Below the pieces are notes generated by a model. It saw only the letters and a list, made by a program, of their open reading frames with translations, did no database searches and was not told where the DNA came from. A DNA stretch of 64,000 nt from Ardenticatena maritima (GTDB lineage Bacteria > Chloroflexota > Anaerolineae > Ardenticatenales > Ardenticatenaceae), in NCBI RefSeq assembly GCF_001306175.1, contig NZ_LGKN01000003.1, positions 744,001 to 808,000 of the forward strand. The letters run 5' to 3'. Shown piece after piece: positions 1-64,000 of this stretch. How positions within the stretch are numbered: position 1 is the stretch's first letter; every line of letters begins with the position of its first letter. The position numbers and the translations under genes were made by a program.

Positions 1-1036
1 CAATCAGCACACCCTTGCCATAGCCGGTCTCGATGAAGCAGTTGGAATGCCCATCGAACAAAGGCAACAGCTCCAGCCCATCCAGATACCGGCGGAAGTT
101 CTCCATGAAGACATCCACCTCGAAATGCGCCACCGACCCCGCCTTGGACGCCGGCAAATCGGTCGCATCACCGAGCACGAAAATGTCATCGTAGCCCTTC
201 GCCAACAACGTATGGCGGTCCGTGGGCACGAAATTCAACTCATCGCCCATCTCCGAACGCGCAATGGCGTCCGCCCCCATGTGCACCGGAATGGAAACCA
301 ACAAGTCGTATTCCACTTCTTGCTCGTCATACGAGCGCAAAATCCGCGCATCCGGGTCAACTTCCATCACGTTGAACTCAGGCACAACACGAATACCGCG
401 CTCCTCAAGCATCGTCCCCAGCATCTCGGTCGCCTTCGGCTTTGTGAACGCCCCCGGAAGCGGCGTTGTGTACACAATCTCTACACGGTCGCGCAAACCG
501 CGGTGCGTAAAGTACCAATCCGCCAGGAAGACAAATTCGAGCGGCGCCACCGGGCACTTGATGGGCATTTCAGCCACGTTCAACACCAGGCGACCTTCCT
601 TGAAATGGCGCAGGGCGTCCGCCAACGCCACCGCTCCTTCAAAATCGTAAAAGGTGTGAATCGTCTTGTGCCACTCATGCTCCATCAGCCCCGGCGTCTC
701 TTCGGGGTGAATGTGCGAACCGGTGGCAATCACCAGCACGTCATACGCCACTTTGCGCCCATCCATCAACTCCACCACCTTTTGATCGGGGCGAATGCGG
801 TCCACCTCGGCAAAAATCAGTTCCGCACCCGCCGGCAGGTAGTAGCGTTTGGGGCGCACAACATCGTCCTTTCCGTACACCCCAAAGGGCAACAGCAGAA
901 AGCCCGGCTGATAGTAGTGCTCGCGTGTGGCATCAACCACAGTAATGCGCCAATCGTCCATCTCGGGCATCCGCGCCAGCCGATTCGCCAGCATCGTGCC
1001 CGCTGTTCCCGCCCCCAAAATCACAATGCGTTTCAT
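1..1036 (-). CDS. NAD(P)/FAD-dependent oxidoreductase, sulfide:quinone oxidoreductase-like (3' end beyond window)
   Basis: A flavoprotein of the SQR/type II NADH dehydrogenase superfamily, expected to pass electrons from sulfide or a related donor to membrane quinone. The ATG at 1036 follows a GGAGTGAG ribosome site. The N-terminus reads MKRIVILGAGTAGTMLANRL, a dinucleotide-binding GxGxxG-type fold at residues 8-13. Residues 160-168 read KCPVAPLEF, which places a cysteine at 161 where SQRs have one of their redox cysteines. A later FVLGDATDLP segment is the second FAD contact. The gene is cut by the window edge after about 345 residues, so the C-terminal cysteine and membrane helices cannot be judged. 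SQR is favoured over Ndh because of the cysteine; the exact donor is not settled. Confidence 0.8.
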   Translation of the reverse strand, partial: MKRIVILGAGTAGTMLANRLARMPEMDDWRITVVDATREHYYQPGFLLLPFGVYGKDDVVRPKRYYLPAGAELIFAEVDRIRPDQKVVELMDGRKVAYDVLVIATGSHIHPEETPGLMEHEWHKTIHTFYDFEGAVALADALRHFKEGRLVLNVAEMPIKCPVAPLEFVFLADWYFTHRGLRDRVEIVYTTPLPGAFTKPKATEMLGTMLEERGIRVVPEFNVMEVDPDARILRSYDEQEVEYDLLVSIPVHMGADAIARSEMGDELNFVPTDRHTLLAKGYDDIFVLGDATDLPASKAGSVAHFEVDVFMENFRRYLDGLELLPLFDGHSNCFIETGYGKGVLI

Positions 1037-1077
1037 CGTCGCTCACTCCTTCCGTTGCTTGCGGTTATACTCTACTC

Positions 1078-1106
1078 AAGTATTGCAACCATATTGTGCA
1101 ATACTT
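1078..1106. promoter_or_regulatory. Perfect inverted repeat, candidate operator of the SQR-like gene
   Basis: AAGTATTGCA (1078-1087) and TGCAATACTT (1097-1106) are exact reverse complements separated by 9 bp. The element starts 42 bp upstream of the SQR-like start codon, in an AT-rich patch within GC-rich DNA. It has the size of a dimeric repressor or activator site, for example of an ArsR- or Crp-type regulator. The regulator is unknown. Confidence 0.55.
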
Positions 1107-1195
1107 CACAAGCAAAGACCAGTGCCAGGCAACACATCCCGCGCATGATACTTGTCATGAGTATCACACCGCCACGCAACGCCCCATCAAAAACC

Positions 1196-1224
1196 CTTAA
1201 AACAACGCTAACCTTGCCTTAACC
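1196..1224 (+). promoter_or_regulatory. Possible Pho-box-like direct repeats upstream of the PstS-like gene
   Basis: Three similar short elements, CTTAA (1196), CTAACC (1208) and CTTAACC (1218), are spaced 12 and 10 bp apart, close to the helical 11-bp repeat of PhoB/PhoP-type sites. They lie 58-86 bp before the start of a phosphate-binding protein gene. The match is by spacing and context only and could be chance. The rest of the 245-bp divergent intergenic region shows no other clear signal. Confidence 0.25.
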
Positions 1225-1281
1225 AAGTGGCTGTATGGTGCTGTTTGGTATCGTGTAAGACCAAGCAGAGGAGCAGCCACC

Positions 1282-2316
1282 ATGCCATACGGTCTTCGCC
1301 TTCTTGCAATCTGCATGTTGTTGCTTGTCATCGGGTGTACAGCGCCCAACACCTCGCGCCCCTCGCCTTCTCCAACCAGTGCCTTGCAGGGCAGTATCCT
1401 CATTGACGGTTCAAGCACAGTCGCCCCTATCAGCCAGGCGATTGCCGACCAATTCAAAGCCCGCCACCCCGCGGTCAAGGTGGACGTCCACATTTCAGGA
1501 ACGGGGGGCGGCTTCAAAAAATTTTGCGCGGGTGCCACCGACATTTCGGACGCATCGCGCCCCATTGACGCCCACGAATGGCAAATGTGCCGCGAAAACG
1601 GGGTGACGTTCATCGAGTTGCCTGTGGCGTTCGACGGGCTTTCGGTGGTGGTACACCCCAGCAACGATTGGGCTATCTGCCTCACGGTGGCAGAATTGCG
1701 GCGCATCTGGGCGCCCGAGGCGGAAGGCGTCATTACCAACTGGAAGCACATACGCGACACCTTCCCCAACCGCCCGCTCTCGCTATATGGGGCTGGACTT
1801 GACTCAGGAACGTACGATTACTTCACGCAAGCCATCGTGGGCGTTGAAGGGGAAAGCCGCCTGGACTACTTTGGGAGCGAAGACGACACCAAATTGGTGC
1901 AAGGCGTCGCGCAAGACCCCAACGCGCTGGGCTTCTTTGGATACGCCTACTACGACCAGAACCGCGACAAACTCAAACTGCTCTCGATTGACAACGGGCA
2001 TGGCTGTATCGAACCCAACACCGAAACCGTTTCGCGCGGGCTCTACCAGCCGCTTTCACGCCCCATCTTCATTTATGTCAACAAAGAGCGTTTGAACGCC
2101 AACCCCGCCCTGGCGGCGTTCGTCGCTTTCTACCTGCAACACGCCCCCATCACCAGCCTGCAAGTCGGCTACATCCCACTCACCGACCAACTCTATGCCC
2201 TGGTCAGCGAGCGCTTTGCCAACCAGGTGGAAGGAACGGTTTTCGATGGGAGCGGGGCGCTGGTGGGCGTTTCCATTGTTGATTTGCTTGCATCAGAAAC
2301 AATCGAGGAACGCTGA
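1282..2316 (+). CDS. pstS: PstS-family phosphate-binding lipoprotein
   Basis: A 344-residue substrate-binding protein of the PBP-like/PstS family. The N-terminus is a lipoprotein signal ([19 protein letters not shown], lipobox cysteine at 19), so it is anchored outside the membrane. Residues around 50-95 carry the family signature: [28 protein letters not shown] and DISDASRPI, which line the phosphate site. No pstC, pstA or pstB follows. The next gene, 7 bp downstream, is a sensor histidine kinase, so this protein may present phosphate to a sensor rather than to a transporter; that is inference from context. RBS AGAGGAG precedes the ATG. Confidence 0.85.
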
Positions 2317-2323
2317 GGCGTGT

Positions 2324-4723
2324 ATGAACCCGTTTCGTCATCTGCGCACGTTCTGGCTCGCCGGCAGTGTGCGCCGCAAACTTGTTCTCGGCTTTGTGGG
2401 CGTTGCTTTCTGCTCGCTCTTGCTTTCCACAGGCATCATTTTCGTGGCTTTGCAACGCTACCTGGTGGCGACGGCGGTGGACAATCTCGATGAGTCGGCG
2501 CGAATTCGGGCGCAAACCGTGGGGGATTTGCTCGCCAAGCAAGCCGACCTGTTGCAGGCGTTGAGCACCAACCCAACTATCCAGGCCGCCGCCGAACGCG
2601 CCAACCAGCCTATCCACGCGCCCGCGGTGCAAGAAACCGCGTTGCAGGAACTCTACACCTTCCGCAACCAATTCCCCGACATGCTCGACATCGCCCTGCT
2701 CGACGCCAAGGGGCGCTTCGTCATCGGGACAACCGCTTTCCTGGAAAACCAGCCCATCCAGACGTGGTGGCCGCTTGTGTACAACAACGGGCGCGGTGCG
2801 CTCCTCATGCGCAACACCGATACGCCCACCACACTGCTCATCGTCGTCCCCATCTATGGGCGGCGGCAAGCACTGGTCAACGGTGCACTTGCCGCCCACG
2901 TGGACATGAGCGTGCTGGTGGAAACCCGCGCATTTGCCCCCGTACCGCACAGCAAAATGGGGCTGTGGCAACCTTCCGGGCGCTTCATCGTCGCCGAGCC
3001 CCAAGGCTTCGTGCCCCTGAACATCCCCGCCACCGCCGAGCACACTTTGCTGCGCGCCTTCCGCCAAAACGGGGATGGAACGGGCGTCCAGATAGGGGGC
3101 ACCACCTACCTTGTCGCCGCGGAGCCTGTGGGCACCTACGACCCAAGTTCGCGCCAGGCGATTGCCTCGTTAGGGTGGGTTGTCTTTTTCCTGCAAGAAC
3201 GCAATGCCGCTCTCGCCCCCGTCTGGCGGATATTTGTCACCTTGCCGCTTGCCTCCATCCTGGGCTTTCTGGTCGCGCTCACTGCCGGGGTATGGCTTTC
3301 ACAGCAAGTCGCCGCCCGTGTGCGCGCCATTCAGCAAACTGCGCTTGCCATCGCCCACGACAACGATTTGAGCAAGCGCGTCCCCGTATACGGACAAGAC
3401 GAACTGAGCGCCCTGGCGCACGCCTTCAACCAAATGACCGAACGCCTGCAACGGCTCGTCATGTTGAACCGCAAAGTCCTGGACATGACGGGGCATTTGG
3501 GGCAAACGCTCGACGAAAGCCAACTCGTGCGTGAAGCCATCGCCCTCATTCACCGCGAACTCGACGCCGAATGGGTAGGCTTCTACCGCCTGCTCGACAC
3601 GGGGCAGGTTGACTTGATGGCAAGCACCACCCCGCCCGACACATCCCACCACGCCCCCCATACCCAAGCCTCATGGCGGTTTCTACATGTGCATCGCGCC
3701 ATAAGCCAGCGCAAAGCCTTTTGGATTGACGTCAATCAGCAACACATTCTCTTTTTGCCGGTCGTGACGCAAGAAGGTATCCAGGGCGCACTGGAAATCC
3801 GCAGCAACCAGCTGGATGAAACCATGCGCGCCGCCTACGCCAGCCTGCTCAAATCACTCGCCGACCGCCTCAGTATCTCGCTTGAACATGCCAGCCTCTA
3901 CCACCGGCAACACCTGTTGGCACAACGCCTTGCCGAAGCCGACCAGATGAAATCGCAATTTATCGCCAACATGAGCCACGAACTGCGCACCCCGCTCAAC
4001 TCGATTATCGGGTTTGCGCAAGTGCTTTTGCGCGGCATTGATGGACCGCTCCCCCCCCGCCAGCGCGAAGACGTGGAGCTCATTTACCGGTCTGGGCAGC
4101 ACTTACTGACGCTCATCAACGACATTATTGACCTCTCGCGCATCAGCGCGGGCAAATTCAAGCTCGACCTGGGCGAAGTGGATATCAAGAAAGAAATCGA
4201 GTTCACGCTTGAAATGGTGAAGCCCCACGTGGCGCACAAGAACGTGACGTGCCGCGCCATCTACTTTGGCGAACCGCCGCATGTCTATGGGGATACGCTG
4301 CGCATTCGCCAAATCCTGCTGAACCTGCTTTCCAACGCCGCCAAATTTACCGAAGAAGGGCATATCCACGTCATCACCGACCTGGTGGAAGAAAACCAAC
4401 GCACCTTTGTGCGCATTCGTGTCGAAGATACGGGGATTGGTATCCCCGCAGAACATCTCCCCAAATTGTTCGAGGCGTTCTACATGGTGGACGCTTCCGA
4501 CACGCGCAAGGTCGGGGGCAGTGGTTTGGGGCTGAGCATTGTCAAGCATCTGGTGGAAATGCACGGCGGGCGCATCGAAGTTGAAAGCACAGTGGGCGTC
4601 GGTTCCACATTCACGTTTACGCTGCCCGTCTGGCGCTGGGCGCAAAGCACCCCCGCCGCCGACCAGGCGGAAACGGACAACGAGACCGTCGCCGATGAAG
4701 CCCAACCCACTGCACAGGCGTAA
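2324..4723 (+). CDS. Membrane sensor histidine kinase (extracytoplasmic sensor, HAMP, GAF-like, HisKA, HATPase)
   Basis: 799 residues if started at ATG 2324, the first start after the pstS stop; a longer frame from 2195 would overlap pstS. Order: N-terminal transmembrane helix (about 15-45), a long extracytoplasmic region resembling a Cache sensor, a second helix (about 305-330), HAMP ([18 protein letters not shown] and on), a GAF-like region, a coiled coil, then HisKA with [20 protein letters not shown] (phosphoacceptor His552) and HATPase_c with the N box (NLLSNAAKF), DTGIGIP and [11 protein letters not shown]. No response regulator lies beside it. Cotranscribed with the PstS-like protein, which could be its periplasmic input. 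Confidence 0.9.
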
Positions 4724-4801
4724 GGCGCGCGCTCCACTCGCGCATTGTCGCAGGCATTCGTATACTGATGGGCAAACCCCTGACAACAAGAGGAGAAGGG
4801 T

Positions 4802-6010
4802 ATGCCCATCAATTTCCAAGGTCTCTCGCAACACATTCAGAGCCTGGCAAAAGAATTGCGCACAGACCTACCCGACCGACGCGCCATTCTGGATGAAGCC
4901 ATCGCGCTCTTCAACAGCCTGGACGAAGACACCATTGAAGCCGCGCGCGACGCCCAATCCACCACCCAGCGCTTGCCCTGGCTGGTGGCGCGCCCGCTCA
5001 CCTACCCACTCGACGCCAAAACAGCCGCCCCACCCCCGCCCCATCACTTCATCGTCGCCGCCGCCGACGGCTCCAACATGCCCCCCGACCGCCACACTTC
5101 CATCCAATTTTATGTCATCAACACGGGCATGGTCTGGCTGGAATACGGCGGCACGGCGCAATGCGAACTCGAAACCGAGACGACGCTCTACTACCAGACC
5201 GAAGACCTCTATCTGGACGGCGAGGCGCGCCAATACCCCGTGGAAGGCAGTCGCCTGAGCGCCCGCATGGCGATCGCCGAACTGCACGCCTTGCGCCGCG
5301 CCGTCGAAGAGGCGCGGCACCGCATTCCCGATACGCCCATCGTCGCCCTGCTGGACGGCACGCTGATTTTGTGGACCATCCAAACCGAGCCCGACCAGGT
5401 GCGCAAACCGCTCCTGGAAGAGTACTTGCAGGTGCTGGATTGGTTCGCCGAGCAGCACATCCCCGTCGCCAGCTACATCAGCGACTCCGGCAGTTATGAG
5501 CTGACCAACCTGCTCCGCATCGCCATTTGCGCCCGCCAGACAACCTGTTGCCGTCCGCCCACACCGCCCGCAACCGAGGGTCCCCTCGCCCTTTGCCGCA
5601 GTCTGGAACGCATCCGCGACGCGGCGCTCATGCGCCGCCATCTCTCGCCCGGCGAACGCTCGATCCTCTTCGCCAGCGAATCGCAAATTTTGAAGCACTA
5701 TCGGGAGCATGAAGTGCGCTTCTTCTACATGCACACGGGAGAAGAAATCGCCCGCGTTGAAATTCCCGACTGGGTTGCGCAAGACCCCGACCTGCTCGCG
5801 CTGACACATGCCGCGCTCTGGGACCAATGCCGCCGTTCAGGCTCGCAACCACCCTACCCGCCCGCCCTGCACGAAGCGCATGAGTGCGCCGTCCTCAGCA
5901 CGCAGGACCGCCAAAACATTCTGAATCTGATTGAAGAAGAGTTGGCGCGCTATCAGATTTCCATACAATGGAGCGCCAAATCCATGCACAAACGTTTGCG
6001 GGGGGTATAA
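4802..6010 (+). CDS. nurA: DNA repair nuclease NurA
   Basis: 402 residues, NurA-domain 5'-3' exonuclease and endonuclease that normally works with the HerA helicase in end resection. The active-site acidic motifs are visible: AAADGSN with Asp89 and [11 protein letters not shown] with Asp185, followed by a [15 protein letters not shown] segment near residue 225. A GAGGAGAAGG ribosome site precedes the ATG. The next gene begins directly after its stop and encodes a HAS-barrel protein, the small domain found at the N-terminus of HerA, so the two probably act together. No HerA ATPase gene is in the window. Confidence 0.85.
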
Positions 6011-6607
6011 GTGGTGGAATACTTGGGGGAAATCATCGAAACCAACAGCCTGGGCTTTGTGGCGGAAAGCAAGGAACTGCATCAATCGCCGCCGCTTGGG
6101 GCGCTTGTCAAAACCCTGCGCGAAGGGCGCGACGACTGCTACGCCATTGTGACATTCGGCACCACCCACGGGATTGACAGCACACGCCGCCCCGTCCGCC
6201 GCGCCGACGCCACAACCCGTGATGAGGCCGTTTATGCGTCGCACCCGCAATTGAAGCGCCTGCTCCATACCGAATTCCACGCCGCTTTTGTCGGCTGGAA
6301 CGACAACGGCAGCATTCGCCAAACACTCCCCCCCATGCCGCCCCCCCTGCATCACAGCGTCTATCCGTGCGAACCGGAGAAAGTGCTCGCGTTCACCCAA
6401 CGCTTTGACTATCTCCGCCTGCTCATTCGGCTCGAAAGCCAGACCCCCGCCGACCAGGTGCTCGCCGCGCACATTCGCCACGTCTACACCCTGCGCGGCA
6501 ACGACGACGCCTGGCTGGAAGAAGCCGCCCGCGCCATTGCCGCCCTGCTCAAAAGCGACCACGACCAACTGCTGGCGGTGCTCTACGCCATTGACCCGGA
6601 GCGGTAA
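6011..6607 (+). CDS. HAS-barrel-domain-like protein, partner of NurA
   Basis: 198 residues, starting at GTG 6011 directly after the nurA TAA. The N-terminal half (EYLGEIIETNSLGFVAESKE, then PPLGALVKT) resembles the HAS barrel that begins HerA ATPases, but no Walker motifs follow. The C-terminal half is helical. The zero-spacing arrangement with NurA suggests translational coupling and a shared complex. The domain call rests on pattern and context and needs a profile search; otherwise this is an unknown protein. Confidence 0.6.
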   Translation: MVEYLGEIIETNSLGFVAESKELHQSPPLGALVKTLREGRDDCYAIVTFGTTHGIDSTRRPVRRADATTRDEAVYASHPQLKRLLHTEFHAAFVGWNDNGSIRQTLPPMPPPLHHSVYPCEPEKVLAFTQRFDYLRLLIRLESQTPADQVLAAHIRHVYTLRGNDDAWLEEAARAIAALLKSDHDQLLAVLYAIDPER

Positions 6608-7987
6608 ATGGCAAAACATGCTGGGTGGATAGCGCTCCTTGGCATACTCCTGACGTTGGCGGCGTGCGGTCATGCGTTAGCCGACATTTCAACACCCACG
6701 GCGACACGCACCCCGTCGCCGACGCTGACCGTGTCCCCATCCCCAACAGGAACGCCAACGCCGTCGGCGACGCCCACCCGTTCCCCCACCCCCTCACCAA
6801 CGCCGACGACAACCGCCACCCCGACACCCGCACCGCTGGCGTTCGACGTTGCCGGCATCACCACCGCCCCCAACTGCGGCGTGACGATGATTCGGGGCGT
6901 CATTCGCGACCAGACGCGCCTGCTCAACGGCATTCGCGTGCATGTCTGGTGGGAAGGGAGCGACGGCGTGCTTTCACTCCCCTCAGGGGAAGACCCCACC
7001 AAGCCGGACGGGTATTGGGACGTTGTACTTGATGGCTACGCGAAAGCGGGGCGCTGGTTCGTCGCCGTTGTGCATCCCCAAACGGGGGAACACATCTCGC
7101 CCGTGCTCACCGTCGAGACCGACGCCGAACCATGCGAACCGGACAGCGGCGGGCGGCAAGTGATTGACGTGGACTTCCTGCTGGTGAATGGGCAAGGCGG
7201 CCGCCCCGGTCCCACGCTGACGCCCACCGCCACCGCTACACCGACGCCAACGCCCACCCCCTGGCCAACACCGGATGGGCAACCGCGCACCGTGCGCGTG
7301 CCCATCCTCATGTACCACTACATCAGCACACCCCCGCCCGGCTCGAACGCCATTCGCCGCGATTTGAGCGTTCCACCGGAGCGGTTTCGCGAACACCTCG
7401 CCTACCTGAAATCGCAGGGCTACCAAACCATCACCCTGCACGACCTGGTCTACGCCCTTACGCGCGGCACCCCCCTGCCGCCCAAGCCCATCATCCTGAC
7501 TTTTGATGACGGCTACGAAGACAACTACACCAACGCCTTCCCCATCCTGCAAGAATTTGGCTACGTGGGCACATTTTTCATCGTCACCAACAACCCCGAC
7601 ACCGGACGCCCCGGCTACATGACATGGGACCAACTGCGCGAAATGCACGCCGCCGGCATGGAAATCGGCTCACACGCCCGCGACCACGTGGATTTGCGCG
7701 GCAAAGATGATGACTACTTGATTTGGCAAATTCTCGGTTCAAGCGAAGCTATTGCCAACCAACTTGGGTTCAGGCCCGAAGCCTTTGCCTACCCAAGTGG
7801 GCGCTACAACCAACACATCATTGACCTTGTTCGGTCGGCGCACTATTGGGCGGCTGTCACCACCGAAGGTGGCATGACCCATTCCACAGACACATTGTTG
7901 ACCTTACACCGTATCCGCGTGCGAGGGCATTGGAGCGCGGTCGGGCTTGCCAACGCCCTTGCCTACTGGGAACAAAACGATCGCTAA
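6608..7987 (+). CDS. Polysaccharide deacetylase lipoprotein
   Basis: 459 residues. A lipoprotein signal (ILLTLAAC, cysteine about 20) is followed by a PT-rich linker, an Ig-like domain (about 75-200), a second PT linker, then a NodB-type carbohydrate esterase 4 domain. CE4 motifs: LTFDDGYEDNY (metal-binding Asp pair), EIGSHARDHVDL (His pair), FAYPSGRYNQ. It should deacetylate a cell-wall or exopolysaccharide amino sugar at the outer face. It starts immediately after the preceding stop codon (GGTAAATG), so it belongs to the same transcript. Confidence 0.88.
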   Translation: MAKHAGWIALLGILLTLAACGHALADISTPTATRTPSPTLTVSPSPTGTPTPSATPTRSPTPSPTPTTTATPTPAPLAFDVAGITTAPNCGVTMIRGVIRDQTRLLNGIRVHVWWEGSDGVLSLPSGEDPTKPDGYWDVVLDGYAKAGRWFVAVVHPQTGEHISPVLTVETDAEPCEPDSGGRQVIDVDFLLVNGQGGRPGPTLTPTATATPTPTPTPWPTPDGQPRTVRVPILMYHYISTPPPGSNAIRRDLSVPPERFREHLAYLKSQGYQTITLHDLVYALTRGTPLPPKPIILTFDDGYEDNYTNAFPILQEFGYVGTFFIVTNNPDTGRPGYMTWDQLREMHAAGMEIGSHARDHVDLRGKDDDYLIWQILGSSEAIANQLGFRPEAFAYPSGRYNQHIIDLVRSAHYWAAVTTEGGMTHSTDTLLTLHRIRVRGHWSAVGLANALAYWEQNDR

Positions 7988-8062
7988 TCCTCAGGACGAA
8001 GGGGTCCTCGAGTCGTTTTCATCCATTCAACACCCAATCATCGAAGAAGGAGGCCTATACAC

Positions 8063-10306
8063 ATGACTCACTCGACGACTCCCTTCCGTGTTGGTGTCCT
8101 TACCAGCGGTGGCGACGCCCCCGGCATGAACGCCGCCGTGCGTGCCGTTGTTCGCACCACGATTGCCTGCGGTGGCGAATCGTGGGCGATTTATGAAGGG
8201 TACAAAGGGCTTGTCGAAGGCGGACGGTTCTTCAAACAATTCTCCTGGTACGACGTGGGCGGCATCCTGCACAAGGGCGGCACCATCATCGGCACAGCCC
8301 GCAGCGCCGAGTTTCGCACCCGTGAAGGACGCCGCCAGGCCGTTCTCAACCTCATCCAGCATGAGATTTACAACCTGGTGGTGATTGGCGGGGACGGCAG
8401 CCTGACGGGCGCACATGTCTTGTGGCAAGAATGGCCGGAACTCGTCGCCGAATTGGTCGAAGCCGGCGCGCTTGAAGGTCCCGCGGAACGCTACCCGCGC
8501 CTGCGCATCGCCGGCTTGATTGGCTCGATTGACAACGACATGTTTGGCAGTGATATGACCATCGGTGCGGACACAGCCCTGCACCGCATCGTGGACGCGA
8601 TTGACGCCATCACCAGCACCGCCGCCAGCCACCAGCGTTCGTTTGTGGTGGAAGTCATGGGGCGCAACTGCGGCTACCTCGCCCTCATGGGCGCGCTCGC
8701 CAGCGGGGCGGACTGGGTGCTCATTCCCGAAAGCCCGCCCAACGTCGAAAATTGGGAAGACAAAATGTGCGACGTCTTGCGGCGTGGGCGCGCCATTGGT
8801 CGCCGCGACAGCATTGTCGTTGTCGCCGAAGGCGCACGCGACCGCAACGGCAACCCCATCACCAGCGAATACGTGCGCCAGGTCATCGAAGAACGCTTGC
8901 AAGAAGAAGTGCGCACCACGATTTTGGGACACGTCCAGCGTGGTGGGTCGCCCAGTGCTTTCGACCGCAACCTCGGCACTATTCTCGGCTACCACGCCGT
9001 CAACCATCTGCGCACCCTGACTAGCGATGAAGAGCCGGTTGTCGTCGGCTTGCGTGGCAACCGTGTCTCGTTCACCCCGTTGAGCGAAGCCCTCGAAAAA
9101 ACGCGCGCCGTCTATGAAGCCATCAAAGCCCAGGAGTATGATCGCGCCATGGAACTGCGCGGTCCCAGTTTCAAAGAAGCCTTCCGCATTGTACGCACAC
9201 TCGTGCGGTCGTTGCCCCACCCGCCACCGCCCGGTCAAACCCCGCTGCGCATCGCCATCCTCAACGCCGGCGGGCCCGCCCCCGGCATGAACACCGCCGC
9301 GCGCGCGGCTGTCCGCATCGCTCTGGACAAGGGGCATCAAGTTGTTGGGGTGCGCAACGGCTTTCAAGGGCTGATTGACGGCGACTTCCGCGAAATGGAG
9401 TGGATGAGCGTCAACGGCTGGGCGCCCATGGGCGGCGCTGAACTGGGCACAAGCCGCAAAATCCCCGAAGGCGGCGAACTCTACGCCATCGCCCGCAACA
9501 TCGAACGCCACCGCATTGACGCCATTCTCGTTATTGGGGGCTTCGCCGGCTACCAAGCCGCCTACAAACTCTATTCGGCACGCCCCAACTACCCGGCGCT
9601 CAACATTCCCATCGTCTGCCTGCCCGCCACCATTGACAACGACCTACCCGGCTCCGAATTGAGCATCGGCGCGGATACCGCGCTCAACAACATCGTGGAA
9701 AACGTGGACAAAATCAAGCAATCGGGCGTGGCGACAAACCGCGTGTTTGTGGTGGAAGTCATGGGACGCCACTGCGGCTACCTGGCGCTCATGAGTGGGT
9801 TGGCGACAGGAGCGGAGCGGGTCTATCTGCCCGAAGAGGGCGTCAAACTGGCCGACTTGCAACGCGACCTGGAAGACCTGCGCACCGGCTTCCTCAGCGG
9901 CAAGCGCATCGGCCTGCTCATTCGGAATGAGTTTGCCAACCCGATTTACACCACCCAATTCATGTGTGCGCTGTTTGAGGAAGAAGGGGGCGACCTGTTT
10001 GACGTGCGTCAGGCGATTTTGGGGCACATTCAGCAAGGCGGCGACCCCAAGCCGTTCGACCGTGTGCAAGCCGCCCGCCTGGCCGCCCGCTGTATTGAGT
10101 TTCTCATCGAACAAGCCGCAAAACATATCCCCGCCGCGGCGTTCATCGGGCTGACCGGCGGCCACGTCCAATTCCACGACATGGCGGACTTCGAGCGCAT
10201 GATTGACCGCGAACACGAACGCCCGCGCGAGCAATGGTGGCTCATGTTGCGCCCCATCGCGGACATCATGGCGCAACCCGACCCGAAGTTGGTTCGCCAG
10301 TCGTAA
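8063..10306 (+). CDS. pfkA: Two-domain 6-phosphofructokinase of eukaryotic type
   Basis: 747 residues, about twice a bacterial PfkA, with a good RBS (GAAGGAGG). The N-half carries the catalytic set: TSGGDAPGMNAAVRA (15-27), GGDGSLTGA (109-117), GLIGSIDND (151-159), VMGRNCGYLAL and LGHVQRGGSPSAFDR. The C-half repeats the fold but replaces the ATP-binding GGDGS with VIGGFAGY (490-497), as in the regulatory halves of animal PFK, and ends REQWWLMLRPI, also like animal enzymes. It should phosphorylate fructose 6-phosphate in glycolysis; the C-half probably binds an effector. Unlike animal PFK, the C-half keeps TIDND. Confidence 0.92.
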   Translation: MTHSTTPFRVGVLTSGGDAPGMNAAVRAVVRTTIACGGESWAIYEGYKGLVEGGRFFKQFSWYDVGGILHKGGTIIGTARSAEFRTREGRRQAVLNLIQHEIYNLVVIGGDGSLTGAHVLWQEWPELVAELVEAGALEGPAERYPRLRIAGLIGSIDNDMFGSDMTIGADTALHRIVDAIDAITSTAASHQRSFVVEVMGRNCGYLALMGALASGADWVLIPESPPNVENWEDKMCDVLRRGRAIGRRDSIVVVAEGARDRNGNPITSEYVRQVIEERLQEEVRTTILGHVQRGGSPSAFDRNLGTILGYHAVNHLRTLTSDEEPVVVGLRGNRVSFTPLSEALEKTRAVYEAIKAQEYDRAMELRGPSFKEAFRIVRTLVRSLPHPPPPGQTPLRIAILNAGGPAPGMNTAARAAVRIALDKGHQVVGVRNGFQGLIDGDFREMEWMSVNGWAPMGGAELGTSRKIPEGGELYAIARNIERHRIDAILVIGGFAGYQAAYKLYSARPNYPALNIPIVCLPATIDNDLPGSELSIGADTALNNIVENVDKIKQSGVATNRVFVVEVMGRHCGYLALMSGLATGAERVYLPEEGVKLADLQRDLEDLRTGFLSGKRIGLLIRNEFANPIYTTQFMCALFEEEGGDLFDVRQAILGHIQQGGDPKPFDRVQAARLAARCIEFLIEQAAKHIPAAAFIGLTGGHVQFHDMADFERMIDREHERPREQWWLMLRPIADIMAQPDPKLVRQS

Positions 10307-10341
10307 AACACGCCCAACCATCTGACAAGGGAGTCAGGCAT

Positions 10342-11547
10342 ATGTACCGCACCATTCAACCGATTGAAATCAACGCCGCCGCCCGCGTTCAGGCGGAAGC
10401 CTTTGAGCGCACGGTTGCCGACTACGCCGTGCGCTACCTGCAAGGTGGACGATTCGACTGGCGGCATGTGCGTGTGTGGGAAGAGCACGGCGAATTTGTC
10501 GCCGTGCTCACTGTTTTCGAGCGGGCATTGAGCCTGTGCGGGGCGGATATTCCCACGGCGCTGATTGCCAGTGTGGGCGTGCGCCCCATTCATCGGCGGC
10601 GCGGCTACGCATCGGCGCTCATGCGCGGCATGCTTGCCGAAATGCGCGCCAAGGGCACACCGCTCTCGCTCCTCGCCCCCTTCTCGCAAGCCTTCTACCG
10701 CGCATTGGGCTACGAACTCGCCAACCGCCAACTGTTCCTGCGCTTTTCGCCCGCCGACATCCCCCACTATGCAGAACGCGACCACGTGCGCGCCGGCACG
10801 CAAGACGACCTTCCCGCGCTTCAGGCGTGCTACGCCACTGCACGCCGCCAAAAAGCAGCCCACGGGTGGCTTTCACGCACGCCCGCGGAGTGGGAACGCG
10901 CGTACACCCCCCACGAGGGCGATTTTCTCGTTCTCTTTCAGGTGGAAGACGCCGTCGAAGGGTATCTCATCTACACGTTGGAAAAACCCCGTCGGCTCAT
11001 CATTCAAGAATGGGTGTGGAACAGTGAACGGGCGTGGCGTGGACTGGTCGGCTTCCTCGCCGCCCAACGGGGTGCTATCTTCACCATCGAATACAACGCC
11101 CCCCTCGACTGCCCCCTGCCCCATCTCTGGCCGGAAGCCGGCACCATGCAAAACGACCATGTGGAATTCATCTACCGCCGCATGGCGGATTTGCTGAGCG
11201 GTTTCATGGTGCGGCTGGTGCACGTGCCGCTGGCGCTCGCCCACCGCCCATACCGCGACCACACCACCGTTGAGTGCATTCTCGAAGTTGACGACCCCAT
11301 CCTGCCGGAGAACCGCGGTCCCTGGCGGCTGCACATTGCCGAGGGGCGCGCCACTGTTGAAAAGAGCAACGCCTCGCCCACCGTGCGCACAGACATCAGC
11401 ACACTGGCGGGCTGGTACAGCGGGGCACTCTCGGCACGCCACGCACGCTTGCTTGGGCGATGGCACGCATCGGCGGAACTCTGCGCGCGCCTTGATGAAG
11501 CCGCGCATGTGCCCCCCATGTACATGCACAAAGCGGATTGGTTCTGA
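10342..11547 (+). CDS. GNAT acetyltransferase, Eis/sterol-carrier type
   Basis: 401 residues from ATG 10342; an upstream in-frame extension overlaps the pfk gene and is rejected. Residues 1-130 are a GNAT fold with the acetyl-CoA loop VGVRPIHRRRGYASALMRGM, the middle is a second degenerate GNAT-like domain, and the C-terminus (about 290-400) has the SCP2-like fold typical of Eis proteins. Eis enzymes acetylate amines of aminoglycosides or peptides; the substrate here is unknown. It follows pfk by 35 bp. Confidence 0.8.
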   Translation: MYRTIQPIEINAAARVQAEAFERTVADYAVRYLQGGRFDWRHVRVWEEHGEFVAVLTVFERALSLCGADIPTALIASVGVRPIHRRRGYASALMRGMLAEMRAKGTPLSLLAPFSQAFYRALGYELANRQLFLRFSPADIPHYAERDHVRAGTQDDLPALQACYATARRQKAAHGWLSRTPAEWERAYTPHEGDFLVLFQVEDAVEGYLIYTLEKPRRLIIQEWVWNSERAWRGLVGFLAAQRGAIFTIEYNAPLDCPLPHLWPEAGTMQNDHVEFIYRRMADLLSGFMVRLVHVPLALAHRPYRDHTTVECILEVDDPILPENRGPWRLHIAEGRATVEKSNASPTVRTDISTLAGWYSGALSARHARLLGRWHASAELCARLDEAAHVPPMYMHKADWF

Positions 11548-11589
11548 AACGCGCGACGCGAGCGGGGGTGTTTTCTCCCCAAAACAAAA

Positions 11590-11620
11590 CCCCCACGGAG
11601 ACGCCGGTGCTCCGTGGGGG
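11590..11620 (-). terminator. Rho-independent terminator between convergent genes
   Basis: CCCCCACGGAG and CTCCGTGGGGG form an 11-bp perfect stem with a 9-nt loop. On the minus strand the stem is followed by TTTTGTTTT, so it mainly ends the universal stress gene. The plus strand has no T run. Confidence 0.85.
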
Positions 11621-11640
11621 CATCAATCGCCGCTTGCCGA

Positions 11641-12579
11641 CTAGGCTTCAGGTTCGGGTGTTTCCTCCTGCTCAGCGTCGGATGGTGTTGCGTTCAATTT
11701 GGGCGGCAGCACCAGCAACGGACAGGGGGCGGTACGCAACACCTCGCGCGTGACACTGCCCAATATCAATTGTGAAAAGCCCGTATAGCCGTGTGTGCTC
11801 ATCACAATCAAGTCAATCTCATGCTCATACGCCACTTTGACAATTTCCGGCGCAGGCTTGCCCATTTTGAGGAGCAAATCCGCCGCCATGCCCTGCGCAC
11901 GCAACGCTTCGACATGGCGTTCCAGATACATTTTGGCGACACCCAACGAAGCCTCGTGCTCCTCGCCTTCATGGTGGGGCAAAATGTCCAATTCGCGCTC
12001 AGGGTGATGTTCGACCACTTCAAGCAACAAGATCGTCGCGCCAAATTGCTTGGCAAGCGCCACCGCGTAGGGCAGTTCACGTTCCGCCAGGTCTGAACCG
12101 TCCAGCGGCACCAGGATACGGCGAATGTTGGCATGGCGCTCCATCTCAGGTTGCATGCGCACCAGGAAAATGGGCACGTGGGCATGGCGCACCAAATCCT
12201 CCGCCACACTCCCCATCAGCACACGCGCCAACCCCGTGCGCCCGTGCGTCGTCATCGCAATTGCATCCACCTCCAAACGGTCAGCCGCGCTTTTGATGGC
12301 GAGCGCGGGCACGCCTTCCAGAATATGCACGTTGACCGTGTACCCCTTTTCGCGCAGTTCGCCCGCCACCTGTTGCAGATAACTTTGCGCTTCCTCGTAC
12401 TGGTGCGCAACAGCCACCGGCGTTAGCGTGTCGGTGCTGGCCAGCGAATGGCGATAGGGCGGCACTACTCGCACCAGTTCCAGCACAACATCCTGGGGCG
12501 CAAACCAATGCTCGACATAGTACAAAATGCGCCCCGCCGTTGGCGAACCATCCAGCGGTATCAGCAAGCGACGAAACAT
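11641..12579 (-). CDS. Tandem-domain universal stress protein
   Basis: 312 residues with two UspA domains. The start is ATG 12579 (MFRRLLIPLDGSP) behind GAAAGGAGGCGG; a longer frame to 12636 lacks an RBS. Each half has the USP pattern: IPLDGS near the start and a nucleotide loop, first TTHGRTGLARVLMGSVAEDL, second STHGYTGFSQLILGSVTREV, both G2xG9GS-like and thus probably ATP-binding. It ends in an acidic tail. Divergent from the S41 peptidase gene, with a shared regulatory interval containing a palindrome. Confidence 0.92.
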   Translation of the reverse strand: MFRRLLIPLDGSPTAGRILYYVEHWFAPQDVVLELVRVVPPYRHSLASTDTLTPVAVAHQYEEAQSYLQQVAGELREKGYTVNVHILEGVPALAIKSAADRLEVDAIAMTTHGRTGLARVLMGSVAEDLVRHAHVPIFLVRMQPEMERHANIRRILVPLDGSDLAERELPYAVALAKQFGATILLLEVVEHHPERELDILPHHEGEEHEASLGVAKMYLERHVEALRAQGMAADLLLKMGKPAPEIVKVAYEHEIDLIVMSTHGYTGFSQLILGSVTREVLRTAPCPLLVLPPKLNATPSDAEQEETPEPEA

Positions 12580-12671
12580 TTCCGCCTCCTTTCCACGCGC
12601 GTTTACCTTCGCAACGCCAAGTATATCATACACCATAGCGCATGAACCAACCCAAAAGAAGCGTTTATGCC

Positions 12672-12687
12672 CTGGTCAAATGACCAG
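12672..12687. promoter_or_regulatory. Palindromic operator candidate CTGGTCA-AA-TGACCAG
   Basis: Two 7-bp arms (12672-12678 and 12681-12687) are exact reverse complements around AA. It lies between the divergent stress-protein and peptidase genes, 16 bp upstream of the peptidase -35 box. The TGGTnnnnnnACCA form resembles sites of FadR-branch GntR regulators, but no such regulator is in the window. Confidence 0.45.
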
Positions 12688-12703
12688 TTTTGCATCGGTA
12701 TCG

Positions 12704-12733
12704 TTGGGCAGAAGTGCGACACCTCGCTATAAT
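12704..12733 (+). promoter_or_regulatory. Sigma-70-type promoter for the S41 peptidase operon
   Basis: TTGGGC (12704-12709), an 18-bp spacer and a perfect TATAAT (12728-12733), with the start codon 39 bp farther on. Confidence 0.65.
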
Positions 12734-12772
12734 GAACCCCCACCAAGACCAACGCAGGGAGCAAATCGCTTT

Positions 12773-13990
12773 ATGGAAAAGGCATTGCGCATCATTCTCA
12801 TTGCCACCTTGTCGGCATTCATCGTTGTGATTGCATTCGGATTGGGTTTTGCCGCTCGTGGTGTGGCAGAATCAGCCGGCATTCTCCCGCCAAGCATCAC
12901 CGTTTCGGCGGAAACGCCCGCCGAAGCGCCGCCCAACTTCAACATTTTCTGGGAAGCGTGGGAAATCCTCAAACGAGAGTATTTTGGCGACTTGCCGGAC
13001 GACCAAACCGCCACTTATGGCGCCATTCGCGGCGTTTTGCAAACCTTGGGCGACCCCAACACCGTGCTGATTGAACCGCGCGCCGCCGAACGCGAGCAAG
13101 AGCAATTGCAAGGCGAGTTTGGCGGCATTGGGGCGTATGTCAGCGTGGACGAACAGGGGCGCATTGTGATTGTCGCGCCGATTGACGACACCCCCGCCGC
13201 CCGCGCCGGCTTGCGCGCCGACGACATCATCATAGCGGTAGATGGCGTTGAAGTAACCGGCATGCCGCTGGACGAAGTCGTCAACATGATTCGCGGTCCC
13301 CTGGGCACAGAAGTGACGCTGACGATTTTCCGCCCCGGCGTCGATGAACCTTTCGACATCACGTTGACGCGCGACCGCATCCCCGATCCCACAGTCGCGT
13401 GGCAAATGGTCGAAGGGCAAGACGGCATGGGCTACATCCGCATTTCCTTTTTCAGCGCACGCACGCCCGAAGAACTGCGCAAAGCCATTGGCGAATTGAA
13501 AGACCAGGGGGCTGATCGCCTCATCATTGATTTGCGCAACAATCCCGGCGGCTTGCTCGATTCCGCCATTGCCGTTGCCAGCGAATTCATTGATGAAGGC
13601 GTTATCGTCTATCAACAAGCCAAAGACGGCAGTCGCACACCCTTTGAAGCCCGCAAAGGGGGGCTTGCCACCGACATACCGCTTGTGGTGCTGGTCAATG
13701 AAGGCAGTGCCAGCGCCAGCGAAATCGTGGCAGGCGCCATCCGCGACCACGGGCGTGGGAAACTGGTAGGCACGCAAACGTTCGGCAAAGGCACGGTGCA
13801 AATTCCATTTGAATTGAGCGACGGCGCCAGTCTGCACGTGACCATCGCACACTGGCTCACGCCCAACGGCACCGACCTGAGCGGTGACGGGCTGACACCC
13901 GACATCTGGGTGGATGAAGACCCCAACGCACAAGAAGACGTGCAATTCCTGCGTGCGATTGACGTTTTGAACGAAACAACCGGTCGGTAG
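12773..13990 (+). CDS. S41-family carboxyl-terminal processing peptidase (first of two)
   Basis: 405 residues from ATG 12773; the longer frame from 12527 runs through the promoter and is rejected. An N-terminal membrane helix is followed by a helical region, a PDZ domain (about 110-195, with ARAGLRADDIIIAVDGVEV) and the S41 protease core. The catalytic Ser lies in VNEGSASASEIVAGA and the Lys in GTQTFGKGTVQ. The protein should act outside the membrane, trimming or degrading C-termini of exported proteins. It is followed after 12 bp by a homologue with the same layout, a tandem duplication. Confidence 0.9.
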   Translation: MEKALRIILIATLSAFIVVIAFGLGFAARGVAESAGILPPSITVSAETPAEAPPNFNIFWEAWEILKREYFGDLPDDQTATYGAIRGVLQTLGDPNTVLIEPRAAEREQEQLQGEFGGIGAYVSVDEQGRIVIVAPIDDTPAARAGLRADDIIIAVDGVEVTGMPLDEVVNMIRGPLGTEVTLTIFRPGVDEPFDITLTRDRIPDPTVAWQMVEGQDGMGYIRISFFSARTPEELRKAIGELKDQGADRLIIDLRNNPGGLLDSAIAVASEFIDEGVIVYQQAKDGSRTPFEARKGGLATDIPLVVLVNEGSASASEIVAGAIRDHGRGKLVGTQTFGKGTVQIPFELSDGASLHVTIAHWLTPNGTDLSGDGLTPDIWVDEDPNAQEDVQFLRAIDVLNETTGR

Positions 13991-14002
13991 GAGCAAAAAA
14001 CC

Positions 14003-15268
14003 GTGAAACAGCAACGCAGTTGCCTCATTGACATTCTGGTAATTGGCTTTCTTGGGCTCTTTCTCAGCGTCGGCGGCTTCATCGGCGGCTGGGTTTCGTA
14101 TGGCAACATCAACGCCCTGCTCGACCGCCAACGCGCCGACAACCGTGTCATCGAAAACGGTGAAGCCCACGGCTTTTACGACGGAGAATTTGAACCCGAA
14201 GACCTGAAAGTCTTTTGGGAAGCGCTGGGCTTGCTTCGGGAGCACTTTTACGGTGAATTGCCGCCTGAGGAAGAAATCACCTATGCCGCCATTCGCGGTG
14301 TGCTGCAAACCACGGGCGACCAATTCACCACGTTCGTCAATCCCGAGCACGCCAAAATGCTCGAAGAAGACATCCAGGGCGAATTTGAAGGCATCGGCGC
14401 GACCGTGCGCATGAATGCCGATAACCTGCTCGAAATCGTTGCGCCCATCCCCAACAGTCCCGCCGAAGCGGCCGGCTTGCGCCCCGGCGACGTGGTGCTG
14501 GCGGTGGACGGGCAGTCTATCCGCGGGCTGACGCTCATGGAAGCCGTGGCGCTTATTCGCGGACCCCGTGGCAGTAGCGTCACGCTCACCATCCAGCGCG
14601 ACGGCGGCGAACCTTTTGACGTAACCATCGTACGCGACCGTATCGAAATTCCCACTGTGGAAGCCCGCCTCATCGAAAGCGAGACGCACCCGCCGGTGGG
14701 GTATGTCAAACTGAACGAGTTCAACGCCAAAGCCACCGACCAACTGCGCGCCGCCATACAAGACCTGCGCGACCAAGGGGCGCAAGGCTTCATCTTCGAT
14801 TTGCGCAACAACCCCGGTGGCTTGCTCAGCCAGGCTATTCGGGTTTCCAGCCAATTCTTGCCGGAAGACAGCCTGGTGCTGATTGAACGCGGCAAATTTG
14901 GCGAAGAAGAACACCGCGCCGTAGCCGGCGGTATCTGGGTTGAAGGGCCGCTGGTGGTGTTGGTCAACAATGGCAGCGCCAGCGCCAGCGAAATCGTCGC
15001 CGGCGCCCTGCAAGACCACCAGCGCGCGCCACTGGTGGGCGAAACAACATTCGGCAAAGGCAGTGTGCAAGCGCCCTACACGCTCTCGGATGGGTCGAGC
15101 CTGCGTGTGACCATTGCCCGCTGGTTTACCCCCAACGGGCGCGCCATCCACGGGGAAGGCATCACCCCGGACATCTTTGTCGAACGCACGCCGGAAGACG
15201 AAAGCAACCAGCGCGACCCACAATTGGACCGCGCATTGGAAGAACTCTATCACCAATTGGAGCAATGA
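14003..15268 (+). CDS. S41-family carboxyl-terminal processing peptidase (second of two)
   Basis: 421 residues, GTG start at 14003 after a GGTAGGAG ribosome site that overlaps the end of the previous gene. One N-terminal helix (LIDILVIGFLGLFLSVGGFI), PDZ (GLRPGDVVLAVDGQSIRG), and S41 core with NNGSASASEIVAGALQDH (Ser) and GETTFGKGSVQ (Lys). It is clearly paralogous to the gene before it. The stop overlaps the smpB start (ATGA), so smpB is translationally coupled to it. Confidence 0.9.
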   Translation: MKQQRSCLIDILVIGFLGLFLSVGGFIGGWVSYGNINALLDRQRADNRVIENGEAHGFYDGEFEPEDLKVFWEALGLLREHFYGELPPEEEITYAAIRGVLQTTGDQFTTFVNPEHAKMLEEDIQGEFEGIGATVRMNADNLLEIVAPIPNSPAEAAGLRPGDVVLAVDGQSIRGLTLMEAVALIRGPRGSSVTLTIQRDGGEPFDVTIVRDRIEIPTVEARLIESETHPPVGYVKLNEFNAKATDQLRAAIQDLRDQGAQGFIFDLRNNPGGLLSQAIRVSSQFLPEDSLVLIERGKFGEEEHRAVAGGIWVEGPLVVLVNNGSASASEIVAGALQDHQRAPLVGETTFGKGSVQAPYTLSDGSSLRVTIARWFTPNGRAIHGEGITPDIFVERTPEDESNQRDPQLDRALEELYHQLEQ

Positions 15269-15732
15269 CGATGAGCAAGGGAGAACGCACCATCGCCGTC
15301 AATCGCAAAGCCCATCACGACTACTTCATCCTTGAAACCTATGAAGCGGGGTTGGTGCTCAAAGGGTCAGAAATCAAATCCATTCGCGCCGGGCGGGTGA
15401 ATTTGCGCGATAGTTATGTGCGCATCAAAGACGGCGAAGCGTGGGTCGAAAACATGCACATCTCGCCCTACGACAAAGCCAGCACCCATGAACATCTCGA
15501 CCCCAAGCGCCCCCGCAAACTGCTGCTCCACAAACGCGAAATCGGGCGGTTGGCGGGCAAAGTCGCGCAAGAAGGGGTGACCATTGTCCCCCTGCGGCTC
15601 TACCTCAAGCGCAACCGCGCCAAACTGGAAATTGCCGTGGCGAAGGGCAAGAAGAAATACGACAAGCGCGAAGCCATCGCCAAACGCGAAGCGCAACGCC
15701 AAATCGAACGGGCGTTGAAAACGCGCTACTAG
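15265..15732 (+). CDS. smpB: SsrA-binding protein SmpB
   Basis: 155 residues (153 if the second ATG at 15271 is used). SmpB binds tmRNA and brings it to stalled ribosomes for trans-translation. Recognised by TIAVNRKAHHDYFILETYEAG, GLVLKGSEIKSIRAGRVNLRDSY (shown in part), ENMHISPYDKAS and the basic C-terminal tail with KKKYDKREAIAKREA that reads the empty mRNA channel. It overlaps the upstream protease by 4 bp. The ssrA gene is not in the window. Confidence 0.96.
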   Translation: MTMSKGERTIAVNRKAHHDYFILETYEAGLVLKGSEIKSIRAGRVNLRDSYVRIKDGEAWVENMHISPYDKASTHEHLDPKRPRKLLLHKREIGRLAGKVAQEGVTIVPLRLYLKRNRAKLEIAVAKGKKKYDKREAIAKREAQRQIERALKTRY

Positions 15733-15747
15733 CATGCTCCCAAACGT

Positions 15748-15778
15748 AAAACAGCCGCCCATTGTGGGCGGCTGTTTT
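15748..15778. terminator. Bidirectional rho-independent terminator
   Basis: AAAACAGCCGCCC and GGGCGGCTGTTTT form a 13-bp stem around ATTGT, between convergent smpB and the zinc protease. Both strands end in a T run. Confidence 0.9.
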
Positions 15779-15793
15779 GCTGTTCAGCCCCAC

Positions 15794-16483
15794 TCAGTCG
15801 CGGTCGGTGGATTGGAGCAAAAAGACGTAGTAGAGCAAGTTGCTGATGGCTTGCACAGCCGCGGCGACGTACGTGAGCGCCGCCGCATTCAGCACAGCGT
15901 TCACGCCTTCCATCTCCTGCGGCAGCAGCAACCCGGTTTGCTGCAACAACTTCTTGGCGCGGTTGCTGGCGTCGAACTCGACGGGCAACGTCACCAGCGC
16001 AAACACCGCCACCGCCGCAAAGAGAATCACCCCCAACCACGCCAGCGTTGGGCGTGCCATCAACAGCCCCACCACGAAAAGAATGGGACCCAACCACGAC
16101 CCAATCTGCACCGACGGCACCATCGCGCTGCGCAATGCCAGCGGTGCGTAGTTGGTGGCATCCTGCAAAGCGTGCCCCATTTCGTGCGCCGCAACCCCGG
16201 CTGCGGCAATGGTGGGCGCATCGTACACCTGCGGGCTCAACCGCAGCACCTTGCTGGTCGGGTCATAGTGGTCGGTCAACATGCCCCCTACGCGCTCCAC
16301 ACGCACATGGTGCAAACCGTGCGCATCCAGCAAATAACGGGCGACTTGCGCCCCGGTCAACCCGCGCACGGTGCGCACACGTGAATAGCGCGCAAAGGCG
16401 TTTTGCACTTTGTATTGCGCATACAACCCGAGCAACAACGCCGGCAATGCAAACAGAAAATACATCGGGTTGAAGAAAAACAT
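15794..16483 (-). CDS. YugP-family membrane zinc metallopeptidase
   Basis: 229 residues from ATG 16483 (MFFFNPMYFLFALPALLLGL), which matches the usual start of the family; a GTG at 16495 is possible. An N-terminal helix, a zinc site in GVAAHEMGHALQ, and two or three further helices (MVPSVQIGSWLGPILFVVG and on). Family members are membrane-embedded neutral zinc proteases of unknown substrate. Last gene of the fmt-dprE-lipB run, 54 bp after lipB. Confidence 0.88.
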   Translation of the reverse strand: MFFFNPMYFLFALPALLLGLYAQYKVQNAFARYSRVRTVRGLTGAQVARYLLDAHGLHHVRVERVGGMLTDHYDPTSKVLRLSPQVYDAPTIAAAGVAAHEMGHALQDATNYAPLALRSAMVPSVQIGSWLGPILFVVGLLMARPTLAWLGVILFAAVAVFALVTLPVEFDASNRAKKLLQQTGLLLPQEMEGVNAVLNAAALTYVAAAVQAISNLLYYVFLLQSTDRD

Positions 16484-16537
16484 CGTTGTGTTCACCCTCC
16501 TCTTCGTCGCATATGCTCATCGAGCACGCCCAAAATT

Positions 16538-17329
16538 CTAGCCATGAATGGGTTCACTCGCCAAAAACGGCACCACGTCATCAAGCGTATGCCACTCAAT
16601 CTCGCGCTCCATCACCTCGGCAAACGTGCGCGCCACCACAGGCTTGATTTCACCCATGGGAATTTCACGCCCCAATTCGGCCTGCATGGACGTGACCCCA
16701 CGGTCGCGCAACCCACAAGGCACAATCAAGTCAAAGTGGCGCAAATCTGTGTTGACGTTGAGCGCAAAACCGTGGTACGAAACCCATTCCTTGATACGCG
16801 CCCCAATGGCGGCAATCTTGCGGTCGCTGAACTGCGTCACCGCCGCCGCCAACGCCGCACGGGTGGCTTCGTCGAATGAATCATCCAGCGGCGGCAATTC
16901 ACGCCCCCGCACCCACACGCCAATCACCTTCTCAATGCGTTCGCCCGTAATGCCGTAGCGCGCCAGGGCGCGAATGACCGCCTCTTGCATCGCCCACACA
17001 AACCATCCCACATCTTTAGGCTTGGGCACACGGTGCAAATCCAGAATAGGATACCCCACCAATTGCCCCGGTCCGTGGTAGGTCACATCGCCGCCCCGTT
17101 CGACATGGAAAATGTCGAACCCCATCGCTTCCAGCGTCTCGCGCGGTGTGACGATATTTTCTTCGCGCGCATTGCGCCCCAACGTGATGACCGGCGGGTG
17201 TTCGAGCACAAAGAGCACATCGGGCGTCTCGCGCTGGGCGATTTTGGTGGCGACCAAACGGCGTTGCAGGTCGAGCGCCTCGCCATAGCGAATACGCCCC
17301 AAATCCACAACCCACAATGGCTCACGCAT
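16538..17329 (-). CDS. lipB: Lipoyl(octanoyl) transferase LipB
   Basis: 263 residues. Transfers octanoyl from acyl carrier protein to lipoyl domains, the first step of lipoate assembly. Signature RGGDVTYHGPGQLVGYPILD, then KIAAIGARIKEWVSYHGFAL with the catalytic lysine region, and LIVPCGLRDRGVTSM with the catalytic cysteine. ATG 17329 is chosen over GTG 17335 because the GCGAGG ribosome site fits it better. Only 16 bp separates it from the SDR gene upstream. No lipA is present in the window. Confidence 0.94.
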   Translation of the reverse strand: MREPLWVVDLGRIRYGEALDLQRRLVATKIAQRETPDVLFVLEHPPVITLGRNAREENIVTPRETLEAMGFDIFHVERGGDVTYHGPGQLVGYPILDLHRVPKPKDVGWFVWAMQEAVIRALARYGITGERIEKVIGVWVRGRELPPLDDSFDEATRAALAAAVTQFSDRKIAAIGARIKEWVSYHGFALNVNTDLRHFDLIVPCGLRDRGVTSMQAELGREIPMGEIKPVVARTFAEVMEREIEWHTLDDVVPFLASEPIHG

Positions 17330-17345
17330 ACGCACCTCGCTTTCT

Positions 17346-18083
17346 TTACAAATTCAGCCGCTTGAAAAGCCGTTCGGGAATATGGCGAATGATTGTCATG
17401 ATGACAAACCAGAACCAGGGCACATAGACGACATCTTCGCGCCGTTCAATGGCTTTGAAAATGCGCGCGCCAACCTGCTCAGGCGACGCAAACAGGGCGT
17501 TCTTGGGCAAATGCGCCGTCATGGGGGTATCCACAAACCCCGGCTTGATCGTCACAACAGCCACGCCTTTCTTCGCCAGGCGGTTGCGCAAGCCTTGCGT
17601 GAAAATGTTGACCGCGCCCTTCGCCGCCCCGTACACATAATTGCTCTGGCGGCCACGGTCGCCCGCCACGGAACTGATGACGGCGATCACCCCGCGCCCG
17701 CGTGCTTCAAAGCGGTTGGCAATCTCGGTCAGCAGCGCAATGGTGCTCACCGCATTCGTCTGAAACGCTTCCAGCGTTTTGGCGACACTGCGCTCGCATT
17801 CGCGCTGGTCGGGCAATGTACCGTGCGCAATCAGCACCACATCCAGCGGACCCAGGGCGGCTTCGGCGGCGTCCAGCATCTCGGTGTGGCGCTCAATCTC
17901 GTTCACATCGAGCAGGAAGGTTTCCACCTGCGCCGCGCCGCGCACACGCATATCGTCGGCAATCATCGCCAGTTTGTCGGGCGAGCGCCCCACCAAAAAC
18001 AGCCGATCACCCCGCGCCGCAAAATGGCGTGTGGTGGCTTCCGCAATCGCCGACGTCGCTCCAACAATGCAGACATTCGCCAT
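17346..18083 (-). CDS. Short-chain dehydrogenase, DprE2-like
   Basis: 245 residues from ATG 18083 (MANVCIVGATSAIAEATTRH), with GGAGAA upstream. Rossmann NAD(P) fold with GATSAIAE, catalytic Ser in VISSVAG and the YxxxK pair in YVYGAAKGAVN. It lies 29 bp downstream of a DprE1-like flavoenzyme; in mycobacteria the DprE1/DprE2 pair epimerises decaprenyl-phospho-ribose to the arabinose form through a keto intermediate. The pairing supports the same two-step chemistry here, but the sugar carrier and product are not known. Confidence 0.85.
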   Translation of the reverse strand: MANVCIVGATSAIAEATTRHFAARGDRLFLVGRSPDKLAMIADDMRVRGAAQVETFLLDVNEIERHTEMLDAAEAALGPLDVVLIAHGTLPDQRECERSVAKTLEAFQTNAVSTIALLTEIANRFEARGRGVIAVISSVAGDRGRQSNYVYGAAKGAVNIFTQGLRNRLAKKGVAVVTIKPGFVDTPMTAHLPKNALFASPEQVGARIFKAIERREDVVYVPWFWFVIMTIIRHIPERLFKRLNL

Positions 18084-18112
18084 GAGGGTTGTTCTCCTTT
18101 GTTCTGCTTCTT

Positions 18113-19426
18113 TTACGTCCGTGTCACGCGCCGCCAAAAACTGGACGAAAACGCCGGGTCAACATAGCGGCTAAACGTTTCCCACTGCGGATAGAAGCGG
18201 CGAAAATCCTCACCCGACATCCGCGCATCTTTGGCCGGATAGAGCACCCCGCCCGCTTCACGCACAATCGCGTCCATCTGCTCGCACAGCCGCAAAGTCG
18301 CCTCGCCCTCAAAGGGGAAATCAAGCGCCAGCGTCACCCCTTTGCGGGGGAAGGAGAGCATGCCCGGCGAAGCAACATCGCCAAACTCCTTGAAAACCGC
18401 CAGGAACGAAGCGCGCCCACTGCGTGCAATGACGGTGAGCAGTTCGCGCATCACTTCGACGCGGTCGGTTGGCGGCACCACACACTGGTACTGAATGAAG
18501 CCCCGCCGCCCATAAATGCGATTCCAGCGCCGCACGGCATCCAGCGGGTAGAAAAACGGTTCGTAGTGGACCCGTTTGTGCGAGCGCGCCGGCGTGTGCA
18601 TGTAGTAGTAGAAGGTGTTGAAGGCGCGCATCGAAAGCGGGTTGAGCACAAACGAAGGGAAGTCAAAGGGCACATACAACTTCGGCTCTTTGGACGGCGT
18701 CAGCGGTCCCGGTTCTTCGCTGTGGTTGCCGCGCAAGAAAACACCCCGCCCCAAAGACGTGCCCTGCGCAATGCAATCCAGCCAGGCCACTGTATGCTCA
18801 AAACGCGCATCGGAGCGAGCCGAAATGTCGAAAAATTCATCCAGAGAGCCGAAACGAATGCGCTCCATCTCAATGTAGACGCTTCTGATAGGACGCAACT
18901 TGATTTCCGCCCACGTAATCAGCCCCGTCAACCCCAAGCCGCCAATTGTGGCGCGAAAGAGGTCGCTGTTCTGCGTGGGCGAACAGATGAGCCGCTCCCC
19001 AGTGGAACGCAGCAATTCAAACTGCGTCACATGGCACCCGAACGTGCCTTCGCGGTGGTGGTTTTTGCCATGCACATCATTGGCAATCGCGCCGCCCACC
19101 GTCACATACTTCGTGCCCGGTGTGACCGGCAAGAACCAACCGCGCGGCACCACCAGATCCAAAATTTGCTTCAACGAAACCCCCGCCTCGCATCGCAACA
19201 GGCCGCGCTCGGCGTCAAACGCGATGAAGTGCGCCATACGCGCCGTATCAAGCAGGACGCCGTTGTCATTCAAGCAGACATCGCCATAACTGCGCCCCAA
19301 ACCGTAAGCGAGCACTGGTCGGCCGAAGCGCTCAAACGGCGGTGTCTCTGTATGCCAGCGTAAACGGTGCACCAACGCCGGCTGGTGCTTCGGATATTTT
19401 CCCCATGATTCGTAGCGTTTTGTCAT
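18113..19426 (-). CDS. FAD-binding oxidoreductase, DprE1-like
   Basis: 437 residues from ATG 19426 (MTKRYESWGKYPK). FAD-binding PCMH fold: YGLGRSYGDVCLNDNGVLLD, then VGGAIANDVHGKNHHREGTF, which is the DprE1 signature, followed by FRATIGGLGLTGLITWAEI. C-terminal ALO-type cap domain ends SSSFWRRV. Expected to oxidise the 2'-hydroxyl of a polyprenyl-phospho-ribose, with the adjacent SDR reducing the ketone. It sits between fmt and the SDR, 15 bp after fmt. Confidence 0.87.
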   Translation of the reverse strand: MTKRYESWGKYPKHQPALVHRLRWHTETPPFERFGRPVLAYGLGRSYGDVCLNDNGVLLDTARMAHFIAFDAERGLLRCEAGVSLKQILDLVVPRGWFLPVTPGTKYVTVGGAIANDVHGKNHHREGTFGCHVTQFELLRSTGERLICSPTQNSDLFRATIGGLGLTGLITWAEIKLRPIRSVYIEMERIRFGSLDEFFDISARSDARFEHTVAWLDCIAQGTSLGRGVFLRGNHSEEPGPLTPSKEPKLYVPFDFPSFVLNPLSMRAFNTFYYYMHTPARSHKRVHYEPFFYPLDAVRRWNRIYGRRGFIQYQCVVPPTDRVEVMRELLTVIARSGRASFLAVFKEFGDVASPGMLSFPRKGVTLALDFPFEGEATLRLCEQMDAIVREAGGVLYPAKDARMSGEDFRRFYPQWETFSRYVDPAFSSSFWRRVTRT

Positions 19427-19441
19427 ACCAGTGCCTCGCAC

Positions 19442-20419
19442 CTATTCGTTGGCATCCGCTCCAAGCCGCGCGCCCACAATCTGGCTGTATCCCTGCAAAA
19501 ACGCCTTGCCCGTTGTGGGACGCTTGCCTTCCAACTGCACTTCTTCCAGCAACAAAAGCCCCTCGCCCGTGACCACAGCCGGCCCCTCGTCAAGCGCCAC
19601 CACCGTGCCTGGTTCGGCGTCATGCGCGGGGGCGTTCACCACGCGCGCCCGCATGACTTTCAGCAAACGCCCGTCCCATGTGGTGAAGGCGCTCGGCCAG
19701 GGCGTGAACGCCCGCACCTGGCGCTCAATCTGCACCGCGGGCGCTGTCCAGTCAATGCGTCCATGCGCTTTCTTGATGAGCCGCGTCACCGTCGCTTGCG
19801 AATGGTCTTGGGGGCGTGGTTCAATCTCACCCGCCAACCAACGCGGCAACGTCTCCACCAGCAACTCAGCCCCCACCTGCGCCAGTTTCTCGCTCAGCGT
19901 GCCGGCGGTCTCATCGGGCGCAATGGGCACTACACGTTGCGCCAACACCGGTCCCGTGTCCATCCCTTCATCCAGCAACATAATCGAGACGCCCGTTTCG
20001 CGGTCGCCGTTCAAAATCGCCGCCTGAATGGGCGCCGCGCCGCGGTACTTGGGCAACAAACTCGCGTGCACGTTGAGAAACCCTTTCGGCGGAATCGCCA
20101 GCACGTTGGGGCGCAAAATTTCGCCATACGCCACAACAACCGCCACATCCGGCGCCAGGTCGCGCACATAAGCCACCGCATCCGGCGTCTTCAAGGTTTC
20201 CGGCGTCCAGACGGGAAGCCCCAGCGCCTGCGCCGCTTCCTTGACGGGTGACGGTCGCAATTTGCGCCCACGCCCTGCCGGGCGGTCGGGTTGCGTGATG
20301 ACTTGCACAATGTCATACGCGCCCGTTTCAGCCAAACGCTGCAAACTGGGCACGGCAAATACCGGCGTGCCCAGGAAAATCAACCGCGGCTTGTCAGTCG
20401 TGGTTCGTTCTGCGGTCAT
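19442..20419 (-). CDS. fmt: Methionyl-tRNA formyltransferase
   Basis: 325 residues from ATG 20419; AAGGGGA lies 7 bp upstream, whereas the in-frame ATG at 20425 sits too close to it. Formylates initiator Met-tRNA. Motifs: IFLGTPVFAVPSLQRLAE, ITQPDRPAGRGRKL, the HASLLPKYRGAAPIQAAIL formyl-THF site (N, H, D residues) and DEGMDTGPVL. First gene of a five-gene minus-strand run ending at the YugP protease. def is not adjacent. Confidence 0.95.
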   Translation of the reverse strand: MTAERTTTDKPRLIFLGTPVFAVPSLQRLAETGAYDIVQVITQPDRPAGRGRKLRPSPVKEAAQALGLPVWTPETLKTPDAVAYVRDLAPDVAVVVAYGEILRPNVLAIPPKGFLNVHASLLPKYRGAAPIQAAILNGDRETGVSIMLLDEGMDTGPVLAQRVVPIAPDETAGTLSEKLAQVGAELLVETLPRWLAGEIEPRPQDHSQATVTRLIKKAHGRIDWTAPAVQIERQVRAFTPWPSAFTTWDGRLLKVMRARVVNAPAHDAEPGTVVALDEGPAVVTGEGLLLLEEVQLEGKRPTTGKAFLQGYSQIVGARLGADANE

Positions 20420-20586
20420 GGACATTCCCCTTTTGTTTGACGACTTCCGACGGGAGATTGTACCACAAGGCACAAAATGGTAGAATTGCCTGCACCGCCT
20501 ACACAACACAAAAAACGCTCAACATTGGGCGTAACTTTTGTCCTCACCGTTTCGTTTTACACACAGACATTGGTCCCGAAGAACAC

Positions 20587-21174
20587 ATGACTGATCACGA
20601 AGCAGGACTCAACGAAGAACAACTCGTGGCGCTCTTGCAACGCGCGCAAAAAGAAGGCGACCCGGAAGCATTCGGCGAGTTATACCGCCGATATGCGAAC
20701 CGTATCTATCGCTATTTGCTGTCTAAAACCGGCAATGTTGCGCTCGCCGAAGACCTGACGTCGCAAGTATTCGTGCGCCTTATCGAGCGCATCGGGCAAT
20801 ACACGATTGCGCCGCGTGATAACATCGCCATTTTTTCGGCGTGGCTGTATCGCATCGCACATCACTTGATGATTGATGAAATACGCAAGCAACAACGCCA
20901 GGCAAACATCAACGCCAACGACCTGCAACACCTGGATACACCACAACCATCCATCGCCGCAGAGGTTGAACGCAAACTGGAAAATGAGCATCTGCTCAAA
21001 CGTCTGAATGCGCTCTCTGAGGAGCAACGCCAGGTCATTCTATTGCGATTTATTGAGCAATATTCCATCGCCGAAACGGCGCGCATCATGGGCAAAACCG
21101 AAGGGGCTGTGAAAGTTTTGCAATATCGCGCTATCAAAAATTTGCGCACATTACTGGGTGGCAATGCCTCATGA
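20587..21174 (+). CDS. ECF RNA polymerase sigma factor
   Basis: 195 residues from ATG 20587; a longer frame from 20437 enters the divergent promoter region and has no RBS. Region 2: FGELYRRYANRIYRYLL and DLTSQVFVRLIERI with AWLYRIAHHLMIDEIRK. Region 4: LSEEQRQVILLRFIEQYSIA then IMGKTEGAVKVLQYRAIKNL. Overlaps the next gene by 4 bp (ATGA). That gene encodes a membrane protein of the type that pairs with such sigma factors, likely its regulator. Confidence 0.92.
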   Translation: MTDHEAGLNEEQLVALLQRAQKEGDPEAFGELYRRYANRIYRYLLSKTGNVALAEDLTSQVFVRLIERIGQYTIAPRDNIAIFSAWLYRIAHHLMIDEIRKQQRQANINANDLQHLDTPQPSIAAEVERKLENEHLLKRLNALSEEQRQVILLRFIEQYSIAETARIMGKTEGAVKVLQYRAIKNLRTLLGGNAS

Positions 21175-22655
21175 AACCGATTGAAGATATCTTTGAAGAA
21201 TGCTTACAAGCCATCGAAGCAGGCGACTCGCTGGAAGCCTGCCTCGCCCGCTATCCGGAGTATGCGGATGAGTTGCGGCCGCTGCTTGAACTGGCGCTCG
21301 ACCTGCAACAAACCCCCAAGCCCCGCCTCTCGCCGGAAGCGTTTCACGGCGGGTATGAGCGCGTGGTGCAAACCGCCCACGCCAAGCGCGAGGCAAGCGC
21401 CCCATCACAAGCGGCGCGCGTCCTGCCCTTCCCACGCTGGCGCTGGCTCGCCGCCGCGGCTGTTTTCGTGGCGCTCTTCATCGCCTCAACCATCACCGCC
21501 GACCGCATCGCCGCCGACAGTCTGCCGGGCGAACCACTCTACGCCGTCAAGCAATTCAGCGAATGGGTGCGCCTCATCACCGCCATCACCCCCGAACAAC
21601 GCGCCAACGCTCACGCCTTGCGCGCCGAACGTCGCCTGCAAGAAACCATTGAACTGCTGCAACGTGGGCAAGCCCCCGACCCCGCGCTGCTGGACGCCGC
21701 GCGGCGCGAAGTCGAAAAAACCGTGCAACTCGCCACGCCGTTGAGCGAAAGCGAGCGCGAACAACTCTTGCAACGCTGGCAAGATGAACTGGCAACACTG
21801 GAACAATTGAGCGCGGAAATGCCCACTGCGCCCGCCAACGTGCCTGAAACCATCAAGGACATTGAAACCACGCTCCCCCAACCGCCGATTGTGCGTTCAC
21901 CCACCCCTACACTGGGCGATGAAGGCGAACCCGGCGGCGCGGCGCCGGCGCCCACCGCCACGCCCACACGCCCGGCGGCCACACCGACACCACAACCAAC
22001 CGAAACGCCCGAACCAACCCGCACACCCAAACCAACCAAGACGCCGGAACCAACCCGCACGCCCAAACCCACCGAGACGCCGAAACCAACACGCACACCT
22101 AAGCCCACCGAAACACCCAAAGCCGCCGAGGAAATCGAGTTTGAAGGTGTTGTGGAAAGCATCAACGGCGCAACATGGGTCGTCGGCGGTCGCACGATTC
22201 TGGTCACCAACACCACCGACCTGCGCGGTTCACCCGGTGTGGGCGACGTCGTGGAAGTGCACGCCCGCCTGCAAAATGGCGCGTGGGTTGCACTTCGCAT
22301 TGAAGTTGAAGAAGAACAGGACGATGACGACGATACAACGCCTACCAAGACACCTGAACCAACCGAAGAGCCTGAGCCGACGAAGACGCCCAAGCCAACC
22401 GAAGAACCCGAACCAACTGAAACACCTGAGCCGCCGGACGAGGATGATGATGAGCCCGATGAAATTGAATTCGAGGGTACGGTGCAAAGCATCAACGGCA
22501 GCACATGGATCGTTGACGGCTACACCCTCATCGTGACCAACGAAACCGACATCAAGAAGAACCCCGGCGTTGGCGATGAAGTCAAAGTGCGTGCCCGGCG
22601 GGAAAATGGGCTCCTGATTGCTCTCTCTATCGAAAAAGAAGACGAACGCGATTGA
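21171..22655 (+). CDS. Sigma-factor-linked membrane protein with DUF5667-like and two DUF5666-like domains
   Basis: 494 residues. N-terminal cytoplasmic part (EDIFEECLQAIEAGD, YPEYADELRPLLELAL) of about 75 residues, one transmembrane helix (RWLAAAAVFVALFIASTITA), a DUF5667-like helical domain (SLPGEPLYAVKQFSEWVRL), a PT-rich spacer, then two copies of a small beta domain (VESINGATWVVGGRTILVTN and VQSINGSTWIVDGYTLIVTN) separated by a second PT spacer. The 4-bp overlap with the sigma gene implies coupled production. The topology suggests an anti-sigma-like sensor of the cell surface, which is inference. Confidence 0.75.
   Translation: MKPIEDIFEECLQAIEAGDSLEACLARYPEYADELRPLLELALDLQQTPKPRLSPEAFHGGYERVVQTAHAKREASAPSQAARVLPFPRWRWLAAAAVFVALFIASTITADRIAADSLPGEPLYAVKQFSEWVRLITAITPEQRANAHALRAERRLQETIELLQRGQAPDPALLDAARREVEKTVQLATPLSESEREQLLQRWQDELATLEQLSAEMPTAPANVPETIKDIETTLPQPPIVRSPTPTLGDEGEPGGAAPAPTATPTRPAATPTPQPTETPEPTRTPKPTKTPEPTRTPKPTETPKPTRTPKPTETPKAAEEIEFEGVVESINGATWVVGGRTILVTNTTDLRGSPGVGDVVEVHARLQNGAWVALRIEVEEEQDDDDDTTPTKTPEPTEEPEPTKTPKPTEEPEPTETPEPPDEDDDEPDEIEFEGTVQSINGSTWIVDGYTLIVTNETDIKKNPGVGDEVKVRARRENGLLIALSIEKEDERD
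21994..22125 (+). repeat. PT-rich coding tandem repeat
   Basis: Degenerate repeats encoding PEPTRTPKPT-type decapeptides; a second, shorter block lies at about 22345-22430. They form rigid extracytoplasmic spacers between the folded domains. Confidence 0.85.
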
Positions 22656-22732
22656 CGCCGTGCAAAATCTGTCGCACCTGTGCTGTACAATGCCTCTGTC
22701 ATGGACATTCACGATTGTGAAAGGAGGTAGGT

Positions 22733-23113
22733 ATGGCACAGGTACCGACATGGGACGCACTCGTTGCCGAACTCCAAAACCAGACATTGGCGGAACGCAT
22801 TGCGACACTCGAACACTACATCACCCTGCTCGATCGCCAACTCGAAAAAACCCCCACCGATGAAGGCATCGCCTATCTGGAACACCTTGCCGACCTGCAT
22901 CATGCGCTTGTGCAACGCGCCGCCTTTCTGCACCACCCCGACGCTCTGCTGGTGGTCGAGTTTCCGGCGGACTATACCGGACCCGTGGGCGTGCGGTGGG
23001 AGGAACTCCCCGACGGGCGCATCCGCACTTGGCTCACACGTGATGAACTCGAAGCAATTGTCTGGGCGAACGAAGCCGCCTATACTGCTCTGCTGAACAG
23101 ACTCGCCGCCTAA
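22733..23113 (+). CDS. Hypothetical protein, 126 residues
   Basis: I do not recognise this family. The protein is acidic and soluble, with no signal peptide. The N-half is helical (AELQNQTLAERIATLEHYIT), and the C-half is probably beta-rich (GVRWEELPDGRIRTWLTRDE). A very strong ribosome site, GAAAGGAGG, precedes ATG 22733. Lies between the sigma-factor unit and an HMCES-type gene. Confidence 0.75.
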   Translation: MAQVPTWDALVAELQNQTLAERIATLEHYITLLDRQLEKTPTDEGIAYLEHLADLHHALVQRAAFLHHPDALLVVEFPADYTGPVGVRWEELPDGRIRTWLTRDELEAIVWANEAAYTALLNRLAA

Positions 23114-23134
23114 CCAACCAGCGGAGCCATCATC

Positions 23135-23806
23135 ATGTGCGGACGCTACACGCTCACCGCCGACGCGACACAAATTGCCGAACGCTTTCAAGCGCGGTTT
23201 CCCCAAGCCGACGCCTGGCAACCCCGCTACAACGCCGCGCCGTCGCAGCACTTGCCCGTTGTGCGCTGGCAGGAGGAGCGTCTGATAGACCTGCTCCGCT
23301 GGGGGCTGATTCCCTCATGGGCGGACGACCCGCGTATTGGCAACCGTCTCATCAACGCCCGCGCCGAAACCATCTTCAGCAAACCGAGTTTTCGCGCCGC
23401 CGCACGTCGCCGACGTTGCCTCGTGCCCGCTGATGGGTTCTACGAATGGAAGAAAACCCCCGAAGGCAAACAACCCTATCGCATCGCACTCAAAGACGGC
23501 GGCTTGTTTGCCTTTGCCGGTCTCTGGGAACGCTGGCACGACCCGCAAACCGGCGAACCGCTCGACACATTCACCATTCTCACCACACAACCCAACGACC
23601 TCGTCGCCACACTCCACAACCGCATGCCGCTCATCCTGCACCCGGAACACGAAGCCGCCTGGCTCGACCCCGCCACGCCCGAAGATGAACTCCGCCTGAT
23701 TCTCACCACCATCTACCCCGCCGACCGCATGACCGCCTACCCCGTTTCGCGCCGCGTCAACAACCCACGCTACGACGACCCCACGCTCATCCAGCCACTC
23801 ACCTGA
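23135..23806 (+). CDS. HMCES/YedK abasic-site DNA crosslinking protein
   Basis: 223 residues, SRAP domain. These proteins covalently trap abasic sites in single-stranded DNA through Cys2. Seen here: MCGRYTLTA with Cys2 after Met removal, [30 protein letters not shown], the DGFYEWKK segment and LHNRMPLIL with the conserved His. 21 bp after the hypothetical gene, so probably cotranscribed. Confidence 0.93.
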
Positions 23807-23906
23807 CGCAATACCACCAATCTCCCTGCTTGAAGAGAACGCCATCTTACGGTATGCTTTGGCACGCATCCGAACCCAAGGCAACGACGCCGGAGGATAT
23901 CGTCTC

Positions 23907-25517
23907 ATGGAAGTCCTGGAATCACACATCAACCCAAATGATGAGCGTTTCAAAGCTAATGCCGAACATAACCGCGCCCTGGTGGCCGAGTTGAACGCGC
24001 GGCTGGCGCAAGTCCGCAAAGGTGGACCGCCCCGCGCCCACGAACGCCACCGCGAACAAGGCAAACTCTTCGTGCGTGAACGCATCGAGCGCCTGCTCGA
24101 CCCTGGTTCGCCATTCCTGGAACTGTCGCCGCTCGCGGCGTGGGACATGTACGACAACCAGGCTCCCGCCGCCGGCATTGTCACCGGCATTGGGCGCGTC
24201 TCAGGGCAAGAAGTGATGATTGTCGCCAACGACGCCACCGTCAAAGGGGGCACCTACTTCCCCATGACGGTCAAGAAACACCTGCGCGCCCAGCAAATCG
24301 CCGAAGAAAACCGCTTGCCCTGCATCTACCTCGTGGACTCAGGGGGGGCGTATCTGCCCATGCAGGATGAAGTCTTCCCCGACCGCGAGCACTTTGGGCG
24401 CATTTTCTACAATCAGGCGCGCATGAGCGCCAAAGGCATCCCGCAAATTGCCGTCGTCATGGGCTCATGCACCGCAGGGGGGGCATACGTGCCCGCCATG
24501 AGCGACGAGACCGTCATCGTCAAAGGGACGGGCACCATCTTCCTGGGCGGTCCGCCGCTGGTCAAAGCCGCTACGGGTGTGGAAGTGAGCGCCGAAGAAT
24601 TGGGGGGCGCTGACGTGCATACACGCATCTCAGGCGTCGCCGACTATATGGCCGAAAACGATGAACACGCGCTCGAAATCACGCGCGGCATCGTCGAAAA
24701 CCTGAATCGGCGCAAACGGGTTGAACTGGACATTGCGCCGCCAGAAGACCCACTCTACGACCCCGAAGAACTTTACGGCATCGTGCCGCGCACTCTCAAA
24801 GAAGTGTACGACGTGCGCGAAGTGATTGCGCGCATTGTGGACGGCAGCCGCTTTCGCGAATTCAAACCACGCTACGGCGAAACGCTGGTCTGTGGATTCG
24901 CCCGTATCTACGGCTATCCCGTCGGCATCATCGCCAATAACGGGGTGCTGTTCAGCGAGTCGGCGCTCAAAGGCACCCATTTCATCGAACTCTGCACCAT
25001 TCGTAAAATACCGCTGCTCTTTTTGCAGAACATCACCGGTTTTATGGTAGGCAAAGAATACGAGCATGGCGGAATCGCCAAAGACGGCGCCAAAATGGTG
25101 CACGCTGTCGCCAACGCCGCCGTCCCCAAACTCACCGTCATCATCGGTGGCTCATTTGGGGCGGGCAACTACGGCATGTGTGGCCGCGCCTACGACCCCC
25201 GTTTTCTCTGGATGTGGCCCAACGCCCGCATCAGCGTGATGGGGGGCGAACAAGCCGCCAACGTCCTGCTCACCGTCAAGCAAGACCAACTGGCGCGGCG
25301 CGGTCAGCCGCTCATGACACCCGAAGAACAGGAAGCCTTCAAGCGTCCCATCCTGGAGAAGTACGAACGCGAAGGCAACCCGTACTACTCGACCGCCCGC
25401 CTTTGGGATGACGGCATCATTGATCCCGCCGACACGCGCCGCGTGCTGGGGCTGGCGCTTTCAGCCTGTCTGAATGCGCCCATCGAAGAAACAACCTACG
25501 GTGTTTTCCGAATGTAA
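23907..25517 (+). CDS. Acyl-CoA carboxylase carboxyltransferase subunit (methylcrotonyl/propionyl-CoA type)
   Basis: 536 residues from ATG 23907 behind CGGAGGA; a TTG start at 23859 is less likely. Crotonase-fold carboxyltransferase moving CO2 from carboxybiotin to an acyl-CoA. Oxyanion-hole regions: [38 protein letters not shown] and [18 protein letters not shown]; the segment [18 protein letters not shown] is typical of methylcrotonyl-CoA carboxylase beta chains. Matching biotin carboxylase and biotin carrier genes lie 3.6-5.7 kb downstream, separated by two transporter genes and a TIM-barrel gene. Substrate is inferred, not proven. Confidence 0.9.
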
Positions 25518-25558
25518 ATCTGTTTTCAAACCAAAGCAGGAACGTAGCCAACGACACT

Positions 25559-26899
25559 ATGAACATCCTTATCACACTCAGTATTCTCACCATTTTGATA
25601 GCGATCAACGCCCTGTACGTGGCGGGCGAATTTTCTTTTGTCAGCGCCCGCCACTCACGGCTTGCCCAAATGGCCGAAGAAGGCAACCGCCTCGCCGCCA
25701 GCCTGCACCGCTTTCTCGAAGACCGGCGCAACCTCGACAACGTGGTCGCCGCATGCCAGTTGGGCATCACCGTCTCAAGCCTCGTGCTGGGGTACTACGG
25801 GCAAGCGCAACTCTCGCCTATCGTCGCCGACCTCTTACTCAAAGTGGGCGTTGAAAGCGAAGCCGCCGCCATCTCCATCTCGGCGACGGCGATTTTGATT
25901 GTGCTGACCATCACCCAGGTCATTTTTGGCGAACTGGTGCCCAAGAACATCGCCGTGCAATACCCGGAACGCCTCGCCCTGGCCACCTTTGTGCCCTTGC
26001 AATGGTCGTTGCATCTCTTCCGCCCACTCATCATCATCTTCAACGGAAGCGGCAACCTGCTCTTGCGTCTTATAGGGCAAGAACCCGTCAGCGAATCCGC
26101 CAGCCACCTACACTCGCCCGACGAACTGCTCATGCTGGTGGAAGAAAGCAGCGAAGGCGGCGTGCTCGACAAAGTTGAACGCCATTTGCTGCTGAACACC
26201 CTGCGTCTGCGCGAACTCAACGCGCGGCAGGTGATGATTCCGCGCACACGCATTCTCGCCGCGCCCGCCTCGTTGACCGTGGAGCAACTGTTTGAGCGAC
26301 TGGCGGCGTCGCCCTACTCACGCATGCCGCTCTACGAAGGCTCCATTGACAACATCGTGGGGCTGGTACACCTCAAAACGCTCTACTGCGTCAAGCGCGA
26401 ACGCCCCAACGCGCGCGGCGTTGACATCATGCAACCCGTTCTGATGGTGCCCGAAAGCATGGACGTGGAAAAACTCTTCCTGCGCTTGCAGAACCGCAAC
26501 GAATCCGTCGCCATCGTCCTCGACGAATATGGCGGCACCGCCGGCATGGTCACGCTGGAAGACATCCTCGAAGAAATCTTTGGCGAAATCCAGGACGAAT
26601 TCGACACCGAAATTCCGCCGGTTTTTGTGGACAAGGAGCACAAACGGCTCTTCGTGCGCGGCGACGTGCTCATCAGCGACCTGAACGAATGGCTTGACCT
26701 CTATCTCGATGATGAAGAAGTGGACACTATCGCCGGCTATGTGCTGTGGCAATTAGGGCGTCTTCCCCAGGAAGGCGAACTCATCCCATTGGGCGAGAAG
26801 CAAGCGCGCATTGAAAAAATGGAAGGGCACACAGTCTTGCAACTGAGCATCCCACTTGACGACGACGAACTCCAAAAAGTTGAGGACATTATCCCATGA
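25559..26899 (+). CDS. CNNM/CorC-type membrane protein, DUF21-CBS-CorC (first of two)
   Basis: 446 residues. N-terminal DUF21 membrane domain with about four helices (residues 1-175, beginning MNILITLSILTILIAINALY), two CBS motifs (about 205-330, with RQVMIPRTRI and YGGTAGMVTLEDILEEI) and the C-terminal CorC/HlyC domain (about 345-440). The family, often misnamed hemolysin, includes magnesium/cobalt transporters and regulators. It overlaps its paralogue by 4 bp. Confidence 0.88.
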   Translation: MNILITLSILTILIAINALYVAGEFSFVSARHSRLAQMAEEGNRLAASLHRFLEDRRNLDNVVAACQLGITVSSLVLGYYGQAQLSPIVADLLLKVGVESEAAAISISATAILIVLTITQVIFGELVPKNIAVQYPERLALATFVPLQWSLHLFRPLIIIFNGSGNLLLRLIGQEPVSESASHLHSPDELLMLVEESSEGGVLDKVERHLLLNTLRLRELNARQVMIPRTRILAAPASLTVEQLFERLAASPYSRMPLYEGSIDNIVGLVHLKTLYCVKRERPNARGVDIMQPVLMVPESMDVEKLFLRLQNRNESVAIVLDEYGGTAGMVTLEDILEEIFGEIQDEFDTEIPPVFVDKEHKRLFVRGDVLISDLNEWLDLYLDDEEVDTIAGYVLWQLGRLPQEGELIPLGEKQARIEKMEGHTVLQLSIPLDDDELQKVEDIIP

Positions 26900-28257
26900 T
26901 GACCTACCTTGTGCCCATTCTCATTATCGCCATCCTCATCGTGCTCAACGGCTTGTTTGTCGCGGCGGAATTCGCCATCGTCGCCGCGCCTCGCGCCCGC
27001 ATTGCCCAACGCGCCGAAGCCGGCGACCCACGGGCGCGCTGGGTGCTCAGCGTTCTGCGCGACCCCGAACGCCAGACGCGCTACATCACCACCGCCCAGG
27101 TGGGCATCACCATCGTCAGTTTGGGGTTGGGCATGTATGGCGAGCATACACTTGCCGCCTGGCTCGTAGGTCCCCTCGAACACCTGGGGCATCTCGCGGA
27201 ACCCGCTGCCCACACCATCGCCACCGTTGTGTCGGTCGGCTTTCTGACATACCTGCACGTCGTCATCGGCGAAATGGTGCCCAAATCGCTAGCACTGCAA
27301 ACCGCCGAGCGCACCGTGCTCCAACTTGTCTGGCCCATGCGCCTGACGGAACTGCTCTTCAAGCCGCTCATCCTTGTGCTCAACACACTGGGCACCGTTA
27401 TCACCCGCGCGCTGGGCATTCCCGCCGCCAGCGCCCACGAACGCCTGATGACCATCGAAGAACTTGAATACATCGTTGAAGAGAGCGAAGGCATCTTTGA
27501 AAAAGCCGAACAACTCTTCCTGGAAAACATCTTCGACTTCGCCGAGCGGACTGTCGGCATGATTATGACGCCGCGCACCCGCATCGTCGGCATTCCCGTG
27601 CACGCCACATACGGCGAAGTCGTCTCGCTCATCTGCGAAGCCGGCTATTCCCGTTATCCCGTGTACGAAGGCACGCTGGATACCATCGTTGGCATTCTCT
27701 ACGTCAAAGACCTGGCGCGCTACGAAGCCACCAAACCGCAACCGCCCTTCAACCTGCGCGACATCGCCACGAAACGCAAGCCGCTCTTCGTCTTCGAGTC
27801 GCTTTCTCTGGAAGATATGCTCATCCGCTTCCGCGAAGCCCGCACCCAAATCGCCATCGTCCTGGACGAATACGGCGGCACCGCCGGCTTGATTACCATG
27901 GAAGACCTCATGGAAGAAGTCGTCGGCGAAATTGTGGACAAATTCGAGCGCGAGCGCGAAACCGCCCCCTACGAAATCGAGCAAGAAGGCGTCATCCTTG
28001 TGCGCGGCGACCTTCTGCTGGACGAACTCAACCAGCATTTTGACCTTGACATTGAACATGAGGACGTGGACACGGTTGGCGGGCTCATCATGGCGCTGCT
28101 GGAACGCGTGCCCCAGGAAGGCGACCGTGTCGAATGGCAAGGCATCACTTTTGAAGTGGTGGAAATGGACGGGCGGGCTGTGCGTCGCGCGCGGCTCATT
28201 TTGCCGCCCAAAGCAGAACCAGAACTTTCAGCAGAAGAAAACGAAGAGGACGCATAA
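26896..28257 (+). CDS. CNNM/CorC-type membrane protein, DUF21-CBS-CorC (second of two)
   Basis: 453 residues, same architecture as the gene before it: DUF21 helices ([20 protein letters not shown]), CBS pair ([35 protein letters not shown]) and CorC_HlyC domain, ending in an acidic tail. ATGA overlap with the upstream paralogue means they are made together and may form a heteromer. The next gene starts 4 bp after its stop. Confidence 0.88.
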
Positions 28258-28261
28258 CACT

Positions 28262-29128
28262 ATGCAGTTTGCCATCAACTACTCGCCCGAAGCCGCAGAA
28301 CTCTACACCGAAGGGGCAATCACCTTCGACATGTTCAAATGCCCCGATTGGCCTGATTTGATTGCCCAAGCCCAACAACTCGCCCCGACCTATGTGCATT
28401 TTCCACTGCACGCCGGGCTGACGGCAGACGACCTGAACGCCCGTGCCGATGACATCGCGCACTGGCTCAACACCACCGACACCTACTTTGTCAACACCCA
28501 TCTCCACCTGCCCGACGAGAGCGGCGTCAGCCCAGCCGACGCCGAAACCGCCTTGCGCGCACATCTGCATACGCTGGTCGCCCGTTGGGGGCGCGAGCGC
28601 GTCATCGCCGAAAACATCCCGCACAAGCCGCACGAAAGCCCCCTGCGCCGCGCCGTTGTCGAACCAGCCACCATTCGGCGCGTGGTCGAAGACGCCGATT
28701 GCGGCTTCCTGCTCGACCTCTCGCACGCCTGGATTACCGCCCAAACCCTGGGCATCCCCCCCCGCGATTACATCTCGCAACTGCCGGTTGAACGCCTGCG
28801 CGAATTGCACATCACCGGCATCATGTGGCTGGACACAGAGACCTACGAGCGCCTGCTCAAAAACACCAACGTCCACGTGGACTGGACGGGCGAGCAATGG
28901 GTTGACCACATGGCGATGACCGACAACGAATGGGACTTGCTCGCCTGGGCGCTGGACAACATCCGCCAGGGGCGCTGGGGCACACCGCGTACCATCACGT
29001 TTGAATACGGCGGGGTTGGTTCGCTCTTTCGCCTGTTCAGCAAGCGCGACGTCATCGCCGCCCAGGTTCCGCGCTTCATGCAAATGATTCACGGCACACC
29101 CACCTTGCAACACGAACCGCACCCGTGA
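28262..29128 (+). CDS. DUF692-like TIM-barrel protein (MNIO superfamily)
   Basis: 288 residues from ATG 28262; the longer frame from 27932 overlaps the transporter gene. Family pattern: ENIP (about 120), LLDLSHAWITAQTLGIPP, LPVERLRELHITG, and VDWTGEQWVDHMAM with ITFEYGG. These include the His, Glu and Asp residues that bind iron in multinuclear non-heme iron oxidases such as MbnB. Those enzymes modify ribosomal peptides or act on free substrates; I see no precursor peptide gene next to it. Function is therefore open. Confidence 0.65.
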   Translation: MQFAINYSPEAAELYTEGAITFDMFKCPDWPDLIAQAQQLAPTYVHFPLHAGLTADDLNARADDIAHWLNTTDTYFVNTHLHLPDESGVSPADAETALRAHLHTLVARWGRERVIAENIPHKPHESPLRRAVVEPATIRRVVEDADCGFLLDLSHAWITAQTLGIPPRDYISQLPVERLRELHITGIMWLDTETYERLLKNTNVHVDWTGEQWVDHMAMTDNEWDLLAWALDNIRQGRWGTPRTITFEYGGVGSLFRLFSKRDVIAAQVPRFMQMIHGTPTLQHEPHP

Positions 29129-29152
29129 ACGACAAAAGAGGAGTAGTCAACG

Positions 29153-30664
29153 ATGACGAACCCACCTTTTGAGAAAATTCTCATCGCCAACCGCGGCGAA
29201 ATTGCCGTGCGCATCATTCGCGCCTGCCGTGAACTCGGCGTGCGCACCGTCGCCGTCTATTCCGACGCGGACGCACACGCGCGCCACGTCTTTCTGGCAG
29301 ACGAAGCCGTCCACATCGGCGCCGCCCCCGCTACTGATTCCTACCTGCGCGGCGAGCGCATCATCGAAGCCGCCCTGCAAACCGGCGCCCAAGCCATCCA
29401 CCCCGGCTACGGCTTCCTCTCCGAAAACGCCGACTTTGCCGAAGCCGTCAACGCCGCCGGATTGGTCTTCATCGGTCCACCGCCCGACGCTATCCGCGCC
29501 ATGGGGAGCAAAACCGCCGCGCGCGAAACCATGCAGCGCGCCGGCGTCCCCGTCGTCCCCGGCTACCAAGGCGGTGGCGCGTTTGAAGACTACGCCGCCG
29601 CCGCCGAGCGCATCGGCTACCCCATCCTGGTGAAAGCCGCCGCCGGTGGTGGTGGAAAAGGCATGCGCATCGTTGAACACCCCAACACCCTGCGCGACGC
29701 CATCGAAGCCGCCCAGCGCGAAGCCCAAAAAGCCTTTGGCGACGGGCGCGTCTATCTCGAAAAATACGTGCGCGAACCGCACCACGTCGAAGTGCAAGTG
29801 CTGGCGGATACCCACGGCACGGTACTGCACCTCTGCGAACGCGAGTGCTCCGTCCAGCGCCGCCACCAAAAAATCATCGAAGAAAGCCCATCCCCCCTGC
29901 TCGATGAGGCGCTGCGTGAACGCATGGGCGCGGCTGCTGTCGCCGCCGCCCGCGCCGTCGGGTATGTCAACGCGGGCACGGTTGAATTCCTTGTGGACGC
30001 CGACCGCAACTTCTACTTTCTGGAAATGAACACACGCCTGCAAGTCGAGCACCCCGTGACCGAACTGGTCGTTGGGCTGGACCTCGTGAAGTGGCAATTG
30101 CGTATTGCCGCCGGCGAACGCCTGCCCTTCACACAAAGCGACATCCGTCAGCATGGGCACGCTATCGAATGCCGTATCTACGCCGAAGACCCCGCCAACG
30201 GCTTTCTGCCCGCCACCGGCACCATTCTGAAAGCCGTCGAACCGTCCACGCCCTGGGTGCGTGTGGATACCGGCGTGGGCACGGGCGACACCATCACCCA
30301 CTACTACGACCCCATGATTGCCAAACTCATCGTGTGGGGCGAAACACGCACCGACGCCATCGCGCGCATGGAACAAGCCTTGCGCGACTACACCCTGCTG
30401 GGCATCACCCACAACATCCCCTTTCTGCTCGACGTGCTCCACCACCCGGATTTCCAGCATGGGCGCGTCACAACCGATTGGGTGGAAAAAACCATGCTCC
30501 CCTGGACACAGACATGCCCCCCCATCAACGACGACGTGCTGATCGCTGCCGTGCTTGCCGATTTTCTGGAACAAGCATCGCCGGTCTCGGGGGCGTCCAC
30601 CGCCGCCGACCCAACAGGCGACCCCTACAGCCCGTGGAACATTGCCGACCGGTTCGGCAGATGA
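29153..30664 (+). CDS. accC: Biotin carboxylase subunit of acyl-CoA carboxylase
   Basis: 503 residues. ATP-grasp enzyme that carboxylates biotin on the carrier protein. Visible: N-terminal FEKILIANRGEIAVRIIRAC, the glycine-rich ATP loop AAAGGGGKGMRIV, HHVEVQVLADTHG, ERECSVQRRHQKIIEE, and EMNTRLQVEHPVTE with the catalytic Glu and Arg. It is longer than E. coli AccC (about 450) by a short C-terminal tail but lacks the fused biotinyl domain of MccA/PccA; that domain is the next gene. Good RBS (AGAGGAG). Confidence 0.94.
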   Translation: MTNPPFEKILIANRGEIAVRIIRACRELGVRTVAVYSDADAHARHVFLADEAVHIGAAPATDSYLRGERIIEAALQTGAQAIHPGYGFLSENADFAEAVNAAGLVFIGPPPDAIRAMGSKTAARETMQRAGVPVVPGYQGGGAFEDYAAAAERIGYPILVKAAAGGGGKGMRIVEHPNTLRDAIEAAQREAQKAFGDGRVYLEKYVREPHHVEVQVLADTHGTVLHLCERECSVQRRHQKIIEESPSPLLDEALRERMGAAAVAAARAVGYVNAGTVEFLVDADRNFYFLEMNTRLQVEHPVTELVVGLDLVKWQLRIAAGERLPFTQSDIRQHGHAIECRIYAEDPANGFLPATGTILKAVEPSTPWVRVDTGVGTGDTITHYYDPMIAKLIVWGETRTDAIARMEQALRDYTLLGITHNIPFLLDVLHHPDFQHGRVTTDWVEKTMLPWTQTCPPINDDVLIAAVLADFLEQASPVSGASTAADPTGDPYSPWNIADRFGR

Positions 30665-30756
30665 AGAAAATTCGACAGCCGCCGGCATCGCAACACATCA
30701 ACTTTTCATGCTGAACATGTAGAACCAAACACGAGCCAAGAGACGGGGATACCATC

Positions 30757-31248
30757 ATGGAACGGTATTACGAATACAACGGCGAGATTTACACCGTTCG
30801 CATCGAATCGCTGGGCGAAACGTTTCGCATCACGATTGGCGACCGTCAATACACGGTCGAAGCCGCGCTTGTCGAAACGGGACGCCTGCGCGCCATCGTT
30901 GAAGGGCGCCACCTCGACATCGTGACGGCGCGCCAGAACCGCAACCGCTACGTCGCCCTGGACGGTGAAACGTACCACCTGCGGCAACTCGCCAGCAAAC
31001 GCAAACGACGTGTGGGCGAACAAGGCGGGGGAAGCCTGGAAGCACAAATGCCGGGGCAAGTGGTGAGTGTGCTGGTAGAAGAGGGGCAAGCCGTGCAAGC
31101 CGGTCAGCCGCTGATCATTCTGGAAGCGATGAAAATGGAACTGCGCATCACCGCCCCCGCGGACGGCATCGTGACCAAACTCTATTGCCAGCCGGGGGAC
31201 GTGGTGGAACGTGGTCAAAAACTGGTGGACGTCAGCGATGAAGCCTAA
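30757..31248 (+). CDS. Biotin carboxyl carrier protein
   Basis: 163 residues. The C-terminal 75 residues are a biotinyl domain, with the biotinylated lysine in ILEAMKMELRI and the hallmark APADGIVTKLYCQPGD. The N-terminal 85 residues form a beta-rich domain like the BT domain of propionyl-CoA carboxylase alpha chains, suggesting this is the split-off C-terminal portion of an MccA/PccA-like protein. Partner of the biotin carboxylase 92 bp upstream; that gap holds only an RBS-bearing leader. Confidence 0.92.
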   Translation: MERYYEYNGEIYTVRIESLGETFRITIGDRQYTVEAALVETGRLRAIVEGRHLDIVTARQNRNRYVALDGETYHLRQLASKRKRRVGEQGGGSLEAQMPGQVVSVLVEEGQAVQAGQPLIILEAMKMELRITAPADGIVTKLYCQPGDVVERGQKLVDVSDEA

Positions 31249-32725
31249 CGCCCTTTGGAAAGCCGTCCTGTTCCTCTGCGGCGTGCTGTTCATCATCAGC
31301 ACCCCGCACATCCACACACGCGCTGAATCGCCCGCCCCCCAGGCGACGACGCCCGAAGAGCAATTCGAGCAAGCGGCGGGCGTCATGGGGCGCAACGAGG
31401 CTTTTTTCCGGCTCGCCAACGCGCTGAGCGAGCCGCTTGCCGCGTCCTACCGCGCCCCCGCTCCACCCACCCCCTCGCTCAACGCGCACCATGCGCCGCT
31501 CGGCGCTACCGACACCGCCGTCTATCTGCCGTTGGTCCGCAAAGACGCCCCCGCCGCCATGGTGGAACGCCGCGCCATCTGGTTGACGCGCTTCGACTGG
31601 ACCAGCGCCGCCCGTGTTGTAGGTCCCGCCGACCTGGATACCGCCCTCGACAACATCGCCACCGCCGGCTTCAACACCATTTTGTTCCAGGTGCGCGGGA
31701 ATGGCGACGCCTTCTACACCCCAGGGTTGGAGCCGTGGTCGGCGCGGCTGACGGGGAGTTACGCCGCCACACTGGGGCAAAACCCCGGTTGGGACCCGCT
31801 GGCGTACCTCATCGAAAAAGCGCACGCCCGCGGTATCGAAGTCCATGCGTATGTCAACACCTATCCGGCGTGGCTTCCACCGCCTGAAGGGCAAGGCGAC
31901 CTTGCGCCGCCCGCCACAACACCGGCGCACATGTTCGACACCTTCACCTACGGCCCCGACTACAACGCCCATCCCGGCGTCTATGGCATGGGGTACAAGT
32001 GGCGCGTACACGACACCAGCGGCACCCCCATGCCCCTGCAATGGAGTGAGTATCTCTGGGCAAGCCCCGGCGTGGATGAAGTGCAACAACACATCCTCAA
32101 CGTCATCACCGACATCGTGGCGCGCTATCCAGTGGACGGCGTGCATCTCGATTTCATCCGCTACCCCGGTCCATCGTACTCGTTCGACCCGTACAGCAAC
32201 GCCGCCGCAGGCGACACCCATACCGCCGCCCGCGACCAATGGCAACGCGACCGCATCACCTGGATGGTCGCGCAAACCTACGCCGCCACGCGCACCTACC
32301 GCCCCAATGCGTGGGTGAGCGCCGCCGTCTGGCCCTACTACACCGACCGCGGATTGCTCCCCGGCGCCGCCTGGTTTGGCTACGATCACTACTTCCAGGA
32401 TTCGCACGGCTGGCTGGCAAGCGGCGTGATTGACGCCATCATGCCCATGCTCTACGGCGGCTATTCAGACACCTACGACACATGGGTGGCGCTCATGCAC
32501 GACCATCTCAACGCCGCGGCTGGTCGCCACGTCTATCCCGGCATCGGCGGCTACAACATGACGGACTTCGCCGACCTGGCGCAACGCATCGAAGCCGCAC
32601 GCGCGGCGGGCGCACCGGGGCACGCCATCTTTTCGTACGACGTGCTCGCGTACCGCGGCTGGTTCGACGACCTCGCCAACGGTCCCTACGCCACGCCCGC
32701 CGTCCCCCCGCCACGCTCATGGTGA
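31238..32725 (+). CDS. Secreted GH10-like (GHL10/DUF187) glycosyl hydrolase
   Basis: 495 residues from ATG 31238, overlapping the end of the carrier-protein gene by 11 bp. A signal peptide (ALWKAVLFLCGVLFIIST) precedes a low-complexity stretch of about 80 residues and a TIM barrel: ERRAIWLTRFDW, AGFNTILFQVRGNGDAFY, ARGIEVHAYVNTYPAWLPP, DGVHLDFIRYPG and a later IMPMLYGG. GHL10 proteins are thought to cleave peptidoglycan or other glycans. The last 9 bp overlap the convergent cinA gene. Confidence 0.83.
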   Translation: MKPNALWKAVLFLCGVLFIISTPHIHTRAESPAPQATTPEEQFEQAAGVMGRNEAFFRLANALSEPLAASYRAPAPPTPSLNAHHAPLGATDTAVYLPLVRKDAPAAMVERRAIWLTRFDWTSAARVVGPADLDTALDNIATAGFNTILFQVRGNGDAFYTPGLEPWSARLTGSYAATLGQNPGWDPLAYLIEKAHARGIEVHAYVNTYPAWLPPPEGQGDLAPPATTPAHMFDTFTYGPDYNAHPGVYGMGYKWRVHDTSGTPMPLQWSEYLWASPGVDEVQQHILNVITDIVARYPVDGVHLDFIRYPGPSYSFDPYSNAAAGDTHTAARDQWQRDRITWMVAQTYAATRTYRPNAWVSAAVWPYYTDRGLLPGAAWFGYDHYFQDSHGWLASGVIDAIMPMLYGGYSDTYDTWVALMHDHLNAAAGRHVYPGIGGYNMTDFADLAQRIEAARAAGAPGHAIFSYDVLAYRGWFDDLANGPYATPAVPPPRSW

Positions 32726-33898
32726 AGCCATCAGCAGCGTGCGGCGCACAACATCAAGCGCACGGTTGCGCACCCAACTGAGCGAGTGCTCATCGGCGCC
32801 GCCCAGCCCCAACGCCTTGCAATGCACCTGCTCGCCCAGCGCCAGCGCGACCACCGTTTCGCCACGCTGCTCACCGTACAACCCTTCATTCGCGCCTGCT
32901 GTGCCCAGCACCACCAGCGCCCACGCCGCGCCGTGCGCCTCGCGCGCATCCTGCGCCCAGCGCTCCGCTTCCGCACACGAGACCGCCTCAGGCTGAACCA
33001 CCTCGGCGGCTTGCACCACCTCGGGCGCGACCGCCCGCAACCGCGCCGCAATCTCGCCGCGCGTGTTGCTTTCAATCACCACGCCGCGCCCAAAACGCGC
33101 CAGCGCCTGCGCCACGACACCTTCCAGCGTCTCATCGTCCGCGCCATAAATCGCATCGCCCAGCCGCTTGCGAATCACCCGCTCCACCTGGGCAATCATC
33201 ACATCGGCTTGCTTCTCATTGGGGGCGCGTGCGGTAATGCGCACATCAACCTGCCCGCTATGCGCCGCCAGTCCCACCGTGGGGTTCGCGCCCTCTTCCA
33301 AATCGGCAATCTGTTCATCAATCAGGCTTTCGCCCACGCCCACCGTGTGCAACACGCGAATTTTGATGACCACATCTTCACCCACCAACCGGCGCAAAAA
33401 GGGCGCGACCTGCTCATCCATCATGCGCTTCATCTCGCGCGGCACGCCCGGCATGGCAATCACATAACGCCCGTCGTGTTCCACAAGCAAGCCCGGCGCC
33501 GTCCCAATGGGGTTCGGCAACACCTGCGCCCCTTCGGGCACATCCGCCTGACGCAAATTGTTGGCGCTTGGCTCGCGCCCCCAGCGCCGAAACAGGGCGG
33601 TAATGTGCGCCACCAACTCAGGGTCGCGCACAAGCAGGCGTCCCGTCGCATCGGCTATCGCTTCGCGCGTCATATCGTCCACCGTGGGACCCAATCCGCC
33701 CGTGGTCAACACCACATCGGCGCGCTGCATCGCCAGCCGAATGGCGTTGGCAATGCGTTCGCGATTATCCCCCACCGTGGTTTTGTAATAGAGGTTGACC
33801 CCCAACGCCGCCAAACGCTGCGCCAGCCAGGCGGCGTTCGTGTCCACAATCTGCCCCAACAACAACTCCGTTCCAATGGTGATGATTTCAGCATTCAT
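32717..33898 (-). CDS. cinA: CinA-family protein with degenerate amidohydrolase domain
   Basis: 393 residues from ATG 33898 (GGAGCGAG upstream). N-terminal MoaB/MPT-binding-like domain: IITIGTELLLGQIVDTNAAW, LTTGGLGPTVDDMT, PNPIGTAPG and MPGVPREMKRMM, as in ADP-ribose pyrophosphatase/competence CinA. The C-terminal domain aligns with nicotinamide-nucleotide amidase (PncC), but the usual ESCTGG motif reads ESNTRG and the following conserved region is poorly kept. Amidase activity is therefore doubtful while the N-terminal function is probably intact. Confidence 0.87.
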   Translation of the reverse strand: MNAEIITIGTELLLGQIVDTNAAWLAQRLAALGVNLYYKTTVGDNRERIANAIRLAMQRADVVLTTGGLGPTVDDMTREAIADATGRLLVRDPELVAHITALFRRWGREPSANNLRQADVPEGAQVLPNPIGTAPGLLVEHDGRYVIAMPGVPREMKRMMDEQVAPFLRRLVGEDVVIKIRVLHTVGVGESLIDEQIADLEEGANPTVGLAAHSGQVDVRITARAPNEKQADVMIAQVERVIRKRLGDAIYGADDETLEGVVAQALARFGRGVVIESNTRGEIAARLRAVAPEVVQAAEVVQPEAVSCAEAERWAQDAREAHGAAWALVVLGTAGANEGLYGEQRGETVVALALGEQVHCKALGLGGADEHSLSWVRNRALDVVRRTLLMASP

Positions 33899-33917
33899 GC
33901 AGGCTCGCTCCAAAGTG

Positions 33918-33946
33918 TTGGCATTGATTTTGTTCAATGCTATTCT
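33918..33946 (+). promoter_or_regulatory. Promoter for the nitrilase-fold gene
   Basis: TTGGCA (33918-33923), exactly 17 bp, TATTCT (33941-33946), 42 bp before the start codon in the cinA divergent interval. Confidence 0.5.
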
Positions 33947-33987
33947 ACGCATAACATCGAAAGAGCAACAGACGAGAGGAGGCCCCC

Positions 33988-35271
33988 ATGAACACCCACA
34001 TCACCGCGGCGGTTGTCCAGGCTTCATGGCGGCGGCTCGCCGACGCCGACGAGGTGCGCAGCGAACTGAAACGCTATTTGCGGCTGGTGCGCAACAAAGG
34101 CGCCGACCTCGCCGTCCTTCCCGAACAATTCGGCCTCATGTTGGCTATTCCATTGGCAAGCGGGTTGCGCGGCAGTTTGGTGAAAAAAGCCATTGGCGGG
34201 CGTGGTTTTTGGGGGAAACTGGTGGGGGCGCTCAGCGGTGGCGCAGCGGAAATACTGGGCGGCTTGCCGGCGGTCCTTCCGCGGCTTATCGCTGAACAGA
34301 GCGACGTCATGCGCGATACGTATGTGGAACTGCTCAGCGCCGCCGCCCGCGAGCACGCCGTCTATCTCGTCGGCGGCTCGCTCTACCTGCAAGATGAAGA
34401 TGGGCAGGTGCGCGCCATGAGCCCCGTGTTCGACCGCACGGGCGACTTGCTGGGCTGGCAAGCCAAATTCCACCTGGACCCCATGGATGAAGCCTACGCC
34501 ATGCCCGGCGACACACTCAACACGTTTGAAACCGAGTTCGGGCGCTTGGGCGTGCTCCTGGGGGGCGACATCCTCTACCCCGAACTCACCCGCGCGCTCG
34601 CCTACCGTGGCGTTGTCGCGCTGGCAAACCCCGCCCTGGCGACAACCCCCGCCGAATGGCAGCGCATGCGCATTGTGCTGAACGCGCGCGCGCAAGAAAA
34701 TCAGATTTTTGCGGCGCAAGCCTTCCTCATCGGCGACAACGAATTTACCCCCGAAATCGGCGATACGTTTGAAGGCAAATCCGGCATTGTGGCGCCTGTG
34801 GAACTCACGCCCCGCACGGACGGCATCCTCGTCGAAGTCGGTTCGCCCAAAGCCGAAGGCGTCGTCAGTGCGGCGTGGGATTTTGCGGCACTCCGCCATC
34901 TGTGGGAAACGGGCAGCGCCCAGCCACGCCGCACCATGCGCAGCCACATTTTCCACGATTTGCTGCACTTTGATTACCAGAGCGGCGCAACCATCGAAGA
35001 ACGCTTCCACGCCATTGAGGAGACGCGCCGGCATCCGGTGTTGCCCGCGCCTGAGCCGACGGTCTTGCGCCCCGAAGGTGAATGGCCCGGCGAGGCGGAA
35101 GCCAAGCGCATCGAAGCATACGAAGTTCCAGAGGAAGAGATTGCCCCCACAGGCGACCTGATCGCCGACGTGAGCGCCGAAGCCGACGCGCTCACGGGAC
35201 CGCTCAATGCAGAGGAGACCGCCGAGACTGAGGAACAGCCGTCGGACGAATCGGGGGAACAGAGCGCGTAA
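33988..35271 (+). CDS. Nitrilase-superfamily protein lacking the catalytic cysteine
   Basis: 427 residues, strong RBS (GAGAGGAGG). Carbon-nitrogen hydrolase fold: Glu46 in LAVLPEQFG and Lys160 in LLGWQAKFHLDP occupy catalytic positions. The third residue is absent: where active members read ICxD, this reads LGGDILYPEL, with Gly192 encoded by GGG at 34561. Residues 60-100 carry an unusual hydrophobic or glycine-rich insert, and an acidic tail of about 100 residues is added. Probably a non-catalytic or altered-activity member; role unknown. Confidence 0.8.
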   Translation: MNTHITAAVVQASWRRLADADEVRSELKRYLRLVRNKGADLAVLPEQFGLMLAIPLASGLRGSLVKKAIGGRGFWGKLVGALSGGAAEILGGLPAVLPRLIAEQSDVMRDTYVELLSAAAREHAVYLVGGSLYLQDEDGQVRAMSPVFDRTGDLLGWQAKFHLDPMDEAYAMPGDTLNTFETEFGRLGVLLGGDILYPELTRALAYRGVVALANPALATTPAEWQRMRIVLNARAQENQIFAAQAFLIGDNEFTPEIGDTFEGKSGIVAPVELTPRTDGILVEVGSPKAEGVVSAAWDFAALRHLWETGSAQPRRTMRSHIFHDLLHFDYQSGATIEERFHAIEETRRHPVLPAPEPTVLRPEGEWPGEAEAKRIEAYEVPEEEIAPTGDLIADVSAEADALTGPLNAEETAETEEQPSDESGEQSA

Positions 35272-35288
35272 ACCGCTCAGCCACACAG

Positions 35289-35320
35289 AAAAAGGGGGCG
35301 AAGCATCGCCCCCTTTTTTT
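35289..35320. terminator. Bidirectional terminator between nitrilase-fold gene and trpA
   Basis: AAAAAGGGGGCGA and TCGCCCCCTTTTT form a stem around AGCA, followed by T on both strands; it ends the trp operon and the convergent gene. Confidence 0.93.
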
Positions 35321-35325
35321 GCGCC

Positions 35326-36129
35326 TTACGAACGTGCAGGCGTCCCGACCGCTTCACGCAATTGGCGCACAAACGCCTGCGCGGCGGCAATCGCATCGTC
35401 AGCCGCGCCAATGGTGCGCAACAACGCACTCCCCACAATCACACCATCGGCAATCTGCGCCACCATGGCGGCTTGCTCCGGGCGCGAGATACCAAACCCC
35501 ACCGCCAGCGGTAAATCGGTCGCGCGGCGCACCCGCGCCACAAAATCCGCCAGGTCGGGCGGCAACTGGTCGCGCGCACCGGTGACGCCCGTCAGCGAGA
35601 CCAGGTAGATGAACCCCTGGGCGCGCTCGGCAACCAGGCACACACGCGCATCATCCGAAGTTGGCGCCAGCAAGAAGATGAGCGCCACGCCCTGCGCCTG
35701 CAAGGCGGCGCGTAATTCGTCGGCTTCTTCGGGGGGCAAATCGGGAACAATGACGCCGTCAGCCCCTGCGCGGGCGGCTTCTTCGGCAAAGCGCGCCACC
35801 CCCATTTGCAAGATGGGGTTGTAATAGCCCATCAGAATCAACGGCACTTCCACGCCCCGCGCACGCAACGCCGCCACCTGTTCCAGACAGCGCGCCAACG
35901 TCATGCCGTTTTCCAGCGCCTGTTGCGACGTTGCCTGAATTGTTGCGCCGTCCGCCAGCGGGTCGCTGAACGGCACGCCCAATTCGATGAGGTCTGCGCC
36001 CGCTTCAACCAGCGCGGGCACAAGGTCGAGAGCGCTTTCCAACTCAGGGTAGCCCATGGTGATGAAGGGCATGAGCGCGGCACGCCCTTCACGGCGAACA
36101 CGGTCGAATGTAGCAGTGATACGGTTCAT
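35326..36129 (-). CDS. trpA: Tryptophan synthase alpha chain
   Basis: 267 residues; cleaves indole-glycerol phosphate to indole, passed to TrpB. TIM barrel with [20 protein letters not shown], the catalytic Glu in [17 protein letters not shown] and Asp in [13 protein letters not shown] region, [15 protein letters not shown] phosphate loop. Overlaps trpB by 4 bp. Last gene of the operon, ending 5 bp from the terminator. Confidence 0.97.
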
Positions 36130-37325
36130 ACGTCCACCCCCAGAGCCGCGGCAACAGTGTGCATGTCTTTATCGCCCCGCCCGCTGATGTTGACAATCAT
36201 GATCTGGTCGGGGCGCATGGTCGGCGCGCGTTTGATGGCTTCGGCGACGGCATGGGCGCTTTCCAGCGCGGGGATGATGCCTTCGAGCGCGCTCAGACGC
36301 TGCAAGGCGTCCAGGGCTTCGTCGTCCGTGGCGTAGGTGTACTCGGCGCGCCCCGTTTCGCGCAACCACGCATGTTCGGGACCCACCGCGGCATAATCAA
36401 GCCCCGCCGAGATGCTATGCGTAAGCGCAATTTGCCCGTGTGGGTCTTGCAACACGTATGTTTGCGTCCCGTGCAAGACGCCGACACGCCCCATCTTGGG
36501 GTCGGCAAAGCGTGCGGCGTGTTTTCCGCTTTCAATGCCTTCACCGCCCGCTTCAACCCCCACCATCTGCACCCCTTCGTCCTGGATGAAGGGGTAGAAA
36601 AGCCCAATCGCGTTAGAACCGCCGCCCACACAGGCGATGAGCATATCGGGCAGGCGTCCCTCGGCGGCAAGAATTTGCTCGCGGGCTTCATCGCCAATCA
36701 CCCGTTGAAAATCGCGCACGATGCGCGGGTAGGGGTGCGGTCCCAACGCCGAGCCGAGCAGGTAGTGGGTGGTGCGCACATTGGTCACCCAGTCGCGAAT
36801 GGCTTCGTTGATGGCATCTTTGAGCGTGCGACTGCCGGCGTCCACACTGCGCACTTCCGCGCCCAGCAGTTTCATGCGAAAGACGTTGAGTTTCTGGCGC
36901 TCGATATCCACAGCCCCCATGTACACCACGCATTCCAAGCCCAACAAGGCGCACACGGTGGCGGTAGCAACGCCATGCTGTCCGGCGCCTGTTTCGGCGA
37001 CGATGCGCGTTTTGCCCATTCGCTTGGCGAGCAATGCTTGCCCCAAAGCGTTGTTGATTTTGTGTGCGCCGGTGTGCGCGAGGTCTTCGCGTTTGAGGTA
37101 GATTTTGGCGCCGCCCAGGGCTTCACTGAGCCGCCGCGCAGGCGTCAGCGGGGTTGGACGCCCCGCATAGGTGCGCAACAACGTCTGAAATTCCTCGCGA
37201 AAGGCGGGGTCGGCTTGGGCTTCTTCGTAGGCGGCTTCGAGTTCACGCACCGCCGGCACCAGTGTTTCGGGGATGTACGCGCCGCCGTAGGGGCCAAAGC
37301 GCGGTCCTTGCGGCCATTCAGTCAT
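36126..37325 (-). CDS. trpB: Tryptophan synthase beta chain
   Basis: 399 residues, PLP enzyme joining indole and serine. [20 protein letters not shown] start, PLP lysine in [36 protein letters not shown], the phosphate-binding glycine loop [15 protein letters not shown] and [17 protein letters not shown]. This is the TrpB1 type that pairs with TrpA, overlapping by 4 bp. Good RBS; 59 bp after the HIT gene. Confidence 0.97.
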
Positions 37326-37384
37326 GGAAAACTCCTTTCTGTTGGATGGCGTTCTGGCTGAGGAAGAAGCGGCGCCCTTGCCAC

Positions 37385-37816
37385 TTACGCCTGGCGGATG
37401 TTCGCCAACGCGGCGCGAATGCGCGCGGCTCGTTCCGCCATGACTTCCTGGGGTTCATACTTGGGCGGTTTACCGAGACGACCATCGTTCTGCCAGCGGG
37501 GGATGAGATGCATATGCACGTGGAACACTTCTTGTCCCGCTGCACGCCCGTTGTTCTGCAAAATGTTGATGCCGTCGGGTTGCAACGCCTCGCGCAGTGC
37601 CTGCATGAGTGGGCGCGCAATGACGCCCATATGCGCCGCGTGCGCTTCGTCCAATTCCCACCAGTAGGGCACATGAACGCGCGGCACAATCAGCAAATGC
37701 CCCGGCGACGCCTGATTGATGTCCAGGAAAACCATGACCAACTCGTCTTCGTGCACCACATGGGCGGGGGCTTCGCCCGCCAAAATGCGGCAGAAAATGC
37801 ACGATGCATCGCGCAT
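37385..37816 (-). CDS. HIT-family nucleotide-binding hydrolase
   Basis: 143 residues of the Hint/Fhit superfamily. [19 protein letters not shown] start, and histidine triad in [13 protein letters not shown]. Members hydrolyse AMP-linked phosphoramidates, including aminoacyl-adenylates bound to lysyl- or other tRNA synthetases. Its place in a trp operon that also carries trpS could reflect clean-up of tryptophanyl-AMP; that link is speculation. Nine bp after trpF. Confidence 0.92.
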
Positions 37817-37825
37817 AGGCTTCCC

Positions 37826-38542
37826 TCACTCCTGGTCGGTTTGCTGCTCAGCCAGCGCGGCGTCGGCGGTACGCACGGCTTCCACAAAGGCGCGCAGGCG
37901 CGCGTGGTCCTTGCGCCCCTTCTCGCGCTCCACACCGCTCGACACGTCCACGCCCCACGGTTGCACACGTGCGATGGCGGCGCCGACGGTTTCAGGCGTC
38001 AACCCACCCGCCAGCAAAAGGCGGTAGGAACGCGCCAGCACCAACCCCACCGCCCAATCGGCGACAATGCCGGTGCCGCCCACTTCCCAGGGGTGGTAGG
38101 CGTCCATGAGGAATTGGGGCACATGCGCCTCGCGCGGCATGACGTGGGCATACGCGGCGGTGGTGGCTTCGGCATCGCCGCGGGTTTGCGGGCGAATGGC
38201 TTTGAAGGCGCGCGGTGCGAGCATGCGCACTTCGGCGGGGGGTTCGCTCCCATGCAACTGCGCCAGGTCAAGCCCGGCGGTATCGAGAATGGCACGCACG
38301 CGCTCAGGCGCTTCGTCCACAAAGACGCCCACAAAGCGGGGGGCGTCTGCGCCGTAGGTGGCGCGAACTGTTTCGACAATTCGCGCCACCGTTTCAGGCG
38401 TGACGTAGCGCGGGCTTTTGGGGTAGAAAACAAAGCCCAAAAAGTCTGCGCCCGCTTCGGCAGCCGCCAACGCATCATCCTCGTTGGTCAAGCCGCATAT
38501 TTTGATGAAGGTGCGTTCAGCACGCTGCGTTGGTATGCGCAT
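37826..38542 (-). CDS. trpF: Phosphoribosylanthranilate isomerase
   Basis: 238 residues, TIM barrel performing the Amadori rearrangement in tryptophan synthesis. KICGLTNEDDALAAAEAGAD with the catalytic Cys, FVGVFVDEAPERV, LLLAGGLTPETVG and WGVDVSSGVEREKGRKDH with catalytic Asp and phosphate loop. Starts 3 bp after the stop of the small membrane peptide. Confidence 0.96.
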   Translation of the reverse strand: MRIPTQRAERTFIKICGLTNEDDALAAAEAGADFLGFVFYPKSPRYVTPETVARIVETVRATYGADAPRFVGVFVDEAPERVRAILDTAGLDLAQLHGSEPPAEVRMLAPRAFKAIRPQTRGDAEATTAAYAHVMPREAHVPQFLMDAYHPWEVGGTGIVADWAVGLVLARSYRLLLAGGLTPETVGAAIARVQPWGVDVSSGVEREKGRKDHARLRAFVEAVRTADAALAEQQTDQE

Positions 38543-38545
38543 CGC

Positions 38546-38668
38546 TCACTGCCCCAGAACTTGCGAACCGTACAGCAACAGTGTGCCAACAATGCAAAGC
38601 GTCAACACGATAGCCAGTGCAATCACGCCGGCGATAATTCCGCTCAACAATCCACCTTGTCCTTCCAT
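38546..38668 (-). CDS. Small single-helix membrane peptide in the trp operon (40 residues)
   Basis: Too short for usual gene finding. ATG 38668 has an excellent ribosome site (AAGGAGG, 7 bp away), and the frame is intact to TGA at 38546-38548. The sequence MEGQGGLLSGIIAGVIALAI continues as a hydrophobic stretch to about residue 33, then YGSQVLGQ. One transmembrane helix is predicted by eye. It fits exactly between trpS and trpF (27 and 3 bp away), so it is cotranscribed and probably coupled to trpF. Role unknown. Confidence 0.75.
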   Translation of the reverse strand: MEGQGGLLSGIIAGVIALAIVLTLCIVGTLLLYGSQVLGQ

Positions 38669-38695
38669 GAAAAGCCTCCTTGCTTGTGATTGTTT

Positions 38696-39706
38696 TTACG
38701 CCTTGGGCAAGACAAAGCCCACACGGCGCTTGACCTCTTCGGCTTTGGGTTCAGCGACGGCACGCGCCCGCTCTGCGCCAATCGCCAGCACGCGGTCCAA
38801 TTCGGCGGGATCTTGTGCATAGACTTGGTAGCGTTCCTGAATGGGGCGCAGCGCCTCGATGATGACTTCGGCGACTTCTTTCTTCAAATCGCCATAGCCC
38901 TTGCCGGCAAAGTGCGCTTCGATTTCTTCGCGGCTCTTGCCGGTCAGCGATTCGTAGATTTGCAAGAGGTTGTTCACGCCCGCTTTTTCGGGCGCATCGC
39001 TGAAAATGATTTCGCGCCCGGAGTCGGTGACGGCGCGGCGCAAAACTTTGCGAATGCGGTCGGGCGAGTCGGTGAGATAGACGGCGTGATACTCGCCAAC
39101 TTCGCTCTTGCTCATCTTCTTGGTCGGGTCGTCAAAGCCCATGACGCGCGCGCCGCTCTTGGGAATGACCGCCTTGGGCAACTTGAAGGTCTCGCCGTAG
39201 AGATGGTTGAAGCGCTGGGCAATGTCGCGCGTCAATTCAATGTGCTGTTTCTGGTCTTCGCCCACGGGCACTTCATCCGCATCGTAGAGCAAAATATCAG
39301 CCGCCTGCAAAACGGGGTAAGTCAACAACCCCGTGCTGACGCTTTCCTGCTTTTCTTTTTCGGATTTGGCTTTGAACTGCGTCATGCGGTAGAGCCAGCC
39401 CAGCGGTGTGACACAGCCCAAAATCCACTGCGTTTCAGCATGGGCGCGCACGTGGCTCTGAATGAACAGCGTGCTTTTCTGCGGGTCAATGCCACAGGCA
39501 AGCAACAATGCGGCTAACTCGCGCGTTTGGGCGCGCAACTTGTCAGGGTCTTGCCAGACGGTGATGGCGTGCAGGTCAACAATGCAGAAGTAGTTTTCTT
39601 TTTCATCTTGCCCCTGCACCCATTGGCGAATCGCCCCCAGGTAGTTGCCCAGGTGCAAACGCCCAGAGGGCTGAATCCCCGACAAGACACGGACTTTGTT
39701 GCTCAT
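38696..39706 (-). CDS. trpS: Tryptophanyl-tRNA synthetase
   Basis: 336 residues, class I. RVLSGIQPSGRLHLGNYLGA contains the HIGH-type motif (HLGN), and KKMSKSEVGEYHAVYL contains KMSKS. Charges tRNA-Trp. Its presence inside the trp operon puts it under the same T-box, so low charging raises both tryptophan supply and synthetase. RBS AAGGAGGAA before ATG 39706. Confidence 0.96.
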   Translation of the reverse strand: MSNKVRVLSGIQPSGRLHLGNYLGAIRQWVQGQDEKENYFCIVDLHAITVWQDPDKLRAQTRELAALLLACGIDPQKSTLFIQSHVRAHAETQWILGCVTPLGWLYRMTQFKAKSEKEKQESVSTGLLTYPVLQAADILLYDADEVPVGEDQKQHIELTRDIAQRFNHLYGETFKLPKAVIPKSGARVMGFDDPTKKMSKSEVGEYHAVYLTDSPDRIRKVLRRAVTDSGREIIFSDAPEKAGVNNLLQIYESLTGKSREEIEAHFAGKGYGDLKKEVAEVIIEALRPIQERYQVYAQDPAELDRVLAIGAERARAVAEPKAEEVKRRVGFVLPKA

Positions 39707-39736
39707 ACCGATGTTCCTCCTTCTCGACGTTGAGCG

Positions 39737-40549
39737 TTATGTCAACTTTTCATGTTTCTGCTTGGGCACACCAACAAACTCGCGCACTTTTTGCGCCACG
39801 TTTTTGGCGCGCATCAGCGATGTTCCCACCAGAATCGCGTCAGCGCCCATGGCGGCGACCCGTTCCACGTCGGCGCGGGTGTGAATGCCGCTTTCAGCGA
39901 CGAGCAACACGTCGTCGGGAATGTGTGCGCGCAGGCGTTCGGTCGTCGCCAAATCCACCTCGAAGGTGCGCAAATCGCGGTTGTTGACGCCAATCACGCG
40001 CGGTGAAATCGCCAGGGCGCGTTCGAGTTCGGCTTCGTTATGCACTTCCACCAGGGCTTCCATGCCCAATTCGCGAATGAGGGCGTAGAAATCGCGCAGG
40101 TCGTTATCGCCCAGAATGCCGACAATCAGCAAGACCGCATCCGCGCCGGCGGCGCGCGCTTCGTAAATCTGGTACGGGTCTATGACGAAGTCTTTGCGCA
40201 ACACCGGCAACCGCACCGCCTGGCGTACCGCCTGCAAATGCCCGATGTTGCCCTGGAAAAAGTGCTGGTCGGTGAGGACGCTCACGGCGGCCGCTCCTTC
40301 GGCGTCATAGGTGCGCGCGAGCGCCACCGGGTCGAACTGGTGGCGCAACAACCCCTTGCTGGGCGACGCCCGTTTGACCTCGGCAATGAGCGCCACATGG
40401 TCGCCGCGCAGGGCGGCGGCAAAATCGCGCGGGGGCGGCGCGAGCATCATTTCGGCGCGCACTTCCGCCAGCGGGCGTTCCCGCCGGTGCCGCTCAACTT
40501 CATCCACCTTCCAGCGCACAATTTTTTCCAAAATGGTTTTGGGTGCCAT
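39737..40549 (-). CDS. trpC: Indole-3-glycerol phosphate synthase
   Basis: 270 residues from ATG 40549 (MAPKTILEKIVRWKVDEVER); the longer frame to 40777 overlaps trpD. Closes the indole ring. LIAEVKRASPSKGLL with catalytic Lys, VLTDQHFFQGN, VLRKDFVIDPYQI, LVEVHNEAEL, IGVNNRDLRTFEVDL and AESGIHTRAD. Thirty bp after trpD. Confidence 0.96.
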   Translation of the reverse strand: MAPKTILEKIVRWKVDEVERHRRERPLAEVRAEMMLAPPPRDFAAALRGDHVALIAEVKRASPSKGLLRHQFDPVALARTYDAEGAAAVSVLTDQHFFQGNIGHLQAVRQAVRLPVLRKDFVIDPYQIYEARAAGADAVLLIVGILGDNDLRDFYALIRELGMEALVEVHNEAELERALAISPRVIGVNNRDLRTFEVDLATTERLRAHIPDDVLLVAESGIHTRADVERVAAMGADAILVGTSLMRAKNVAQKVREFVGVPKQKHEKLT

Positions 40550-40580
40550 CGTTCCGCTTCTCTCCACTTCTTGCCAGTCG

Positions 40581-41621
40581 CTACACACCAACCCGTTGGC
40601 TGAAGGCGATGAGCGCGTCCAGTGTACGCAAGGCGGCGCCACTGTCAACGCTTTCCGCCGCTCGCTCCACCCCTTCGCGCACGTCGGACGCCACACCACC
40701 CGCCACCAGCGCCGCCGCCGCATTGAGAAGCACGACATCACGGCGCGGTCCGCGGTCTTCACCTGCCAGAATAGCACGCAAAATGCGGGCGTTCTCTTGC
40801 GGGTCGCCGCCGCGCAGGGCTTCCAGCGGGGCGGGCGTAAACCCGACGTCGCGCGGGTCGAGCGTCTCCGTCACCACCGAGCCGTTGGCGTCGGGCGTGC
40901 CAAAGCGGCTGACGCGATTGGGGGCGGTGGTGGTCAATTCATCCAGCCCGTCGCCATGCACAACAAACGCCGCACGGCTGCCCAACTGCTGCAAGACACG
41001 CGCCAGCATCTCGGTCAGCCCGGCATCGAAGACGCCCAGCAACTGGGCGCGCGCGCCGGCGGGGTTGGTCAACGGTCCCAGAACGTTGAAAACGGTACGC
41101 ACACCGAGTTCGCGGCGCGGACCAATGGCGTGGCGCATGGCGGGGTGCAAGTTGGGCGCGAAGAGAAAGCCAATGCCGATTTCGTCAATGGCTTGCGCCA
41201 CGCGCTCAGGCGTCAAATCGAGGTTGACGCCCAGGGCTTCGAGCACATCGGCGCTTCCGGAGCGGCTGGATACGCTGCGATTGCCATGTTTAGCTACCGC
41301 CAGCCCCGCCCCCGCCACAACAAACGCGGTAGTTGTGGAGATGTTGAACGTGCCGGCGCGGTCGCCGCCCGTTCCGCATGTGTCAATCACATCCTCGCGC
41401 GAGGGGCGCACCTGCACAGCGGCGCGCCGCATGGCACGCGCAAACCCCGTAATCTCGTCCACCGTCTCGCCTTTCATGCGAAGCGCCACCAGAAAGCCGG
41501 CAATTTGTGCGGGCGTGGCTTCGCCGTGCATGATCGCGTCCATGACCTGCTCGGCTTCCACCGCCCCCAACGATTCACCATCGAGCACCTTTTGCAAGGC
41601 TGTGCGCACCACTTCACTCAT
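40581..41621 (-). CDS. trpD: Anthranilate phosphoribosyltransferase
   Basis: 346 residues from ATG 41621 (MSEVVRTALQKVLDGE) with an AGGAGGG ribosome site. Couples anthranilate to PRPP. DTCGTGGDRAGTFNISTTTA is the PRPP-binding loop, followed by VAKHGNRSVSSRSGSADVLE. Separate from trpG, not fused as in enterobacteria. Starts 11 bp after the trpG stop. Confidence 0.96.
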   Translation of the reverse strand: MSEVVRTALQKVLDGESLGAVEAEQVMDAIMHGEATPAQIAGFLVALRMKGETVDEITGFARAMRRAAVQVRPSREDVIDTCGTGGDRAGTFNISTTTAFVVAGAGLAVAKHGNRSVSSRSGSADVLEALGVNLDLTPERVAQAIDEIGIGFLFAPNLHPAMRHAIGPRRELGVRTVFNVLGPLTNPAGARAQLLGVFDAGLTEMLARVLQQLGSRAAFVVHGDGLDELTTTAPNRVSRFGTPDANGSVVTETLDPRDVGFTPAPLEALRGGDPQENARILRAILAGEDRGPRRDVVLLNAAAALVAGGVASDVREGVERAAESVDSGAALRTLDALIAFSQRVGV

Positions 41622-41632
41622 GGCATCCCTCC

Positions 41633-42250
41633 TCACTCATTTGACGGTTTGCGGGTTGCGCCGGCGTTTGCCGCCGATTCCAACGGGCGATAGCGGGTGA
41701 TGAAGTTGCGCAGCAAATCATGCCCGTATTCGGTGAGAATGCTTTCGGGGTGGAATTGTACGCCAATCGTCGGGTATGTTTTGTGCTGCACCGCCATCAC
41801 TTCCCCCCGCGCCGTGAAAGCGGTGACTTCAAGGCACTCAGGAAGGGGTTCGTATGCCACCAGGCTGTGGTAGCGAGTCGCCTGGAAGGGGCTGGGAATG
41901 CCTGCGAAAATGCCGCGGCGGTCGTGGTAAATCTGGCTGGTTTTGCCATGCATGAGCCGCTCCGCGCGGTCAACTTTGCCGCCAAACGCCGCGACGATAC
42001 ATTGGTGCCCCAGACAGACGCCGAGGATGGGGGTTGTTTGGTGGAAAGTGCGAATGACATCCATGGAAACGCCGCCATCGTAGGGGTCGCCCGGTCCGGG
42101 GGAGATGACAATATGCGTGGGCGCCATCGCGCGAATGTCATCCAGCGTGATTTCGTCGTTGCGGCGCACCACCACATCAGCCCCCAATTCAGCCAGGTAC
42201 TGCACCAGGTTGTACGTAAACGAATCGTAGTTATCAATGACCAGGATCAT
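41633..42250 (-). CDS. trpG: Anthranilate synthase glutamine amidotransferase subunit
   Basis: 205 residues from ATG 42250, just behind GGAGGGCGGC. Supplies ammonia to TrpE. Class I amidotransferase triad: Cys in GVCLGHQCIVAAFGG, His and Glu in IGVQFHPESILTEYG. ISPGPGDPYDGG is the oxyanion region. Twenty bp after trpE. Could also serve para-aminobenzoate synthesis if shared. Confidence 0.95.
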   Translation of the reverse strand: MILVIDNYDSFTYNLVQYLAELGADVVVRRNDEITLDDIRAMAPTHIVISPGPGDPYDGGVSMDVIRTFHQTTPILGVCLGHQCIVAAFGGKVDRAERLMHGKTSQIYHDRRGIFAGIPSPFQATRYHSLVAYEPLPECLEVTAFTARGEVMAVQHKTYPTIGVQFHPESILTEYGHDLLRNFITRYRPLESAANAGATRKPSNE

Positions 42251-42270
42251 GCCGCCCTCCTTGTGGGTGT

Positions 42271-43776
42271 TTACAAGCCTTGTTCCGCCATTTCGATGGC
42301 GACGCCTAAGGCGCGCCCTTTGTGCAAGGTTTCTTCCCATTCGCGGGTCGGGTCGCTATCGGCGACCACGCCGGCGCCCGCCTGGACGTAGGCGGTATCG
42401 CCCAACATGAGGATGGTGCGGATGGTGATACAAGTATCCATGTTGCCGTTGAAGCCGAAGTATCCCACCGCCCCGGCATAAGGACCACGCCGCACGCCTT
42501 CCAGTTCTTCGATGATTTCCATGGCGCGCACTTTGGGCGCACCGCTCACGGTTCCCGCCGGGAAGGTGGCGCGGAAGAGGTCGAACGCATCCTTTTCAGG
42601 TCGCAGGACGCCCACCACACGGCTCACAATGTGCATCACGTGGGAGTAGCGTTCAATGGTGAAGAAGTCGGGCACGCGCACGGTACCAGGCACACAGACG
42701 CGCCCCAAGTCGTTGCGCCCCAAGTCCACCAGCATCACATGCTCGGCGCGCTCTTTGGGGTCGCCCAGCAGTTCCGTTTCCAGGGCTTTGTCCTCTTCCT
42801 CGGTGCGCCCACGCGGGCGGGTGCCGGCAATGGGGTGCGTCTCAGCGACGCCATCTTGCAAGCGCACCAGCATCTCCGGCGATGACCCAATCAGCGCCAG
42901 GCGCGGGTCGCCGCCAAAGTCGAGATAGAACATGTAGGGCGACGGGTTCAGGCGACGCAGGGCGCGATAGATGCTGAAGGGGTCGGCGAGGGTACGGCGC
43001 GAAAGCCGTTGGGAGAGCACCACCTGGAAGATATCGCCGGCTGCGATGTATTCTTTCGCCCGGCGTACCGCCGCTTCAAAGTGCGCTTGCGTGGTATGAA
43101 GCCTGAAATCTTCGCCAGAGCGACCGGGCGGCGCCGGGAGCGGCGGCAAGGGGGCGCGCACACGGGCTTCCAGCGCGTCCAGCCGCGCCACGGCTTCGTC
43201 GTAGGCGGCATCCAGGTCGGTGCCGGGGGGCACATGCGCGTTGGCGAACGCCAGCAGGCGGTGGCGCACATGGTCGAAGATGAGCAAGGTGTCGGTGATG
43301 AGGAAGGACGCCAGCGGTGTGCCCAGTTCATCACGGGCGGTGGCGGGCAAACGCTCAAAGGCGCGCACCATGTCATAGGCGACGTAGCCCACCGCCCCAC
43401 CGTAGAAACGGGGGATGTCGTGGCGCACCGTGTGCAAGGGAGCCACAGGCTGGTAGCGCGCCAGTTCGTCGCGCACGACGTGCAGCGCATCGCGTCCTTC
43501 TTCCAGCGGGATGCGGCGGCTGTGCCCATTATCGAACACGTCCACGGCATCTGCGTATGCCACAAGGCGGCGGCGCGCATTGACGCCTAAAATGGAATAG
43601 CGCCCGACCTGCTCGGCCTTCTCGACGCTTTCCAGCAAGAAACTGGGCGCATCACCGCGCAATTTGAGATAGACCGAAACAGGAGTTTCCAAATCCGCCG
43701 GCAATTCGCGATAGACCGGCACTAGGACGCCTTGTTGGGCAAGTGCGTAAAACGCCTCACGTGTCAAGTGGTCCAC
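42271..43776 (-). CDS. trpE: Anthranilate synthase component I
   Basis: 501 residues from GTG 43776, chosen because GGAGG lies 5 bp upstream; ATG 43803 (9 residues longer) has no ribosome site and abuts the T-box terminator. Converts chorismate to anthranilate. The LLES feedback motif is present (SFLLESVEKAEQVGRYSILG), so tryptophan inhibition is expected. C-terminal chorismate-binding core: HPIAGTRPRGRTEEEDKAL, LVDLGRNDLGRVC, FPAGTVSGAPKVRAMEII and GAVGYFGFNGNMDTCI. First gene of the operon. Confidence 0.96.
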   Translation of the reverse strand: MDHLTREAFYALAQQGVLVPVYRELPADLETPVSVYLKLRGDAPSFLLESVEKAEQVGRYSILGVNARRRLVAYADAVDVFDNGHSRRIPLEEGRDALHVVRDELARYQPVAPLHTVRHDIPRFYGGAVGYVAYDMVRAFERLPATARDELGTPLASFLITDTLLIFDHVRHRLLAFANAHVPPGTDLDAAYDEAVARLDALEARVRAPLPPLPAPPGRSGEDFRLHTTQAHFEAAVRRAKEYIAAGDIFQVVLSQRLSRRTLADPFSIYRALRRLNPSPYMFYLDFGGDPRLALIGSSPEMLVRLQDGVAETHPIAGTRPRGRTEEEDKALETELLGDPKERAEHVMLVDLGRNDLGRVCVPGTVRVPDFFTIERYSHVMHIVSRVVGVLRPEKDAFDLFRATFPAGTVSGAPKVRAMEIIEELEGVRRGPYAGAVGYFGFNGNMDTCITIRTILMLGDTAYVQAGAGVVADSDPTREWEETLHKGRALGVAIEMAEQGL

Positions 43777-43807
43777 AAGCACCTCCTCATCTTTTGGGTT
43801 CATGCCA

Positions 43808-44151
43808 ATAAAAAACGTCTCATCCCCTCCTGGGGACGAGACGTTGAAAGTCCCGCGGTGCCACCCCTCTTGGGCTGGAAACGAAAAAACGCGCTCGTGA
43901 GCGCGTTTGTGAAAGCCAGCCCCACTCGTTTCAGGTACGGCTCGCGCGCCAACACGGCGCAGCGAACGATACCCTCGCCGGATAACGGCGGCGCACCCGG
44001 CCAGCCCTACTTGCCCGCAAGCGTTGAGGCTGGCGGCTCCCCGGCCCATTCACACGTGCCGCTTGCGAGTGGACTTCCAGAACAGTCTCCTCAGGAGACA
44101 GGTCCACCTCTCTGGCGCGCGCTCACGTGCTACTCTTCCGGTTCACAGCCT
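43808..44151 (-). promoter_or_regulatory. tRNA-Trp T-box riboswitch of the trp operon
   Basis: Stem I runs 44151-44027: AGGCTG pairs with CAGCCT at its base, CACGTG (44129-44124) with CACGTG, around an AGTAG / GAA loop. The codon after GAA is TGG (complement 44048-44046), the specifier for tryptophan. The T-box proper, GGGTGGCACCGCG, is at 43866-43854; its TGGC pairs with the GCCA end of tRNA-Trp. The terminator stem AACGTCTCGTCCCC / GGGGATGAGACGTT (43845-43814) is followed by T6. Uncharged tRNA-Trp should favour the antiterminator and expression. Confidence 0.93.
43884..43908 (-). other. Strong extra hairpin with U-run inside the T-box leader
   Basis: AAACGCGCT / AGCGCGTTT, 9-bp perfect stem with CACG loop, followed on the minus strand by further T. 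It sits where stem III of T-box RNAs lies, just before the T-box sequence, but has the form of an intrinsic terminator. It could be stem III or an additional attenuation point. Confidence 0.6.
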
Positions 44152-44175
44152 TTCGCCAATGCGATTGTGTGGGCG

Positions 44176-44204
44176 AGTATATGCATTGTCGGCGGTGTTG
44201 TCAA
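44176..44204 (-). promoter_or_regulatory. trp operon promoter
   Basis: On the minus strand TTGACA (44204-44199), 17-bp spacer, TATACT (44181-44176); transcription should start near 44168, just ahead of T-box stem I. The -35 box begins 7 bp from the stop of the upstream regulator gene. Confidence 0.88.
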
Positions 44205-44211
44205 AAAATTG

Positions 44212-47200
44212 CTAGGCAATATCAGATTCGGAGTAGGAGACCCACTGGATGGAGTGCTGAAGGCGACGGCTCTCTTCTAAACGCCCCAGCGCGCGCAAGA
44301 TCATGGCGACACGTTTGTAACTGAGTTCCGGGCTTGCAAAGCCGGCAATCGGCGTCTGTTCGGCTATCTGCAAGAAACGGTCCACAAACGCTGTGGCGGC
44401 GTCGCGGTCCTTCTGCTTCCAACTGACATACGCCAAGCCCGCCAGGCCTTCCAATGCCACTTGCGGGTAGGTTTCCAGATACTGTACGGTTTGTTGATAC
44501 ACCTCTCGTGCCCGCTGCCATTCGCGTAAGCCGGCATAGGCATGCCCCTGCGTAGCTAATGCTGTAAGATAGACCCACTCCTCCTCAACCATCTCAGCCA
44601 GACGAATCGCGTGCTGTGCCAATTGGAGCGCACGATGATATTTCTTCCACAAGACACACAATCGCGCCCATCCTTCAAAGACATTGCCTTGCAGCGCAAG
44701 AAAATGATGCTTTTCAGCGCTCTGCAGTGCTTGGCGAAAAGAGGCTTCCGCGGCGGGAAAATCTCCCTGTTCTCGCAAGGCGTCGCCAATGTTGTTGTAT
44801 AAAAGGGCCATCATGTATTCATCTGCCAAATCAATCGAAATGCGCAATGCCTCGCGCCAGTGCATGAGGGCTTCTGCGTAACGCCGGTTCTGAATGCCCA
44901 CAGCGCCCAAAAACACAGCGGCATCTCTTTTGAGCAAGATATCATCCACACTGCGTACAAGTTCGAGAATGCGCGGCATAAAATGCCCATCGTAGTTCCG
45001 CAACATTTCAAGAGAGAGCAAGCTTCTGAGAATGATATAGGTATCGCCAACCTCCTGCGCCAATTGCACCGCCTCTTCGTAAAATGGTTGGCATTTGGCC
45101 AACACAGGCTCCTGGAAGTAAAGCATTTTGCCTTTCAAGAATGCCCACTGTGCCCGCTGGTGTTTGGTCAACGGTGCATCCGCCAGAAGGGTTTCCAAAA
45201 TGGTGTTCGCCTCTTGGTGTTTGCCACGTTGTATGTAGAAGTGCGCCAACGCCAAATACATATCGCGCGCCAAAGATGTGTGTGCAACAGATGCAACGGT
45301 TTGTTGCAACAGGGCTTCGCCCTCCAGCAACAAGCCGCTCAACTGATAGAAACGCACCAGCACAGGCAATGCTTTCGCCAGCAAGGCGTCTTCGCCATGT
45401 GTCGCCGCCCAACGCCATGCGCGTTCGATGTTGTACCGCTCAAGCCGTATGCGTTTGACAACCAACGATGGCTGCGCCCCAAATAGCGTCTTTTGCTGGG
45501 CCACAAGCCACTGAAGATAGTAGGTCGCATGCGCACGTTCAATCGTCTGGCGAGCGTCGCTTTGTTCCAAATGGCGAGCGGCAAACTGGCGAATCAGTTC
45601 GTGAACGGTGTAGCGCTCTTCCCGATGAGTCAATAACGCGCGATCAACAAGAAGTGCAAGGTCTTCGAAACGCGCCCCTACGATTGCTTCAAGTGCCTCT
45701 GCTGTTGCACCGCCTTGAAAAATGGCAAAGCTCTGCAAAATGTGTTGTTGATTGGGGGTGAGCAGGGCATATGTGCTCTGCAACACGGCTTCGATACTGC
45801 GCTGGCGAGCAGGTATATCGGGCATTGTGGTTCGCAATACATCAAGCGTATTTGCGACGGTATGGGCGATGACAGGCAACGCCAGGCGATTGCCCCAACC
45901 AGCCGCCAGTTCTAAGGCGAGCGGCCACCCTTCGAGTGCGTTACAAATGTGCGCCACAAGCGTCCGTGTTTCGGCTGCATCATCCACTTTCCCGCCGACA
46001 CGCTGGAAACGTTCAAGGAAGAGCGCCACGCTCGACGTCCGCTCATCCGGCGTGCGCGGCACAGGGAGCCCTTCGAGCAAATGAACGGTTTCGATGAATA
46101 CCCCCAACGGTCGTCGCGATGTCGCCAGAATTTTTAGGTGGGGGACAGCCTCCAGAAGCCTGGAAACGAAATGCTGTATTCCCGGCAAGTGTTCCAGGTT
46201 GTCAAGTACCAACAATGTTGGAGAGTGTTGCAGATATTCAACCAGTGTATCAAACGCCGACTCATCCGCGCGAGTGGGTCTGCCTATGGCATGCAAGAGG
46301 AAGTCGGCAAGCGTTTCGTGGTCCGATGTCGTCGCATCCACCAGCGAAACGAACCAGACGCCACCGGGGAAACGCGGCTCAATAGCGGCGAACGCTGAAA
46401 CAAATTGGCGCGCAACGGTGAGCGCCAGCCGTGTTTTCCCCACCCCTCCCAAGCCGGTAATCGTCATGAGACGATAGTCAGATGCGGCAAGGCGCATCAG
46501 TAAGTCTTCTTTTTCTTCCTCACGTCCATAAAAGGGAGACATCTCGGCGGGGAGATTGTGCGGAATGGGGCGCACGATGTGCGTTTCATTGGTCAGCGCC
46601 GACACCCCTTGCTCGTAAAGGTGTTGCAGTGCGGCTGAAGGTGGAAGAGAGACCTCTCCATCCTCGCCAAAGTTGGTTTGGTAATGCTGCACTGCTCGCG
46701 CATTTTCTTGTTGCGCCAACCAAGCACGCATCAATTGGCGATGCGCCACCTCGCTTTCGGGGTCTATCAGCAGCTGGCGGCGCGCCAACGCCTCCATGCG
46801 GTGCAGACGTCCCACGTGCGCCTCGTACTCCGCCAAACGCGCCAACACCGTCATTATTTGCCGCTGATACTTCTGGCGCCACGGGAGAAGCCACGCTGCA
46901 TAGAAGTCATTCAACAAGTCGAGGTCTTGCAAGAGGTTGCCGGTGTAAAGGTCGCTCAGGCGTTTCAACAGTTCCAGTGCGCGGTATGTTGTTGGGGCAT
47001 CCCACGTCGGCAATGCGGATTCCAGATCGCACATGAGGGCGTCGAAGCGGAAGACATCAACATCAATGGGATAGTTGGGATTCCACTGTAGCGTATTGCG
47101 TTGCGTCAAAATAGCTTCATACCCATCCCACGATTCGGGCAACACCTTGCGCAAGCGCAAGAGGGTTTGCCGCAAATTGCGCCGCCCTTTCTCCTCAAGC

Positions 47201-47370
47201 AGATCAGGCCAAAGCAAGGTGGCTATCTGTTCGCGCGGTTGGGGCGTTTCGCGTTCCAATAAGAGATACGCCAGCAAAGCCGCCGCGCTTTTGGTTGGTA
47301 AGGCGATTGGCTCGTCATTCCACCATACATGCAAATGGCCAAACAAAGTGCAACGCAACATGGTTCTCAT
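44212..47370 (-). CDS. Large transcriptional activator: winged helix, BTAD, NB-ARC/STAND ATPase, TPR
   Basis: 1052 residues. N-terminal OmpR-like winged helix (CTLFGHLHVWWNDEPIALPT, then RRNLRQTLLRLRKVL), BTAD bacterial activation domain (about 95-245), STAND ATPase with Walker A TITGLGGVGKTRLAL and Walker B LLVLDNLEHL (about 275-620), then about 400 residues of TPR repeats to the C-terminus. This is the AfsR/SARP plan, in which ATP and ligand binding at the repeats gate activation. Target unknown; the divergent neighbour is a giant surface protein, a possible target. Start 47370 versus 47361 is uncertain. Confidence 0.88.
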   Translation of the reverse strand: MRTMLRCTLFGHLHVWWNDEPIALPTKSAAALLAYLLLERETPQPREQIATLLWPDLLEEKGRRNLRQTLLRLRKVLPESWDGYEAILTQRNTLQWNPNYPIDVDVFRFDALMCDLESALPTWDAPTTYRALELLKRLSDLYTGNLLQDLDLLNDFYAAWLLPWRQKYQRQIMTVLARLAEYEAHVGRLHRMEALARRQLLIDPESEVAHRQLMRAWLAQQENARAVQHYQTNFGEDGEVSLPPSAALQHLYEQGVSALTNETHIVRPIPHNLPAEMSPFYGREEEKEDLLMRLAASDYRLMTITGLGGVGKTRLALTVARQFVSAFAAIEPRFPGGVWFVSLVDATTSDHETLADFLLHAIGRPTRADESAFDTLVEYLQHSPTLLVLDNLEHLPGIQHFVSRLLEAVPHLKILATSRRPLGVFIETVHLLEGLPVPRTPDERTSSVALFLERFQRVGGKVDDAAETRTLVAHICNALEGWPLALELAAGWGNRLALPVIAHTVANTLDVLRTTMPDIPARQRSIEAVLQSTYALLTPNQQHILQSFAIFQGGATAEALEAIVGARFEDLALLVDRALLTHREERYTVHELIRQFAARHLEQSDARQTIERAHATYYLQWLVAQQKTLFGAQPSLVVKRIRLERYNIERAWRWAATHGEDALLAKALPVLVRFYQLSGLLLEGEALLQQTVASVAHTSLARDMYLALAHFYIQRGKHQEANTILETLLADAPLTKHQRAQWAFLKGKMLYFQEPVLAKCQPFYEEAVQLAQEVGDTYIILRSLLSLEMLRNYDGHFMPRILELVRSVDDILLKRDAAVFLGAVGIQNRRYAEALMHWREALRISIDLADEYMMALLYNNIGDALREQGDFPAAEASFRQALQSAEKHHFLALQGNVFEGWARLCVLWKKYHRALQLAQHAIRLAEMVEEEWVYLTALATQGHAYAGLREWQRAREVYQQTVQYLETYPQVALEGLAGLAYVSWKQKDRDAATAFVDRFLQIAEQTPIAGFASPELSYKRVAMILRALGRLEESRRLQHSIQWVSYSESDIA

Positions 47371-47656
47371 TCACTCCAAATCGAAAAAAGGCGGAATACC
47401 ACAGCGTTTTGTGACGCTTTTGTAACGGTTGAATTGCTACAATGATGCCACGCAAGCCCAATTCCAGCAACTCGTTGCCCATGCCATGCCGTCTGGGCGA
47501 CAGGGGTATGCGCGATGCACGGGAACGCAGTAGGCCGGGATGCACCAAGTGGCAAAAGCAAGGAGGTGGGCGATGGAAAATCTTTTGTGAAGCAGAACAG
47601 CCGTCAAAGGAGGTTTTCGTGCGACACAATCAGCAATCAGAAAGGAGACACATTTC
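47371..47656 (+). other. 286-bp intergenic region with a possible leader peptide
   Basis: Divergent interval between the large regulator and the first surface protein. A TACAAT at 47438 is a possible -10 without a good -35. Near its end, AAAGGAGG is followed 5 bp later by GTG 47619 that opens a 13-codon frame (MRHNQQSERRHIS) whose TGA overlaps the surface protein ATG at 47657. Whether it is translated is uncertain. I see nothing else here. Confidence 0.4.
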
Positions 47657-50600
47657 ATGAAACGCTCTTTCTTGTTTTTCCTATCAATATCACTCGTATT
47701 CCTTCTGGCACTCGCGGGACTCATCTCCCTTTCCACCGGCTCGGTGCATGCCGCCGACGGCCCCCTTTGTTACGTAGACGCCGATGCCACTGGCGCGGCC
47801 AACGGCAACAGTTGGACCGACGCCTACACCACCGTGCAAGACGCCTTGGCCGACACCGCCTGCAGCGAAATCTGGGTGGCGGCCGGCGTCTACTACCCCG
47901 ACGAAGGCGCTGGGCAGACCAACGATGACCGCAACAGCACCTTCCGACTCAAAAGTGGCGTGGCGCTCTACGGTGGCTTTGCGGGGACGGAGACCGCCCG
48001 CAACCAGCGCGACCCGGCGGCTAACATCACCGTTCTTAGCGGCGACATTGACAAGAACGACACGACCGACGCCAACGGCGTGGTGACCGACACGGCCAAC
48101 ATCCAGGGCAACAACGCCTATCACGTCGTCACTGGTGACGGTGTAGACAACACCGCCGTGCTGGATGGTTTTGTCGTTACCGGAGGAAAAGCGGAGGGGA
48201 GCAATCCAAATCACCTTGGCGGAGGAATGTTCAACTCGAACAGCAGTAACCCCACCCTTGCGAACCTCACCTTTTCTGGCAATCTGGCCGTCATCGGTGG
48301 GGGAATGTACAATTTCCAGGGAAGCAACCCCACGCTAAATAATATCATTTTCGATAGTAATACCGCAGACATCGGTGGGGGAATGTACAATTACCAGGGA
48401 AGCAACGCCACACTTACGAATGTGGTCTTCAGGGACAACACCGCCAACTCATTCGGTGGCGGCATGTGGAATGGCACCAATAGCCACGCTACATTGATCA
48501 ATGTCACTTTCACCCGAAATAGTGCGGCAATTGCCGGCGGGGGGATGGAAAACGCGCCCGACGGCAATAGTCTGCTCGTTGATGTTTCTTTCGTGGCTAA
48601 TTCCAGCACCTATGGAGGGGGGCTGAGAAACATCCTGGGGAGCGCAACCATCACAGGTACCACTTTTTTCAGCAACACCGCTACCAACGATGGCGGCGCC
48701 ATGGCCAACTACACCAGCACCGTCACCATCACCAACACCACCTTCCTCACCAACACCGCTACCAACGATGGCGGCGCCATGGCCAACTACACCAGCACCG
48801 TTACCATCTCCAACACCGCCTTCCGCGGCAACACCGCCAACCAAAACGGCGGTGGCATGCTCAACGACAACAGCAGCCCCACGCTGACCAACGTCACCTT
48901 CTCCGCCAACAGCGCCAACTTTCTCGGCGGCGGGATGTACAACAACAACAGCAGCCCCACGCTTACGGACGTCACCTTCTCCGGCAACAGCGCCACCTTC
49001 GGCGGTGGGATGAACAACAATCCCAACAGTAGCCCCATACTTACCAATGTGACCTTCGCTGGTAATTCGGCCACCAACGGCGGTGGAATGGAAAACGTCG
49101 ATAATAGCAATCCAACTTTGGTAAACGTTACTTTTTCTGGCAATACAGCTAGCGGTAGCGGCGGTGGACTCACAGCATGGAATAGTACTCCTTCACTTAC
49201 CAATGTCACCTTCTCCGCCAACAGCGCCCAATATGGCGGCGGGATGTTAAACTACAATAGCAGCTCCACGCTGACGAACGTCACCTTCTCCGGCAATAGC
49301 GCCACCACCGCCGGCGGCGGGATGTTAAACGACAACGGCAGCAGCCCCACGCTGACCAACGTCATCATCGCCAACAGCACCGCCGGCGGGGATTGCGTCA
49401 ACGTCAACGGCAGTTCTATCGCCCCCAGCTCGGCCAACAACATCATCGAAGACAGCACCAATGCCTGCGACCTGACGAATGGCGTAAACGGCAACATCAT
49501 CGGCGTGGACCCCAACCTGGGCGCGCTGACCGACTTTGGCAGCCCCGGCAAACAGGTCTTCCCCTTGCTCTCCGGCTCCCCGGCCATCGACGCCGGGACC
49601 AACACCGGCTGCCCAGCCACCGACCAGCGCAGCGCAGCCCGCCCCACCGATGGGAACGGTGATGGCACCGCCACCTGCGACATCGGCGCCTACGAAACAG
49701 ACGCCGCGGCACTCGTCACCCCTGGCGTAGGCGGCGGGGACGGTCCCGGCGGCGTGGGCATCACCAACGGCAGCAGTTCGCTGGAGCTGTGGCTGAAGGC
49801 CGATGCGGGCGTGACCACCAGCGGCAGCAGCGTGAGTACCTGGGCCGACCAGTCCGGCCATGGTGCTGATGTGACACAAGGGAGTGCCACCTCTCAGCCA
49901 ACACACGTCACCAGTCTTGCCAGCCTCAACAATCAACCCGCCGTGCAGTTCGATGGCAGCAACGATTACCTGAACATCCCTGCCAGCGTCATCGAGGGGA
50001 AGACCGCCTTCAGTTTCTTCACTGCTTTTCAGTGGAATGGCGGCAACGCTTGGCAGCGGTTGTGGGATTTCGGGTCGAACACCACATACAATGGCTTCGT
50101 CACCACGCGTAACGATACAACAAACACTCCCCGCTTTGCCATTACAACGAGTGGCCAACCCAACGAAGAACGACTGACCTTCAACAACGCCCTGCCTGCA
50201 AACAGTGGTCAGATAGTAGATATCGTGTGGGGTGTCCCCAACGGCGAGGGCTGGCGCAACGGAGCATCGGAAGCTTCAGGGTCAGGTTACACCTTGACTC
50301 CCCAAGATGTGGGAACCATCAGCCAGCATTACATTGGCAAATCCATCTACACTGTTGACCCCTACCTCAACGCCTACATCGGGGATTACATCGTCTTCTC
50401 CGCCGCCCTCAACGATACGGAACGTATCCTGGTGGAAAACTACCTGAGCGCCAAGTACAACGTCGCCCTCTCCGCCAACGATGTCTATGACGGCGATGAC
50501 AACGCCAACGGCGATTTCGACCTGGACGTGGCCGGCATCGGGCAGTACGGCGGCAACAAGCACACCCAGGCGCACGCCGCCGGGATGATCGTGGTAGACC

Positions 50601-51154
50601 GCACCTTCCTCAACGACGACGGCGACTGGCTGCTCTTCGGCCACAACGTGGCTGCCAACAGCAACGTCACCACCGACCTGCCCACCACCGGCGACTGGGC
50701 GACAGCCCCCACCCCACAGCGCTGGGCGCGTTCCTTCTACATCGACGTCACCGACAACACCGCCGGCGTGGACTGCGCCACCCCCGGCACCTGCCTGGTG
50801 GACATCATCTTCGACTTCAGCGAAGGCGGCATGGGCAACGGCAAGTCCCCAGCAGGGCCAGCCAGCAACTACCGCTTGCTGAAGCGCACCGGTACCACCG
50901 GCCAGTTCAGCGACATCGCCACTGCCACCGCCATTGTTGGCGATCAGGTGCAGTTCCTGGGCGTGGATGTCTCCCTGCTGGGCAGCAACTTCACCCTGGG
51001 CACGCTGGATGCGGGGACGTCGCCGACGGCCGTCACCTTGAATGACTTTGAGGCGCATGTCACCGGAGCTTCCAATACCTGGCCGCTGGTGGGGATGAGC
51101 GCCGTACTGCTCGGCGTCGTCTCTCTGGCACTTGTACGCAAGCGACGACAATAA
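47657..51154 (+). CDS. Giant secreted beta-helix surface protein with PMP-type repeats and C-terminal anchor
   Basis: 1165 residues, signal peptide FLFFLSISLVFLLALAGLIS to a cleavage near HAADG. Residues about 35-170 are a right-handed beta-helix start (TAYTTVQDAL region, VYYPDEG). Residues 170-560 carry repeats of the GGGMYN-x-NSSPTLTNVTFSGNSA kind, like chlamydial PMP adhesins. Next comes a LamG-like sandwich (about 705-830, SLELWLKADAGVTTSGSSVS) and another beta domain. The end reads SPTAVTLNDFEAHV, a hydrophobic helix and RKRRQ, a likely membrane or sorting anchor. Probably an adhesin. Confidence 0.82.
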   Translation: MKRSFLFFLSISLVFLLALAGLISLSTGSVHAADGPLCYVDADATGAANGNSWTDAYTTVQDALADTACSEIWVAAGVYYPDEGAGQTNDDRNSTFRLKSGVALYGGFAGTETARNQRDPAANITVLSGDIDKNDTTDANGVVTDTANIQGNNAYHVVTGDGVDNTAVLDGFVVTGGKAEGSNPNHLGGGMFNSNSSNPTLANLTFSGNLAVIGGGMYNFQGSNPTLNNIIFDSNTADIGGGMYNYQGSNATLTNVVFRDNTANSFGGGMWNGTNSHATLINVTFTRNSAAIAGGGMENAPDGNSLLVDVSFVANSSTYGGGLRNILGSATITGTTFFSNTATNDGGAMANYTSTVTITNTTFLTNTATNDGGAMANYTSTVTISNTAFRGNTANQNGGGMLNDNSSPTLTNVTFSANSANFLGGGMYNNNSSPTLTDVTFSGNSATFGGGMNNNPNSSPILTNVTFAGNSATNGGGMENVDNSNPTLVNVTFSGNTASGSGGGLTAWNSTPSLTNVTFSANSAQYGGGMLNYNSSSTLTNVTFSGNSATTAGGGMLNDNGSSPTLTNVIIANSTAGGDCVNVNGSSIAPSSANNIIEDSTNACDLTNGVNGNIIGVDPNLGALTDFGSPGKQVFPLLSGSPAIDAGTNTGCPATDQRSAARPTDGNGDGTATCDIGAYETDAAALVTPGVGGGDGPGGVGITNGSSSLELWLKADAGVTTSGSSVSTWADQSGHGADVTQGSATSQPTHVTSLASLNNQPAVQFDGSNDYLNIPASVIEGKTAFSFFTAFQWNGGNAWQRLWDFGSNTTYNGFVTTRNDTTNTPRFAITTSGQPNEERLTFNNALPANSGQIVDIVWGVPNGEGWRNGASEASGSGYTLTPQDVGTISQHYIGKSIYTVDPYLNAYIGDYIVFSAALNDTERILVENYLSAKYNVALSANDVYDGDDNANGDFDLDVAGIGQYGGNKHTQAHAAGMIVVDRTFLNDDGDWLLFGHNVAANSNVTTDLPTTGDWATAPTPQRWARSFYIDVTDNTAGVDCATPGTCLVDIIFDFSEGGMGNGKSPAGPASNYRLLKRTGTTGQFSDIATATAIVGDQVQFLGVDVSLLGSNFTLGTLDAGTSPTAVTLNDFEAHVTGASNTWPLVGMSAVLLGVVSLALVRKRRQ
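48673..48828 (+). repeat. 78-bp tandem duplication within the PMP-repeat gene
   Basis: Two adjacent 78-bp units (48673-48750 and 48751-48828) are identical over about the first 50 bases and encode 26-residue NTATNDGGAMANYTSTVTI repeats. Recent unit duplication in frame. Confidence 0.85.
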
Positions 51155-51288
51155 CCATCCATCACTTGCAAGCGTGTTGTGAGTGAAGCGAAGAGATAGC
51201 CAGGATAACGGAAAGGTTCGGGCACAGGAGTGGGACGTCCACGCAATCTGGGTGCCCTGAACAGCGCCTTCCTGAAAACATCAAACCT

Positions 51289-51316
51289 GGGGGCGGGGAT
51301 TGTTCCCCGCCCCCTT
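51289..51316 (+). terminator. GC-rich hairpin after the first surface-protein gene
   Basis: GGGGGCGGGGA and TCCCCGCCCCC, 11-bp perfect stem with TTGT loop, but only TT follows. It lies 135 bp after the stop and just ahead of the lipoprotein gene. Likely a weak terminator or mRNA end-protecting hairpin. Confidence 0.55.
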
Positions 51317-51336
51317 CCACACTGAAAGGAGGTACA

Positions 51337-53262
51337 ATGACCACACAACGCATTCTCGCCGTGCTGCTTTTGTTCACTCTCTGGCTGGCCGCATGTAGCG
51401 GCGCAACGCCATCCACAAGCGAACCGGCGGAGCCGGCCTCAACCGCCATCCCCACGCAAGCCAGCGAGCCAACCGCCGCCGCCACATCCGCCCCGGCGCC
51501 AACGGAACCGCCACCGCCAGCCTCCCCCTCCCCTACGCCGGCTGAGGCTGAACAACCATTGGGCACCGAACCGTCCGGTTACGAAGTGAACGTTTACACA
51601 GGCAATGGATTCTCCATCGTCTATCCACCCGGCGCGGAAATCCGCTCGACGATGGTCGAAAATAGCATCGCCATTGTGGGACCCATGCTGGCCGTCCGCG
51701 CCCCCGATGTGGATTGGTTGTACGAGGGGCCGGGCTATACCCTGACGGTAACCCCCTTCCCCAATCCCGAAGGCGTGGATGTGGAAACCTGGACGCGCAA
51801 CTTCTTGCTGCAATCCTGGCAAGAAGCCAAAACCAGCGGCTTGACGCCTCCCGAGATCTACCCAGTCACCGAAGACGGTCGTCTGATTGAAGAAAATCTG
51901 CACCCCTCTGTCGTGCGTGGGCAACCGGCCATGTTCGTGGAAAACGCCGCTTTCGGCATGCTGGATCTCGCCTTCTATGTCGCCTGCCCCAACCAGGTTG
52001 TGCAGCTGCAATTCCAGTTCAGCGATGAGCCCGCCGCGGGGACCAACCCCTTGTTTTCGATTCAGGAAGCCCTCTACACCTTCCTCAAAGAGGGGTTCTG
52101 GTGTCACGATGGAGACGCCCCCTCGCTGCTGACGACACTGTCGCAAAACAGCGCGCAAAGCGAAATGGGCTATACGCTGCGTGTGTACAGCGGTGAAAAC
52201 GGCCTCTTCGGCATTGCGTACCCCGCCACCGCGCAGGTCGTGCCCTCCAAAGACGGCTCCGGCGTCACGATTCTTGGCCCTGACGTCGCCGTTCGCCCAG
52301 CAGACGCAGACTGGACATACACCGGCCCCGCCTACGCGCTGGATATGGCCACGTTCGAGATGGACAACACGTCAGCGGGGTATGTGGCGGAAACGTGGGC
52401 GCGCGAGTATTTGCTCCGCCTCTGGGAGGAGGAGAAACAGCAAGGCGGGCCCACAGGATCGCTCCCCGTTTCGGAGGATGGTGTCATTGACGAAAGCCGC
52501 GTGGGCGTGATGCTGCTCGACAATGAACCGGCTTTCTGGGTGCAGTACTTCCAGTTCGACGCCATGTACCGCGCCTTTTATGTGCGATGTGGCAACTCCA
52601 TCGTGCAGTTGGGGTTCCGCGAAGAAATCCCGGCCAACCAGCCGCTGGCAGACCTTCAACGAGACCTGTACAGCCTCATGCTGAATACATTTGAATGCGT
52701 CCCCAACCTGGCATCATCAGCAATTCCTGCCGGCGAGGAAAGCGCGGCGCCAGCACCACAAACACTGGTTGTGAACGCGAACGCGGCGAATAGCGGCAGT
52801 CTGCTGCTTGCTCCCGCGTCTCCCAACAGCTCGGCATCCTACCTGGTCGGCGACGACGCACTCGACGGCACATGGATCACGCTGCTTGATTTTGGCATGG
52901 CCGATATCCAATCGCCGACGATTCACAACGCCCACCTTGAAGTAGCGTGCGCAGTGCTCAATGGCGATCCGTTTACTCATCTGGGCGGCATTGATGTTTA
53001 CAGTTCGGCATACAACATTTTCGATCCTAACACACTGTCCGACCCCGCCAACATACCGGTTCTGGAACGTTTGGGAACAATAACGGACTGCACGCCAACA
53101 TCGCTCGACATCACCGATTCCTTGCAACGGTTCTTTGCAAATGCCGCTGGTGGACAACCCTATCAGATCGTGCTTTCCCCCACATCCAGCACGAATAGCA
53201 ATGGCGCCGAGGATATGGTGGAATTCACCACAGTTGAGTTGGTACTGGAAGCATCACCCTGA
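51337..53262 (+). CDS. Lipoprotein with an internally duplicated domain
   Basis: 641 residues. Lipobox LWLAAC (cysteine about 20), then a PAST-rich linker to about residue 75. Two copies of one domain follow: VYTGNGFSIVYPPGAEI, DVDWLYEGPGYTLTVTPF, TWTRNFLLQSWQEA (about 80-260), and VYSGENGLFGIAYPATAQV, DADWTYTGPAYALDMATF, TWAREYLLRLWEEE (about 280-455). A third, unrelated beta-rich C-terminal domain (about 475-640) resembles a jelly-roll. I do not recognise the family. GAAAGGAGG precedes the ATG. Confidence 0.8.
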   Translation: MTTQRILAVLLLFTLWLAACSGATPSTSEPAEPASTAIPTQASEPTAAATSAPAPTEPPPPASPSPTPAEAEQPLGTEPSGYEVNVYTGNGFSIVYPPGAEIRSTMVENSIAIVGPMLAVRAPDVDWLYEGPGYTLTVTPFPNPEGVDVETWTRNFLLQSWQEAKTSGLTPPEIYPVTEDGRLIEENLHPSVVRGQPAMFVENAAFGMLDLAFYVACPNQVVQLQFQFSDEPAAGTNPLFSIQEALYTFLKEGFWCHDGDAPSLLTTLSQNSAQSEMGYTLRVYSGENGLFGIAYPATAQVVPSKDGSGVTILGPDVAVRPADADWTYTGPAYALDMATFEMDNTSAGYVAETWAREYLLRLWEEEKQQGGPTGSLPVSEDGVIDESRVGVMLLDNEPAFWVQYFQFDAMYRAFYVRCGNSIVQLGFREEIPANQPLADLQRDLYSLMLNTFECVPNLASSAIPAGEESAAPAPQTLVVNANAANSGSLLLAPASPNSSASYLVGDDALDGTWITLLDFGMADIQSPTIHNAHLEVACAVLNGDPFTHLGGIDVYSSAYNIFDPNTLSDPANIPVLERLGTITDCTPTSLDITDSLQRFFANAAGGQPYQIVLSPTSSTNSNGAEDMVEFTTVELVLEASP

Positions 53263-53281
53263 GCATTGTTCTCGTCTTGTC

Positions 53282-53330
53282 ACAAGGCGCTCCACATCAA
53301 CCAACAAAATGGCGTGAGGCGCCTTGTTTG
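53282..53330 (+). terminator. Possible terminator after the lipoprotein gene
   Basis: ACAAGGCGC (53282-53290) and GCGCCTTGT (53319-53327) pair across a 28-nt loop, followed by TTG. The long loop makes it a weak candidate. Confidence 0.4.
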
Positions 53331-53363
53331 TGTATCGATTGTTATGATGAAAGAGGAGGGTAT

Positions 53364-54467
53364 ATGTCCCAGCACTCTGCAGATACGCCGCCTCAACACC
53401 CCTTGCGCAGCGTTTTCACCAGCAACCTGCCCGCCATCCTCACCCAACTGGGCATCAGCCTGGCCGTTTCCACCTACCAGGCGGGGCACGTCATCCTCGT
53501 GCGCGCCGAGCCGGATGGCGGCCTCAACACCCACTTCCGCAGCTTCCACAAGCCGATGGGCATCGCCCACAACCCGCGCAACGGCAGCCTGTCCATCGGC
53601 GGCGCCAACACCGTCTGGACGTACCGCAACGTCCCCGCTGTGGCGCCCAAAGTGGAACCCCAGGGCAGACACGACGCCGCCTACCTGCCCCGCCAAATTC
53701 ACATCACCGGCGACATTGACATCCACGAGATGGCCTACGACGCCGACGGGCAGCTCTGGGTGGTCAACACCCGCTTCTGCACCCTCTGCACCCTCGACCC
53801 CGACCACAGTTTCAATCCTGTTTGGCGGCCTCACTTTGTGACGGCGCTGGCCCCGGAAGACCGCTGCCATCTCAACGGGCTGTGCATGGTCAACGGCCGC
53901 CCCGCCTACGTCACCGCCCTGGGTGAAACCGACACCCCCGGCGGCTGGCGCGAGAACAAGAAAGACGGCGGCATCCTCATGGATGTGGCCCAAAACCGGG
54001 TGCTGTTACGCGGCCTCTCCATGCCCCATTCTCCCCGCCTCTACAACAACCAACTCTGGCTGCTGGAATCGGGCGAGGGGAGCCTGGCGCTGGTGGATTT
54101 GCCCAACCGCACCTGGCACACCATCACCAAACTGCCCGGCTTTACGCGCGGCATTGATTTCGTCGGCCCGTTGGCTTTCATCGGCCTCTCGCAGGTGCGG
54201 GAGAGCGCGGTTTTCAGCGGCATCCCCCTGGTGGAACGACTGGAAGAGCGCGTCTGCGGCGTCTGGGTGGTCAACATCCAGACCGGCGAGACGGTGGCCT
54301 TTTTGCGCTTCGAGGAAGGGGTGCAGGAGATTTTCGCCGTGCAGGTGCTGCCTGCCCGCTATCCAGACCTGCTGGAATGGAACGACCCGCTGGTGATGAC
54401 GTCCTATGTCGTTCCCGATGCGGCGCTGGCCGATGTGCCGCCGCCGTTGAAATCGTCATCGGTGTAG
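53364..54467 (+). CDS. TIGR03032-family protein
   Basis: 367 residues from ATG 53364 behind AGAGGAGGG; a longer frame from 53277 has no ribosome site. Family pattern: AVSTYQAGHVILVRA, FHKPMGIA, HEMAYDADGQLWVVNTRFC, LNGLCMVNGRPAYVTALGE, GLSMPHSPRLYNNQLWLLES and FIGLSQVRES. It is a beta-propeller-like protein of about the usual size, with no signal peptide and no known activity. Elsewhere such genes often accompany large repeat or TPR proteins, as here. Confidence 0.85.
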   Translation: MSQHSADTPPQHPLRSVFTSNLPAILTQLGISLAVSTYQAGHVILVRAEPDGGLNTHFRSFHKPMGIAHNPRNGSLSIGGANTVWTYRNVPAVAPKVEPQGRHDAAYLPRQIHITGDIDIHEMAYDADGQLWVVNTRFCTLCTLDPDHSFNPVWRPHFVTALAPEDRCHLNGLCMVNGRPAYVTALGETDTPGGWRENKKDGGILMDVAQNRVLLRGLSMPHSPRLYNNQLWLLESGEGSLALVDLPNRTWHTITKLPGFTRGIDFVGPLAFIGLSQVRESAVFSGIPLVERLEERVCGVWVVNIQTGETVAFLRFEEGVQEIFAVQVLPARYPDLLEWNDPLVMTSYVVPDAALADVPPPLKSSSV

Positions 54468-54574
54468 GTAGGGGCACGGTACACCCTGTCCCACTGCCCC
54501 AATGATGTGTGTCCATCCCCACCCCGGATTGTCGGGAAGGGGATACAAACAAGATCTATTCAAGGAGGTTTCTC

Positions 54575-57010
54575 ATGTCTCGAAAACCACCCAACCCCAC
54601 CCCGCAAGACCTGCAAGCCGCCCTGGCGGCATGGCGGGCGCAGGTGGCGCAAGCCCAAAACCCCTGGCTGGCAGCCATCCTGCTCAAACAGTGGGAACGT
54701 TTCCTGCGCCGCGTGGTCTACTACTACCGGCAGCTGCGGGCGCTGCCGCGCAAAGCCCGGCGTGCCTGGCAAAAGAAGCTGGCGACCACGCTGGCGGGGG
54801 CGGCGCTGCTGCTGGCGCTGGCCGGGCCGTTGGCCCCACCCGTCCACGCCGCCACCATCACCGTGGATGGCACAACCTGCACCCTCGCGGAAGCCATCAC
54901 CTCGGCTAACAACGACAATGCAGCCGGGAATGGGTGCGTGGACGGCAGCGGTGCGGACACCATTACCCTGCAAACGGACGTGACGCTGACGAGTGCCCTT
55001 CCTAACATCACCAGCCAGATCACCATAGAAGGGAACGGCCACACCATTGACGGCAACAACGGCGTGTACCACGTGCTGTATGTGGCCAACACCGGCGACC
55101 TGACGCTGAACAACGCCACCATTACCGGCGGCAATGCCAATGGGAGTGGGTCCGATGGCAACGGCGGCGGCATCTTCAACGATGGCATGCTGACGGTGAC
55201 GAACAGCACCATCAGCGGCAATTCGGCCAAGCACGGCGGCGGCATCTACAACCACAATGGCACGGTGACGGTGAGCAACAGCACCATCAGCAGCAATACG
55301 GCCAGCGGCGACGGCGGTGGCATTGACAACGAAGACACGCTGACGATGAACAACAGCACCATCAGCGGCAATTCGGCCACCAACAAGGGCGGCGGCATCT
55401 ACAACAATTACATGGCAACGGTGAGTAACAGCGCCATCAACGGCAATTCGGCTTACTACGGCGGCGGCATCTACAACCACAATGGCACGGTGACGGTGAG
55501 CAACAGCACCATCAGCAGCAATACGGCCAGCGGCGACGGCGGTGGCATTGACAACGAAGACACGCTGACGGTGAACAACAGCACCATCAGCGGCAATTCG
55601 GCCAATCTGGGCGGCGGCATCTACAACGGTGACACGCTGACGGTGACCAACAGCACCATCAGCGGCAATTCGGCCACCAACACCGGCGGCGGTATCTACA
55701 GCAATTACATGGCAACGGTGAGTAACAGCGCCATCAACGGCAATTCGGCCAACAATTCTTTCGGCGGCGGCATCCACAACTACGGTGACATGACGGTGAC
55801 GAACAGCACCATCAGTGGTAATAGGGCTTTCTTCGGCGGCGGCATCTTCAACGATAGCATGCTGACGGTGACGAACAGCACCATCAGCCGCAATTCGGCC
55901 ACCACCAACGGGGGCGGCATCTGCAACGGTGACACGCTGACGGTGACCAACAGCACCATCAGCGGCAATTCGGCCACCTTCGGCGGCGGCATCTTCAGCG
56001 AGGTTGGCACGGCAACGGTGAGCAACAGCACCATCAGTGGTAATAGGGGCGTTTGGGGCGGCGGCGGCATCAAGAACTTAGGCACACTGACGCTCAACCG
56101 CAGCCTGATCTCCGGCAACACGGCTGCAAGCAGCGGAAATGAAATCTATAACTCGGACACTTTCAATGCCAACAACTACAACCTGTTTGGCCACAGCGGG
56201 GAGAACAGCGGCCAGGCGTTCGATGGTTTCACGCCTTGTTCTGGAGCCGGTTGCACCGACATTACCGCCACCAGCGACGGCACAAATGTGGCGCTGGCCA
56301 GTATCCTCAATCCGGTGCTGGCGTTGAACGGCGGTCAGACCAAAACACATTCCCTGGTGGACGGCAGTCCGGCGTTGGATGCTATCCCTGCCGGCTCCTG
56401 CGGCGGCCTCACCCAGGACCAGCGCGGCTTCACCCGGCCAGTCAACACCAACTGCGACATCGGCGCCTTTGAGCTGCAAAGCAATGAGACCAGCTATTAC
56501 GCCAACAGTTTCCCGGCTACCAACATCGGCGGCACAAATGTGAGCGTGACACAGGTAAACAGCGGCTCGCCAGGGCAGGTGAATGTGCTCAAGCGGGCGG
56601 GGGTGTATCCCGGCGGCAGCCAGACCAGCGGCGAGTTCCCCGTCATCTGGGTGCTGACGGCGACCGGCAGTTCCTTTGATGTCAAGCTGCGTCTCTGCTA
56701 CACGGCCGCAGAGCTCACCAGTTCCGGCGTCACTGACGAAAACACCATCACCGCCTACCGCTGGGATGAGACCAGCGGCAGTTGGGTGGCACAAGCAACA
56801 ACGCCAGACCCGGTGAATAACTGCGTGGATGTGAACAATGTCACTGCGTTCAGCCCGTGGACATTGGTGGGAGATGGTAACACGCCGACAGCCGTTACCC
56901 TGCAAAGCCTCACAGCCAGCAGCCGCGGCAGCAGCGGCGGGCTGGCGGCGGTGTTGGGGGCGGTATCGCTGGCACTGGGCGGCTTGTGGCTGCGGCGGCG
57001 CAAGTCATAA
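54575..57010 (+). CDS. CSLREA-type beta-helix surface protein with tandem repeats
   Basis: 811 residues from ATG 54575, RBS CAAGGAGG. The N-terminus is unusual: about 70 charged residues (PQDLQAALAAWRAQVAQAQN) before the export helix LATTLAGAALLLALAGPLAP. After it CTLAEAITSANND is a CSLREA-type motif starting a parallel beta-helix. Residues about 200-520 are VTNSTISGNSAxxGGGI repeats, and a SPALDAIPAGSCGGLTQDQR anchor segment follows. It ends TPTAVTLQSLTAS, a helix and RRRKS, the same tail as the protein at 47657. Likely a surface adhesin. Confidence 0.85.
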   Translation: MSRKPPNPTPQDLQAALAAWRAQVAQAQNPWLAAILLKQWERFLRRVVYYYRQLRALPRKARRAWQKKLATTLAGAALLLALAGPLAPPVHAATITVDGTTCTLAEAITSANNDNAAGNGCVDGSGADTITLQTDVTLTSALPNITSQITIEGNGHTIDGNNGVYHVLYVANTGDLTLNNATITGGNANGSGSDGNGGGIFNDGMLTVTNSTISGNSAKHGGGIYNHNGTVTVSNSTISSNTASGDGGGIDNEDTLTMNNSTISGNSATNKGGGIYNNYMATVSNSAINGNSAYYGGGIYNHNGTVTVSNSTISSNTASGDGGGIDNEDTLTVNNSTISGNSANLGGGIYNGDTLTVTNSTISGNSATNTGGGIYSNYMATVSNSAINGNSANNSFGGGIHNYGDMTVTNSTISGNRAFFGGGIFNDSMLTVTNSTISRNSATTNGGGICNGDTLTVTNSTISGNSATFGGGIFSEVGTATVSNSTISGNRGVWGGGGIKNLGTLTLNRSLISGNTAASSGNEIYNSDTFNANNYNLFGHSGENSGQAFDGFTPCSGAGCTDITATSDGTNVALASILNPVLALNGGQTKTHSLVDGSPALDAIPAGSCGGLTQDQRGFTRPVNTNCDIGAFELQSNETSYYANSFPATNIGGTNVSVTQVNSGSPGQVNVLKRAGVYPGGSQTSGEFPVIWVLTATGSSFDVKLRLCYTAAELTSSGVTDENTITAYRWDETSGSWVAQATTPDPVNNCVDVNNVTAFSPWTLVGDGNTPTAVTLQSLTASSRGSSGGLAAVLGAVSLALGGLWLRRRKS
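55233..55604 (+). repeat. Long direct repeat inside the beta-helix gene
   Basis: 55233-55379 and 55458-55604 are 147-bp copies 225 bp apart with one difference (A55346/G55571). Shorter repeats of the STISGNSA unit continue to about 56045. Recent in-frame duplication of three helix turns. Confidence 0.9.
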
Positions 57011-57057
57011 CGTTTCCATCAGGCAGGATAAGCATGCCGCCACCCGCTCTTCTTGAG

Positions 57058-57087
57058 GCCGGGGAAGAACCCTTCCCCGGCTTTTTT
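57058..57087 (+). terminator. Rho-independent terminator after the beta-helix gene
   Basis: GCCGGGGAAG and CTTCCCCGGC, 10-bp stem, AACC loop, then T6. Confidence 0.95.
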
Positions 57088-57167
57088 CTGCTGTGTTGAT
57101 CTCCCCGCTTGCCTTTCCTCACGACTGTTGTAGCATCTCCCCCACCACGCAACGAGACGCAAGAACC

Positions 57168-58181
57168 ATGAACCACCGTATCAGCGACATTGGCGAATTC
57201 AACCTGATCGAACACATTGCCCGCATTGTCGGTGTGCCCACCGCCGATGACATCATCGTCGGCATCGGCGACGATACCGCCGTCTTGCGTTGGGACGCCG
57301 AGACCTGCCTGCTCGCTACCATTGACGCTCAGGTCGAAGCCATCCACTTTCAGCGCGACTTCCTCACCCCTGAAGCGTTGGGGCACCGCGCGCTGGCCGT
57401 CAACCTGAGCGACATCGCCGCCATGGGCGGAACACCCTGGCTGGCGCTTGTCTCGCTGGTGGCGCCGCCGGAAACCCCCGTGGCCTTCATCGAAGCCCTC
57501 TACACCGGCATGCAACGCCTCGCGGCTTCGGCGGGCGTGGCGATTGTTGGCGGCAACATGAGCAAAGGTGCGCATCTTGTCATTGACATCGCCGTGCTGG
57601 GACGTGTCGCACGTCGGCATCTGCTCTTGCGCCGTGGTGCGCGCCCCGGCGATCTGCTCTGCGTCACGGGCACGCTCGGCGACGCTGCCGGCGGCCTGCA
57701 GCTCCTGCTCAACCCCACCCTGCCGCTGGATGAAGAGAGCCGCCGCCCCTTGCTGAACCGCTTTCGCACGCCCACACCACGCCTGGCCGAAAGCCGCTTG
57801 ATTGCTGCGAGCGGCCACGCCACCGCCATGCTCGACATCAGCGACGGACTGAGTAGCGACATCATGCACCTCTGCCGCGCATCCGGCGTTGGTGTGCGCA
57901 TTGACGCGGCACGCTTGCCCATTTCACCCGCCCTGCGACCATTGGCGGCGCACATTGACACGCCGGCCTGGCATCTTGCCTTGCACGGCGGCGAAGATTA
58001 CGAACTCTGCTTCACACTTGCGCCGCACGCGGTTGAAAGTGTGGCGCATCGCGTCTTCACAACCACCGGTACGCCTATTACGGTTATTGGTGAAATTCGC
58101 CCCGCCGAAGAGGGGTGTCTCGTGCGCACCCCCGACGGGTGCGAAACACCGCTTGAACCCAAAGGCTGGCGGCACTTCTAG
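57168..58181 (+). CDS. thiL: Thiamine-monophosphate kinase
   Basis: 337 residues from ATG 57168 (MNHRISDIGEFNLIEHIARI); the frame from 57093 lies in the terminator spacer. Phosphorylates TMP to the cofactor TDP. IIVGIGDDTAVL is the Mg-ATP site; EAIHFQRDFLTPEALGHRAL, NLSDIAAMGGTP, VGGNMSKG and HGGEDYELCFTL complete the AIR-synthase/ThiL signature. No TPP riboswitch is visible upstream. Confidence 0.95.
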   Translation: MNHRISDIGEFNLIEHIARIVGVPTADDIIVGIGDDTAVLRWDAETCLLATIDAQVEAIHFQRDFLTPEALGHRALAVNLSDIAAMGGTPWLALVSLVAPPETPVAFIEALYTGMQRLAASAGVAIVGGNMSKGAHLVIDIAVLGRVARRHLLLRRGARPGDLLCVTGTLGDAAGGLQLLLNPTLPLDEESRRPLLNRFRTPTPRLAESRLIAASGHATAMLDISDGLSSDIMHLCRASGVGVRIDAARLPISPALRPLAAHIDTPAWHLALHGGEDYELCFTLAPHAVESVAHRVFTTTGTPITVIGEIRPAEEGCLVRTPDGCETPLEPKGWRHF

Positions 58182-58217
58182 TCAATCCCCGCGCAAACCC
58201 AACACAGGAGGCGCATC

Positions 58218-59099
58218 ATGCCACGCGAGATACCCACAGACGTGCGTCAAAAACTGCTCGAACGGCAGCGTGATGAAATCACCGAGTATCACATCTACAC
58301 GCGCCTGGCGCAACAAACACGCGACGCAGAAAACCGCGCCACGTTGCAACGCATCGCCGAGATGGAACGCGCGCATTACGAGACCTGGCGGGCGTTGAGC
58401 GGCACTGAGGTGCCACCGCACCGCTTCAAAGTCTGGCTCTATGTCCTGCTGGGGCGCATTCTGGGGCTCACATTCACCTTGCGGCTGATGGAACAAGGCG
58501 AGGAAAAATCCCAAGCCGCCTACGCGGAATTGGCGCGCATCTTTCCCGAAGCCGAGCGCATCTGGCAAGAAGAACAGGCGCATGAAGAAGAACTGCTTGC
58601 CATGCTCGATGAAGATATCTTGCACTATGTCGGCTCAGTTGTGCTCGGCTTGAATGACGCCCTGGTTGAATTGACGGGGGCGCTGGCTGGGCTCACCCTG
58701 GCGTTGCAAAATGGGCCACTCATCGCCCTGACGGGGTTGATTACCGGCATCGCCGCCGCGCTCTCGATGGCGGCGTCCGAATACCTTTCCACCAAAGCCG
58801 AACCGGAGAGCGGGAAAAACCCACTCAAAGCCGCGTTTTACACCGGCGTGGCGTATCTTTTCACAGTGGCTGTGCTGATTTCGCCGTACTTGTTCAATTT
58901 GCATTACATCATCAGCCTGATCTTGACGCTGACACTCGCTATTGGCATCATCGCGCTCTTCAACTTTTACGTCAGCGTGGCGCAAGGCGGCGATTTCAAG
59001 CGCAGTTTCCTCGAAATGAGCGTTCTGAGTCTCAGCGTGGCGGCGTTCAGTTTTGCTGTGGGCTACCTTCTCCGCACACTCTTCGGAATTGAGGTTTGA
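58218..59099 (+). CDS. Ferritin-like/VIT1 fusion, probable iron or manganese membrane transporter
   Basis: 293 residues. Residues 1-135 form a ferritin-like (rubrerythrin) four-helix domain with iron-ligand motifs EITEYHIY, EMERAHYETW and QEEQAHEEELL. Residues 140-290 are the VIT1/CCC1 membrane domain with about five helices and ALSMAASEYLSTKAE. The plan is that of MbfA exporters, in which the soluble domain senses or binds iron and the membrane domain exports it. 36 bp after thiL. Confidence 0.9.
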   Translation: MPREIPTDVRQKLLERQRDEITEYHIYTRLAQQTRDAENRATLQRIAEMERAHYETWRALSGTEVPPHRFKVWLYVLLGRILGLTFTLRLMEQGEEKSQAAYAELARIFPEAERIWQEEQAHEEELLAMLDEDILHYVGSVVLGLNDALVELTGALAGLTLALQNGPLIALTGLITGIAAALSMAASEYLSTKAEPESGKNPLKAAFYTGVAYLFTVAVLISPYLFNLHYIISLILTLTLAIGIIALFNFYVSVAQGGDFKRSFLEMSVLSLSVAAFSFAVGYLLRTLFGIEV

Positions 59100-59135
59100 C
59101 GGGCGTAAACAGAAGCAAACACCGCAAAACAGAAA

Positions 59136-59168
59136 GGCGGTGCGATTGCTGGGCGCACCGCCTTTTTT
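59136..59168 (+). terminator. Rho-independent terminator after the VIT1 gene
   Basis: GGCGGTGCG and CGCACCGCC, 9-bp stem, then T6. The arms continue with AAA on the other side, so it may serve the convergent gene too. Confidence 0.92.
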
Positions 59169-59189
59169 CGCCACTCTCACGCGCTCCAT

Positions 59190-59804
59190 TCAGAGCGTGG
59201 CAAACAGCTCCCCGCCGCAAATGGGGCACAGCCCCCGCACGCCCTTATGCTCATCATCGGGCGCTGTCTCCTCGGGGTCAACCAGCGGGCGCTGGGTGCG
59301 GCATGTTGGGCAATAGGCTTCCACGTAGAGAAAGAGCGGCGCCGGAACAGACTCGGCGGCGTCTGCGGGTGATTCAGACGGCGTGAGCGTAAGCGGCTCA
59401 TCCTCAGCCGGTTCGCCCTCGTCCACTGCATGCACAGCAGGCTCGGGCGCGGGCGGCGTCACAACGCGGGCGGCTGGCTCTTCGCTCGCCTCTTCCACAA
59501 TCTCAATCACCGACGCGGCGGAAGCCGCCTCTTCGTCGGTGGGCGGCGGCGCGACTTCTTCGGCGAGCACATCCGCATCCAGCACCTGCTCCTGGGGGAG
59601 CACGGGTGAAGCCGCCGGGAGACGCAGCCAACGCTGGGCGGCGCGTTCGGGAAGCAGGCGGGCGCGTTCAACCATTCGCACCACCACACGCGGCGGGGTC
59701 AGGGGTTCAACCGTCACCCAACCGCGTTGTTCAAAATACCATTGGACACTCCACCGAATGACGAGCCAGGCAATCAACACACCAACAATAAACGCTGTGG
59801 TCAA
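59190..59804 (-). CDS. Membrane-anchored protein with C-terminal zinc ribbon
   Basis: 204 residues, unrecognised. One N-terminal helix (AFIVGVLIAWLVIRWSVQWY), a short basic region, an acidic and proline-rich disordered stretch of about 90 residues, and a C-terminal zinc ribbon with YCPTCRTQRPL and LCPICGGELF, giving four cysteines. Ends just before the VIT1 terminator. Confidence 0.8.
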   Translation of the reverse strand: MTTAFIVGVLIAWLVIRWSVQWYFEQRGWVTVEPLTPPRVVVRMVERARLLPERAAQRWLRLPAASPVLPQEQVLDADVLAEEVAPPPTDEEAASAASVIEIVEEASEEPAARVVTPPAPEPAVHAVDEGEPAEDEPLTLTPSESPADAAESVPAPLFLYVEAYCPTCRTQRPLVDPEETAPDDEHKGVRGLCPICGGELFATL

Positions 59805-59843
59805 TGGTCACGCTCCGATGCTTGTTGACTTCTGTTTGCCCTT

Positions 59844-61280
59844 TCAGGCGTCCAACCGATACCCTTCACCACGCACTGTTATCAAATAGCGCGGTTCGCG
59901 CGGGTCGGGCTCAATTTTACGCCGAAGCCGCTGAATCGTCACATCCAGCACCTTGTTATCTTCGTGCTTGTTCCACACATGCGCCAAAATGGCTTCGCGG
60001 GAACAGGTGCGCCCACGGTGCGCGAGCAAAAACGCCAGCAAACGATGCTCCGTCTTGGTCAGCGCAATCGGGGTTTCTGCATGCGCCACATACACCTGCA
60101 TTTCTTCCAAACGCAAGGCGCTTTCCTGCTCAACCGGGGACATATCGCGCACGTATTCGGCGAACAATGGGCTGAAAACACGCCAACCTTGCTCCGTCTC
60201 GACCAAAACGCCATCGCGGCGCAGGATTTCACACACACGGGCATGGTCCGGTGAGCAGGCTTCCCGCTCGCCCTGGGCAATCATCCGCACGACTTCGCGC
60301 TCCGATTCATCAAGCGCGTTCCAAATGCTCATGAAAGTTGGTTCGCCTTGCAAACGCACATGGTTGAGCACTTCTTCAAGTGAGAGTGTGGCGCGTTGTT
60401 GAACCACCGAGAGGTCCCACAACCGCTCACCCGCCAGTTTCACTAGTGAAGGATGCCCCCCTGTGGCTTCAACCAGCGCCGCCAGAAGCGGTTCATGGTC
60501 AGCCATCCATGTCGGCGACAATTCGCGCCGCCCAGGGTCGGTGAGCAAGGTGTAGGCTTCATCAGACGGCAACGGGCGCAGGTAGCGGTAGGAAAGCATG
60601 TTGTAGAAGGGGGAATTGTAATTTGTCGGATCGTCCAACCATTCAAGCAGCGAGCGGTGGCTGGCGATGACAAACGCCGCGCCATATTGCATGGCAAACG
60701 AACGCAACACCTGCCCCACTTCAACCGGGAAACTCTTTTTTTCGACCTCATCCAGGTAAAAGATGACCCGCCGCTCACGCAACGCCAATGTGTCCAGGGC
60801 GTCTTCCAGTATTTCGGCAAGCCAGTCGGATTCTTCCACTGTTTCCCACGCCGGCAATTCGATATCGAGATGCTCATGGTGCTGTTCGCACGTGTGCAAC
60901 AACGCCCGCAGCAAAATGCGCCAAAAACGGGGGGCGGTGGTTTCGTCGCCATCATCCTGCGAATGAAGCAGACGGCTGGCGTCAACATAGACGTGCAGAT
61001 GAGGCCAGCCAAGCGCAAGCAGGTTGCGATACGCCGCCCATTCAGTGGTGACTTTTTCATCAATGATATCGGGATGTTGAAAGGCGTGCCGCACATAATG
61101 CAAAAGCGAGGTCTTGCCAATCCGGCGCGGTCCGGCGATTGCCAAACTATCGGGATAGGGTTTGGCAAGGCGCTCAATCATCCAGCGCACATCGGCGGCG
61201 CGCCCGTAGAACATTTCGGGCGACGCCGGTCGGTTTTCAGCATATGGATTGCGAATGAACAACGCAGGTGTTCGTGCCAT
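59844..61280 (-). CDS. AAA/STAND-like ATPase fused to a PhoB-type DNA-binding domain
   Basis: 478 residues from ATG 61280 (AAGGAG, 6-bp spacing). An N-terminal YGRAADVRWMIERL segment leads into an ORC/STAND-type ATPase with Walker A IAGPRRIGKTSLLHY (about 45-60) and Walker B RVIFYLDEVEK, ending near residue 330. A winged helix follows. The C-terminal 75 residues are a trans_reg_C domain (ALTKTEHRLLAFLLAHRGRT, VLDVTIQRLRRKIEPD, VRGEGYRLDA). No receiver domain is present. Cotranscribed with the Rel-like ATPase gene upstream. It is probably a transcription regulator gated by its ATPase; targets are unknown. Confidence 0.85.
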   Translation of the reverse strand: MARTPALFIRNPYAENRPASPEMFYGRAADVRWMIERLAKPYPDSLAIAGPRRIGKTSLLHYVRHAFQHPDIIDEKVTTEWAAYRNLLALGWPHLHVYVDASRLLHSQDDGDETTAPRFWRILLRALLHTCEQHHEHLDIELPAWETVEESDWLAEILEDALDTLALRERRVIFYLDEVEKKSFPVEVGQVLRSFAMQYGAAFVIASHRSLLEWLDDPTNYNSPFYNMLSYRYLRPLPSDEAYTLLTDPGRRELSPTWMADHEPLLAALVEATGGHPSLVKLAGERLWDLSVVQQRATLSLEEVLNHVRLQGEPTFMSIWNALDESEREVVRMIAQGEREACSPDHARVCEILRRDGVLVETEQGWRVFSPLFAEYVRDMSPVEQESALRLEEMQVYVAHAETPIALTKTEHRLLAFLLAHRGRTCSREAILAHVWNKHEDNKVLDVTIQRLRRKIEPDPREPRYLITVRGEGYRLDA

Positions 61281-61295
61281 ACAAAACTCCTTCAC

Positions 61296-64000
61296 TCAGA
61301 AAGCCCTGTTTTTTTGACGTCGTTTGAGCAAGAGCAGGTCTAGCGGATAGGTGCGGGCAAACCACCGTCCAAAGAGGGGCACCTGGAAGATGTACACCAC
61401 ATCGCTCTTCGAGGTGGATTGAATGCGGATCAACGTTTGGCGTTCGACAAGCAGGCTCAGCGTTTCGGCAATGCGCTGTTCGCTCACATCGGGGGCTTGT
61501 TGCCGCAAACGCCCCACGATGGTGTGCAAGGGCAACGGTTGGCGCAAACGGTCGGCGGCGAGGATAGCCAGCACAAGCGTTTGTACATCATCTTGCCGAT
61601 TCCAGAGATGGTAGAACTGCGCCCCATTCGATGTTCGTACAAAAGCCTCAATGATGTGCTCGACATCGGCTTCCGAGACCTTGCGCCGCTTCTGCTGGTT
61701 GAGATAGTCTACCAGTTTTGCGCCCAAAATTTGCAGGTAGAAGGGATGCCCGCCGGTTTCACGCGCCAACATTTCCAGCGCGCCGGTGAAGAAAAAGACT
61801 TCGCCATGCAACGGTTCCGCAATCAGGGCGCGCGCCTCTTTCTGGGAGAGAACGGTCAGGGCGATGTGGTCGGTTACGTTGAGCAGGTTATACACGCCCA
61901 CATGCTTGAGGAGTTCCACAATGCGGTCGCTAGTCGCCAGAATGAATGCGATGCGTTCTTCATGCTGGATGAACGAACGCAACCAGTTGAAAAACGCCGC
62001 ACTGGTCGCCTCGTCCTGGCTCCATTCCACAAAGACGCCCAACTCATCGAGTTTGACCAGCAAAGGGTATTGGGCGCGCGGCAACACATCCCGTTCCAGC
62101 CATTCCGAGAAACGTTCAAACACCTCTTCGCCGTGCCCCAAAGCGGGCGTGGTGCTGACTTGGGGCACCTGGCGCTTGATTTCGCGGCACAACAAGCGCA
62201 AAAACGCCGCGGGGGAATGGGTGGTTGTGCGCGCCAGGTCAACGAAAACGTGCGTGTACATGCGCCGCAACCCAGGCAAATGCGCCAAATACTTCAGCAA
62301 AGATGTCTTGCCAATGCGTTGCGGCCCGTGAATGAGCAGGCTGCCGGGCGCTTTTTCTGAACACAGATAGCGCTCGATTTTCCTGGATTCTTGCTTGCGC
62401 CCAACAAAATAGTTCGGATTGTCCACAGGACGACTGGCGCTAAACGGCATGCGTAGCAACGTGGGCGCGGTATTCGCAAAGCGCCTGTGCTCCTCGATGC
62501 GCTCATCCAGCAAGGGGGTATCGGTTTCCACGGTGTTCACGTATTCCAACGTGCGTACAAGCTCATAAAAATGGAAGAGTGCGTGCTCCCTGTCGCTTTG
62601 CAAAGTAAACACAAGCCGCGTAATGCCCGGCGTCTGTGTTTCCAACCGCAAGTTTGTCAACGCGAGCGCGTGTTTTTCAGCCTCGTGTGCAATGCGGTGA
62701 ACCAAAGCCGCCGCCGGCAGGCTTGCCGTGACGGTGAATGTCACTTCCTGCAAAGCGTCATGGGCGCGGTGATAGACCAGGCGCACACGGCGATTGGGGG
62801 GAATATGCGCGGCAAGTTCGCAGCGCATACTATGCACAATCACACGGCGCGACGAGCGGATTTCGCCGACAAAGGGCAATATTTTCCGCTCTGCCTTGCC
62901 GATATCTTCTTGCAAACGCTGGTGGCAACATTCAGCAAAGCGGTACACCGGCTCGCCCCAATCGCGGTAATGCTCCTTTTCGCTTGGGTCAAGGTCGAAG
63001 CGGTAAACAGCGGGGGCTGTCTCAGGATAGCAGATGCGCCGCGCGACTTCCTGGGCGTTGAGATGATTGGCGGCAATGGCGCGATACAAATCGTCAAGCG
63101 ATTGCATGCCATACGTGCGGGCGAGCGTTGCGGCTTGGGCTTGCAAACGGCGGTCGAAGGAGCGCCCCATGCGCCTGAGCGCATTTTCGAGGCGTTTTTC
63201 ACCAATGCGTTCGGGGCGTTTGTTCAGTTGGGCGCGGATTTTCCGTCGAGCACGCTCGGTTTTGACTAACTGCAACCATTCTTCATCAGGATATTGGCGG
63301 TTTTCATCGCGATGAATGTGGATGATATCGCCATGCTGGAGCTCGTAGTCAAGCCCGACTTTGCGGCCGTCGTTGACGGTCGCCCCGCTGGTTTGCCGCC
63401 CCAGCTCAGTATGCACCGCATACGCGAAGTCCAACAAGGTTGCCCCCACCGGGAAGCGGTGCGCTTCGCCCTGCGGTGTAAACACCACAACCTCGTTTGC
63501 CCGCACAGCACTGCCTTTGAGCGCCTTCAAAAAATCAGCGAGCGCCGCCTGTTCAATAGGCGCCCAATCTTCGGGAAGAATGCCGGTTTGATACGCGCGA
63601 TAGACGGGTGGCGCGGTAATCCCAAACTGATTGAGGGCGCACAGGTTCGGCGTTTGGATGAAAATGCGGCACGTGTGCAGGTTTTCAACCGTCACAGCCG
63701 TGCGCAAACGTGTATACAAAAGCGATGGTGAGCGCGCCAAATGGTCGCGAAAATCACCACTCAAAGCCGGATAGCAGCGGTGAATTTCCATGAGTGCCAC
63801 ATACGCCATCCACGGTTGGGGCACCAACACCCGAATATGGTAAAGCCAGCGCGTATCCAGCGCCTCGCGTGTGCGGACTTCGCGTCGTCTGGTTTGCAAA
63901 TGGCGTTGATAAATGTAATGCGCGTTTTCCCAACGTGGCGCAACCGTCAACTGCTCGCCAATGCTCGCTTCACCGACAATCTCAGCCAACACTGCCGCGA
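61296..64000 (-). CDS. RelA/SpoT-like protein with degenerate synthetase domain fused to a AAA ATPase (5' end beyond window)
   Basis: At least 898 visible residues; the frame stays open to the window end. Domains in the visible part: a RelA-synthetase-like fold (about 25-140) in which GRFKDYIAxPKxNGYQS of active enzymes reads GDFRDHLARSPSLLYTR and EIQIRT reads RIFIQT, so key residues are lost; TGS (166-230, VFTPQGEAHRFPVGATLLDF); helical linker; RIS/zinc finger with CC at 355-356; ACT-like region (413-490); AAA ATPase (520-780) with GPQRIGKTSLLKY and LLVKLDELGVF; C-terminal winged helix. It should bind ribosome or ligand but not make ppGpp. Confidence 0.85.
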   Translation of the reverse strand, partial: AAVLAEIVGEASIGEQLTVAPRWENAHYIYQRHLQTRRREVRTREALDTRWLYHIRVLVPQPWMAYVALMEIHRCYPALSGDFRDHLARSPSLLYTRLRTAVTVENLHTCRIFIQTPNLCALNQFGITAPPVYRAYQTGILPEDWAPIEQAALADFLKALKGSAVRANEVVVFTPQGEAHRFPVGATLLDFAYAVHTELGRQTSGATVNDGRKVGLDYELQHGDIIHIHRDENRQYPDEEWLQLVKTERARRKIRAQLNKRPERIGEKRLENALRRMGRSFDRRLQAQAATLARTYGMQSLDDLYRAIAANHLNAQEVARRICYPETAPAVYRFDLDPSEKEHYRDWGEPVYRFAECCHQRLQEDIGKAERKILPFVGEIRSSRRVIVHSMRCELAAHIPPNRRVRLVYHRAHDALQEVTFTVTASLPAAALVHRIAHEAEKHALALTNLRLETQTPGITRLVFTLQSDREHALFHFYELVRTLEYVNTVETDTPLLDERIEEHRRFANTAPTLLRMPFSASRPVDNPNYFVGRKQESRKIERYLCSEKAPGSLLIHGPQRIGKTSLLKYLAHLPGLRRMYTHVFVDLARTTTHSPAAFLRLLCREIKRQVPQVSTTPALGHGEEVFERFSEWLERDVLPRAQYPLLVKLDELGVFVEWSQDEATSAAFFNWLRSFIQHEERIAFILATSDRIVELLKHVGVYNLLNVTDHIALTVLSQKEARALIAEPLHGEVFFFTGALEMLARETGGHPFYLQILGAKLVDYLNQQKRRKVSEADVEHIIEAFVRTSNGAQFYHLWNRQDDVQTLVLAILAADRLRQPLPLHTIVGRLRQQAPDVSEQRIAETLSLLVERQTLIRIQSTSKSDVVYIFQVPLFGRWFARTYPLDLLLLKRRQKNRAF

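Follow-up and report, generated by a model that had tools for sequence, protein, structure and literature searches.

The window is a stretch of 64,000 nucleotides from Ardenticatena maritima that carries a trp operon on its minus strand, in the order trpE-trpG-trpD-trpC-trpS-small gene-trpF-HIT-trpB-trpA, with junction gaps of -4 to 59 nt. The trp gene names, trpF and trpS included, follow an earlier note and the sequence rather than a family search; the HIT-domain gene was identified by Pfam.

The small gene occupies positions 38546..38668 (minus strand), with the ATG at 38668-38666, 40 codons, and a TGA stop at 38548-38546. Its predicted product, MEGQGGLLSGIIAGVIALAIVLTLCIVGTLLLYGSQVLGQ, has 40 amino acids. 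The gene begins 27 nt past the stop of trpS (tryptophanyl-tRNA synthetase; 38696..39706, minus strand), which is its upstream neighbour in this genus only. Its constant downstream neighbour is trpF (phosphoribosylanthranilate isomerase; 37826..38542, minus strand), whose own ribosome-site match is weak (GTGA). The gene for the HIT-domain protein (37385..37816, minus strand; Pfam HIT, 1.2e-26) lies between trpF and trpB.

A sequence-only reading of this DNA had proposed the frame as a real gene, pointing to a strong ribosome site, a single hydrophobic helix and a distance of 3 bp to the start of trpF. All three observations were borne out. The ribosome binding site AAGGAGG lies at 38675..38681 (minus strand), six bases before the ATG; the gap between the TGA and the trpF ATG was measured as 3 nt; and the Kyte-Doolittle mean reaches 2.78 in the best 19-residue segment, with one helix predicted by AlphaFold2. 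The combination is rare among short frames of the window. Among the 460 ATG starts giving 30-60 aa (nested starts counted), a ribosome-site match of 6 or more nt was found at two and hydrophobicity above 2.2 at five, while the peptide frame alone had both. None of 20 first-order Markov shuffles of the window gave a short frame with the two properties together.

Conservation and selection in the Ardenticatenaceae

Six genomes of the family were sampled, and trpF was recovered in five of them: two from this genus (G000, the window's own genome, and G033) and three from a sister genus (G066, G093 and G113). The peptide gene stands immediately before trpF in all five. The sixth (G150) yielded no trpF, its trp contig breaking off within trpG; this assembly is 83% complete and hence uninformative. 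A search with the single peptide sequence across 150 genomes of the class gave five matches below 1e-4 (4.6e-18 to 2.4e-5), all in Ardenticatenaceae and all directly upstream of trpF. A profile built from the five homologues returned the same five convincing matches from seven genomes of the order, among which a genome of another family (G132) has trpF and lacks the peptide.

The frame is evolving as a protein-coding sequence. Between G000 and G033 there are 26 base changes, distributed 5, 2 and 19 over the three codon positions and affecting 19 codons synonymously and four non-synonymously (dN 0.060, dS 1.46, dN/dS about 0.041; such values are rough for 40 codons, and the whole set is five sequences from two genera). 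Random placement of the changes would be expected to alter 15.7 +/- 2.0 amino acids against the four observed, and 0 of 20000 simulations gave a number as low. For the three pairs within the sister genus, which are mutually non-independent, 9, 0 and 0 of 20000 simulations were as low, with dN 0.033-0.132, dS 0.36-0.87 and ratios of 0.09-0.15. Comparisons across the two genera, confined to the first 27 codons, give dN values of 0.31-0.35 and dS values of 1.5-2.8; one of the six pairs is saturated, and constraint at this distance is therefore less certain. The G000/G033 ratios of the neighbouring genes are comparable, at 0.028 for trpS, 0.059 for trpF, 0.061 for HIT, 0.023 for trpB and 0.076 for trpC (dN 0.031, 0.064, 0.079, 0.025 and 0.053, respectively; dS 0.70-1.29), and the small gene is therefore constrained about as tightly as its neighbours. 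On these comparisons the amino-acid sequence of the peptide is under purifying selection.

Conservation of the frame in related trp operons was the check that the sequence-only reading had called for, and the frame is kept in every family genome with trpF. With this and with the purifying selection, 38546..38668 is almost certainly a real protein-coding gene, as that reading had predicted.

AlphaFold2, run on the five homologues, predicts one helix over residues 3-39 (mean pLDDT 87.5, pTM 0.52). The helix core is encoded by codons 6-20 (38609..38653, minus strand, counted from the ATG at 38668), where Gly6, Gly10, Ala13, Gly14, Ala17 and Ala19 are identical in the alignment of the five. The full set of invariant residues is M1, E2, G6, L8, G10, I11, A13, G14, V15, I16, A17, L18, A19, L24, C25, I26, V27 and five later ones. 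Gly6, Gly10 and Gly14 form a Gly-x3-Gly-x3-Gly row, joined by Ala13 and Ala17, in the best-kept part of the helix; Gly-x3-Gly patterns are common in membrane helices. The C-terminal third is divergent between the genera, and the length is 40 versus 44 residues. Charges along the peptide are few: the sister genus has Arg close to the C-terminus, G033 has it at positions 4 and 40, and G000 has none. An inside location of the C-terminus is a weak guess.

Unlike the sequence, the spacing has not been kept. The distance from the peptide stop to the trpF ATG is 3 nt in G000, -4 nt in G033 (an ATGA overlap), 40 nt in G066, 42 nt in G113 and 16 nt in G093. Directly upstream of the peptide gene, the sister genus has trpC where this genus has trpS. 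The exact fit between trpS and trpF that the sequence-only reading had stressed is thus a property of this genus (G000 and G033) and does not extend to the sister genus, with its trpC upstream and its gaps of 16-42 nt. Since the peptide stays before trpF where trpS sits elsewhere in the operon, its tie is to trpF rather than to trpS. Ribosome sites of the peptide gene are perfect for AGGAGG or longer in G066, G113 and G093 also; in G033 there is a G-rich run with a perfect match to AGG only. Judged by these motifs, the ribosome site that belongs to the small gene itself is good in four of the five genomes.

The placement of trpS within the trp operon varies in its own right: the gene follows trpC in this genus and precedes trpG in both the sister genus and G150 (window 38696-39706; L082 5199-6188; L083 6489-7481; L084 3699-4697; L085 6476-7465). 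In G066 and G113 trpE precedes the trpS that stands before trpG, and the G093 contig ends there. The trpS of G066 and G113 is of a divergent type, about 40% identical, while that of G093 is about 70% identical.

Relatives outside the family and the position before trpF

At E 1 or better, the single peptide matched 41 of the 150 class genomes. The best match outside the family (E 0.0078) lies inside a 667-aa open frame, and no short trp-linked gene was seen in the frames around seven weak class matches. The profile was also run against 400 genomes of the phylum, where the window's own genome is the sole one from Ardenticatenaceae among the matches listed; 32 genomes matched at E 0.05 or better, and the frames around five matches were inspected. 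The best phylum match beyond the window's own was in G367 (6.6e-5 over 25 positions). It falls on a hydrophobic segment at the N-terminus of a 105-aa frame (L088 1291-1608, minus strand) and is 58% identical to the peptide over 26 residues; this frame is without a Pfam match, the adjoining frames look membrane-anchored by eye, and no trp context was recognised around it. We judge the segment to be a look-alike helix; remote kinship is possible, and neither is proven.

Viral contigs gave no match to the peptide. Known families gave nothing convincing (best E 0.032 in Pfam, 0.043 in NCBIfam and 0.55 in PDB), so that homology indicates no partner. A published report of the peptide was not found among titles and abstract openings of the open-licence literature. 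In the samples searched, then, the peptide is without a convincing homologue outside Ardenticatenaceae, and by these searches the gene is probably specific to the family as far as sampled.

The upstream neighbourhood of trpF was surveyed in 90 of the 99 class genomes with a trpF match, one place in each. Nine genomes (G007, G017, G022, G069, G078, G085, G092, G096 and G104) were omitted, because of contig ends or weak matches or for no strict reason. Three of the 90 loci have less than 300 nt before trpF and 21 are without a recognised upstream gene; frames above 90 aa from the first possible start were not counted. Within these bounds, a hydrophobic short frame precedes trpF in five of five family loci versus one of 85 others, and that single frame scores lower (1.84), with no clear ribosome site seen on inspection by eye.

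Another occupant of the same position is DUF554 (PF04474). Nine of the 90 loci have it as their closest recognised gene upstream of trpF, and in seven of these it ends no more than 60 nt from the trpF match (L013 754-1479, L014, L019, L023, L124, L126 and L142; identity Pfam-checked for L013), with trpC before it in six of the seven. Its likeness to the peptide is one of position; it differs in being about 240 aa long and in having no similarity to it, and the peptide had no Pfam match, DUF554 included, at E 0.001. The idea that the peptide is a remnant of DUF554 was rejected on an hhalign probability of 0.2% against one DUF554 sequence and on the finding that all five peptide genomes carry a DUF554 gene of their own, away from the trp operon. 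The slot before trpF hosts different membrane proteins in different lineages, though this could be coincidence. No paper naming both 'DUF554' and 'tryptophan' was found in the open-licence literature. In the genome from the sister family (G132), a 162-aa frame without a Pfam match (L007 2229-2717) fills much of the gap between trpC and trpF.

Possible roles of the peptide

The explanation that we favour, and consider somewhat better than an even bet, is a family-restricted small single-pass inner-membrane protein that is tied to trpF and packs against another membrane helix. Helix packing as the mode of action is suggested, with moderate confidence, by the conserved small-residue face. The small gene would be co-transcribed with the trp genes and its product inserted in the membrane, where the Gly/Ala face would pack against another transmembrane helix, belonging either to a second copy of the peptide or to a larger membrane protein. 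A partner of the latter kind might be steadied or tuned when the operon is on, in the fashion of AcrZ or CydX. As partner, a permease or other membrane protein tied to aromatic metabolism and an unrelated membrane complex that simply exploits expression of the operon are equally likely, each at well under even odds; a role as tether for TrpF or other trp enzymes is improbable, and something else takes the remaining likelihood. What suggests a tryptophan-related partner is the fixed neighbourhood and nothing besides. The sequence-only reading had suggested help to a transporter, an idea that the present results neither favour nor disfavour.

The strongest rival is a membrane protein that has nothing to do with tryptophan and is carried along by a well-expressed operon, a role about as likely as a tryptophan-related partner and to be taken seriously, if at less than even chances. 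Such a passenger would suit the finding that none of the 85 other class loci surveyed has a peptide homologue ahead of trpF, and also a slot that takes different occupants, with DUF554 there in some other loci and elsewhere in the five peptide genomes. Against it, the peptide is found ahead of trpF in both genera despite the change in trpS placement, and the window's genome has no convincing second copy (next match E 0.08).

A bolder form of the favoured reading makes the peptide a dedicated membrane subunit of tryptophan metabolism, its Gly-zipper helix gating or stabilising an aromatic-compound permease, or docking TrpF at the membrane, and made in step with the pathway. We offer this tentatively, as rather unlikely. 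If it were true, tryptophan synthesis in Ardenticatenaceae would gain a membrane control point, and we know of no other for this pathway.

The peptide might instead be a tether, bringing TrpF or adjacent trp enzymes together at the membrane. The constancy of trpF as a neighbour would suit a tether, but almost nothing of the peptide would extend beyond helix 3-39 and the C-terminal tail is not kept between genera; this reading is improbable.

Very little credence can be given to an inert peptide whose frame does no more than link translation of trpS or trpC to that of trpF; a coupling-only role was a reading that the sequence-only work had entertained. Coupling would be served by the 3-nt gap and weak trpF site of G000 and by the 4-nt stop/start overlap of G033; the gaps of 16, 40 and 42 nt in the sister genus, where the amino-acid sequence is held, run against it, and coupling requires no particular peptide. 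That work had named a frame broken in close relatives, with the spacing kept, as the outcome that would undo a real gene. We looked for it and saw the reverse, a frame kept while spacing ranges from -4 to 42 nt. Purifying selection on the frame, the shifting spacing and the different position of trpS in the sister genus together exclude coupling as the sole function, though in this genus coupling to trpF may arise as a by-product.

We consider it just as implausible that the peptide is the small hydrophobic toxin of a toxin-antitoxin pair. Size and hydrophobicity agree with one, but the gene is a single copy within a biosynthetic operon in five of five family genomes with trpF. Type I toxins have an overlapping or adjacent antisense antitoxin RNA; an Rfam scan of 34000-46000 found no family at gathering scores, a result that covers known families and that a new antisense RNA would escape. 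Last, a tryptophan-sensing leader or attenuator peptide would agree with a location inside a trp operon and is hardly credible here, since trp leader peptides carry tryptophan codons ahead of the operon and the small gene has no Trp codon, is mid-operon and lies in the region where the Rfam scan found no family.

Comparison with known small proteins

Trp_oprn_chp is a membrane protein of actinobacterial trp operons and in that respect resembles the peptide. It is a much longer protein and is absent among the Pfam and NCBIfam matches listed for the peptide. CydX, of 37 aa, acts in cytochrome bd. The small membrane protein AcrZ acts by binding AcrB (PMC7267776). Like the peptide, AcrZ and CydX are small single-helix proteins, and each binds a large membrane protein; the difference is that their own partners are known, while the best match of the peptide to a solved chain has E 0.55.

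Closer in genomic setting is TrpM (SCO2038/trpX) of Streptomyces coelicolor, a short frame in trpCXBA that is conserved among streptomycetes and has no similarity to proteins of known function (PMC5036795). Its loss delays growth, minimal-medium growth is rescued by tryptophan, and the putative aminopeptidase PepA is an interaction partner of TrpM (PMC5036795). TrpM and the peptide gene share the status of orphan short frames within a trp locus; the comparison is by description rather than by sequence, and TrpM differs in lying between trpC and trpB and in binding PepA. The main text of that source nowhere uses the words 'transmembrane' or 'hydrophobic'. TrpM is evidence that tryptophan supply can be controlled by an orphan short frame within a trp locus, though by other means (PMC5036795).

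Small membrane proteins have been described as a class (PMC10903887). Taken as frames of 60-180 nt that encode a single membrane segment (15-30 residues) and are conserved in other organisms, the class accommodates the peptide, with its 40 aa, hydrophobic mean of 2.78, helix over residues 3-39 and presence in five genomes of two genera. The peptide is an orphan addition to this broad class, and one of the best-studied operons gains a selected, family-restricted predicted membrane protein of 40-44 residues. With its fixed place at trpF against the varying place of trpS, a membrane link to tryptophan synthesis becomes testable by start-codon mutation. The case also illustrates that a short frame spotted by eye can gain strong support from five related genomes alone.

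A further feature of the operon concerns the HIT gene, which follows trpF at every one of the five family loci, truncated by the contig end in G093. It was not found after trpF in 25 other class loci (L007-L031), where up to about 1.5 kb past trpF was covered. Hint proteins have activity on aminoacyl-adenylates, and with the HIT protein and trpS encoded in one operon, clearing of aminoacyl-adenylates is a candidate role.
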